NCBI GenBank assembly: GCA_013140565.1
Contig: JABFSP010000211.1
Location: forward strand, 1-38,708
DNA from: Ignavibacteria bacterium
Lineage (GTDB): Bacteria > Bacteroidota > Ignavibacteria > Tepidaquicellales > OLB5
Direction: 5' to 3'
DNA length: 38,708 nucleotides
Position numbers and translations under genes: made by a program. A model generated the notes under the pieces. The model saw nothing but the letters and a program-made list of their open reading frames with translations, ran no database searches and had not been told where the DNA came from. Positions 1-38,708 of the stretch are shown here, piece by piece. Position 1 is the stretch's first letter, and each line of letters opens with the position of its first letter.

Positions 1-1264
1 ATTTAATATTAATATCAGCTCCCGGATCCCCAATACAGGTATAATAATGTTCAATAACGGAGCCTTCGGTGGCGCCGCAAAACGTTATACATTGCTTTAC
101 CGGGAATTATTACTGCAATATCCCGATAATATTTTCCTTATTGTAAATAATCACTTATACCGCCAGATCAAATCGATCTTCCCGGAGCTTGACACAAAAA
201 ATGTAATTGTTATAGATTACAATAATGATAGCTCCAGATCTGAGCAAAAAGATAATACTACTTTTTACTCAGACCACTCACCTGACCCGGTTGTGATTGA
301 TAAAAATACTTCTTTTCTCAGAAAAATTTACTGGTATTACAAGAACTTCTACAAACAAAAGAGCATATACAAAAAGATTGAAGCTATAAGGATCAAATAT
401 AATATTAAAGTGTTTACCGGTGTATTTTCAGGTTCATTGCCAACTGTGTTTTATTTAAAGGATAAAAGAAGAAAGGTCTCCGTGATTTTTGCTAATATGG
501 ATAGCTGGTTTTCTGAAGTTCACCGTGATATGAAGCTGCTTTGGTACCGAAAGTATTATTCATTCAATTATATCATGGAAAATGCAGACTTCGTTGATTT
601 CCTAAGTCCATACATACTTGATGGTGTTAAGCAAAGAAATGTGAAAATAAGACCCGGCGCAATATCAATTGCCCCCTGCTCATTTGCAGATTATTCAAAG
701 TGCAAAGTAGGCGATAAATCACATTTAGAAATTGCTTTTTCAGCCAGGCTGGAGCCTGATAAAAACCCGTTGATGTTCCTTGAGGCTGCGGCCACTTTGC
801 ATAAAAAATATCCGGGCATAAAATTTCACTTGATGGGTGAGGGTTCACTTGTATTTGAAATTGAAAAGTTCATTAAAGAAAGCGGACTCCGCGAAGCAGT
901 CAATTTTAAATTTCATAAAAATCCGCCGGAAGTATTCGCTAATACCGGTATAATAGTTTCGCTGCAAACCGGAACCAATTATCCCTCTCAAACACTTCTT
1001 GAAGCAATGGCCTGTGCAAACGCAGTAATTGCCGGTAATACCGGTGATACCGGACTTTTTATCAACGAAAACAACGGTCTATTGATCGATCTTGATGCAA
1101 ATGAGCTTGTAAAAGCACTGGAAGAATTAATTAACAACCCAACCAGGCTTCATCAAATGGGAAACAACGCACGGGAACTGGTTCTTACCAGCCATACTGC
1201 TGAAAAATACTGCGAATATTTCACTTCTCTTCTCGGGAAAGCGTATGATAAAAATTTCTCCTGA
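1..1264 (+). CDS. GT4-family glycosyltransferase, 5' end cut by window edge
   Basis: Retaining GT-B glycosyltransferase, probably adding a sugar to a lipid-linked oligosaccharide at the cytoplasmic face of the inner membrane. The frame is open from base 2, and residues before the first ATG (base 47) continue the expected first strand and glycine loop (TGIIMFNNGAFGGAAKR). The true start therefore lies left of the window. The C-terminal half has the donor-binding Rossmann fold, beginning FSARLEPDKNP. It then has QTLLEAMACANAVIAG, which keeps the second glutamate of the EX7E motif, but the first position is not glutamate. It is followed by sugar-nucleotide genes on the same strand. The family call is firm. 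The acceptor and donor cannot be read. Confidence 0.85.
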   Translation, partial: FNINISSRIPNTGIIMFNNGAFGGAAKRYTLLYRELLLQYPDNIFLIVNNHLYRQIKSIFPELDTKNVIVIDYNNDSSRSEQKDNTTFYSDHSPDPVVIDKNTSFLRKIYWYYKNFYKQKSIYKKIEAIRIKYNIKVFTGVFSGSLPTVFYLKDKRRKVSVIFANMDSWFSEVHRDMKLLWYRKYYSFNYIMENADFVDFLSPYILDGVKQRNVKIRPGAISIAPCSFADYSKCKVGDKSHLEIAFSARLEPDKNPLMFLEAAATLHKKYPGIKFHLMGEGSLVFEIEKFIKESGLREAVNFKFHKNPPEVFANTGIIVSLQTGTNYPSQTLLEAMACANAVIAGNTGDTGLFINENNGLLIDLDANELVKALEELINNPTRLHQMGNNARELVLTSHTAEKYCEYFTSLLGKAYDKNFS

Positions 1265-1362
1265 GCATTTGCCCTGCCGGCAATCTGCAATGGTGAAAGT
1301 ATTTATCTTGCTGAAATTTTAAAAATATGATAACTTGCAATAAAATAAGTATATAATTGACT

Positions 1363-2361
1363 ATGAAAAAGCTGTTTTCGGGAAAAAAGATACTTGTTAC
1401 AGGCGGCACCGGTTCTTTCGGGCATCAGATCGTTAACCGTTTAATGAAGGAAGATCCTGACGAAATAAGGATAATCAGCCGGGACGAGAAAAAACAATAT
1501 GATATGCAGTTTGAATTTCAGGGAAACCGGAAACTGAGATTCATAATTGGCGATGTACGCAGTAAAGAATCACTATTGAAGGCAATGCGGGGGGTTGATA
1601 TTGTATTTCATGCTGCCGCATTAAAACAGGTGCCTTCATGCGAATACAATCCGTACGAGGCAGTTAAAACAAACGCTATGGGAGCGCAAAACGTGATCGA
1701 TGCGGCATTGTTCCACAACGTGGAAAAAGTTATCGCCATAAGTACTGATAAAGCTGCGGAACCAGTAAATGTTATGGGTATGACAAAAGCGATCCAGGAA
1801 AGGCTCATTACTTCCGCCAATGTTCATCGTGATGGAAAACGTACCGTTTTTTCCTGTGTCAGATACGGCAACGTGCTGGGGTCACGCGGTTCTGTAATTC
1901 CGGTTTTAAGGAACCAGATAGATAATGACCAGGATCTTACCATTACGGATTACAACATGACCCGGTTTATTTTAACGCTGGATAACGCAATTGACCTGGT
2001 GTTTAAAAGCGTTGAGTATTCGCTTGGCGGAGAAATTTTTATTCTCAAAATACCAGCGCATACCGTTGTTGATCTTGCCGAAGTAATGCTTGAAGCTTCA
2101 GGGAAAAAACTTAAATTAACCGAAACCGGCATACGCCCCGGCGAAAAAATTCACGAAACACTTGTTACCCCTACAGAATCCATACGAACAATTGAAAAGG
2201 AAAACCTTTTCATTATTCTGCCGCAGGTAGAAATACCCGAAGTAGAAAAGAAATATAAAAATTATAAGAACGAAAATCTCTTCAGGTTTTCTTCTGATAC
2301 AGCTGAGAAACTGAATAAAGCTGAACTTAAAGAAATGCTGAAAAATGAAAAATGGATATGA
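1363..2361 (+). CDS. UDP-GlcNAc 4,6-dehydratase (5-epimerase), CapE/FnlA type
   Basis: Extended short-chain dehydrogenase of the polysaccharide biosynthesis (CapD/CapE) family. It should convert UDP-GlcNAc to a 4-keto-6-deoxy sugar, the first step toward UDP-L-FucNAc, L-QuiNAc or L-RhaNAc. The NAD(P)-binding loop GGTGSFG is at residues 14-20, followed by FHAAALKQVP and STDKAAEPVN. The catalytic YxxxK position reads MGMTK (M138, K142). Met in place of Tyr is a feature of the CapE/FnlA branch and separates it from PseB/FlaA1. ATG at 1363 is preferred to the TTG two codons upstream. It lies 31 nt before an RmlD-like reductase, which supports a two-step pathway. The exact stereochemistry of the product is inferred. 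Confidence 0.85.
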   Translation: MKKLFSGKKILVTGGTGSFGHQIVNRLMKEDPDEIRIISRDEKKQYDMQFEFQGNRKLRFIIGDVRSKESLLKAMRGVDIVFHAAALKQVPSCEYNPYEAVKTNAMGAQNVIDAALFHNVEKVIAISTDKAAEPVNVMGMTKAIQERLITSANVHRDGKRTVFSCVRYGNVLGSRGSVIPVLRNQIDNDQDLTITDYNMTRFILTLDNAIDLVFKSVEYSLGGEIFILKIPAHTVVDLAEVMLEASGKKLKLTETGIRPGEKIHETLVTPTESIRTIEKENLFIILPQVEIPEVEKKYKNYKNENLFRFSSDTAEKLNKAELKEMLKNEKWI

Positions 2362-2392
2362 TCCATTATTTTAAACTCGCGGTAGCTGATAT

Positions 2393-3202
2393 ATGAAAAG
2401 TATTTTGATATTAGGTGCTAATGGTATGCTGGGCAGCTCCACCTGCAGGTATTATACCCAAAAAGGTTACGATGTAAAATCGCTTACCCGCAGTGAATTT
2501 AACGCTGTAACCTCCGGTATCAGCGAACTTGAATCTCATGTTGAAAAATCAGACCTGGTTCTGAACTGCATAGGAGTAATTAAACAGGTTATTGATAAAT
2601 ACACTCCATATGAAACAGTAAAGATAAACGGAACCTTCCCAAGGAATTTGGCTAAGCTATGCCTGCATAATGGAACACCTCTTATACATATCACTACAGA
2701 CTGTGCCTTTTCGGGAAAAAGAGGGAGTTATAACGAAAACGATTATCTTGACGCTGAAGATCTTTACGGTATTTCCAAGGTTGCCGGTGAAACCGTTGAC
2801 TGCATGACATTAAGAACTTCCATCATCGGGCCTGAACAGGATACATCACTATCTCTGCTTGGCTGGGTATTTTCTCAAAGGGGTAAAACAGTAAACGGAT
2901 ATACAAACCATTTATGGAACGGCGTTACCACTCTGCAGTTTGCTAAAATTACAGAGATGATAATGAACAAGGGGCTTTATGAAAAGGGTTTATTCCATAT
3001 TCACTCACCCGGCTCCCTTTCAAAGTTTGAATTGGTTAGCATGATAAGTAATGTCTTCGGGCTTGGTATTAAAGTGATACCTGAAGAAAACATGGTTTTC
3101 TGCGATAGAACGCTGAGCACCGTATATCCGCTTAACGGGAACATTTCTATTCCGGTTATAGAAGAGCAGCTGAGAGAATTAAAAAGCTTTTTCAATCTAT
3201 AA
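2393..3202 (+). CDS. RmlD-like sugar nucleotide reductase
   Basis: SDR of the dTDP-4-dehydrorhamnose reductase (RmlD substrate-binding) family, 269 aa. It most likely reduces the 4-keto product of the preceding CapE-like enzyme. Visible features are the Rossmann loop GANGMLG (residues 8-14), HITTDCAFSG around residue 100 and the catalytic pair Y125/K129 in YGISK. Unlike CapF it has no C-terminal cupin extension, so it resembles the short reductases (WbvR-like) that yield UDP-L-RhaNAc, later 2-epimerised to UDP-L-QuiNAc. A WecB-like 2-epimerase is encoded on the opposite strand at 11366-12457. The family is well supported. The specific product is a hypothesis. Confidence 0.8.
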   Translation: MKSILILGANGMLGSSTCRYYTQKGYDVKSLTRSEFNAVTSGISELESHVEKSDLVLNCIGVIKQVIDKYTPYETVKINGTFPRNLAKLCLHNGTPLIHITTDCAFSGKRGSYNENDYLDAEDLYGISKVAGETVDCMTLRTSIIGPEQDTSLSLLGWVFSQRGKTVNGYTNHLWNGVTTLQFAKITEMIMNKGLYEKGLFHIHSPGSLSKFELVSMISNVFGLGIKVIPEENMVFCDRTLSTVYPLNGNISIPVIEEQLRELKSFFNL

Positions 3203-3206
3203 TTAT

Positions 3207-4145
3207 TTGAGCATTCTCGGAATAATTACGGTTGTTACCAATGAAAAACAGAACCTGCAGGAATATTTCAATTCATTAAAAGAACAGGTTCTGAAAGATT
3301 TTACACTGTATTTTGTTGATAACAACTCAACTGACGGTTCGGTTGAATTCTTTAAAGAGCTTAACAAAAACAATGAAATAACAACAGAATATATCCTGCT
3401 GAACTTCAATTCAGGTTTTTCAGGGGGCTGTAACGCCGGCGCTGAAAGAGCTATCGAAGACGGCTGTGAATACCTCTTCTTTTCGAATAACGACCTCGTG
3501 TTTGACCAACAGGCAATGAATGAATTGAAAAAATTGTTCGATAACGACCAAAATTTGGCTTGTGCAGGTCCGGTACTTTTTAAGCACAAAAATAAAGCGC
3601 CTGATGAAATACAGGAATTCGGCGGAAGCATAAACTTCAAAAGAGGAAAACTGCTGAAGCAATATACCAATCAGAATATACACACCGCAGGAATACCGGA
3701 ATATTCAGAAACTGACTTTATTGGCGGCGGTGTTTGCTTTATAAAGGCTGATGTATTCAGCCGCGCCGGAATGTTTGAAAACTCCTATTTTGCTTACTTC
3801 GATGAGATCGATCTATCATACAGACTGAAGGTACAAAACAGTTACAAAATGGCGGTAACATCAAAAGCGAAAATATGGCACAATCACAAATGGTCGAAAA
3901 AAAATAACAACGGTTATTATTTTGAGTATTACTTAAGCGAGCGGAATAAATTTCTGTATTTCAGGAAATATAAACTCTATTTCTCATTGGTACTTACTGC
4001 CATCAAAGACCTTATCATGTTTCCATGGAAAGCTGTCTGGTTTATAAAAGTTTGCGATGTAAAATTGAGTTTGTATTATTTAAAAGGTATGCTTGATGGG
4101 TTACTCAACAAAAAAGGTAAACCGGGATTTAGTTTCTTAAAATGA
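3207..4145 (+). CDS. GT2-family glycosyltransferase, rhamnosyltransferase-like
   Basis: Inverting GT-A transferase of 312 aa. The N-terminus ILGIITVVTNEKQNLQEYF gives the first strand, then VDNNSTDGS. SNNDLVF at residues 93-99 is the DXD-equivalent metal/nucleotide site. FAYFDEIDLSYRLK near residue 200 carries the acidic catalytic-base motif. This spacing resembles rhamnosyltransferases such as WbbL and RfbN. A hydrophobic stretch near residues 255-275 may associate with the membrane. The start is TTG, 4 nt after the reductase stop. No ATG or GTG fits the conserved N-terminus better. The tight spacing implies one transcript, and the donor may be the 6-deoxy sugar made by the two preceding enzymes. 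Confidence 0.82.
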   Translation: MSILGIITVVTNEKQNLQEYFNSLKEQVLKDFTLYFVDNNSTDGSVEFFKELNKNNEITTEYILLNFNSGFSGGCNAGAERAIEDGCEYLFFSNNDLVFDQQAMNELKKLFDNDQNLACAGPVLFKHKNKAPDEIQEFGGSINFKRGKLLKQYTNQNIHTAGIPEYSETDFIGGGVCFIKADVFSRAGMFENSYFAYFDEIDLSYRLKVQNSYKMAVTSKAKIWHNHKWSKKNNNGYYFEYYLSERNKFLYFRKYKLYFSLVLTAIKDLIMFPWKAVWFIKVCDVKLSLYYLKGMLDGLLNKKGKPGFSFLK

Positions 4146-4193
4146 TCCCGGAAATTGTAATTTTGAAGCGCAATAACATTCAAATAATTATTG

Positions 4194-5786
4194 ATGGCAA
4201 ATATTAAACAACCATTTCTGTTCCCAAAACTGCTCTCTGTCGGTTCGTTTACCCTTAGACCGGAAAAACTAAGCGGGAAACAAACAGCTATCCTTGCGGC
4301 TGCAGTTATAATTTCTATTGCCGTAAAAATATATCTCATTCCGTTTAACATGATGGATATGGGTGACTCGGCAACAAGGGTATGGAATGCTTTTTGGTGG
4401 GCGCAAAAACCGTTTTTCGTATTGCCGGAATCCGGTCATCCACTGTGGTTTTACTTTATGGGTACGATCTTAAAAATTACCGGTGAGCTATACCTGACTT
4501 CTGCTTTTACTATGATAGCTGTAATGACTATTGCCGGCATCTATGTTTTCAAACTTACCCTTACCCTGACTGATTACAAAACGGCGCTGCTTTCATTCAT
4601 TATCGTAACATTAAACCCTGTTATATTCCGGCTCAACTTTGAGCCCTATGCGCAGCAGACCTATCTTGCCGCTGCGTGCATTATGCTGTACTATTTCATC
4701 AAGGCACTGGCATCGGATAAGAGTGTAATGTATTTTATAGTTGCGGGTATCTTTTCATTCATTGCCCTTGCATCCAGGCCTGAAGCGATATTTATGATCG
4801 TGCCATTGTGCATTCTTGCGTTTTTGACAAGAAGGAACGGGTGCTGTTACTATATAGGGTTATCATTGATATTCCAGGTTATCTGGATAGCGGTTAGTTA
4901 CGCAATTTACGGTGAACCGTTCAAAACATTCAATTCAGCAGACCAGTATACAGATAGTATCAATATTCACGGCCTGAATCTTGGCCTGCGTCTTAAGGGC
5001 TTTTTTCTGCCGTATTACTTCATTGTGCTTGGATTAACGGTAATACTTTTTTATTATTTTATCAAAGGTATTATATATTTTTACCGGGGTTACCCGAAAA
5101 TATTTTTAATAACCTTACTCATCCCCATACTTGCTCCGGCACTGGTGAACGGCGCGGCGGGTGCCAAATCGGCAATATACCATACAACCCATTATATGTA
5201 TTTGATGTACTTTATTGCCCCGGTGCTTGTTGCTGCCGGCCTGAATACCGATCTCACAAAAATACGCTCCGGTATTCTGCAATCAGTCGTGGCTTCTGTA
5301 GTGATACTTTCGTGCATTCCTCTTTCATATGTCAAAGAATTTGTACCTGAAAAATACAATAAACTATTCCCCAAAATAATTCAGTTCATAGTAACTGCCG
5401 ATGAACCCGAAGAAACTGATAAGCTGATATACTTTGTTGATCATTACATCGATAAATACCCCGCCCTGATATTTGACGCTGATGATAATGCCTCGAGCAT
5501 ATTTTATGTGCCTTACCGTACAAAACTCGCGCCGCCTGAAAAAGTCATGATAAGCGGCTATAATATCCCAAGTGATAAAGATGGGCTAACGGCTGAAATA
5601 AAATCATTTATGAAGAAGAACCCTAAAGGCATAATTATGTACCGCAAGAATCCAAATACGATTATGAACAGGGTTTTCAGTGAACTTACGGCAAAAAAGC
5701 CATATATAAGAAACGGCATTCAGCTTGAAATGGAAACCGAAAAATGGCTGGTTATGACATATGAGCCGGCTGAAGGTTTTGAATAA
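4194..5786 (+). CDS. GT39/ArnT-like membrane glycosyltransferase
   Basis: Polytopic membrane protein of about 530 aa with ten or more hydrophobic segments and a soluble C-terminal part of about 130 residues. The layout matches the dolichyl-phosphate-mannose transferase/ArnT (GT-C) superfamily, which uses polyprenyl-phosphate sugars on the outer face of the inner membrane. The first periplasmic loop, after the first membrane segment, contains MMDMGDSATRVWNAFWW and PESGHPLWFYFMG. These are the usual place for the catalytic acidic residue and the conserved His/Pro cluster. ATG at 4194 is chosen over the adjacent TTG. It follows the GT2 gene by 48 nt and probably ends the operon. The acceptor is unknown. 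Confidence 0.75.
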   Translation: MANIKQPFLFPKLLSVGSFTLRPEKLSGKQTAILAAAVIISIAVKIYLIPFNMMDMGDSATRVWNAFWWAQKPFFVLPESGHPLWFYFMGTILKITGELYLTSAFTMIAVMTIAGIYVFKLTLTLTDYKTALLSFIIVTLNPVIFRLNFEPYAQQTYLAAACIMLYYFIKALASDKSVMYFIVAGIFSFIALASRPEAIFMIVPLCILAFLTRRNGCCYYIGLSLIFQVIWIAVSYAIYGEPFKTFNSADQYTDSINIHGLNLGLRLKGFFLPYYFIVLGLTVILFYYFIKGIIYFYRGYPKIFLITLLIPILAPALVNGAAGAKSAIYHTTHYMYLMYFIAPVLVAAGLNTDLTKIRSGILQSVVASVVILSCIPLSYVKEFVPEKYNKLFPKIIQFIVTADEPEETDKLIYFVDHYIDKYPALIFDADDNASSIFYVPYRTKLAPPEKVMISGYNIPSDKDGLTAEIKSFMKKNPKGIIMYRKNPNTIMNRVFSELTAKKPYIRNGIQLEMETEKWLVMTYEPAEGFE

Positions 5787-5818
5787 AAAAGGCGATTGAA
5801 AATTCTATTCAGGATATA

Positions 5819-5932
5819 ATGGCACAGCCCGGGCAAACCATATTAAATACTGTCACCCGTGAAACTCAACAACAGGAAAACAAAACCAAATGGCGCGCCA
5901 ACCTTTCTGCAGGCTGCGCGTTTGTGCGGTAA
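5819..5932 (+). CDS. possible small ORF of 37 codons
   Basis: The 221-base gap between the GT39 gene and the DUF3574 gene holds a short ATG-initiated frame with AGGA 4 nt upstream. The peptide begins MAQPGQTILNTV and has no signal peptide, membrane segment or recognisable motif. Its codon use is unremarkable and it could be chance. The same gap also carries two overlapping palindromes just before the next gene, TTTTCGAAAA at 5979-5988 and AAACGTTT at 5986-5993, which could be an operator. I would not call it a gene without conservation or ribosome data. Confidence 0.15.
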   Translation: MAQPGQTILNTVTRETQQQENKTKWRANLSAGCAFVR

Positions 5933-6007
5933 GTATAATATTTACCATCAGGGGATTCCTGTAATTCTTCAGAAAGTATTTTCGAAAACGTTTAACTTTT
6001 TTATTAG

Positions 6008-6421
6008 ATGATTGAATATATGACTAAGAAACAAATTCTTTCCATATTGTTAATCGCTGCGTTCGCAGCCGTTTTATTTTATGCTTTTATGCCGGCTAAC
6101 AGCGGGTGGACTCAAACCGAACTATACTTTGGCATGACAAAAAATACAGGCGGTATTGTAACGCAGGAAGAGTGGAATGCATTTGAAGATTCTGTGATAG
6201 TTAAAGTATTCTCCTCTGGTTTCACAACGTTAGATAGCCGTGGCAGATGGCTAAATGAAAATAACGATGTTATAAAAGAAAATTCGCGGATTGTAATGGC
6301 TGTTAATAAAATGACACCGGAACTTTCAGCTTCAATTGACACTATAAGGGAAAAATACAAAAGATATTATGCCCAAAGTTCTGTATTAAGAATTGAACAT
6401 AAGGCAGAAGTTTCTTTTTAA
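6008..6421 (+). CDS. DUF3574 domain protein, exported
   Basis: A 137-aa protein with an N-terminal hydrophobic signal or anchor (ILSILLIAAFAAVLFYAF, preceded by KK) and a DUF3574 domain. The domain shows TELYFGMTK, then GGIVTQEEWNAFEDS, FTTLDSRGRWLNE and ENSRIVMAVNKM, which is the order seen in that family. DUF3574 proteins are small and exported, with no established activity. The second ATG at 6020 (MTKKQILS) is an equally good start. It is followed closely by a membrane-protein gene, so the two are probably co-transcribed. Confidence 0.75.
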   Translation: MIEYMTKKQILSILLIAAFAAVLFYAFMPANSGWTQTELYFGMTKNTGGIVTQEEWNAFEDSVIVKVFSSGFTTLDSRGRWLNENNDVIKENSRIVMAVNKMTPELSASIDTIREKYKRYYAQSSVLRIEHKAEVSF

Positions 6422-6446
6422 TTTACCTGAATATAACTTCTCTCAA

Positions 6447-7055
6447 ATGAATAGATCCAAATTTCATATAAGTACTATATCTTTGATTGTGATACTTGCC
6501 GCGGTAATTATTACTGCTGTATTGAGTTTAATATTTATCACCGGGCCCGTTGTGGTTGATAATTTTGTGGGACCTGCTGAACTCAATCCATACCCTGACG
6601 GGCTTAACTGGCTTCGCCGTTTGCTGATCTATCCCGGGCTGATATTAACTATATCGGCAATAGTGATTTTTCTAAAATCCGCTCTTAGCAAAAACTCGGC
6701 GGCGGCAGATAAAATACTGAATTATTTTATTCTTCTTGCAGTAATATGCATAGGGTGGCTCTGCACACCATACTGGGCGAACGGTTTGCAGTATGTTTTC
6801 TCTTCGGGTACTTCGTCTCTGTATGACCCGAAATCACTGATACCATATACTGATATTAATGTAATATGGAATGGCGGGGCTATGCTGTTTTTCCTTTTAG
6901 CGTTTATACTGATACTGATACCTCTTGCATTTGCCGTAATTGATTCCATCAAAAACGGTTTTGATCTGAAATATATTTACGCGGCAGGGTTTTATTTGCT
7001 TATTTTTGCAGCATTCCGTTTAACACCGTATTACGGATACTGGTTCATGGATTAA
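6447..7055 (+). CDS. five-pass integral membrane protein, unknown function
   Basis: About 202 aa from the ATG at 6447. An in-frame TTG at 6393 would overlap the previous gene and adds no hydrophobic or conserved sequence. Five hydrophobic helices are visible: SLIVILAAVIITAVLSLIF, LLIYPGLILTISAIVIFL, FILLAVICIGWLC, MLFFLLAFILILIPLAFAVI and IYAAGFYLLIFAAF. The loop after the first helix is extracytoplasmic by the positive-inside rule. I recognise no family. It lies between a DUF3574 protein and a cytochrome P460-like protein with gaps under 40 nt, so a shared envelope or redox role is possible but unproven. Confidence 0.6.
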   Translation: MNRSKFHISTISLIVILAAVIITAVLSLIFITGPVVVDNFVGPAELNPYPDGLNWLRRLLIYPGLILTISAIVIFLKSALSKNSAAADKILNYFILLAVICIGWLCTPYWANGLQYVFSSGTSSLYDPKSLIPYTDINVIWNGGAMLFFLLAFILILIPLAFAVIDSIKNGFDLKYIYAAGFYLLIFAAFRLTPYYGYWFMD

Positions 7056-7090
7056 ACAGGAATTTCAATAAATAAAATATTGATCAAATT

Positions 7091-7609
7091 ATGAAAAACA
7101 GAAAATTGATCCAAAACCTTATTTTTATTTTTATTGCTTTTGCAATTACCGGATACATCTTCCTGTTCTCGCCAAAAAAGACTGCTGAGGATGAAAACCT
7201 GTATAAATGGATAAGTTCTGAAAAGGATTATTTGTATTACCAAAACTCCCCTGAAATTCTGCCGACCACCGAAGAAACCGAGCGCGCTCATGATAATTTC
7301 ATGCGCATCAGGTTCAACAAAAAAGCTGCAGATGTGCTGAATCAGGATGGACATCTTCCCAAAGGAGTTTCGTTCCCGGATTCTTCCATCATCATCAAAG
7401 AAATTTACTCGGAAAAAACCGGAGCGGTTGAAATTCTTGCCGCTATGGTAAAACTAAAAGGCGCGCCTAATTCAAATAAGGACTGGCTGTGGGCTGAATA
7501 CTCACCTACAGGCGAAGTTGAATACAGTGTAAGTAAAAACGGCAAAGCATGTGTATCGTGTCACAAATCAACCTATGATAACGTGAGGATCTTTGAATTG
7601 AGAAAATAA
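7091..7609 (+). CDS. cytochrome P460-like protein with a single CxxCH heme site
   Basis: A 172-aa exported protein. Residues 10-27 form an uncleaved anchor or signal (LIFIFIAFAITGYIFLF). The rest follows the cytochrome P460 fold: FPDSSIIIKEIY near residue 95, a glycine-rich middle, and one c-type heme motif CVSCH (C154, C157, H158) close to the C-terminus. P460 proteins act on hydroxylamine or related small N compounds in the periplasm. Distant homologues are often of unknown activity, and I cannot confirm the heme cross-link residue. It follows two other membrane or exported proteins. Confidence 0.75.
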   Translation: MKNRKLIQNLIFIFIAFAITGYIFLFSPKKTAEDENLYKWISSEKDYLYYQNSPEILPTTEETERAHDNFMRIRFNKKAADVLNQDGHLPKGVSFPDSSIIIKEIYSEKTGAVEILAAMVKLKGAPNSNKDWLWAEYSPTGEVEYSVSKNGKACVSCHKSTYDNVRIFELRK

Positions 7610-7637
7610 AAATTCTGATACAGTTGACATTTTGACC

Positions 7638-8375
7638 ATGAAAAATAACATAAAGAGATATTTTATTGCTTTTGGTCTGATCATCACATTTTTATCCTGC
7701 GGTGACCTTGGTTCCAACCGGCCTTCAAAGGAAACCTACCCCATAAGAGGCATTGATGTCTCCCATCACCAGGGCCGCATAGACTGGGATGATGTATCTG
7801 AAGAAGATATTACATTCGTTTATATTAAGGCAACCGAAGGCGAGAACTTCCGGGATAGCCTGTTTGCACATAATCTCTTGAATGCGCGAAGAATAGGCTT
7901 AAAGGTTGGAGCATATCATTATTACCTCGCTTCAAAAGACCCGGTGAAGCAGGCATACAATTTTATTTCAAATGTCCCAAAAATGAGCGTGAGCTTGCCT
8001 CCCGTGCTTGATATTGAACTGCCTGCGGATCTGAAAACTGAAAAAACTCACAGCCAGATCGTTTCAGAAATATACACATGTTTAAAGGAACTTGAAAAAC
8101 ACTACAGGAAAAAACCTGGAATATATACTGACTATGTAAATTATGATAATTACCTGAAATCAGGGTTTACCGAATATGAATTCTGGATAAGGGATATTTA
8201 TGACACTCCTCAATTTTCAGATGGCAGAAGCTGGAGCTTCTGGCAGCACTCTGATAAAGGTCTGGTTAAAGGAATATCGGGTTTGGTCGATCTCAATGTA
8301 TTCAGCGGTAACCGCAGTAAGTTTGATTCACTTTACAATCCCGTCCATTTAGATTCAGCCAAAATACTGCACTAA
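7638..8375 (+). CDS. GH25-family lysozyme (N-acetylmuramidase), lipoprotein
   Basis: Muramidase that cleaves the glycan strand of peptidoglycan. After a short hydrophobic leader comes Cys (FLSCG), a plausible lipobox, so it is probably anchored in the envelope. The GH25 domain fills the rest: GIDVSHHQGRIDWDDV (catalytic Asp at the first strand), FVYIKATEG, GAYHYYL, PPVLDIELP (acidic pair) and, at the end, WQHSDKG with GLVDLNVFSG. Length and motif order match the family. ATG at 7638 is chosen over TTG at 7632. It is the last gene of the plus-strand block, 19 nt from the convergent AlkC gene. Confidence 0.9.
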   Translation: MKNNIKRYFIAFGLIITFLSCGDLGSNRPSKETYPIRGIDVSHHQGRIDWDDVSEEDITFVYIKATEGENFRDSLFAHNLLNARRIGLKVGAYHYYLASKDPVKQAYNFISNVPKMSVSLPPVLDIELPADLKTEKTHSQIVSEIYTCLKELEKHYRKKPGIYTDYVNYDNYLKSGFTEYEFWIRDIYDTPQFSDGRSWSFWQHSDKGLVKGISGLVDLNVFSGNRSKFDSLYNPVHLDSAKILH

Positions 8376-8394
8376 CTTGCACTCAGAGTACAAA

Positions 8395-9477
8395 CTAAAC
8401 AACATCAAAATATTTTTTTGCTGCCTCTTCCCCGTTAACTACAATTGCAATATTATGCCTGCCTTTAAAATGTTTCCGTATGGTAAGATCTTTGAATGAA
8501 TGCTTCTTTGCAAAGTTGAATGTTTTACCCTTTTCAAACTTACCTTCGGTAATTTTAAATATCTTACGGCTTGTTTTCCCTGATGACGTAATGAAATCAA
8601 TCGTATATTCAAGTCTTACGTTCTCATTAACAGGCTTAATGGGTTTAATTGAAAATGAAAATTCAAGCTTCCCGCCGTTTTGAATTTTCGTACTGTTTAG
8701 CTTAAAGCCTGTTGTTTCAATTCCTTCGGAGCCATGCCATCCAAAGAGCTTAAGCGCAGCTTTGTTACCTTTCTTAAGCAATCCCCGCAAACCATGTTTA
8801 ACAATCCAGTCAGTGTTTTTATTTTTTCCGTACCATTTTTTTGCGGTTTCATAGGCAATCGCCGGGTTATCTTTTGAAATGTCATTCAGGTTATTTGCGA
8901 CACTCTTCCTCACGTACTCTGATTCATCATTCTTCAGCAGTTCCAATACTTTCAATACCGGTCTCGGGTCGCGTTTGAACTCCGGCAATGCGATTGCCCA
9001 CGGCAGCCGCGGCCGCGAGCCTTCTGATGCAAACCGTCTAACGTGATGGTTCTTATGCTTTGCCCACTTCAATATTTCGGGCGTTAATATTTTGGGATAC
9101 CTTATTATAAAGGGCCTTACTGCAAATTCACTGCTGCCATATTGTGTGAAAAGCTCCAGCGCTGGGACTGATATTTTAGGGTCTTCAAGCCCGAACTGCT
9201 CAACGTAATCGGGGAATATCATAGATAGAAATCCCTTAAAATGCGGTACAGCCTTTTTCAGAATTGAAATGTTCCTCCTGTAATCACCCGGCAATACTTC
9301 ATTTAATGAACGCGCAATGTGACTCATACGCTGTTTGAGCTCTCTGCTATCCCACTCATTATCAAAAACAAGCTTCAGGAATTTTTTAGTGTCAAACCCG
9401 GGATAAATTTCTTTGAAAACTCCTGCAAATTTTTCGAGGTAAGGTTTATTATACATGTTCTTTAACGGTTCTGCCAT
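8395..9477 (-). CDS. AlkC-type DNA alkylation repair glycosylase with C-terminal Ig-like domain
   Basis: HEAT-like repeat DNA glycosylase that removes 3-methyladenine and 3-methylcytosine without base flipping. Residues 1-250 are paired helices. HHVRRFASEGSRPRLPW at 144-160 is the signature that separates AlkC/AlkD-like proteins from other HEAT proteins. From about residue 255 the sequence turns to beta strands (KLEFSFSIKPIKP, VRLEYTIDFITSSGKTSRKI, HNIAIVVNGEEAAKKYFDV), which fits the Ig-like domain found in the AlkC-alpha subgroup. It stands alone in the minus direction. The 156 bases upstream (9478-9633) are A+T-rich and probably carry its promoter. Confidence 0.85.
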   Translation of the reverse strand: MAEPLKNMYNKPYLEKFAGVFKEIYPGFDTKKFLKLVFDNEWDSRELKQRMSHIARSLNEVLPGDYRRNISILKKAVPHFKGFLSMIFPDYVEQFGLEDPKISVPALELFTQYGSSEFAVRPFIIRYPKILTPEILKWAKHKNHHVRRFASEGSRPRLPWAIALPEFKRDPRPVLKVLELLKNDESEYVRKSVANNLNDISKDNPAIAYETAKKWYGKNKNTDWIVKHGLRGLLKKGNKAALKLFGWHGSEGIETTGFKLNSTKIQNGGKLEFSFSIKPIKPVNENVRLEYTIDFITSSGKTSRKIFKITEGKFEKGKTFNFAKKHSFKDLTIRKHFKGRHNIAIVVNGEEAAKKYFDVV

Positions 9478-9633
9478 GTTTTAAACTAATATTAATTAAT
9501 AATTAACAATTAGAGTTTTACATCATTAAATTTGCCATCAAATTTCCCGGTAGTTTTTCATGTGTATAAAATAATTGAAGAAGTAAAACTTCCGAATTTG
9601 ATTAAGAAACAAAGTATAAATGCCCGTTTTAGT

Positions 9634-10320
9634 TCACCCTAGAAACTTTTTTATCTCCGCAGCCAGCCTTGTGCTTTCAACCAACTCTATAGGGTGAGGA
9701 GTTGCAGGTATAACAAGCAGGTTCGCGTTCGGCAATGTTCTGAATGCCGCTATAGTTTCTTCAAGTGATACCATTTTATCACTGTCGCCAATTCCAACCA
9801 GCACTTCGTTATTAATCTGTTCTAATTTCTCTGAGTTTAATATGTTATTGTTTCCCAGCCCTCTCATCATTTCAATGGTTTTTTCCAAAACCGTTTCCCA
9901 GTTACTTTCACCATGCCTTTTTGCAAGCTCAGCGGCAAACTTGGGGACTTTAGCTTTCATCTTCCGGGCATCAAGCATCTTAACTTCACGCTCGGCTATT
10001 TCAACGGTCCACTCAAACTTTGTTGCAAGTGTAAAGATCTTTGATATCCTGCCGGGATTATTCAGAGCTGCATACAGTGCGGCATATCCGCCCATGCTGT
10101 AACCAAAAATATTTATTTCACTTATTTCATTTTTATCAAGATAAGTAATTATATCACCGGCAAACAGATCCATTGTAAACGGCTCCTCAGGAATATCACT
10201 TCCGCCATGACCTGAGAAATTCAGTGTGTGAACTTCAAGACCTGTACTTAACAATTCTTTTAAACCTGCTAATTGGTCTTTTGCGCCAATGGCGCCATGA
10301 AGCATTAAGAGCTTATTCAT
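9634..10320 (-). CDS. alpha/beta hydrolase
   Basis: A 228-aa serine hydrolase of the alpha/beta fold. The oxyanion region is MLHGAIG at residues 6-12. The nucleophile elbow is GYSMGG with Ser75. The acid lies in GIGDSDKMV and the catalytic His in ATPHPIELV near the C-terminus. There is no signal peptide, so it is cytoplasmic. Its ATG overlaps the TGA of the DUF354 gene (ATGA), so the two are translationally coupled, and it is the last gene of the minus-strand glycan locus. The substrate is unknown. A role in trimming an acyl or ester group on a glycan or lipid intermediate is only a guess. Confidence 0.8.
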   Translation of the reverse strand: MNKLLMLHGAIGAKDQLAGLKELLSTGLEVHTLNFSGHGGSDIPEEPFTMDLFAGDIITYLDKNEISEINIFGYSMGGYAALYAALNNPGRISKIFTLATKFEWTVEIAEREVKMLDARKMKAKVPKFAAELAKRHGESNWETVLEKTIEMMRGLGNNNILNSEKLEQINNEVLVGIGDSDKMVSLEETIAAFRTLPNANLLVIPATPHPIELVESTRLAAEIKKFLG

Positions 10321-11363
10321 TTCTTCATACCCGCTGTTTCTGCAATTATATCCGTCACATCATTCACAATATTTTTATTGAACTCATATGACACCTTTTC
10401 CGTAATACGCTCAACTGCAATACTTTCAATTTCCTGTTTTGTTTCTATGAATTTGAGCCTGCCCAGTTCAGCAAGGTATTCATCCAGGTATGGCCTTTTT
10501 CCTGTGAATATGCTGAATGTCTTCGTGCCAAGCAGCGCGGATTCCCTGTTCATAGTGCCGCCGCCGCTTAAAACAATATCAGCCGTGCTTACAAGCTCAA
10601 GCCCGTCAACAGCCTTTTCAAGGAAACGGATGTTGTTTTTCTTGCTGACATTGGCATTAATATAATCCCTGTCCTTCTGCGAACGGCTTGTGATGAGTAC
10701 AACACAATTTTTGTGTGAACTTAAATGGTTCAGCGCATGTATAAGCAATTCTTCACTTCTGCTATCGTGGTAATTGCCAAGCATTCCCGGCGGACGAACG
10801 ACAGCCAGCACTTCATTTTCATCTACGCCAATTGACTTTCTGAAATCCGGTAAAGCGGCAAATGAACATAAATACAGTTCTTCTTTAAACCCGTTATACC
10901 TTATTACTTTTTTTAGGTCTATACCGTTTGAGCTGAACCTTTCATTTGGGATAAATACGGGGGCAAGGATCACATCCGCGTAGCGGTTAAATATTCGTGT
11001 TTCGGTGAACTCATAATCCATCATTAACAATGTTTTTATGCCAAGCGATCTTGAAGCAACAAGCTGTGTTCTGGAGCCGTGGCTTACCGCAAGAGCAGGT
11101 TTTACATTATTCCGGTATTTACCTTTTATATATTTACTTAGCTCCGCTTTCCGCTGAAAGAGATTGATTATTTTTTTGATCTTACTTTTTCCGCCATGTG
11201 CGCCAATAGCAGTATGCTGTACATCCCACATTTTTAACAGGTCAAGCGTTTGCGCAAAATCACGGGCTGTTACATCGTAACTTATGCCGCGCTTATTCAG
11301 CTCTGTAAACACAGGCAAAAAAAGCGGTACATGGGGTGAGTTATCCAGATCAAACCATATCAT
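10317..11363 (-). CDS. DUF354 protein, GT-B-fold glycosyltransferase-like
   Basis: Matches the DUF354 family in length (348 aa) and motifs: MIWFDLDNSPHVPLF at the N-terminus, AVSHGSRTQLVASRSLG, MMDYEFTE, VRPPGMLGNYH and VLSGGGTMNRESALLGTK. The last is the nucleotide-sugar binding loop. DUF354 proteins resemble MurG- and 2-epimerase-like GT-B folds and commonly lie beside UDP-GlcNAc 2-epimerase genes, as here (the wecB-like stop is 2 nt upstream). This supports a role in using the epimerised sugar, but no activity is established. It ends in a 4-base overlap with the hydrolase. Confidence 0.85.
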   Translation of the reverse strand: MIWFDLDNSPHVPLFLPVFTELNKRGISYDVTARDFAQTLDLLKMWDVQHTAIGAHGGKSKIKKIINLFQRKAELSKYIKGKYRNNVKPALAVSHGSRTQLVASRSLGIKTLLMMDYEFTETRIFNRYADVILAPVFIPNERFSSNGIDLKKVIRYNGFKEELYLCSFAALPDFRKSIGVDENEVLAVVRPPGMLGNYHDSRSEELLIHALNHLSSHKNCVVLITSRSQKDRDYINANVSKKNNIRFLEKAVDGLELVSTADIVLSGGGTMNRESALLGTKTFSIFTGKRPYLDEYLAELGRLKFIETKQEIESIAVERITEKVSYEFNKNIVNDVTDIIAETAGMKK

Positions 11364-11365
11364 AA

Positions 11366-12457
11366 TTATCTCTGCAAAAGTTTACGCTGAAGTATTTTGG
11401 TGATACGTTTTGCGGTATTGCCGTCCCAGTATTTCGGAAGTCTGCCTTTCTTATACCGGCCCGCCATTATTTGCCTGAATTTTCTCAGAAGCAGTCCTGT
11501 ATCTGTACCTATAATGGTATTTGTTCCTTCAGTTTCAGTAACCGGGCGCTCGGTGTTTTCCCTCATGGTTAAACACGGCACTTTAAGGTATGTTGATTCT
11601 TCCTGCAGCCCGCCGGAATCGGTGACAACAAGCTTTGCCGTAGATGTGAGCGCTATCGTTTCAATGTAACCTATCGGTTCTGTAAGCAAAATACCGGGGG
11701 TAGAGAAATATTTTTCAAGCTTAAAATCTTTTATCTTCTGTGATGTTCTGGGGTGCACCGGGAAAATAACTTTTACACTTTCTGAAATTTCCCTGATAGC
11801 CCGGGCAAGCCTGCCAAGCACGGCTTTATCATCAACATTTGATGGACGGTGCATGGTTACAAGGCAGAATTCATTTTTCTTAAGTCCGTATTTTTTTAGA
11901 ATATCCTGAGGTTTTGAGCCTTTTATGAATTTTTTAAGTGTATCTATCATAATGTTACCGGTAAAAAAGATCTTCCGCTTATCGATGCCCTCTTTTGCGA
12001 GATTTTTATTCGCATCAGCCGAAGGCGTGAAAAGGTAATCTGAAAGTCTGTCGGTAACAATCCTGTTCACTTCTTCGGGCATTTTTTTATCGTAAGATCT
12101 CAGTCCGGCTTCAACATGCGCCAGCGGAATCACCATCTTTGATGTTACCATTGCCGCGCTCAAAGTTGAATTTACGTCGCCTACCACTATCACAAGTCCG
12201 GGTCTGTTTGCAGTGAAGATATTCTCAAGTCCGGTCATGATCTTCGCCGTTTGCACTGCGTGCGAACCTGAGCCGGATATTATGCTCACATCAGGTTTTT
12301 TGATATTGAGCTCTTTGAAAAAAATATCACTCATTGAACTGTCATAATGCTGCCCCGTATGTATAAGCGTCACATCAAACTGTTTTACTTTCGTTAGTTC
12401 GTTTATCAACGGAGCTATTTTGATAAAATTAGGACGCGCGCCAGCAATGCATGCTAT
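11366..12457 (-). CDS. wecB: UDP-GlcNAc 2-epimerase (WecB family), apparent AUA start
   Basis: Non-hydrolysing UDP-HexNAc 2-epimerase that interconverts UDP-GlcNAc and UDP-ManNAc or their 6-deoxy counterparts. Motifs include LIHTGQHYD, VVGDVNSTLSAA, HVEAGLRSYDKKMPEEVNR, VTMHRPSNVD, VFPVHPRT, VTDSGGLQEE and MRENTERP. The first canonical start codon is TTG at 12409, but that would remove the conserved GARPNFIKIAP segment (family: GTRPEAIK-AP), which is encoded in frame just upstream. No ATG, GTG, TTG or CTG exists between the preceding in-frame stop and 12409. AUA at 12457-12455 sits 5 nt after AGGA and gives a 363-aa protein of normal length. This start is inferred. A sequence error or a damaged gene is the alternative. 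Confidence 0.85.
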   Translation of the reverse strand: MACIAGARPNFIKIAPLINELTKVKQFDVTLIHTGQHYDSSMSDIFFKELNIKKPDVSIISGSGSHAVQTAKIMTGLENIFTANRPGLVIVVGDVNSTLSAAMVTSKMVIPLAHVEAGLRSYDKKMPEEVNRIVTDRLSDYLFTPSADANKNLAKEGIDKRKIFFTGNIMIDTLKKFIKGSKPQDILKKYGLKKNEFCLVTMHRPSNVDDKAVLGRLARAIREISESVKVIFPVHPRTSQKIKDFKLEKYFSTPGILLTEPIGYIETIALTSTAKLVVTDSGGLQEESTYLKVPCLTMRENTERPVTETEGTNTIIGTDTGLLLRKFRQIMAGRYKKGRLPKYWDGNTAKRITKILQRKLLQR

Positions 12458-12466
12458 ATTGATCCT

Positions 12467-12505
12467 GCCGGTCTTTTTTCCGGCTCTCTTTTTTATTTTT
12501 TTCTT
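12467..12505 (+). terminator. terminator-like hairpin plus T-tract, plus orientation
   Basis: Stem GCCGG (12467-12471) pairs with CCGGC (12480-12484) around a T-rich loop. It is followed on the plus strand by TCTC and then long T runs to about 12505. This looks like an intrinsic terminator for leftward-to-rightward transcription, yet all genes here read minus. It lies in the leader of the wecB-like gene and may instead act as a leader hairpin or block antisense transcription. Confidence 0.3.
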
Positions 12506-12519
12506 TATGATATGATATT

Positions 12520-13620
12520 TTATTTTTCTGTATGGACTAAATTTCCATAAATCGCGCTCAGCTTTTTATAATTTTCATCCCAGTCAGCTTTTTGAAGAGC
12601 TAAGCTTAAGTTTGCAGAGCCATGTTCTTCTATCATTGCCCTGTTGTTGTAATATTTATCCAGCGCACCCCTGAGTTCTTCCGCGCTTCCGCGCTTAACT
12701 ATCAGCCCGTTCACTTCAGATACCCATTCCTTTATCGCGGGTACATCCGTCACTATCAGTCCTTTACCGCACGCCATTGCCTCCAGCAATGAAAGTGATG
12801 TGCCGTCACTAAGTGAAGAAGAAACATAAACATCGGCGGCATTCAGAAATGCGGGCAGCTCACTATTTGGCACTCTGCCTAATACCTGTATCTTTTCATC
12901 CAGGTTACTTTCTGTAATGTATCTTAAGGCATCAACCTTACCGGAACCGTCTGAAAGCATTATCATCAGCACATCGTTTTTATCTTTGCAGAAATTACGG
13001 AAAGCATCAAGCAAACAATCAACTCCGTATACCGGCTCAAAATGCCGGTTGAATATAACAATGAATTTATCTTTATCAAGGTTTAACTTCTCGCGGGCGC
13101 TTTGCTTATCAGTTTTTTTAAACTGCTCCAGATCAATTCCCCACGGAAAAACTGTAATCTTTTCAGCCGGTAAACCGTAATCGTCAATGATCTTTTTTTT
13201 CACGAACTCAGCGTCACACTGTACATGGTCGCATGTTCTCATCACTTTCTTCACCAGTAGCCTGCGGATAAAGCTTATATCCGGCTCAGTCAGAATATCA
13301 GAGCCCCACGGCATCGATAGATGCGGGTGGAATCCTGAAATTGCCGTAAGTATGCCAACCTGCCATACGTAACCTGAGTGTATAATATCAGGTTTAAATT
13401 CCTTCACAATCTGTTTAAAATGCGAGCGCTCGCTAAGAAGCGGCATTGAACGGAACGCCGGCTTTTTGGAAATGATCTGCAAATGATCGAGTGAATCAAT
13501 TTCGCTGATAATCTCTCCTGCTGCATAATGCAGGAACAAAACCTCGTGGTCTTCCACAAGTTTTTTCAGGAACCTGTAGTCATGTATCCCGCCATTTGAG
13601 CTAACGTATAGTACCTTCAT
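12520..13620 (-). CDS. GT4-family glycosyltransferase
   Basis: GT-B retaining glycosyltransferase of 366 aa. The N-terminal acceptor domain starts MKVLYVSSNGGIHDYRFL. The middle carries IHSGYVWQVG, PWGSDIL and TVFPWGIDLEQFKK. The donor domain has VIFNRHFEPVYGVDCLLDAF and VYVSSSLSDGTSLSLLEAMACG, the EX7E-type region with Asp in place of the first Glu. It is cytoplasmic and probably adds one residue of the surface glycan. It starts 35 nt after the wecE stop and ends just upstream of the wecB-like gene, consistent with one minus-strand operon. Confidence 0.88.
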   Translation of the reverse strand: MKVLYVSSNGGIHDYRFLKKLVEDHEVLFLHYAAGEIISEIDSLDHLQIISKKPAFRSMPLLSERSHFKQIVKEFKPDIIHSGYVWQVGILTAISGFHPHLSMPWGSDILTEPDISFIRRLLVKKVMRTCDHVQCDAEFVKKKIIDDYGLPAEKITVFPWGIDLEQFKKTDKQSAREKLNLDKDKFIVIFNRHFEPVYGVDCLLDAFRNFCKDKNDVLMIMLSDGSGKVDALRYITESNLDEKIQVLGRVPNSELPAFLNAADVYVSSSLSDGTSLSLLEAMACGKGLIVTDVPAIKEWVSEVNGLIVKRGSAEELRGALDKYYNNRAMIEEHGSANLSLALQKADWDENYKKLSAIYGNLVHTEK

Positions 13621-13654
13621 TTATTACTTATATTCCGCAATCATTAAGGAAGGC

Positions 13655-14791
13655 TCACTTTCTTGCGTAGAAAAATTCCTTAATTTTAGAAGAAATAAAA
13701 CTTACCCCATCGTCAGAAAGCTCGTAATACAGCGGGAGCCTCAGCAGTCTTTCGCTGAACAAATCCGAATTGGGCAGTTCCCTGCCGTCATGTTTATCTT
13801 TAAAATACGGTGACTTGTGCAGACTCTGGTAATGAAACGTAGGGAGAATATCATTTTTCTTTAAATACTCTATCAATTCCTGCCTTTCGGTCAACGAGCG
13901 GCATATCATATAGAACATATGCCCGTTATTCATTGCGTATTCCGGTATAACCGGAAGCGTGAAAAAACCATCTCCCGCAAGCCCATTCAACGATTCGTAA
14001 TACTGCTCCCAGATAGAGATCCTTCGTTTCTGTATCATATCCAGGTTTTCAAGCTGCGCGTAAAGAAAAGCCGCAATGATATCTGAAGGCAGAAAGGATG
14101 AGCCAATATCTACCCAATTATATTTATCAACTTCACCGCGGAAAAAGGCTGAGCGGTTAGTTCCTTTTTCCCGGATTATTTCAGCCCTGTTAACCAGGCC
14201 CGGGTTATTCAGAACAAGCATACCGCCTTCACCCGAAATTACGTTCTTGGTTTCATGGAAACTGAATGCCGAAAGGCTGCCAAATGTACCTAGCGGTTTG
14301 TTTTTATGAAAAGAATCGATTGAGTGCGCCGCGTCTTCTATCAGGTGCAAACCGTGTTTTTCGGTCAGTTTCATCAGCGGCTCCATATCACAGGCAATGC
14401 CGGCGTAGTGTACAATTGCTATGGCTTTTGTAGCAGGAGTGATAAGTTCTTCAATTTTGGAAACGTCAATATTCGGGCCCGCGGATTCGCTATCGGCGAA
14501 AACTATCTTTATCCCGCGTATGGCAAATGCGTTTGCTGTTGATACAAAAGTGAAAGATGGGATTATAACTTCTTCGCCCGGTTTAAAATCAAGCAGTATC
14601 GCGCTCATTTCAAGCGCATCGGTACATGAGGTGGTAAGCATAGCTTTTTTGAAGCCATAGCGCTCTTCAAAGAATTCATGACATAGCTTTGTGAATTTGC
14701 CGTCACCGGATATTTTTCCGGTTTCAACCGCCTGTATGATGTAATCCTTTTCTTTGCCGGTTAAAAAAGGCTTATTGAACGGGTATTTCAT
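13655..14791 (-). CDS. wecE: dTDP-4-amino-4,6-dideoxygalactose transaminase
   Basis: PLP aminotransferase of the DegT/DnrJ/EryC1 family, very close to WecE/RffA, which converts dTDP-4-keto-6-deoxyglucose to dTDP-Fuc4N using glutamate. Recognisable blocks in order are YPFNKPFLTGKEKDYI, SGDGKFTKLC, IIPSFTFVSTANAF, VHYAGIACDM, EDAAHS, FSFHETKNVISGEGG with PLP-lysine K182, EIIREKGTNRSAFFRGEVDKY and DIGSSFLPSD. Length (378 aa) is normal. It overlaps wbqC by ATGA. A GNAT gene at 16608-17180 may supply the N-acetylation done by WecD in enterobacteria. rmlA and rmlB are not in the window. Confidence 0.92.
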   Translation of the reverse strand: MKYPFNKPFLTGKEKDYIIQAVETGKISGDGKFTKLCHEFFEERYGFKKAMLTTSCTDALEMSAILLDFKPGEEVIIPSFTFVSTANAFAIRGIKIVFADSESAGPNIDVSKIEELITPATKAIAIVHYAGIACDMEPLMKLTEKHGLHLIEDAAHSIDSFHKNKPLGTFGSLSAFSFHETKNVISGEGGMLVLNNPGLVNRAEIIREKGTNRSAFFRGEVDKYNWVDIGSSFLPSDIIAAFLYAQLENLDMIQKRRISIWEQYYESLNGLAGDGFFTLPVIPEYAMNNGHMFYMICRSLTERQELIEYLKKNDILPTFHYQSLHKSPYFKDKHDGRELPNSDLFSERLLRLPLYYELSDDGVSFISSKIKEFFYARK

Positions 14792-15492
14792 TTTTTATCT
14801 TCCCTCCAACCCCAGATATAGTAAGCGGCATCCGGACCGGTATTGAACAAAAGATCAATTATACTTACATAATGTTCAAACGGCGGGTAGAATTGCATGT
14901 ACTCCGGGTATGATGAATAATCTTTAAACTCAATATCCACTCCGCATTTTTTGAATTCTTCTTCATCTATATAATTTTTTGCCGAGGGTCCCGATATATA
15001 AACCTCGCCTCCGCATTTTTTAATGAGATCCAGCAAACGCTCCAGGCGTTTGCCTTCGGGTTTATAGTTCTCGGAATTATCGTAAATTGCTTTTGAACCA
15101 AGAAAGTCTGTGGCAATTTTTTTAATTAGAAATTGATTCAGCTCGCTTAAGTTTTCCCATTTTCTTTCAAGGTAAACATGGGCAAAGAACTCTTTGTAAT
15201 TATTAAAATACGGGGCCTTATGGTAGTACTGTTCCATGTTTTTAAAATGTTTTCTTTCCCACACGCCCTGTTTAATGGTAACTTCATTGATGTTCCTGTT
15301 AAGCTCCTGCCCAACGGGTACAGATAGCCACATTGTCCCGCCATCGCATTTTATCTTGTTCCTGTTTCTCCAGTCATTTTTGGTAAATTGAACGTCATCA
15401 TAAAATATGAACAGGTCAGAGTCATTTATGATATCAAAGTACCCCTTCCATGGAATATAGTTTGATTGTATTATTGCAACCTTCTTCTTCAT
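14788..15492 (-). CDS. WbqC-like family protein
   Basis: A 234-aa cytoplasmic protein of the WbqC family. Conserved features are IIQSNYIPWKGYFDII at the N-terminus, FYDDVQFTKNDWRNRNKIK, WLSVPVG, then YFNNYKEFF and the C-terminal region ending GPDAAYYIWGWRED. WbqC genes are common in O-antigen and capsule loci, often next to DegT aminotransferases, and have been suggested to modify amino sugars. The activity is not settled. It shares 4-base start/stop overlaps on both sides, with the membrane-protein gene upstream and with wecE downstream, so all three should be made together. Confidence 0.88.
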   Translation of the reverse strand: MKKKVAIIQSNYIPWKGYFDIINDSDLFIFYDDVQFTKNDWRNRNKIKCDGGTMWLSVPVGQELNRNINEVTIKQGVWERKHFKNMEQYYHKAPYFNNYKEFFAHVYLERKWENLSELNQFLIKKIATDFLGSKAIYDNSENYKPEGKRLERLLDLIKKCGGEVYISGPSAKNYIDEEEFKKCGVDIEFKDYSSYPEYMQFYPPFEHYVSIIDLLFNTGPDAAYYIWGWREDKK

Positions 15493-16535
15493 TTTTTATC
15501 ATGTCTCCCCACGGGGATCTCGTTGCCCTCGGTATCAATTGGTCTCAAGAAGTTATTATCGAAAGTACTGAGGAACATCAGGCTGAGCAGAACAACATTG
15601 GGAATTATAACCGAGTAATTCCTCATTTCTTCTATACTGAAAGTGAAGAACATGGAAATTAAGAACGGTATTATTAAAAGGTTTACATACAGCAGCGGGC
15701 CTTTAAACCTTTTCCACAAACCTTTAATTACAAACAGCAGTACAATAAAATGAAGGCCCCCGAAATTGAAGAACAGGTCTCTGAGAAGCAAGTGAGGCGG
15801 GTGCTCAAATAAAAGGTTGAAATTCCTCATAGAATTATTACCAATGTTCTGCCCTGCAGCATCCTTTGGGAGAAAAGAACTAATTGCATAGATCACGCCA
15901 AAAAAGATAACGACCATTGCAGCGGAATAAATAATTGTCTTAATTTTGAACAGATCCCGGTAGTTGAAAAGTAAATAACTTATTATAAGATACACAACGC
16001 CGCCATGATTGAACATCCCTATAAAGAATGTTAATAAAAGGAGGTTGGGTTTTTTGGCAGCAATAAAATAAAATCCCACTATCATTGAAAGCAGGAGCGC
16101 GAAATCCATGTAAAAGAACTGCCCGTTCATTATTACAAGGTTCCATATCATTGGGTAAATAATTATCGGTGCAAGCCAGCAATTCATTGCTTTGCTCTTA
16201 AAATACCTGCCAAGAAGGAAATAGAATGAAAATAAAATTAAGTACGCAAGCCCGGTATTGATAAAAAAGAAAAGCAGCTTCGGGGGAACAAGCTGCAGCA
16301 TTGAAAGGGCCTTAAATATCATTGGTATCAGTATCCTCAGCTGTATGGGTTTAACAGAATCAAAATTCGCAACAGCAATAATACCGCCGGGTGAAGTTGG
16401 GTTCAGAAAATCAGCGCCCTGAACAAATTTATGGTAATACAGGTATGTAAAGGTAATTGCTATCATTAAATAATAAATATGTATGATAAGAGAAGGGGAT
16501 CTTTCATTGGGAAACTTTATATTAAGAAATTTCAT
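15489..16535 (-). CDS. multi-pass membrane protein of polysaccharide locus (paralogue A)
   Basis: A 348-aa protein with about nine to ten hydrophobic segments. It is clearly related to the protein at 19171-20238. Both carry a residue pattern of K-P-x-Q-x-R near residue 65 (VKPIQLRILIPMIF here), a conserved YPMIWNLVIMNGQFFYMDF segment, FNFGGLHFIVLLFVIKG, and a C-terminal run with E-x-R-x-Y before IP and STFD. Size and setting fit a GT-C-type transferase or a Wzy/EpsG-like polymerase, but I cannot match a named family. The start is ATG, and the stop overlaps the wbqC start by ATGA, so its expression is tied to wbqC and wecE. Confidence 0.7.
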   Translation of the reverse strand: MKFLNIKFPNERSPSLIIHIYYLMIAITFTYLYYHKFVQGADFLNPTSPGGIIAVANFDSVKPIQLRILIPMIFKALSMLQLVPPKLLFFFINTGLAYLILFSFYFLLGRYFKSKAMNCWLAPIIIYPMIWNLVIMNGQFFYMDFALLLSMIVGFYFIAAKKPNLLLLTFFIGMFNHGGVVYLIISYLLFNYRDLFKIKTIIYSAAMVVIFFGVIYAISSFLPKDAAGQNIGNNSMRNFNLLFEHPPHLLLRDLFFNFGGLHFIVLLFVIKGLWKRFKGPLLYVNLLIIPFLISMFFTFSIEEMRNYSVIIPNVVLLSLMFLSTFDNNFLRPIDTEGNEIPVGRHDKK

Positions 16536-16607
16536 TTAGTGTTTTATGCTTTTTTTGCGGCGTTTGTATAAATCAGTCCCGGATTACACTTTAGAAGTAT
16601 CTTCGGT

Positions 16608-17180
16608 TTATGCTTTGGATTCCGTTAACATTTTATATGCGCTTTCAAGCACCGTTTTTATATCAGCGCTGCTTATTATTAAGCCGTCTTCCCGAATATG
16701 TGAGATCTCATACCCGAGTTTCAGGTGAAGAATAATAGACCTGTTATTTTTCCTCGAAAAATAACCAATAAGCTCCTTATAATTATTTTCAAGCGCTGTT
16801 TGGCATAGCTTTATACTGTGATATTTCGCCAGGTTTTTACCGCGGTACTCTTTTGAGGTAAAAATTATGTGGTGATTTATTTTGCCGTCTGTCACAGATG
16901 CAAAATCAGCAAGAACAAGATTATCATTTCTATCTTTGATGCAAAAACTGAATTTAAACTTATCCGTCAGCGGGTTCAGCAGGTAATCATCATCTGCATG
17001 CTTGCGCCACCTGTAAATTTCGTAATATTCTTCAAATGAATCGTTTATGAACTTTGAGAATTTCCTGAGATCCTTTTTCATCAGATCTTCAGTAATAAGC
17101 TCCATTTTAAGTCCCATCTTACCAAGTTCTTCATCTACAAAAGCATGGTAATTTATGGTTTTTTCTTCAGTTGTTGACAT
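16608..17180 (-). CDS. GNAT-family N-acetyltransferase
   Basis: A 190-aa acetyltransferase. The C-terminal half has the GNAT core: INHHIIFTSKEYRGKNLAKYHSIKLCQTAL is the beta4/alpha3 acetyl-CoA pyrophosphate loop (RGKNLA corresponds to Q/RxxGxG/A), followed by IGYFSRKNNRSIILHLKLGYE. The N-terminal half has an aromatic-rich segment, EEYYEIYRWRKHADDDY. In a locus with wecE, a reasonable hypothesis is acetylation of the 4-amino group of dTDP-Fuc4N, the WecD role. It is shorter than WecD, and substrate choice cannot be read. The 72 bases to the next gene downstream show nothing notable. Confidence 0.78.
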   Translation of the reverse strand: MSTTEEKTINYHAFVDEELGKMGLKMELITEDLMKKDLRKFSKFINDSFEEYYEIYRWRKHADDDYLLNPLTDKFKFSFCIKDRNDNLVLADFASVTDGKINHHIIFTSKEYRGKNLAKYHSIKLCQTALENNYKELIGYFSRKNNRSIILHLKLGYEISHIREDGLIISSADIKTVLESAYKMLTESKA

Positions 17181-17223
17181 TTCCTTCCGGTGAATTTCTG
17201 TAAATTATTCAGAATTAAATTAA

Positions 17224-18174
17224 TTACCTGTGAATATCTTTAATAAAATAAAGAGGCCGGTTCTGCACCTGGCTGAATATTTTGGAAAGGTAAATACCTA
17301 TAATACCAAGGCAAAGCGTTATGATGCCCAGTGAAAAACTTATTGATGCAAGAATTGAGGTCCACCCCAGGGAAATTTCATCGGGAAAGAGTATTTTGTT
17401 TATTACTATATACCCCGCAAATGATAAACTGAATAGAGTTATGACAAGCCCCATGTAAAAGATACCTTTCAGCGGCGCGGGTGAAAATGATGTAACTGAA
17501 TTAACCGCAAGTGATATCTTCTTCATGAAAGAATAGTTGCTTCTTCCCTCTCTTTTTATCTTCTTTACCGGTATTCCTCTCTGATCATATCCCAGCCAGT
17601 TCATCATACCTGCAAGAAAAAGATTTTTATCACCCATTTCAAGCAGTGAATCAACATATTTGCGTGAAAGTATTCTTTCGGTAAGTATATTCTTTGATAC
17701 CTTGGTTTCGCTAAGCAAGTTAAATATTTTCCAGAAGAGGTTGCCTGATATTTTTTCGAATGCACCGCCTTTTCTCTGCTCCTGATAGCCATACACAACA
17801 TCGTCTCCGGTCCTCTTTATTTCATCCAGGAAACCTGGCAGAACATCAGGGCTTGTTTCCAGGTCACAATCGATAAGGAATACATAATCGCCTTTTGCGG
17901 CCGAAATACCCGCAAAAAGCGCGTAGTGGTGTCCGAAATTCCTTGAAAGATCTATTATAATTATATGAGGGTAGCTTTTTTTTAATTCGAATAATTTTTC
18001 CAGCGAATTATCCGGCGAGCCGTCATTCACAAAGATAATTTCAAATCTTTCACAGTTTGTATCCTTCAGCGCAGCAGTACATTTGGATAAAAATTCTTCA
18101 AGATACCCGGCTGAATTATATACAGCAGTAACAACACTTATTACAGGATTCTGTATTTCGGTCTTACTGGTTAT
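17224..18174 (-). CDS. GT2 polyprenyl-phosphate glycosyltransferase (ArnC/GtrB-like), apparent AUA start
   Basis: Membrane-bound GT-A enzyme that loads a sugar on undecaprenyl phosphate. Motifs are SVVTAVYNSAGYLEEFL, VNDGSPDNS, DCDLETSPDVLP (DXD region), two C-terminal membrane helices and the tail NRPLYFI. The first canonical start is GTG at 18030, in the middle of the second strand (VNDGS). The 48 codons upstream encode the missing first strand in the same frame with no stop, but also with no ATG, GTG or TTG. AUA at 18174-18172 lies 5 nt after AGGGGG and yields 317 codons including the start, matching the paralogue at 26340-27284. An AUA start is inferred. A base error is possible. Confidence 0.85.
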   Translation of the reverse strand: MTSKTEIQNPVISVVTAVYNSAGYLEEFLSKCTAALKDTNCERFEIIFVNDGSPDNSLEKLFELKKSYPHIIIIDLSRNFGHHYALFAGISAAKGDYVFLIDCDLETSPDVLPGFLDEIKRTGDDVVYGYQEQRKGGAFEKISGNLFWKIFNLLSETKVSKNILTERILSRKYVDSLLEMGDKNLFLAGMMNWLGYDQRGIPVKKIKREGRSNYSFMKKISLAVNSVTSFSPAPLKGIFYMGLVITLFSLSFAGYIVINKILFPDEISLGWTSILASISFSLGIITLCLGIIGIYLSKIFSQVQNRPLYFIKDIHR

Positions 18175-18355
18175 GTTTGCCCCCTGAAAACTTAAAAGAT
18201 ATTAATGTTAGTTACTGTATTTTGTTCACTTCCAGAACTGATTCTGTGTATTAAAATACTAAAATAATGCTATACTATAAAGGTATTTTAAACAAGGTAT
18301 CATAAACGTTAATTAAAGCCGGCTGATAAAATCAACTACGCTGCGTGTTTATTTT

Positions 18356-19141
18356 TTACTTTCTGCCGGTTACGTAATGCTGCGCACCAATGGGAAGCCA
18401 GCCTAATGCTGTTTCAATGCTCCTGAAAAGTTTTGCCTGAAACGGAAAAAAAACTATATATGAATCGTCAATAACTTTTAACCCCGCGCCTTTGAACAGT
18501 TTTTTTATTTTCCCGTGGTTAAGAAGAACAGCATCGCGGTCAAATTCACATCTTGCCACAGCAAGTCTTGTAAGCGGGTTCCACGGATTATGCTCAAACA
18601 CCGCGGCTATGCCGCCGGGTTTTAAAACCCGGTACATTTCCCGCGAAAAATTTTCCCACATATCCGGCGGCACATGATGCATTACGTTTACTGCAAAACA
18701 CATATCAAAAGTATTATCTTCAAACGGAAGCTTCGCGCCGTCATATAACTGATAATTCACTTCAGGATTATTGACTTTCGCTTTTTCAACCACGCCTTCT
18801 TCAACATCAACACCGTAGAGTTGTTTTAATTCTGATTTCAAAAAACGGTCAACAAGTCCAACACCGCTGCCGATATCAAGTACTTTTATATTATCAATCG
18901 TTCCAAAATTCTTCCGGGCAAGTTTCAGCAGTAAGTCAGCTTTTATTTCAATAAAGAAATCAGTATCCTGCCCAATGAAACCGATCGATTCATCAACTTC
19001 AGTTCTATATGTTTCTATATAATCATCAAAACTTACCTGGCTTTCAGTTTTCGTCTGGCTTTCTGATTTCACCCGGTTTTCTGTTTTCGTCCGGCTATTA
19101 TCATTTGTTTGCTGTTTCTTAATATTTTGATCCGTATTCAA
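18356..19141 (-). CDS. class I SAM-dependent methyltransferase with repeat-bearing N-terminus
   Basis: A 261-aa Methyltransf_11-type enzyme. Motif I is VLDIGSGVGLVDRFL near residue 80, then YGVDVEEGVVEKA, LPFEDNTFDMCFAVNVMHHV and YRVLKPGGIAAVFEHNP, with a C-terminal IKKLFKGAGLKV. The substrate is not readable. Its place in the locus suggests a sugar or polyprenyl intermediate. The first 38 residues are hydrophilic and contain three six-residue repeats. The start is TTG at 19141. The 181 bases downstream to the GT2 start (18175-18355) are A+T-rich, with no gene seen. Confidence 0.82.
   Translation of the reverse strand: MNTDQNIKKQQTNDNSRTKTENRVKSESQTKTESQVSFDDYIETYRTEVDESIGFIGQDTDFFIEIKADLLLKLARKNFGTIDNIKVLDIGSGVGLVDRFLKSELKQLYGVDVEEGVVEKAKVNNPEVNYQLYDGAKLPFEDNTFDMCFAVNVMHHVPPDMWENFSREMYRVLKPGGIAAVFEHNPWNPLTRLAVARCEFDRDAVLLNHGKIKKLFKGAGLKVIDDSYIVFFPFQAKLFRSIETALGWLPIGAQHYVTGRK
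19040..19093 (-). repeat. three tandem 18-bp units inside the methyltransferase gene
   Basis: Read on the minus strand the units are CGGACGAAAACAGAAAAC, CGGGTGAAATCAGAAAGC and CAGACGAAAACTGAAAGC. They encode RTKTEN, RVKSES and QTKTES (residues 17-34). Whole-codon length keeps the frame if the copy number changes. Confidence 0.85.
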
Positions 19142-19170
19142 ATTACAGAAATTGAAAATTAAAAATTATT

Positions 19171-20238
19171 TTATGATTGCTTTTTTTGCTGTAATGCCCA
19201 TGGCTCAAGATGAAAGAACTTAAATGTGCTGATATAAAGCAAAAACAATGTTGTTATCATTGGGATAAGTTCAGTGTAAACACGTACTTCCGTAATATAA
19301 GTTATGTAGATCCCCAAAATATAATAAGGCACAATCGCCAGGTTCATATACACCTTGCGTCTATCCGGATATTTGCGCCATGCGCCTGTTATAAACAGAA
19401 GGATGACAAAAATGTACAATCCTCCGAAATTAAAAACAAGGTGTTTGATGTAAACAGTATTGCTGAAAAGCTGTTTTACTATTCTTATGTTCTCATGATA
19501 ACCAATCTCAAAACTATCCCCGGGGTTATTCCGGAAAATGTAATTCAGCAGAAGTTTGTATCCAATAAAAAATACTCCAAGTATAAAAGTATTGATTATC
19601 ACTTTTTTAGTGAACAGGTTTTTGTAGTTGAACAGCAGGTAGGCAAATATCAGGTAACCCGCCGTTTCTTTATTAATTACAGCAATAATAAATATAATAA
19701 AAAAAGCAATTGTTCTTTGGTTCAGTATGTAATACAAACCAATAGTAAAAAAAAGAATAGCCGTAAAATCATAATACTGAAACGACTGGTTGAGTATTAT
19801 GTAATTAAATAAGATCGGATACAATATCACGGGTGCTGCCCACAAGAGCCGTTTTTTGTTCCTGAAATATCCGCACAACAATTTATAATAAACAACCTGG
19901 ATCATAAAAACAGCGGTAACATTCCACGCGTTATAAAGATACTTGCCGTACAGTGCGTGAAGCGGCTTGAAAAAATCGAATATTACCGGCATAAGCAGGC
20001 GGAACTGGTATGGCTTTGAAGTTTGAAACGTCGCAACTGCATTAAGGCTGTTCGGAGCGTTCCAGTCAGCGGCTGCCACAATTTTTTTATGATACAGGTA
20101 ACACATTACGATAGAAAGTATCAGGTAAAGCCCCAAATATCCGTACGGAATTTTGTTGGGTCCGCCTCTATCATACCCGGAAAAATCTACGCTGCCCGGG
20201 GTGTAATCGTAATAATTATCTATATCCTGCAGATTCAT
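19171..20238 (-). CDS. multi-pass membrane protein of polysaccharide locus (paralogue B)
   Basis: A 355-aa protein, paralogue of 15489-16535. After a 30-residue hydrophilic N-terminus rich in Tyr and Asp come about ten hydrophobic helices. Shared landmarks are SKPYQFRLLMPVIF near residue 75, YPILFNYIILNQSFQYYDF, FNFGGLYIFVILLFITGAW and the terminal TEVRVYTELIP with ISTF. Position-by-position agreement across the whole length, including loop residues R, E, R and Y, argues for one family with a catalytic or substrate-binding role. A Wzy/EpsG-like polymerase or GT-C enzyme is possible. I recognise no named family. It starts with ATG, 30 nt before the methyltransferase start. Confidence 0.7.
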   Translation of the reverse strand: MNLQDIDNYYDYTPGSVDFSGYDRGGPNKIPYGYLGLYLILSIVMCYLYHKKIVAAADWNAPNSLNAVATFQTSKPYQFRLLMPVIFDFFKPLHALYGKYLYNAWNVTAVFMIQVVYYKLLCGYFRNKKRLLWAAPVILYPILFNYIILNQSFQYYDFTAILFFTIGLYYILNQRTIAFFIIFIIAVINKETAGYLIFAYLLFNYKNLFTKKVIINTFILGVFFIGYKLLLNYIFRNNPGDSFEIGYHENIRIVKQLFSNTVYIKHLVFNFGGLYIFVILLFITGAWRKYPDRRKVYMNLAIVPYYILGIYITYITEVRVYTELIPMITTLFLLYISTFKFFHLEPWALQQKKQS

Positions 20239-20251
20239 TTATTATTCTTTG

Positions 20252-20265
20252 CCTGCCTTCGCGGG
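20252..20265 (-). repeat. leader hairpin, palindrome family 3
   Basis: CCTGC pairs with GCGGG (one G-T wobble) around CTTC. It lies 14 nt upstream of the ATG of the membrane-protein gene at 20238. It resembles the hairpins at 22511, 30731 and 34443. Confidence 0.5.
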
Positions 20266-20275
20266 TATGACAAAA

Positions 20276-21238
20276 TTATGGATTATAATATATCGGCACG
20301 CACCAGTGATTACCCGCAACCCAGTCGCTGTTGGGCAATTCAACATCATGCTTTAATATGCGGTGGCATTGCTCATCGTAAACCTTGCCGGTTGATTTCT
20401 CGATCGGATCAAACACTATATACTTGTAGTATCCAGAGATCATTCCATCGGGGAGTTTTATACGGTTGTTGTATTGTGGGTCAAGTGTTAGCGCATAATC
20501 ATTTTTAAAATCAATAATTTCCTTAAGTCTGTCGGTTTCGATTGCGCCAATAGCCGCCTGGAATTCCGTCATCCTGTAATTAAGCCCGCGCACCACATAA
20601 TCAAACTTGCCGTAGTTGCGGAATTTTTTAGCATGCTCTATCACATCTTTATGTTTTGATACAAGCATACCGCCCTCACCGGTTGTAACAGTCTTTGTGG
20701 CATAAAATGAATAAAATCCCGCATCGCCCCACTCACCCGGATTTTTACCGTTCCACGATGCGCCCGCCGCATGCGCGCAATCTTCAAGCAGTATGATATT
20801 ATTCTCTTTGCAGTATGCTGCAATTTTTTCAATTTCAAATGCTAAATGACCCCCAATATGCACTACCCATATTGCAGCGGGTTTATACTTTTCAGCTTTG
20901 GCTTTCATATCATCAAAGCTCATGCACAGGTCAAATTTATTGCAGTCAACAAATTGCACTTCGGCTCCCGCCTGCAGTGTTGCCAGGGGAGTTGCCATAA
21001 ATGTGTTTGAGGGACACAACACGGTTTTGCCTTTCAGGTTGTAGAAATCCAGGGCTGCAAGCGCAGCGCCCGCCCAGCTTGAAAATGCAACTGAGCCGAG
21101 CTTATTCATATCTGCCCATTTGTTTTCAAACAACTCAGTGTAATAGCCTTCTGTCCATTTGTTTGATGCGACAATTTTATCAAATGCCTCGTGCACCTTC
21201 GGCAAATCTCTTTTATCAAACCCGATTGAAAAATTCAT
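20276..21238 (-). CDS. DegT/DnrJ/EryC1-family PLP aminotransferase, short form
   Basis: Sugar-nucleotide aminotransferase fold. Visible blocks are SNKWTEGYYTELFE, CPSNTFMATPLATL, WVVHIGGH, LLEDCAHAAGASW (PLP-binding D153), GFYSFYATKTVTTGEGGM (PLP-lysine K182) and RGLNYRMTEFQAAIGAI. At 320 aa it is shorter than the usual 360-400. It ends NHWCVPIYYNP, where many relatives continue about 50 residues through a final helix. A palindromic repeat lies just beyond the stop, so 3' truncation is possible, or this may be a naturally short subgroup. It lies upstream of membrane paralogue B and downstream of two SDR genes, which may make its keto-sugar substrate. Confidence 0.82.
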   Translation of the reverse strand: MNFSIGFDKRDLPKVHEAFDKIVASNKWTEGYYTELFENKWADMNKLGSVAFSSWAGAALAALDFYNLKGKTVLCPSNTFMATPLATLQAGAEVQFVDCNKFDLCMSFDDMKAKAEKYKPAAIWVVHIGGHLAFEIEKIAAYCKENNIILLEDCAHAAGASWNGKNPGEWGDAGFYSFYATKTVTTGEGGMLVSKHKDVIEHAKKFRNYGKFDYVVRGLNYRMTEFQAAIGAIETDRLKEIIDFKNDYALTLDPQYNNRIKLPDGMISGYYKYIVFDPIEKSTGKVYDEQCHRILKHDVELPNSDWVAGNHWCVPIYYNP

Positions 21239-21275
21239 ATTATATAATTATTGTTTTTGGAAACAATTACATTTC

Positions 21276-21289
21276 GCTCCTGACGGAGC
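21276..21289 (+). repeat. palindrome family 2, copy A
   Basis: GCTCC and GGAGC around TGAC, just upstream of the DegT start. Same loop as copy D at 23728, with a different stem sequence. Confidence 0.6.
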
Positions 21290-21354
21290 TCTAAAATCAT
21301 GCTATTCAAATCCTACCTTCCTTCGCTTTGCTTGTTAAGGCGGGCAAACATAAC

Positions 21355-21367
21355 GCTCCTACGGAGC
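21355..21367 (+). repeat. palindrome family 2, copy B
   Basis: GCTCC and GGAGC around TAC, 65 bases beyond copy A. Both are followed by TAAAA-like sequence (TCTAAAA and TAAAACC). Confidence 0.6.
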
Positions 21368-21404
21368 TAAAACCAAATTCTAGTTAACTATTGTTCATTG
21401 TTCA

Positions 21405-21452
21405 TTGTTGAGCCACGTTTCTTGTGGCGAAACCTTATCCCAAAGAAGGGAG
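21405..21452 (+). repeat. double-hairpin intergenic repeat, copy 1
   Basis: Begins TTGTTGAGCCACG. The first stem is GCCAC (21412-21416) with GTGGC (21424-21428), followed by the conserved CGAAACCTTA. The second stem is degraded (TCCC with GGGA). It lies about 45 nt beyond the stop of the SDR gene at 21499. The other copies are at 22632 and 34501. Confidence 0.75.
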
Positions 21453-21467
21453 TTCAATTGCTCATTT

Positions 21468-21495
21468 ATAATTGATAATTGATAATTGATAATTG
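21468..21495. repeat. four tandem copies of a 7-bp unit
   Basis: ATAATTG repeated exactly four times, ending 3 nt beyond the stop codon of the minus-strand SDR gene. It is low-complexity A+T-rich DNA prone to slippage. Confidence 0.85.
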
Positions 21496-21498
21496 TTT

Positions 21499-22500
21499 TC
21501 ACCCTATCAATTCTTCACTCGGATCAAAATAATGGTTGTAATAAACCTTCTGCTTCGGGTCTTTAATCTCCTTTGATTCAAGCTTACCCCATATTTCCGC
21601 AGCTGCGCTGCTTATGGAGTGCTTTACCATAAAACCAAGCTCGTTCTGTATCTTTTTAAACGATACCCTGTAATCGCGTGCATCAACGCTCTCGCCTTCA
21701 ATGTTCACGGGAATATCCTTACCACTTGCTTCTTTAATTCCCTTTGCAACAAGATTAGCAACATCAGCTATAATATAATTTTGTTCTTCTGAACCTACGT
21801 TATAGATCCTTCCTGCTGATTGCTCAAGCTGGAGTACCTTCAGGTACGCTTCTGCTGCATCAGGCAGTGATAGCAGCGGACGCCACTGGTTACCGCCAAA
21901 AACATTTATCCTGCATTCAGTGAAAGCGGTCATCGTCATAGTATTTACAACCAGGTCAAAACGCATTCTCGGAGACCAGCCGTACAACGTTGACATACGC
22001 ATTATCACAGGCTTAAAATTCCCGTCAGCAATACCCATTATACTTTCTTCGCTGGATATTTTTGTCTTCGCGTACAGGCTCACGGGATTCAGCGGAGCTT
22101 CTTCATCAAGTATATCACTTCCAACTCCGTACACGCTGCATGTAGAGGCATATATAAACTTGCTGATACCCGCAAGCTTTGCTGATGACGCCACAACCTG
22201 TGCGGCAAGAAAATTCGTTTCAACTGTCTGCTCGGGTCTTGCTTTGCTGGCGGGATCGCCAACAACAGCGGCAAGCAATATAACGCTGCCTGAGTCACGG
22301 ATGGCAAGATTTACGGTTTCAATATTCCGTATATCACCCTCTATTATTTCAACTCTCTTATCACCGGCATATTTTTCCACTGAACGTTTACCATAGATAA
22401 AGCTGTCCAGTATCCTTACGGGATAGCCTTCATGTATGAGCCTGTCTGTCAACACCGCTCCAAGATATCCCGCTCCGCCAATTACTAATACTTTATTCAT
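21499..22500 (-). CDS. NAD-dependent epimerase/dehydratase (extended SDR)
   Basis: A 333-aa sugar-nucleotide SDR. The Rossmann loop GGAGYLG is at residues 8-14. LLAAVVGDP replaces the more usual HLAA segment, followed by YASTCSVYG and the catalytic Y143/K147 in YAKTK. The substrate domain has RMSTLYGWSPRMRFDLVVN and QWRPLLSLPDAAEAYLKVL. The AAVVGDP and RPLLSLPDAA pattern is seen in a group of SDRs from glycan loci whose product is usually unassigned. It pairs with the SDR gene just upstream at 22682-23590, and the downstream DegT enzyme may aminate the product. ATG start, with a leader hairpin 11 nt upstream. Confidence 0.82.
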   Translation of the reverse strand: MNKVLVIGGAGYLGAVLTDRLIHEGYPVRILDSFIYGKRSVEKYAGDKRVEIIEGDIRNIETVNLAIRDSGSVILLAAVVGDPASKARPEQTVETNFLAAQVVASSAKLAGISKFIYASTCSVYGVGSDILDEEAPLNPVSLYAKTKISSEESIMGIADGNFKPVIMRMSTLYGWSPRMRFDLVVNTMTMTAFTECRINVFGGNQWRPLLSLPDAAEAYLKVLQLEQSAGRIYNVGSEEQNYIIADVANLVAKGIKEASGKDIPVNIEGESVDARDYRVSFKKIQNELGFMVKHSISSAAAEIWGKLESKEIKDPKQKVYYNHYFDPSEELIG

Positions 22501-22510
22501 TTTTCATCAA

Positions 22511-22527
22511 ACCCGCTTTAGGCGGGT
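22511..22527 (-). repeat. leader hairpin, palindrome family 3
   Basis: ACCCGC (22511-22516) pairs with GCGGGT (22522-22527), loop of 5. It lies 11 nt upstream of the SDR start at 22500. Confidence 0.6.
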
Positions 22528-22600
22528 ATCTCAATTATTGATTTACAAACTTATGACGTTTACTCATTGCTCACAAGATAATTACAGAGAAATTTTCGAT

Positions 22601-22618
22601 GTCCCGCCAGAACGGGAC
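22601..22618 (+). repeat. isolated palindrome
   Basis: GTCCCG pairs with CGGGAC around CCAGAA. It lies 14 nt left of double-hairpin copy 2 in the 181-base gap between the two SDR genes. Confidence 0.6.
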
Positions 22619-22631
22619 TGTTCATTATTCT

Positions 22632-22681
22632 TTGTTGAGCCACGCTTCTTGTGGCGAAACCTTACTCCGAAGGAGGAAGGC
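22632..22681 (+). repeat. double-hairpin intergenic repeat, copy 2
   Basis: Two perfect or near-perfect stems: GCCAC/GTGGC (22639-22643 with 22651-22655), then CCTT-CTCC with GGAG-AAGG around GAA (22660-22680). It abuts the TAA of the minus-strand SDR gene at 22682-22684, so that mRNA would carry it in reverse orientation immediately after its stop. No U-tract follows, so it is not a standard intrinsic terminator. Confidence 0.8.
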
Positions 22682-23590
22682 TTATCGTCCCACAACCGTC
22701 TTTACATATTTTTCCATCGCCTCACGGTACGTATACTTCGGCTTCCAGCCAAGCATACGCTCAGCTTTTTCGCTTGAAATAAACCTGCCCTTATAATTGC
22801 CTTTGCGGTCTTCTATGAACTTCACCTTTGCTTTTATTCCCAGAATCTCCTCAAGTGTTGTAACTATATCAATAACCTTTATTACTTCCCTGCCGTTAAT
22901 ATTAAAGATCTGGTTCTCGCCCTCGGAACTCAAACAGCTGACATTGCCTTCGGCAAGATCGCGTACGTAAATAAATTGCCGTGTCTGACTGCCTGTACCG
23001 TGTATTGTAATTTCTTCACCCTTCAGAATTTTATCTATGAATATCGGAGTAACGGTTGCCGCCCTTGCACGCTCACCAAATGGTATGCCGTAACGCATGA
23101 TGGTATAATTTACCCCGTAAAGATTTTTGTAGTTCTTACAGAACATCTCTGCGGCAATTTTTGATGATGTATATAAATGATCGGGGTTCTGAGCGTATAT
23201 CGTTTCTTCAGTGATCTGTGTATCGTCATCACCTTCCACGCTTCCGTATATCCACTCAGTGGATGAAAGCAAAACGCGCGCAACATTGTTTTCACGGGCA
23301 GCTTCAAGTACGTTAATTGTGGAGTTCGATGTGTTCAGGTTTGATACAATGGGTTCATTAAAAAAAATATTCACATTTGCCTGTGCCGCCATATGATATA
23401 TGGCGTCAATTCCTTTGGCTGCGTTTTTGAACTTAGCAGTATCGTTAACATCGCCAATAATGTTTTCGCATTTTTGCCCGTAAACGGGCGCTTCAAGGTC
23501 GTATATAATTACGGTATGACCCTGTTCCATCAGTACGTCAACTACGTGCGAACCTATGAATCCCGCACCGCCTGTAACCAGTATTTTCAT
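22682..23590 (-). CDS. NAD-dependent epimerase/dehydratase (UDP-glucose 4-epimerase-like SDR)
   Basis: A 302-aa extended SDR. It has the Rossmann loop GGAGFIG (residues 7-13), IYHMAAQANV, LSSTEWIYG and the catalytic pair Y140/K144 in LYTSSK. The substrate-binding part has MRYGIPFGERARAATVTPIF, GEEITIHGTGSQTRQFIYVRDLAEG and the C-terminal AERMLGWKPKY. These match the GalE/WbpP-like branch, which acts on UDP-hexoses or HexNAc, or a 4,6-dehydratase relative. The segment TEWIYGS, rather than TSSVYG, is somewhat unusual. It probably supplies a keto or epimerised sugar with the next SDR and the DegT enzyme. Confidence 0.85.
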   Translation of the reverse strand: MKILVTGGAGFIGSHVVDVLMEQGHTVIIYDLEAPVYGQKCENIIGDVNDTAKFKNAAKGIDAIYHMAAQANVNIFFNEPIVSNLNTSNSTINVLEAARENNVARVLLSSTEWIYGSVEGDDDTQITEETIYAQNPDHLYTSSKIAAEMFCKNYKNLYGVNYTIMRYGIPFGERARAATVTPIFIDKILKGEEITIHGTGSQTRQFIYVRDLAEGNVSCLSSEGENQIFNINGREVIKVIDIVTTLEEILGIKAKVKFIEDRKGNYKGRFISSEKAERMLGWKPKYTYREAMEKYVKTVVGR

Positions 23591-23677
23591 TTAATCGTTG
23601 TGATTTTTAATATACAAGCGCTAAAATAGCCATATCTTCAGGCATTTGAAATATAATTATTTTCGTGATATTTATGT

Positions 23678-23696
23678 TCGACTCCTATGGAGTCGA
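23678..23696 (+). repeat. palindrome family 2, copy C
   Basis: TCGACTCC and GGAGTCGA around TAT, an 8-bp perfect stem. Confidence 0.75.
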
Positions 23697-23727
23697 TATC
23701 CTTCAACCAATCTATTTTATAAATGTA

Positions 23728-23745
23728 TGACTCCTGACGGAGTCA
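23728..23745 (+). repeat. palindrome family 2, copy D
   Basis: TGACTCC and GGAGTCA around TGAC, a 7-bp perfect stem. Confidence 0.75.
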
Positions 23746-23838
23746 GCTTCGTGCATTCATTATTTATTCCCGCTTTTCTAAATCCGCATCGTGATCCGAT
23801 TTTGAATCTCATCCCCAGTTCACAAGTTAGATTCTTTT

Positions 23839-23855
23839 TGACCGCAGAGCGGTCA
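23839..23855 (+). repeat. palindrome family 2, copy E
   Basis: TGACCGC and GCGGTCA around AGA, a 7-bp perfect stem preceded by CTTTT. Confidence 0.75.
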
Positions 23856-23886
23856 CATATTTATAGATAGAATGTTAAAAATATTT

Positions 23887-23903
23887 TGACCCCATAGGGG
23901 TCA
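23887..23903 (+). repeat. palindrome family 2, copy F
   Basis: TGACCCC and GGGGTCA around ATA, a 7-bp perfect stem preceded by ATTTT. Confidence 0.75.
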
Positions 23904-23918
23904 CACATCCTTAACACT

Positions 23919-23945
23919 CTTTGCGTCCTTAGCGCTCTTCGCGGT
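23919..23945. repeat. three degenerate 9-nt units
   Basis: CTTTGCGTC, CTTAGCGCT and CTTCGCGGT in tandem (pattern CTTnGCGnn), 9 bases short of the GT4 stop. Confidence 0.6.
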
Positions 23946-23953
23946 TTATGCTT

Positions 23954-25042
23954 CTATGATGCCATACACTTTTTAAAATTCTTTATATAATCTCCTGCAA
24001 GAGCCGCCATCGAAAATTTCTTCATAGCAACTTCTTCAATTCCATTAGAAAGCTTATTAATTATTGCGGGATCTTTTATTATCTCTTCCATTTTTACTGC
24101 AAGTCCGGCTGCTGCATTATCAAATATTATGCTGTCAATGCCGTCGTTAATATATTCCCTGAACCCCGCAAGGTCACTGCATATTGAAGGCACTCCTTCG
24201 CTGTAACCAATCAGCAGCGGACCGCATTGCGTTACCTGCCTGTAAGGCAGTATCAGCACATCATTTGAATTGTAAATTTGGTGTATCTTTCTGTAATCAA
24301 TAAACTCATCATGAATGCTTGCATTAACTATATTGCGGATCCTGTCAAGTATAGCCTCTTTATCATACTTTATCCTGCCGTAAATATTCAGTTCAAAATC
24401 CAGCCCTTTGTTCTGCAGAATTCCGGCGGCATCGAGAAGTGTTTCGATGCCTTTATATTTTTCAACCGAGCCGAAGAAAAAAAACCGTACTTTGCCGGAT
24501 AAATTTTTCTCCAAAGAGTTCTTTTCTGCGGTTTCACCTGTTTCTTTGTAATAATCTATCACCGGAAGCTGAAATACAGGCGGGCTGAAACCGTGCTGCT
24601 GTTTAAATATTTCTGACTGTACCTTGCTTGCAGCGCATATTTTTTTTAAGGCAAGCTTCATTGTCATTTTGACAGAGAACATTCCATGCTTATCCTTAAT
24701 TTCCGGGTGAAGGTCAACATCATGCATAACCACAAGGAATTTCCTGAGAAGAATACCGGCAAGCAAAACCTGGTAAACCGTCATTGTGTTGAACCATACA
24801 ACATCAGGTTTCATTTTCCTTATCCGTAAAAGGAAAAATATTTCACTCATAAAGCTCAGCGGATTGCGGAAACGTCTGCGCTGAATGAACTCCGCACCGA
24901 ATTTTTTGCACCAGCGGTCAATTTCAATGGTCGCTTCCTTTGCCTGCAGGAAAATATTGAGTTCAATATGTTTCCCGAGTTCACCGGCGACGGTATAGCT
25001 GTGGTCTATGTAGCTTTCGGAAGTTAAGTAAACTACTTTCAA
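23954..25042 (-). CDS. GT4-like glycosyltransferase
   Basis: GT-B glycosyltransferase of 362 aa. The N-terminal domain starts MKVVYLTSESYIDHSY and has DVVWFNTMTVYQVLLAG and LVVMHDVDLHPE. The donor domain has VRFFFFGSVEKYKGIETLLDAA, LNIYGRIKYDKEA and VLILPYRQVTQCGPLLIGYSEGVPSICSD. In this last segment a Gln/Cys-rich variant replaces the usual EX7E core, as in some inverting-looking GT4 relatives. The start is TTG at 25042, with no ATG near the conserved N-terminus. It is 9 nt downstream of the GT9 gene, so the two are probably translated from one mRNA. Donor and acceptor are unknown. Confidence 0.8.
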   Translation of the reverse strand: MKVVYLTSESYIDHSYTVAGELGKHIELNIFLQAKEATIEIDRWCKKFGAEFIQRRRFRNPLSFMSEIFFLLRIRKMKPDVVWFNTMTVYQVLLAGILLRKFLVVMHDVDLHPEIKDKHGMFSVKMTMKLALKKICAASKVQSEIFKQQHGFSPPVFQLPVIDYYKETGETAEKNSLEKNLSGKVRFFFFGSVEKYKGIETLLDAAGILQNKGLDFELNIYGRIKYDKEAILDRIRNIVNASIHDEFIDYRKIHQIYNSNDVLILPYRQVTQCGPLLIGYSEGVPSICSDLAGFREYINDGIDSIIFDNAAAGLAVKMEEIIKDPAIINKLSNGIEEVAMKKFSMAALAGDYIKNFKKCMAS

Positions 25043-25051
25043 TTTGATATT

Positions 25052-26248
25052 TTAGTTAACAACGCCAAATAATTCAGAGATCTCCCGGGCATTAAGGGTA
25101 TTCATGCATGTTACATTCTTATCACACTTATTCAAATAGCAGCACAAACAATCAACCTTACCCGAATAGATCACTTTGCCGTTGCCAAACACATCAAGCT
25201 CGGTATATGAAGTAGGACCTACTATCACAACGGTGTATTTGCCAAGCGCTGTTGCAATATGAAAACAAAGTGAATCAGAGGTGAAAACTTCCTGCGCAAG
25301 CGATACTATACAAATAAAATCTTCCATTGTATTTTCGGTTCCGAAGAAAACTACATTGCTTCTCTCAAGTTTCTTCAGGTCCAAGGCAATATCGTTATAG
25401 AAATCAATATCCTCCTCGCCCGCAATTATTCCAACCGCGGTATCGGGATACTTTTCACTTAAGATATCAACCAGCGCTGTGTATCCTTCACGGGTCCACT
25501 TTTTATACTGCCAGCGGTTTCCGCCGCCTAAATTTACCAGTATAACGCTGTTATACCCCGATAAACCATACTTCTCTTTCAGCTCTGCTGAACGTTTTCT
25601 TTTTTCCGGCGGCAGAAATATGTACGGCTCGGAGTTTTCATAACTTAAATTACAAATTTCGTGAATTATCTGGTGGTACGTTTTTTTATTTTGTTTTTTT
25701 ACAACATCGTTCACACCCATCAGGTACCATTCATTTGCAGCCGTATTAACGGGGTACGGTTTTTTGTTAGCAATATAATAACCATAACGCTGCTTAGCGT
25801 TTATCAAATTCATAATTTCACAGCTGTCAGCTCCGCTATCCAGATTTAATGCAATATCAAAAGTATCACCGTATACGTGGCCAAGGTCATCTGATGTAAA
25901 ATATATCTCATCGATCATATCGTTATCTTTTAGTACCTCGTATGAGCGTTCTTTTGTTATCCATGTAATATTTGATTCCGTGTATTTTTCCTTTAGACTC
26001 GGCAAAATTGATGTTGTCCGGAGTACATCGCCAACTGCGTCAAGTTTTACTATGATTATCCTTTTTTCACCTTCGGAATGAGTATGCGGTTCCGCAGCGG
26101 GAATTGACGGGTATGGTTCAGTGATGCTCTGATCCCTTTCGTAATAACTGCAGTTCCCGCAGAATACGCCATGCTCCTTATTCGGCTTGCAGGGTCTGTC
26201 TCCGTAAAAATGAAGGCAATCGAAATGTATTACGGGAAGCTCTATCAT
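25052..26248 (-). CDS. GT9-family glycosyltransferase (heptosyltransferase-like) with Cys-rich ends
   Basis: GT-B enzyme of the ADP-heptose:LPS heptosyltransferase family, 398 aa. The core has IIIVKLDAVGDVLRTTSILPSL, YESNITWIT-like strands, VILVNLGGGNRWQYKKW, FFGTENTMEDFICIVSLA and the donor-site stretch FTSDSLCFHIATALGKYTVVIVGPT. Before the core is a 60-residue extension with four cysteines spaced C-x8-C-x9-C-x2-C (C11, C20, C30, C33). The C-terminus has another cluster, CLCCYLNKC and TC. This pattern suggests a metal or disulfide-stabilised module. It may build an LPS core-like or glycan residue. ATG start. Confidence 0.85.
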   Translation of the reverse strand: MIELPVIHFDCLHFYGDRPCKPNKEHGVFCGNCSYYERDQSITEPYPSIPAAEPHTHSEGEKRIIIVKLDAVGDVLRTTSILPSLKEKYTESNITWITKERSYEVLKDNDMIDEIYFTSDDLGHVYGDTFDIALNLDSGADSCEIMNLINAKQRYGYYIANKKPYPVNTAANEWYLMGVNDVVKKQNKKTYHQIIHEICNLSYENSEPYIFLPPEKRKRSAELKEKYGLSGYNSVILVNLGGGNRWQYKKWTREGYTALVDILSEKYPDTAVGIIAGEEDIDFYNDIALDLKKLERSNVVFFGTENTMEDFICIVSLAQEVFTSDSLCFHIATALGKYTVVIVGPTSYTELDVFGNGKVIYSGKVDCLCCYLNKCDKNVTCMNTLNAREISELFGVVN

Positions 26249-26282
26249 TAAAATTATATTGTTGTGATATTAAAAGGATTTT

Positions 26283-26321
26283 GGCAGTCACAAAAAGACT
26301 GCCGCGGGCGATAAATCGCCC
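26283..26321. repeat. two adjacent perfect hairpins
   Basis: GGCAGTC/GACTGCC (26283-26289 with 26297-26303), then GGGCGAT/ATCGCCC (26306-26312 with 26315-26321). Both are 7-bp stems, in the 91-base gap after the GT2 stop at 26340. On the minus strand the second is followed by AAAATCCTTTT, a weak terminator at best. Confidence 0.6.
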
Positions 26322-26339
26322 TCGCCAAGGACTTTTTTT

Positions 26340-27284
26340 CTAAATGTTTTTAGTCTCTTCTACAATAAATGTCGGGCGTTTTCTGGTCGCATCAAAATTA
26401 CGCCAAAGGTATTCACCCACAATGCCGATACTGAGAAGTATCAGTCCGCCTGTTACAAATATCGCGGCTATCAGCGCCGGTATGCCAAACAGCGGGGCAT
26501 CCATAATAATTTTTCTTAGTATGACGTACAGCGCGAGTAAAAATGCCGGAACCCATGTTAGCATACCTATAAATGAAGCGATCCTCAGCGGTCGGGCAGA
26601 AAACCCGAAGAAAGTATCAAAGGCAAGTTTTAGCCTTTTGAAAAAAGACCATCTGGATTTTCCCAGCTTACGCTCCCTGCGGTGATAGTTCAAAAATCTT
26701 TTACCGAAACCAAGCCATATTATCTGGACCGTTAAGTGAGAGTTCTTCTCGTCCATATCCACCAGTATTTTAGTCTGCTGCTTATTTATCATAAACATAT
26801 CAAATCCCTTTTTGGGATAATCGGGGAGCACAAGCGCGCGGAAGATCTTGTAGAACGCAGCGGAAAATAACTTGGATAAAAATGGATCTGTGCGGCTTTG
26901 CCTTACGCAAAGTACCAGGTCGCGTTTATTGCCAAGCACCCACTCATCATACATTTGCGGTATCAGCTCCGGCGGGTCCTGCAGGTCTGCCGCAAGGAAA
27001 ACCACTGCATCTCCGGTTGCAAAGTTCATTCCGGAAAGTATAGCTACATATGCGCCGTGGTTCTTTGAAAGTTTTACAAGCTTCACCCTGTTATCGGCTG
27101 CCGCAATTTCCTGCATAACGCGGTATGATTCATCTTTGGAACCATCATCAACCAAGATGATCTCGTAATCAAACTTTGCAGAATGTCCGGCGAGGACCCC
27201 GCTTAAAGTGCTGTGGGTTTCCTTCAGGATATCCGCATTGTAATAAACCGGAACTATAACAGAAATTTTATCCAAAATTTTCAA
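26340..27284 (-). CDS. GT2 polyprenyl-phosphate glycosyltransferase (ArnC/DPM1/GtrB-like)
   Basis: A 314-aa membrane enzyme that makes a polyprenyl-phosphate sugar. The GT-A domain has SVIVPVYYNADIL, EIILVDDGSKDES, LSKNHGAYVAILSGM and the metal site LAADLQDPPELIPQM. The basic stretch RRERKLGKSRWSFFKRLKLAFD precedes two membrane helices (ASFIGMLTWVPAFLLALYVIL and IPALIAAIFVTGGLILLSIGIVG). The tail RPTFIVEE is typical of the GtrB/YkcC group. Such a sugar donor would feed ArnT/GT39-type enzymes like the one at 4194-5786. The start is TTG at 27284. It is the first gene of the long minus-strand glycan block. Confidence 0.88.
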   Translation of the reverse strand: MKILDKISVIVPVYYNADILKETHSTLSGVLAGHSAKFDYEIILVDDGSKDESYRVMQEIAAADNRVKLVKLSKNHGAYVAILSGMNFATGDAVVFLAADLQDPPELIPQMYDEWVLGNKRDLVLCVRQSRTDPFLSKLFSAAFYKIFRALVLPDYPKKGFDMFMINKQQTKILVDMDEKNSHLTVQIIWLGFGKRFLNYHRRERKLGKSRWSFFKRLKLAFDTFFGFSARPLRIASFIGMLTWVPAFLLALYVILRKIIMDAPLFGIPALIAAIFVTGGLILLSIGIVGEYLWRNFDATRKRPTFIVEETKNI

Positions 27285-27442
27285 TTTTTGTATAATTTAG
27301 CAAATAATAATAAATATTTTTTTTTATATATTAAATCCTATTAAAATAGTTATAAATCCGCAATTTATGAGCTCACCTGTTTATTGAACAGAGCGAAGCA
27401 ATTACTGTTCAGCAGGCTGGCAGGCCGGTACGGGAGTAAATA

Positions 27443-27476
27443 CAAAAAAATTGGCCGCTGCATTTCTGCGGCGGCC
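27443..27476 (-). terminator. intrinsic terminator of the secreted propeller gene
   Basis: A 10-bp stem with one G-U pair (GGCCGCTGCA with TGCGGCGGCC on the plus strand, 27453-27476, loop TTTC) is followed on the minus strand by AATTTTTTTG. It lies about 80 nt beyond the stop at 27554 and separates that gene from the glycan block. The 269-base gap (27285-27553) shows no other credible feature. Confidence 0.8.
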
Positions 27477-27553
27477 GGGGGAATGGAGAAGAACAACAAC
27501 ATGAAGAAAAAAACTGCTCGAAGAAAAAACGAGGTACTATATAGGTGGAAAAC

Positions 27554-29704
27554 TTATTTTATCAGTATCATTTTTTTACTTTCAATATTTTTAGCTCCGT
27601 CTTTGCCTGTTGATTCAAGCCTGTAAATATATAAACCGCTGCCAAGGTTCTGCGCATCGAAATCAAAATCATAATAACCCGGCTGCATATCTTTTTCAGC
27701 CAGAACAGCAACCTGTTTACCTGTAATATCAAATATCTTCAGGGAAACAAATCCTGTTTCAGCTATCCTGAATCCTATCTTTGTTTTGGGGTTAAACGGA
27801 TTCGGGTAATTCTGTTCAAGCTTAAATGTACCCGGGGCTGTTGTGTTTTCAATGCCCGTCAGATTTTTGATTGGTGTATACTTTACTATGTTGTTGCACT
27901 CCACACCTGATGCGCTGTAGAATTCTCCGTTCACAATAAGATCATTGCCAAAAACCTCGAGCGCCTTTGGCCTCAGGTCCACGCCGTATTCAACACTGCA
28001 CCAGCTTACACCATTGTACCTTGCCAGCTTATTAGCTGTTACGTTATTTAATCTGCTGAAGTGTCCTCCGGCGTAAAGCTCGTTATTGCAGACCTTGAGT
28101 GTATTTATGTATCCTCTTGATACATTACAGTAAGCGCCGTCTGCACCGCTCCCTAAGGGACGCCAGAAAGTGCCGTCATATTTTGCTATGTTATAACAGA
28201 AATCATCACCCATTTTGATAAAAGAACCTCCGGCATACAACTCATCATCATAAACAGCCAGTGTATATATAGTTTTATCGCCGCCTGTAACACCTGTACC
28301 AACCGGATTCCATTTATTGCCATCCCATCTTGCTATTCCGCTTGCGGGCTGACCGTTAGCAGTATTGAAACAGCCTCCTGCATAAAGTTCTCCGCGGAAA
28401 ACCGCAAATGTATAAACCGTTCCGTTCATTCCGGATCCCATTCTGGTCCAGTTTTCACCATCCCACATTGCTACCGCGGAAAGTATTGCCGTATCAGAAC
28501 TTGTAAACCAGCCGCCGGCTATAAGCCGGCCGTTGAATTCGCAAAATGTATTTACAACATTATTAAATCCTTCGCCAACGTTTTGCCACTGGCTGCCGTT
28601 CCATTTTGCTACATGATTGACGGGGACTCCGCCAGCCGAATCAAAAAATCCTCCGGCATACAGCTCACCGTTAAAAGAAATGAGACCAACGGGCTCATGG
28701 TTCAGGCCGCTGCCAAGCGGAGACCACGTACTTCCGTTCCAGCTTGCAATGCATCTGGCGGGATTTCCGCCGGCAAGATTAAAGTAACCGCCGTTTATCA
28801 GGTTTCCGTTATGAACTGTCATTGCAGTCGAAAAATGCTCCGCATAAAATTCCATTGAACCATTACTGAACCAGTATTGTGTACCAGTGCCCAGTGGACT
28901 GAATCTTGATTGAACCGGGTTATCAAAAGCCGACCATTCAGGATCACAGCTATCCGGCGAGGGCATATAACCAAGCATCAGGTGTGATATTCCGCAGGTA
29001 GAATAACCCGGGTATGATCTATCTGAATAGAAATAAGTAAGCGAGTCTCTTGCAACCTGTCCGCTGCCTTCATTAAAACCATAATTTACAACACAGTTCG
29101 CATTTGAAAATATTTTTATATCCGCTATTGAACCCTTGAACCATAAAGACGATACATTAACGGTCTGTGGACCGTATTGAGCAAAGAACCCAACGTTACC
29201 GACTGAAAACGCGGCATTATCTGCCATACTTACATATGTAAAATCAGAATACATGTTTGTCAATACTCCGTCAACATATGTTCTGAGCGTCTGATCCGGT
29301 TTGTTATATTTTATTTCATAATCATGCCAGCTGGTATCAGCTCCAAGCTGGTAGACCCTCTTCCATGAATTGTTTATAAATATGCTTATGTAACCGCTTT
29401 CATTGTTGTTATATCCTAACATCCACCCGGCAGTGCGGCATTTACCGAAAATAAACATTGCCCTGTATGGCTCGTCTATTTTTAAACTTGTGCTTATAGA
29501 AAAGCTGTCCGTTGAACTTACCGGAAATTCCAAAGGGTTCAGGTCACCCGAACGCAAAAAATCTCCCTTGCCGTCAAATGTTAAATAGCCGTCTACATAA
29601 GGAGATGGGGGTATATTGGAATTCAGTGACGGATCGCATCCTATCTGAGCACCTGAATTTACCGTAACAAATGTTAATAGAGTTATAAATATAAAGGTCT
29701 TCAT
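27554..29704 (-). CDS. T9SS-secreted LamG plus seven-repeat beta-propeller protein
   Basis: A 716-aa exported protein. The signal peptide is MKTFIFITLLTFVTVNSGAQ. Residues 25-215 form a LamG/concanavalin-like jellyroll (DGYLTFDGKGDFLRSG and SFSISTSLKIDEPYR, with YNKPDQTLRTYVDG). From about 280 to 625 there are seven repeats of about 45 residues of the type FNGELYAGGFF...VAKWNGSQW...LGSG, consistent with a seven-bladed propeller. The last 80 residues are the type A T9SS sorting domain (LEQNYPNPFNPKTKIGFRI...SLKIFDITGKQVA...YIYRLE). It is probably exposed or released at the cell surface and may bind glycans. It is monocistronic, with a terminator behind it. Confidence 0.9.
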   Translation of the reverse strand: MKTFIFITLLTFVTVNSGAQIGCDPSLNSNIPPSPYVDGYLTFDGKGDFLRSGDLNPLEFPVSSTDSFSISTSLKIDEPYRAMFIFGKCRTAGWMLGYNNNESGYISIFINNSWKRVYQLGADTSWHDYEIKYNKPDQTLRTYVDGVLTNMYSDFTYVSMADNAAFSVGNVGFFAQYGPQTVNVSSLWFKGSIADIKIFSNANCVVNYGFNEGSGQVARDSLTYFYSDRSYPGYSTCGISHLMLGYMPSPDSCDPEWSAFDNPVQSRFSPLGTGTQYWFSNGSMEFYAEHFSTAMTVHNGNLINGGYFNLAGGNPARCIASWNGSTWSPLGSGLNHEPVGLISFNGELYAGGFFDSAGGVPVNHVAKWNGSQWQNVGEGFNNVVNTFCEFNGRLIAGGWFTSSDTAILSAVAMWDGENWTRMGSGMNGTVYTFAVFRGELYAGGCFNTANGQPASGIARWDGNKWNPVGTGVTGGDKTIYTLAVYDDELYAGGSFIKMGDDFCYNIAKYDGTFWRPLGSGADGAYCNVSRGYINTLKVCNNELYAGGHFSRLNNVTANKLARYNGVSWCSVEYGVDLRPKALEVFGNDLIVNGEFYSASGVECNNIVKYTPIKNLTGIENTTAPGTFKLEQNYPNPFNPKTKIGFRIAETGFVSLKIFDITGKQVAVLAEKDMQPGYYDFDFDAQNLGSGLYIYRLESTGKDGAKNIESKKMILIK

Positions 29705-29815
29705 TTTATATGTTCCTTGTTTCTTCCCTCAAATATCACGTTATAATGTATCATTAAATATAGCTTATATCGTTAATTATTCCCCGCTTCAAAAATAGGG
29801 TATCTGGTTAGTGAT

Positions 29816-29836
29816 TACCATACCGTAATTATGGTA
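29816..29836. promoter_or_regulatory. 7-bp inverted repeat, possible operator
   Basis: TACCATA (29816-29822) and TATGGTA (29830-29836) around CCGTAAT, in the 230-base A+T-rich gap upstream of the propeller gene and downstream of exonuclease III. The spacing suits a dimeric regulator. It may be chance. Confidence 0.3.
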
Positions 29837-29934
29837 GGTAGAATAAAATATTGCTTAAGCTATTGTATTTATAATAAATTATTAATGACGTAAAGGTGTT
29901 AGATGTAATTTAAAAAAGCTTAGGTTTTGGTTGT

Positions 29935-30714
29935 TTACACTTTAATATCCAGCTCTATTGGGCAGTGGTCACTTCCCATAACTTTGGGGTGAATCTTAGC
30001 ATCGGTAACCAATGAGCGCATTTCTTTGGTGATCATGAAGTAATCAATCCTCCAGCCAACATTGCGCTCGCGCGCGCGGGTAATTTGATCCCAATACGTG
30101 TACTGCTCCGGCTTTTGGTTGTATTCCCTGAATATATCTATATAACCCATGTTAATTATCAGGTCTATCCAGGCGCGTTCTTCCGGCAGGAAACCCGTGT
30201 TCTTTGAATTTTCTTTCGGGCGGGCAAGATCAATTTCTTTATGCGCGGTATTATAGTCGCCGCATATAATAATATTCTTCTGCTTCTTTCGTTTTTTTTC
30301 TACATTAAAGAACAGTTCATTATAAAAATCGAGTTTATATTTTACTCTTTCGGGTCCCCTGCCGCCGTTTGGAAAGTAAACGTTATATATAGTGAAATCC
30401 TTAAAATCAGTTTGCAGCACGCGTCCTTCGTTATCGTAGTACGGATTACCCAGCCCTTTTTTGAAATCAATTGGGGGAATTTTTGAATACGTGGCTACGC
30501 CTGAATATCCCTTTTTTTCGGCTGAAAAGAATTCGCTCCAGCATCCGCAGTATTTTTTTACTTCGTCATCAAGCTGCTCAGCTTGCGCCTTGGTTTCCTG
30601 CAGGCATAATATATCAGGCGAGGTTTTTTCGAACCACTTTGGGAAATCTTTCTTCCATATTGCTCTTATGCCGTTAACATTCCAGCAGAATATTTTTATT
30701 TCTTTTTTTGCCAT
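29935..30714 (-). CDS. xth: exodeoxyribonuclease III (AP endonuclease)
   Basis: Repair nuclease that cuts 5' of abasic sites and removes 3' blocks, Mg-dependent. All family blocks are present: FCWNVNGIRA (residues 9-18), DILCLQETKAQ with metal-binding E40, SAEKKGYSGVATYSK, VYFPNGG, IICGDYNTAHKEIDLARP with catalytic Asp/Asn, ARERNVGWRIDYF and the final GSDHCPIELD with the Asp-His pair. The length of 259 aa is normal. It stands alone on the minus strand and diverges from the DUF3788 gene across a 124-base gap, which contains a hairpin 17 nt before its ATG. Confidence 0.95.
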   Translation of the reverse strand: MAKKEIKIFCWNVNGIRAIWKKDFPKWFEKTSPDILCLQETKAQAEQLDDEVKKYCGCWSEFFSAEKKGYSGVATYSKIPPIDFKKGLGNPYYDNEGRVLQTDFKDFTIYNVYFPNGGRGPERVKYKLDFYNELFFNVEKKRKKQKNIIICGDYNTAHKEIDLARPKENSKNTGFLPEERAWIDLIINMGYIDIFREYNQKPEQYTYWDQITRARERNVGWRIDYFMITKEMRSLVTDAKIHPKVMGSDHCPIELDIKV

Positions 30715-30730
30715 TTGTTCTTTGGGTTGT

Positions 30731-30746
30731 ACCCGCGAAAGCGGAT
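30731..30746 (-). repeat. leader hairpin, palindrome family 3
   Basis: CCGC and GCGG around a GAAA tetraloop (30733-30744), with an outer A-T pair after a mismatch. It lies 17 nt upstream of the exonuclease III ATG. Confidence 0.55.
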
Positions 30747-30838
30747 ATCCATTTAACTAATTTGTAATTATTTTTACACCAGAAGCGCTAAATTAATTGT
30801 TTGAGTTCTAAATTCATAGATTAAAATTCGGGTAAATT

Positions 30839-31255
30839 ATGCAAAGTATATTTATGGATAAGGGCAAAAAGCCCGGCGAAGCTGAATTAAAAACTGCTTT
30901 AAGCAAAACATTTCCCTACTGGAAAACTCTCGAAGAATTTACATTAAAAGCTGAGCCTTCGGCTAAAGGCGATTGGCATTTTTCGGGGCCGAAATACGGG
31001 TGGAGCTATCGCATCAGTGATAAAAAACGCGTGATCATCTACCTGCTGCCCCGTGATAAATTCTTTAAATGCGCATTTGTCTTTGGCGGAAAAGCGTATG
31101 ATGCGGTTATGGCAAGTGATGTATCGAATGAAATTAAAAATGAACTGAAAGCAGCTAAACCGTACGCTGAAGGCAGAGGAATAAGACTTGAAGTAAAAAG
31201 TAAAACTATTTTAAAAGATCTTAAAATGCTGGTGAAGATAAAAGTAGCTAACTGA
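30839..31255 (+). CDS. DUF3788 protein
   Basis: A 138-aa cytoplasmic protein. It matches the DUF3788 pattern: FPYWKTLEEFTL, KYGWSYRISDKKRVIIYLLPRDKFFKCAFVFGGKA and, near the end, AKPYAEGRGIRLEVKSKTILKD. Function is unknown; such proteins often occur with small enzymes and transcription regulators. It starts a short plus-strand group with the NUDIX gene (13 nt apart). ATG start. Confidence 0.8.
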   Translation: MQSIFMDKGKKPGEAELKTALSKTFPYWKTLEEFTLKAEPSAKGDWHFSGPKYGWSYRISDKKRVIIYLLPRDKFFKCAFVFGGKAYDAVMASDVSNEIKNELKAAKPYAEGRGIRLEVKSKTILKDLKMLVKIKVAN

Positions 31256-31268
31256 TTATCAAAATTTT

Positions 31269-31709
31269 ATGAGATGTGAATATCAAATAATTGTAATTCC
31301 TTTTATAAAAGAATGCCCGGAGACTAAATTCATTGTAATGAAACGAAAGGATGATGAAAACTGGCAATTTATTTCGGGTGGGGGTGAAAATAGCGAAGCC
31401 CCAATAGACGCCGCAAAACGTGAGGCAGCTGAAGAAGCAAATATAGAAACCTCAAACGAGTTTTATGCTTTAGATACAATTGCGTCAATTCCTAAATATC
31501 ATTTCAGAGAACACAGAAATAAAAAAGATATTTATGTTATCCCCGAATATTCATTTGCAGTAAGGCTCAATAATTATCGTATCAAGCTTTCCGGTGAACA
31601 TACAGATCATAAATGGGCAAGTTATGAAGAAGCATTAAGTTTATTGAAATATGACAGCAATAAAACCGCCTTGTGGGAACTTATGAGCAGGTTAGAAGAT
31701 GCCGATTGA
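31269..31709 (+). CDS. NUDIX hydrolase
   Basis: A 146-aa pyrophosphohydrolase. The Nudix box runs from G37 to I59: G-x5-E43-x7-R51-E52-A-A-E55-E56-A-N-I, with Asn where Gly is usual. The preceding strand is FIVMKRKDDENWQFISGG. The later segment HFREHRNKKDIYVIPEYSFAVRL and EHTDHKWASYEEA resemble dihydroneopterin-triphosphate pyrophosphatase (NudB-like) relatives, but substrate specificity cannot be settled by eye. It is likely co-transcribed with the DUF3788 gene upstream. Confidence 0.88.
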   Translation: MRCEYQIIVIPFIKECPETKFIVMKRKDDENWQFISGGGENSEAPIDAAKREAAEEANIETSNEFYALDTIASIPKYHFREHRNKKDIYVIPEYSFAVRLNNYRIKLSGEHTDHKWASYEEALSLLKYDSNKTALWELMSRLEDAD

Positions 31710-31910
31710 CAAAATTCTGATAAAATAATAAGTCCGTTAAATAATTATTTTTCTGTTTCACATACTGTAATTAACAGTTAGTTTTCCCTTCGTTAATAAC
31801 TCTCCACAATCTGTCTTTTATTCACTTTGTATGGTTTGGATGTGATATTGAAATTAACTATAAAAATATGGATATTAGTATAGCCTTCGCAAACAAATAA
31901 TACTAAAGAT

Positions 31911-32339
31911 ATGTACGAAACAGTTATCAGCCAGGTAATAAATGCACCCGTTGAGAAGGTTTTTAACGCCTGGGCAGACCCAAAGGAACTTTCAGTTTGG
32001 TTTACTACAAATGCACAGCAGAATTTTACAGTTGGCGGGAAATATTCAAACGGTGATATGGACGAAGGCGAATTCATTGAAATAGTTAAAGATAAGAAGA
32101 TCTCGTTTACCTGGGAAAGTAAAGACCACTGTCCAGGTACGTTTGTTATTGTTGAGTTTAAAAACGTAACCCCCGGGATAACGCAAATTACCATTTTACA
32201 TACAAAACTTGAATCAGAAGAACATGTATCCGGCATGAATGAAGGCTGGACATGGGCTGCTTATTCGCTAAAATCTTATCTTGAAACAGGAAAGCCTATT
32301 GATTATGCCGCCTGGAAGAGAACGATCATGGAAAAATAA
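31911..32339 (+). CDS. SRPBCC (AHSA1-like) domain protein
   Basis: A 142-aa helix-grip protein of the activator-of-Hsp90/START-like family. Typical blocks are TVISQVINAPVEKVFNAWADPKELSVWFTT at the N-terminus, VGGKYSNGDMDEGEFIEIVKDKKISFTW, VIVEFKNVTPGITQITILHT and the final helix MNEGWTWAAYSLKSYLETGKP. These proteins bind a hydrophobic ligand in a cavity and often act in stress response. The ligand is unknown. A gap of about 200 bases separates it from the NUDIX gene, so it may have its own promoter. It converges with the DUF5996 gene. Confidence 0.88.
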   Translation: MYETVISQVINAPVEKVFNAWADPKELSVWFTTNAQQNFTVGGKYSNGDMDEGEFIEIVKDKKISFTWESKDHCPGTFVIVEFKNVTPGITQITILHTKLESEEHVSGMNEGWTWAAYSLKSYLETGKPIDYAAWKRTIMEK

Positions 32340-32362
32340 TAGCGGGATATCGGTGCTTTACA

Positions 32363-33184
32363 TTACCGCTTACTAAATCCCCTCTTTATGCCTTTAAACC
32401 CGGCATCAAAAAAATTATTTATCAGCGCTGCTTGTTCTTCAGCAGATGTTTTTTCAGTAATAGCTTCATAGGTCAACAATAGACCTTGCCAGCCGGAATC
32501 ATGCAGATACGCACTCTCGGGTATATCAAGAGTATTCATTTTTCTCAGTTCGGGATGTATGGTAAAATAAACATAAGGCAGCTCGTACATTTCATCACCG
32601 TTTGATACGCCTATTTCCATATACTCATCTATTTCATCTATCTTGCGCCCGCTGAACCATTTGAAGGCATTATCAAAGTGATGCGGCCAGAGAAATATCT
32701 GTGATTTTATACCGTCGTTAAAAGGGATACCCTTATGGAAAGAATTCAGCAGCTCAGAAAAATTTACAAATTGCAGCAGGAATTCCTGCGCGGCTTCGGG
32801 GTCAATTTCCATTTTGCGCTCATTGTCAAATTCACCCGCTGTTATGTTTGGAGAGACGCTAAACTCCGCTTTTAATACATCAAGCACTTCAGCGCAAAGC
32901 TCGCTAAGTGTTTTTCCTGTTATTTTGACAGATGCATATCGGTTTTTATTATCCGCAATTTCAACAGCAAGTATTTCGGCGTTAAAGCCAATTTCCAGTT
33001 CATTTAATGCGTTCATAGGGGGCGTGCAGAAACCTTTATTTACAATGCTCAGCCATATATTATCATTCTTCGCAATTGGCTGTACCAGCGCTTCGCGCAG
33101 CCTGCCAGCAAGCCTTGCAACGGAGTGTATTCTCAGCCTGGCCTTAACATACTGCTGCTCTTGTAATGATGGGAACTTTTGCAT
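32363..33184 (-). CDS. DUF5996 family protein
   Basis: A 273-aa soluble protein. The N-terminal part (YVKARLRIHSVARLAGRLREAL and NIWLSIVNKGFCTPPM) and the central SQIFLWPHHFDNAFKWFSGR, then VYFTIHPEL, match my recollection of the DUF5996 pattern. Function is unknown. The C-terminal helical section ends in NFFDAGFKGIKRGFSKR. It converges with the SRPBCC gene 23 nt away and starts with ATG, 32 nt after the MNT stop. Whether it is part of the MNT/HEPN transcript is unclear. Confidence 0.65.
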   Translation of the reverse strand: MQKFPSLQEQQYVKARLRIHSVARLAGRLREALVQPIAKNDNIWLSIVNKGFCTPPMNALNELEIGFNAEILAVEIADNKNRYASVKITGKTLSELCAEVLDVLKAEFSVSPNITAGEFDNERKMEIDPEAAQEFLLQFVNFSELLNSFHKGIPFNDGIKSQIFLWPHHFDNAFKWFSGRKIDEIDEYMEIGVSNGDEMYELPYVYFTIHPELRKMNTLDIPESAYLHDSGWQGLLLTYEAITEKTSAEEQAALINNFFDAGFKGIKRGFSKR

Positions 33185-33217
33185 TTTTAAAGATTTAAAG
33201 AGTCGTGGTTAAAAGAA

Positions 33218-33520
33218 TTAATTAATCAATACTCCGTATTTAGAAATACTCTCAATAAAGCCGCTTTCATCTTTTCCCTCTTCAAGGATAATAGGTTCTA
33301 TTCGGCTATCAATTTGCGATGCCAGTTTCCACAGTTTCGGTGAAACTGTTAAAAAATCTCCGGGAAATTTTTCTACAATTACAGCCAAATCTATATCACT
33401 GTCATTATTTGCCGTTCCTTTAGCAAATGAACCATATAAGATCAATTTCTTGAATTGAATGATCTTCTTTAATTCAGTTGAATACTTTTTCAGAGAATCG
33501 GCAACATCTGTTTTACCCAT
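33218..33520 (-). CDS. MNT-type nucleotidyltransferase domain protein
   Basis: A 100-aa minimal nucleotidyltransferase. Its active site is LYGSFAKGTANNDSDIDLAVIV: G30-S31 followed by D42 and D44, the GSxxxG...DxD pattern. In MNT/HEPN pairs this protein can AMPylate the HEPN partner and neutralise it. Its ATG overlaps the end of the HEPN gene by 31 bases, so the pair is tightly coupled. The HEPN gene comes first, as is common in these modules. Confidence 0.88.
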   Translation of the reverse strand: MGKTDVADSLKKYSTELKKIIQFKKLILYGSFAKGTANNDSDIDLAVIVEKFPGDFLTVSPKLWKLASQIDSRIEPIILEEGKDESGFIESISKYGVLIN

Positions 33521-33888
33521 ATTTGAAATTCCTTTGTTTTAGCTAATATATCAGACGTATTATTTCTGTTCAAAGATTCTAAAACCTGTTTTTTATATGA
33601 TGGATACCTTGCTTCGATATTTAATGGTTGTAGTGAAAACAAAAAATCTTTGTGGTTTTCCTTTATAATTTCGTTTAAGCCGGATAGTTCAGCCAGCTTG
33701 GTTAAATTATGCGTAAATGGTGGTATTTCATTCTTTCTAAAAACGAAGTAAGCTTTCAGCATTTTTTCGATTGATTGATGACACATAAAACCAACATAAA
33801 GGTACCTGCCTCCTTCGAGCATTACTTCTGCCGTTTCAAGATCGTAGTCTGACAGCTCTGGCCAATATGTAATTTTATTGTTGTCCAA
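33490..33888 (-). CDS. HEPN domain protein
   Basis: A 132-aa all-helical HEPN (PF05168-like) protein. Diagnostic segments are DYDLETAEVMLEGGRYLYVGFMCHQSIEKMLKAYFVFR, PPFTHNLTKLAELSGL and, near the end, NIEARYPSYKKQVLESL. The compact RX4-6H RNase motif of toxic HepT proteins is not evident: R-K-N-E-I-P-P-F-T-H has eight residues between Arg and His. It may therefore be a non-toxic or differently acting HEPN. The start is TTG at 33888. It overlaps MNT by 31 bases. The 141 bases upstream (33889-34029) hold no clear gene. Confidence 0.85.
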   Translation of the reverse strand: MDNNKITYWPELSDYDLETAEVMLEGGRYLYVGFMCHQSIEKMLKAYFVFRKNEIPPFTHNLTKLAELSGLNEIIKENHKDFLFSLQPLNIEARYPSYKKQVLESLNRNNTSDILAKTKEFQIWVKQMLPIL

Positions 33889-34029
33889 TATTGCAATTTA
33901 AATAATACATAATACAGATACAACTTTAATTAGAAATCAGCTCCAGTTGTTCTAATGCTAACAAAGAATCTTTCTAAAATGCGTCTGGTATACGCCCGAC
34001 ACCACTAAATTCCAAAACCTGCAACCATA

Positions 34030-34431
34030 TCATCTCACCACCGGCATTCCCGCTGATTTCCAGTGTTCAATTCCGCCCTTTAGATTATACACCTTCTCAA
34101 ACCCCATACTTTTCATTTGCTTCACCGCGCCAACACTCCTTGAGCCGGATGCGCAGTAAACTAAATATGATTTGCTTTTATCCAGTTTTTCGAGGTACGC
34201 TTTAAATCCGCTTGAAGTATAGCTCATATTCTGCGCTCCCGCAATTTTATCGCCGCCGAATTCAAACGCGCTACGCACGTCAAGTATTACAGCGTCAGGT
34301 TCTTTTGTAAACTCGCTGAATTTTTCGGGGGTAACATCTTCGGCTGTGGTTTTGGCCCCGTTAAAAAAGAACATGTACACAAAAATCAGAACTGCTGCAG
34401 CCGCTGCTGCTAATATTATTTTATTGTTCAA
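34030..34431 (-). CDS. membrane-anchored rhodanese-like protein
   Basis: A 133-aa single-domain rhodanese. Residues 5-24 form a hydrophobic signal or anchor (ILAAAAAAVLIFVYMFFF). The rest is periplasmic: AVILDVRSAFEFGGDKIAGAQNM, then the active-site loop VYCASGSRSVG with C93 as the persulfide-carrying residue, and VYNLKGGIEHWKSAGMPV. It handles sulfane sulfur or senses thiols in the envelope. The start is TTG at 34431 with AGGA 6 nt upstream. A hairpin lies 12 nt before the start. Confidence 0.88.
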   Translation of the reverse strand: MNNKIILAAAAAAVLIFVYMFFFNGAKTTAEDVTPEKFSEFTKEPDAVILDVRSAFEFGGDKIAGAQNMSYTSSGFKAYLEKLDKSKSYLVYCASGSRSVGAVKQMKSMGFEKVYNLKGGIEHWKSAGMPVVR

Positions 34432-34442
34432 CTTTTTTCCTG

Positions 34443-34456
34443 CCCGTGAAAACGGG
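34443..34456 (-). repeat. leader hairpin, palindrome family 3
   Basis: CCCGT (34443-34447) pairs with ACGGG (34452-34456) around GAAA. It lies 12 nt upstream of the rhodanese TTG start and just above its AGGA. Confidence 0.6.
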
Positions 34457-34500
34457 TCTCCGTTAATTTACTGTTTTATATATTGAACAATCGCTGCTGA

Positions 34501-34551
34501 TTGTTGAGCCGCGGTTTATGCGGCGAAACCTTACTCCGCAGGAGGAAGGCT
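34501..34551 (+). repeat. double-hairpin intergenic repeat, copy 3
   Basis: Same layout as copy 2: TTGTTGA, first stem GCCGC (34508-34512) with GCGGC (34520-34524), CGAAACC, then CCTT-CTCC with GGAG-AAGG around GCA. The first stem has G:C where copies 1 and 2 have A:T at the fourth pair, a compensatory change. It lies 6 nt past the aconitase stop. Confidence 0.8.
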
Positions 34552-34556
34552 AATTG

Positions 34557-36800
34557 TTAAGCTTTCTTCGCCATTAAATTCAGCGCACTGCCAACTTTGA
34601 ACCAGTCTATCTGCTGTTTATTCATTGTGTGATTCAGCATTATTTCATCGGTTGTTCCGTCTGAATGCTTCAGCGTCATTGTAACCTGACTGCCGGGAGC
34701 AATATCTTTTACATCAAGGTCTATCCTGTCATCTTCGCGTACCTTATCATAATCTGCCGGATCGGCAAACGTCAAAGGCAGCATACCCTGTTTCTTTAAA
34801 TTGGTCTCATGAATCCTAGCAAATGATTTAACTATGATAGCCTTACCGCCTAAGTGGCGCGGCTCCATAGCCGCATGCTCACGGGATGAGCCTTCACCGT
34901 AATTTTCTTCGCCAACAACAACCCATGGTATAAAGTTAGCCTTATAATGCCTTGCAACATTCGGTACTTCGTCATAGTTTCCGGTTAACAGATTCTTTAC
35001 GTGGTTAGTCTTATCGTTGAACCAGTTTAATGCGCCTATGAACATGTTATTAGAAATGTTGTCTAAATGACCTCTGAACCTTAGCCACGGACCCGCCATT
35101 GAAATATGATCGGTGGTACATTTTCCTTTTGCTTTTAAAAGCAGGTGCATGTTCTTGTAATCCTTTTCAAAATCAGGGTGAACAAAAGGGAAGAGTCTCT
35201 GCAAACGTTTGCTCTCGGGGTCAATTTCAACATTCACTCCCGTGCCATCCGCTGCCGGGGCAACGTAGCCGTTCACGCCTTTTAAATAACCGTTTTTCGG
35301 GAGCTCATCGCCTTTTGGCTCGGCAAGTTTAACATCTTCGCCTTTGCTGTTTTTAAGTGTATCGGTTAACGGATTAAATGTAAGCTTCCCCGCAAACGCA
35401 AGCGCTGTTACAATTTCAGGCGAAGCGACAAAAGCGTTTGTTGCGGGATTCCCGTCATTACGCTTTGAAAAATTCCTGTTATACGAAGTAATAATAGAAT
35501 TCTTTTCGCCCTCTTTAACGTCGTGGCGTTTCCACTGCCCGATACAGGGACCGCATGCATTTGCCAGCACCAGTCCGCCAACTTTTTCAAATATCTCAAG
35601 CTGACCGTCACGCTCAATTGTCGCGCGGATCTGCTCGCTTCCGGGCGTTATTGTAAATTCTGATTTAACCTTAAGCCCCATTTCCAGTGCCTGCTTAGCA
35701 ACTGATGCTGAACGCTCCATATCTTCATATGATGAATTAGTACAGCTTCCAATAAGCGCAACTTTTAGCTCTTCGGGGTACTCTTTATCCTTAACAGCCT
35801 GTTTGAATACTGAAATGGGCCATGCAAGATCAGGTGTGAACGGACCGTTTATGTGCGGCTCGAGCTCGCTTAAATTAATTTCAATTACCTGGTCATAATA
35901 TTTTTCGCTGCCTTCATCGGGTCTAAGGTAATCAGCAATTTCGTTGGCAAGTTTACCAACTTCTTCGCGTTCTGTAATAGCGAGGTAGTCATACATTTTT
36001 TTATCGTATGCAAAAAGTGATGTTGTGGCGCCTATTTCGGCGCCCATATTACATATGGTACCTTTGCCCGTGCAGGAAATATTATCGGCGCCTTCACCGA
36101 AATATTCAACAATTGCGCCTGTGCCGCCTTTTACGGTGAGTATACCGGCGACTTTCAGTATCACATCTTTTGGTGAAGTCCACCCGTTTAACTTGCCGGT
36201 TAATTTAACGCCTATGAGTTTGGGAAATTTTAATTCCCACGGCATTCCTGCCATAACGTCAACTGCATCAGCTCCGCCTACGCCTATTGCTATCATTCCA
36301 AGTCCGCCTGCATTAGGGGTGTGTGAATCAGTACCTATCATCATACCGCCGGGGAAAGCATAATTTTCAAGCACAACCTGGTGGATAATTCCCGCACCGG
36401 GTTTCCAGAAACCGATACCGTATTTATTTGATACGCTTGCAAGAAAATCATATACTTCCCTGTTCTCGTTTTCTGCTGTCAGCAGGTCTTTTGCTGAACC
36501 AACTTCTGCCTGTATCAAATGATCACAATGTACGGTTGATGGCACCGCAACTCTGGGTATTCCCGCAGACATAAACTGCAGCAGCGCCATCTGCGCGGTT
36601 GCATCCTGCATCGCGACCCTATCAGGCGCGAACTCAACAAAATCCTTGCCGCCTGTGTATGGATTTGCAGTTTCCCCCCATAAATGCGCATAAAGAATTT
36701 TTTCCGCATAGGTCATTGGCCTGCCTAAAACTTTTTTCGCGGCATCAACTTTTCCTTTAAATCCTGAATATACTTTTTTGATTAGATCCAGATCAAACAT
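34557..36800 (-). CDS. aconitate hydratase
   Basis: Aconitase of the mitochondrial-like type, 747 aa. It interconverts citrate and isocitrate in the TCA cycle through a [4Fe-4S] cluster. Cluster ligands are C353 in [10 protein letters not shown] and C416/C419 in ANACGPCIG. Other blocks are [40 protein letters not shown] and the C-terminal swivel domain with [19 protein letters not shown] (catalytic Ser) and [13 protein letters not shown]. Length and motif order are normal. It stands alone, with a 95-base upstream gap containing a long imperfect hairpin, and ends next to double-hairpin copy 3. I left the gene symbol blank because acnA/acnB naming does not fit this class well. Confidence 0.95.
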
Positions 36801-36821
36801 TTAATAATCCTTTGCATTGTA

Positions 36822-36858
36822 ATTCCTGACTGCCTTCTTCCGGGGCGAGTGCAGGAAT
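36822..36858 (-). repeat. imperfect leader hairpin upstream of aconitase
   Basis: Outer stem ATTCCTG (36822-36828) with CAGGAAT (36852-36858). The inner ACTGCC pairs with GGCGAGT, one base bulged. It lies 22 nt upstream of the aconitase ATG. It is larger than the family 3 hairpins but in a comparable place. Confidence 0.5.
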
Positions 36859-36895
36859 CTTATATAAATTTATATGATAATATTATTTAACTTTT

Positions 36896-37615
36896 TTAAT
36901 TTGTAAAACTTATATTTTCCGGCTTAAGCAATTCCATCCCTTTGAACTTAAGCAATAGCTGCGCATCGGTTACAACATCTTTCATGCAGTAATTCTTTAT
37001 GCGCTCAAGATCTTTATCTATCCAGTATGTGCTCCAGACCTGGCTGCCATCAATATCATCCTTGGGTGATTCAATGCCGAACACCGCAGCAAGCAGGTTA
37101 AGCGAAGTATAGCTTTTATAATCGCCGAACTTCCACATATCCATAGTATCGATTAACTGAACCTCCCACGGCTTTTTGCCGGCATTATCAAGCAGGTAGG
37201 GAATCTGGAGTCCGTTAATTAAACACCTGCGCGCAATGTAGGGAAAGTCAAATTCTTTGCTGTTATGCCCGCATAACAAATGCTCATCAGTACTGAAGCT
37301 TTTATTCAATGCTTCGCTGAATTCCTCCAGCAGCTTTTTTTCATCATCACCGTAGAATGCTTTTACTTTAAACTGTATCCCTGTGCCGTTTTCAAAAAAA
37401 TATCCCGCGCAAATGCAGATTATCTTCCCAAACTCCGCATAAATGCCCGCGCGCTGGTACAGCCCGTCGGGGGTAAGACCCTCTTTGATATCGCGCGCCA
37501 TTTTTTTCTTCCACAGCTCTTTCCACTCGTCCGGCAGTTCATCGTATGCGGCGTACTGCGGCACAGTTTCAATATCAAGCACTAGTATGTTCTTAAGATT
37601 TATTCTATCAAGCAT
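36896..37615 (-). CDS. 3'-5' exonuclease, PolB-exonuclease-like (DEDD)
   Basis: A 239-aa predicted 3'-5' exonuclease of the DNA_pol_B_exo2 family (PF10108). The exonuclease motifs are LDIETVPQ (Exo I, Asp and Glu, residues 14-16), LLCGHNSKEFDFPYIARR (Exo II, Asp) and YCMKDVVTDAQLLLKF (Exo III, Asp). A polymerase domain is absent, which is normal for this stand-alone family. Its role in repair or RNA/DNA trimming is not established. The neighbours downstream, YraN and RNase HII, form a nucleic-acid-processing group on the same strand. Confidence 0.88.
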   Translation of the reverse strand: MLDRINLKNILVLDIETVPQYAAYDELPDEWKELWKKKMARDIKEGLTPDGLYQRAGIYAEFGKIICICAGYFFENGTGIQFKVKAFYGDDEKKLLEEFSEALNKSFSTDEHLLCGHNSKEFDFPYIARRCLINGLQIPYLLDNAGKKPWEVQLIDTMDMWKFGDYKSYTSLNLLAAVFGIESPKDDIDGSQVWSTYWIDKDLERIKNYCMKDVVTDAQLLLKFKGMELLKPENISFTN

Positions 37616-37675
37616 TTTTTTAGATTATAGTCTGGTAAACTATATTTATCAAAATTAGTGAAATCCCGTTTATAA

Positions 37676-37707
37676 ACGTTTCACGTCTGACATTTGACGT
37701 TTCACGT
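37676..37707. repeat. 11-nt direct repeat
   Basis: ACGTTTCACGT occurs at 37676-37686 and 37697-37707, 21 nt apart, directly against the YraN stop in the 92-base gap before the exonuclease gene. Confidence 0.7.
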
Positions 37708-38070
37708 TTAAAAACAATTTATTATATGATTCATCTTAGCTTTACCATTCTCTATCATAATTGCCGCAATATCAAAACGTTTTTCGTAATCATCGTATTT
37801 GGGATTCAACATTATAAATCCCTGGGCTGAGTGTATCATCTGCTGCATTTTTCTTTCGGTCACCGATTCTTCCGGCTCGCCAAACATTTTACTGCGCCTG
37901 GTCTTAACTTCCACAAATATTATTATCTTTTTTGTATCATCTTTAAATATCAGGTCAGTTTCAGCGCGCTCATACCGGAAGCCCTGCTCAACAAATTCAA
38001 ACCCAAGTAACTCAAAATGCTCCTTCGCTATAGCTTCACCGGTCTTACCCAGCTGAGTCAATTTACCCAC
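37708..38070 (-). CDS. YraN-family (UPF0102) endonuclease-like protein
   Basis: A 120-aa protein of the UPF0102/YraN family with a restriction-endonuclease-like core. Motifs are GEAIAKEHFELLGF, RYERAETDLIFKDDTKKIIIFVEVKTR (the GEID...VEVKxR active-site pattern, with AETD for GEID) and SVTERKMQQMIHSAQGFI. Members are small nucleases often next to rnhB, exactly as here, where the RNase HII stop is 3 nt away. Function in the cell is not settled. ATG start. Confidence 0.9.
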   Translation of the reverse strand: MGKLTQLGKTGEAIAKEHFELLGFEFVEQGFRYERAETDLIFKDDTKKIIIFVEVKTRRSKMFGEPEESVTERKMQQMIHSAQGFIMLNPKYDDYEKRFDIAAIMIENGKAKMNHIINCF

Positions 38071-38073
38071 GGA

Positions 38074-38708
38074 TTAAAAAAGCTCTCCCTGTACAGCTTT
38101 CAGCTTAAACGACCTTCTGTGAATTTCTGTGTAGCCAAATTCTATTATCTCTTCTATGTGATTCTGTGTGCCGTAACCCTTGTGGTGGGAGAATGAATAA
38201 TTGGGAAACCTGTTTTCATACTCGCACATTATCCTGTCACGGGTAACTTTTGCAATAATTGATGCCGCGGCTACCGAAAAACTTTTTTCATCAGCCTTAA
38301 TTACGTTACGCACTTCGGCTATCGGATTAAAATAAAAATTCCCGTCTGCAATAATTACACCGGGAACTTCCTTTAACCTGCTGATCGCTATATTCATTGC
38401 TTCTTTGGTAGCGTTCAGAATATTCAGCTCATCAATCTGCCGGTTGTCAATAATTCCAACACCCCAGCTGAGAGCCTGTGATGTAATTTCTTCATACAGC
38501 TCTTCCCTGCGTTTGCGGGTAACTTTTTTTGAATCATACACGCCCTCAATATAAATATCATCACTGAAAATCACCGCGGCAGCAACCACGGGTCCGGCAA
38601 TCGGACCCCTACCGGCTTCATCCACACCGCACAGCAAACCTTTACCCTCACGCCTTATTATAGTATCGTATTCTATTATTCCCCGTGTTCTGATGGATGG
38701 TATTTTTG
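38074..38708 (-). CDS. rnhB: ribonuclease HII, 5' end cut by window edge
   Basis: RNase HII, which removes ribonucleotides from DNA and RNA primers. Motif GVDEAGRGPIAGPVVAAAV carries the first Asp-Glu pair. IIADGNFYF, SVAAASIIAKVTRD and HHKGYGTQNH complete the active site, and the tail ends FKLKAVQGELF. A TTG at 38637 sits right before LCGVDEAG and would give only 187 aa. The frame stays open upstream to the window edge with no ATG, encoding KIPSIRTRGIIEYDT and a basic stretch. The true start may therefore lie beyond 38708, giving a normal-length protein. Confidence 0.9.
   Translation of the reverse strand, partial: KIPSIRTRGIIEYDTIIRREGKGLLCGVDEAGRGPIAGPVVAAAVIFSDDIYIEGVYDSKKVTRKRREELYEEITSQALSWGVGIIDNRQIDELNILNATKEAMNIAISRLKEVPGVIIADGNFYFNPIAEVRNVIKADEKSFSVAAASIIAKVTRDRIMCEYENRFPNYSFSHHKGYGTQNHIEEIIEFGYTEIHRRSFKLKAVQGELF

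Follow-up and report, generated by a model that had tools for sequence, protein, structure and literature searches.

A conserved AUA codon behind a strong Shine–Dalgarno site very probably starts a GT2 glycosyltransferase gene in Ignavibacteria, a lineage in which near-cognate starts recur

The conserved AUA start of a GT2 glycosyltransferase gene in an Ignavibacteria bacterium is very probably real, and starts at AUU, AUC or AUA (together AUH) recur in the lineage, but they are not general there. The gene lies on the minus strand of contig JABFSP010000211.1 (assembly GCA_013140565.1), whose 38,708 nucleotides were analyzed as a whole and are called the window below, and its start is very probably the AUA at positions 18174-18172, to judge from a comparison with related genomes. 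Such a start belongs to an already known kind, that of infC and of the Staphylococcus aureus genes ccpN and citZ; in the literature searched we found no paper on noncanonical starts in Ignavibacteria.

The GT2 frame is open on the minus strand (17224-18201) from a TAA at 18204-18202 to the stop codon at 17226-17224, and the original prediction was right that it offers no ATG, GTG or TTG upstream of a GTG at 18030-18028. This GTG is the earliest canonical codon, and the 48 codons that separate it from ATA 18174-18172 hold not a single one. Ahead of the ATA the sequence reads CAGGGGG-CAAAC-ATA, as had been described, with the Shine–Dalgarno (SD) motif AGGGGG at 18179-18184 predicted to form a 6-bp helix with the anti-SD, a G-U pair included, across a spacer of 5 nt. 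From the AUA to the stop the coding sequence (17224-18174) comprises 316 codons, the 317 first reported being these plus the stop. Read from the ATA, the product matches PF00535 with 108.1 bits (cut-off 23.3) over profile positions 1-142; read from GTG 18030, it scores 75.2 bits and begins only at profile position 34. A start at the GTG, which had correctly been placed inside the GT2 core, would thus cost 48 residues, profile positions 1-33 and the first strand of the fold, and the domain is complete only from the AUA. The paralogue cited in support of this length does exist (26340-27284), but it is a distant one, with 29% identity. Similarity to the polyprenyl-phosphate glycosyltransferases extends over the full length (186 bits for PgfS, NF047588, and 143 bits for ArnC, NF007986), at scores far under the respective equivalog cut-offs of 500 and 529 bits.

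The evidence that carries the assignment comes from a comparison with 59 related genomes, of which a single one, G010, is a sister to the present genome (G000) and represents an independent assembly. Its GT2 orthologue is 94% identical in protein sequence and its leader reads TTTTAAGGGGG-TATCC-ATA-AAC-AGC, so that AAGGGGG-TATCC-ATA is kept there with a predicted SD helix of 8 bp; the nucleotides between SD and AUA differ between the two genomes, whereas the SD and the AUA are the same. The substitutions that separate G000 from G010 fall on the first, second and third codon positions in the numbers 4/2/0 over the eight codons upstream of the AUA, and 0/1/9 over codons 2-30. This change, from a pattern resembling noncoding DNA to one dominated by third positions, takes place at the ATA, and therefore protein coding begins there. 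In both window genes with such a start (the second is treated below), SD, spacing and AUA recur in G010 although the surrounding intergenic DNA has diverged, which makes the pattern exceed chance.

These observations bear directly on the suspicion that the AUA is a base error for a true ATG, an assembly artefact or the mark of a decaying gene. Such an error would require just one A/G difference in what is a draft metagenome assembly of 428 contigs; but AUA and SD are found again, with different nucleotides in between, in the independently assembled G010, and the frame is intact and conserved, with changes mostly at third positions. We regard this explanation as largely refuted and extremely improbable, in keeping with the earlier judgment that a random error is less likely when a second gene of the window behaves alike. 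A start at some other codon, either GTG 18030, one of the further AUA triplets at GT2 codons 7 and 12 (18156 and 18141) or an unrecognized codon a few triplets upstream, is very unlikely as well. Those additional AUA triplets speak for it, but the third-position bias holds from codon 2 onward and the SD spacing fits 18174 only; moreover, the GTG would cut the first GT2 strand, and its counterpart position in G010 is not a canonical start, the first such codon there being a TTG at residue 93 of the open frame.

In the more distant orthologues of G005 (78% identity) and G009 (73%), the gene lacks an SD and has its ATG three codons farther upstream. The AUA with its strong SD, set against AUG orthologues that have none, indicates that the weak start and the SD go together. 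Some 75-120 nt upstream of GT2 in G000 and G010 there is also a conserved inverted repeat of 41 nt, TTAAAATAC ... GTATTTTAA (18251-18291, minus strand), which is nearly identical in G010 and whose first 19 nt are found exactly in G005 and G009. This 19-nt core stands ahead of GT2 only, among 365 loci compared, and the element is probably the promoter or operator of the gene.

The other AUA-started gene of the original prediction is evidently the frame at 11366-12565 on the minus strand, which encodes a WecB-like UDP-GlcNAc 2-epimerase (TIGR00236, 328.5 bits against a cut-off of 210, scanned from 12463). The coding sequence read from AUA 12457-12455 occupies 11366-12457 and is preceded, 5 nt away, by a weak SD, AGGA (12463-12466), in the arrangement AGGA-TCAAT-ATA (12466-12455). 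In G010, too, there is no canonical start ahead of the conserved core, and AGGA-N5-ATA is kept. By codon position, the substitutions between the two genomes number 3/5/3 in the 20 codons from -66 to -6 and 3/0/13 in codons 2-30; the claim of a second gene with an AUA behind an SD-like site is thus upheld, since the epimerase passes the same sister-species comparison as GT2. The data support a start at AUA 12457, or possibly at an AUC or AUA two codons earlier. This assignment is less certain than that of GT2, because the SD is merely AGGA and because the orthologues begin further upstream, with an ATG about 20 codons away in G006 and about nine in G004. A relative of the epimerase in G009 (locus L154, 57% identical) has no ATG, GTG or TTG from its upstream stop to the conserved core; a CTG is the sole near-cognate codon in that stretch besides the core's own ATA.

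The wider occurrence of AUH starts was surveyed by hexamer coding potential in 734 kb of G000 (582 scored genes) and in 440 kb of a complete relative, G008 (370 genes), and the cases that emerged were then checked in congeners. The first is a LolB-like (LolB1/DUF4292-like) lipoprotein (L181 1828-2638, minus strand; L281-L288), which starts at AUU or AUC in eight genomes behind the near-invariant leader TTTAGAGAGGAAA; in two genomes it has a GTG start and the SD is lost. The gene thereby repeats the relation seen in GT2, with AUU or AUC where there is an SD and GTG where there is none. Orthologues of this lipoprotein occur outside the genus as well. A solute-binding (SBP_bac_5) lipoprotein (L248 1082-2774, plus strand) has a signal peptide that begins with ATT ATT AAA AAG in four genomes; this sequence has no SD and in two of the four lies immediately 3' of a stop codon, and the start is less certain. 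Finally, a membrane glycosyltransferase-like protein (L260 11568-13125, plus strand), whose match to the LA_3751 family is weak, has AACAGGA...ATT ATT in four genomes and ATG or TTG in others.

Besides these, infC (L051-L064) has an AUH start, be it AUU, AUC or AUA, in every one of the 14 genomes checked, and in most of them an SD precedes it. The unbiased count of AUH starts is two in G000 and one in G008, the window and infC being left out, the latter because its contig had been picked for that gene; the same survey of E. coli gave none in 514 genes (600 kb). This difference is not significant on its own, and every AUH case therefore rests on its own conservation. The survey does work, for it found infC in the positive-control stretch and flagged prfB, which has a frameshift; its sensitivity is partial, as pcnB was not flagged in the E. 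coli control. Most flags proved to be untranslated leaders ahead of a good ATG. Two others were rejected as AUH starts: one in G000 overlaps a tRNA gene (L248 63-519), and one in G008 (L270 6063-6705, minus strand) comes from a metallophosphatase-like gene whose conserved DIHLG motif is interrupted by an in-frame TGA, to be read as either a nonsense mutation or a base error.

Is start selection, then, generally relaxed in this lineage, as was originally proposed on the strength of its frequent TTG starts? The TTG starts are indeed frequent: among 333 clear starts in the 734 kb of G000 there are 251 ATG, 75 TTG and seven GTG, a TTG share that may be somewhat inflated as the first in-frame start was taken. 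An altered IF3, initiator tRNA or ribosome that made AUA a routine start would accord with these and with the several genes besides infC that have conserved AUH starts, and the changed decoding of AUA, with TilS lost and a tRNA-Ile(UAU) present, as described below, counts in its favor. Yet an in-frame codon scan of the same stretches of G000 (734 kb) and G008 (440 kb) revealed no significant excess of AUA or AUH behind SD-like sites in the former and none in the latter: 10.0% of AUH codons against 7.0% of all codons stand behind such sites in G000, and 2.6% against 5.1% in G008. The initiator tRNA has its usual features (a first-pair mismatch, a GGG/CCC anticodon stem and the anticodon CAU), and an alteration of it was rejected. 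IF3 gives a normal match to PF00707, and the AUH start of its own gene in every genome checked suggests that the factor still discriminates against such starts; most genes, moreover, start with ATG. We therefore consider general relaxation unlikely and do not uphold the proposal: what the lineage shows is a limited number of conserved starts at near-cognate codons, the majority of which have an SD, and its genetic system is not an AUA-tolerant one.

The decoding of AUA within genes appears to set this lineage apart. TilS (TIGR02432) was not found in any of the 44 genomes of the order (G000-G043; best score 28 bits), whereas the 14 genomes from other families of the class (G044-G057) all score above 170 bits. 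A tRNA-Ile with the anticodon UAU is present in eight genomes of the genus (L344 1500-1574; L366-L373), and internal AUA codons are apparently read by it, which is rare among bacteria. No causal tie between this decoding and the AUA starts need be assumed, given that AUU and AUC account for most of the other near-cognate starts. It is a rather doubtful conjecture that this TilS-less order with tRNA-Ile(UAU) controls translation through its conserved AUH starts, in a manner shared with IF3, and so keeps low and co-ordinated the output of a group of envelope genes, namely GT2, the WecB-like epimerase, the LolB-like and solute-binding lipoproteins and the membrane glycosyltransferase.

For GT2 itself, translation from AUA 18174-18172 by ordinary means is highly probable. 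The strong SD AGGGGG would hold the 30S subunit at the AUA, the fMet initiator tRNA (CAU) would start there despite the third-position mismatch, the product would begin with Met, the AUA would keep the output low, and initiation would probably be sensitive to IF3, as for infC. Against this reading count the rarity of long SD sites in G000 (an SD helix of at least 6 bp in just 24 of 333 genes), the fact that Bacteroidota otherwise largely ignore the SD, the absence of a significant genome-wide AUH excess and the restriction of the AUA form to two genomes, G000 and G010. In E. coli and S. aureus, infC starts at AUU or AUA and is subject to autoregulation by IF3. GT2 resembles it in having a near-cognate AUH start behind an SD, as does the infC of this lineage; unlike infC, GT2 is not a translation factor, and a direct feedback loop is not to be expected. 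Further parallels are found in S. aureus, where AUA starts with extended SD motifs have been documented for ccpN, citZ and infC, and an AUU start for cvfC1 (PMC13009471). According to the same paper, reporters of ccpN, citZ and cvfC1 gave about 10% of the AUG output in poor medium, and in rich medium that of ccpN rose to as much as 30%. As in ccpN and citZ, the AUA of GT2 is conserved between species and has a long SD helix, and low output is expected; unlike those cases, established by ribosome profiling and reporters in an SD-reliant phylum, GT2 is known by sequence comparison, and from the Ignavibacteria of the Bacteroidota.

Gene callers that admit only ATG, GTG and TTG shorten such proteins: GT2 would lose its first strand, and the two lipoproteins would be stripped of their signal peptides. 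The reciprocity displayed by GT2 and the LolB-like gene, AUH with an SD against ATG or GTG without, amounts to an experiment of nature in which the compensation of a weak start by an SD can be followed, and this in a phylum where SD sites are for the most part ignored. That conserved AUH starts are not confined to infC suggests that low, IF3-sensitive expression may be in wider use than the few cases known so far.
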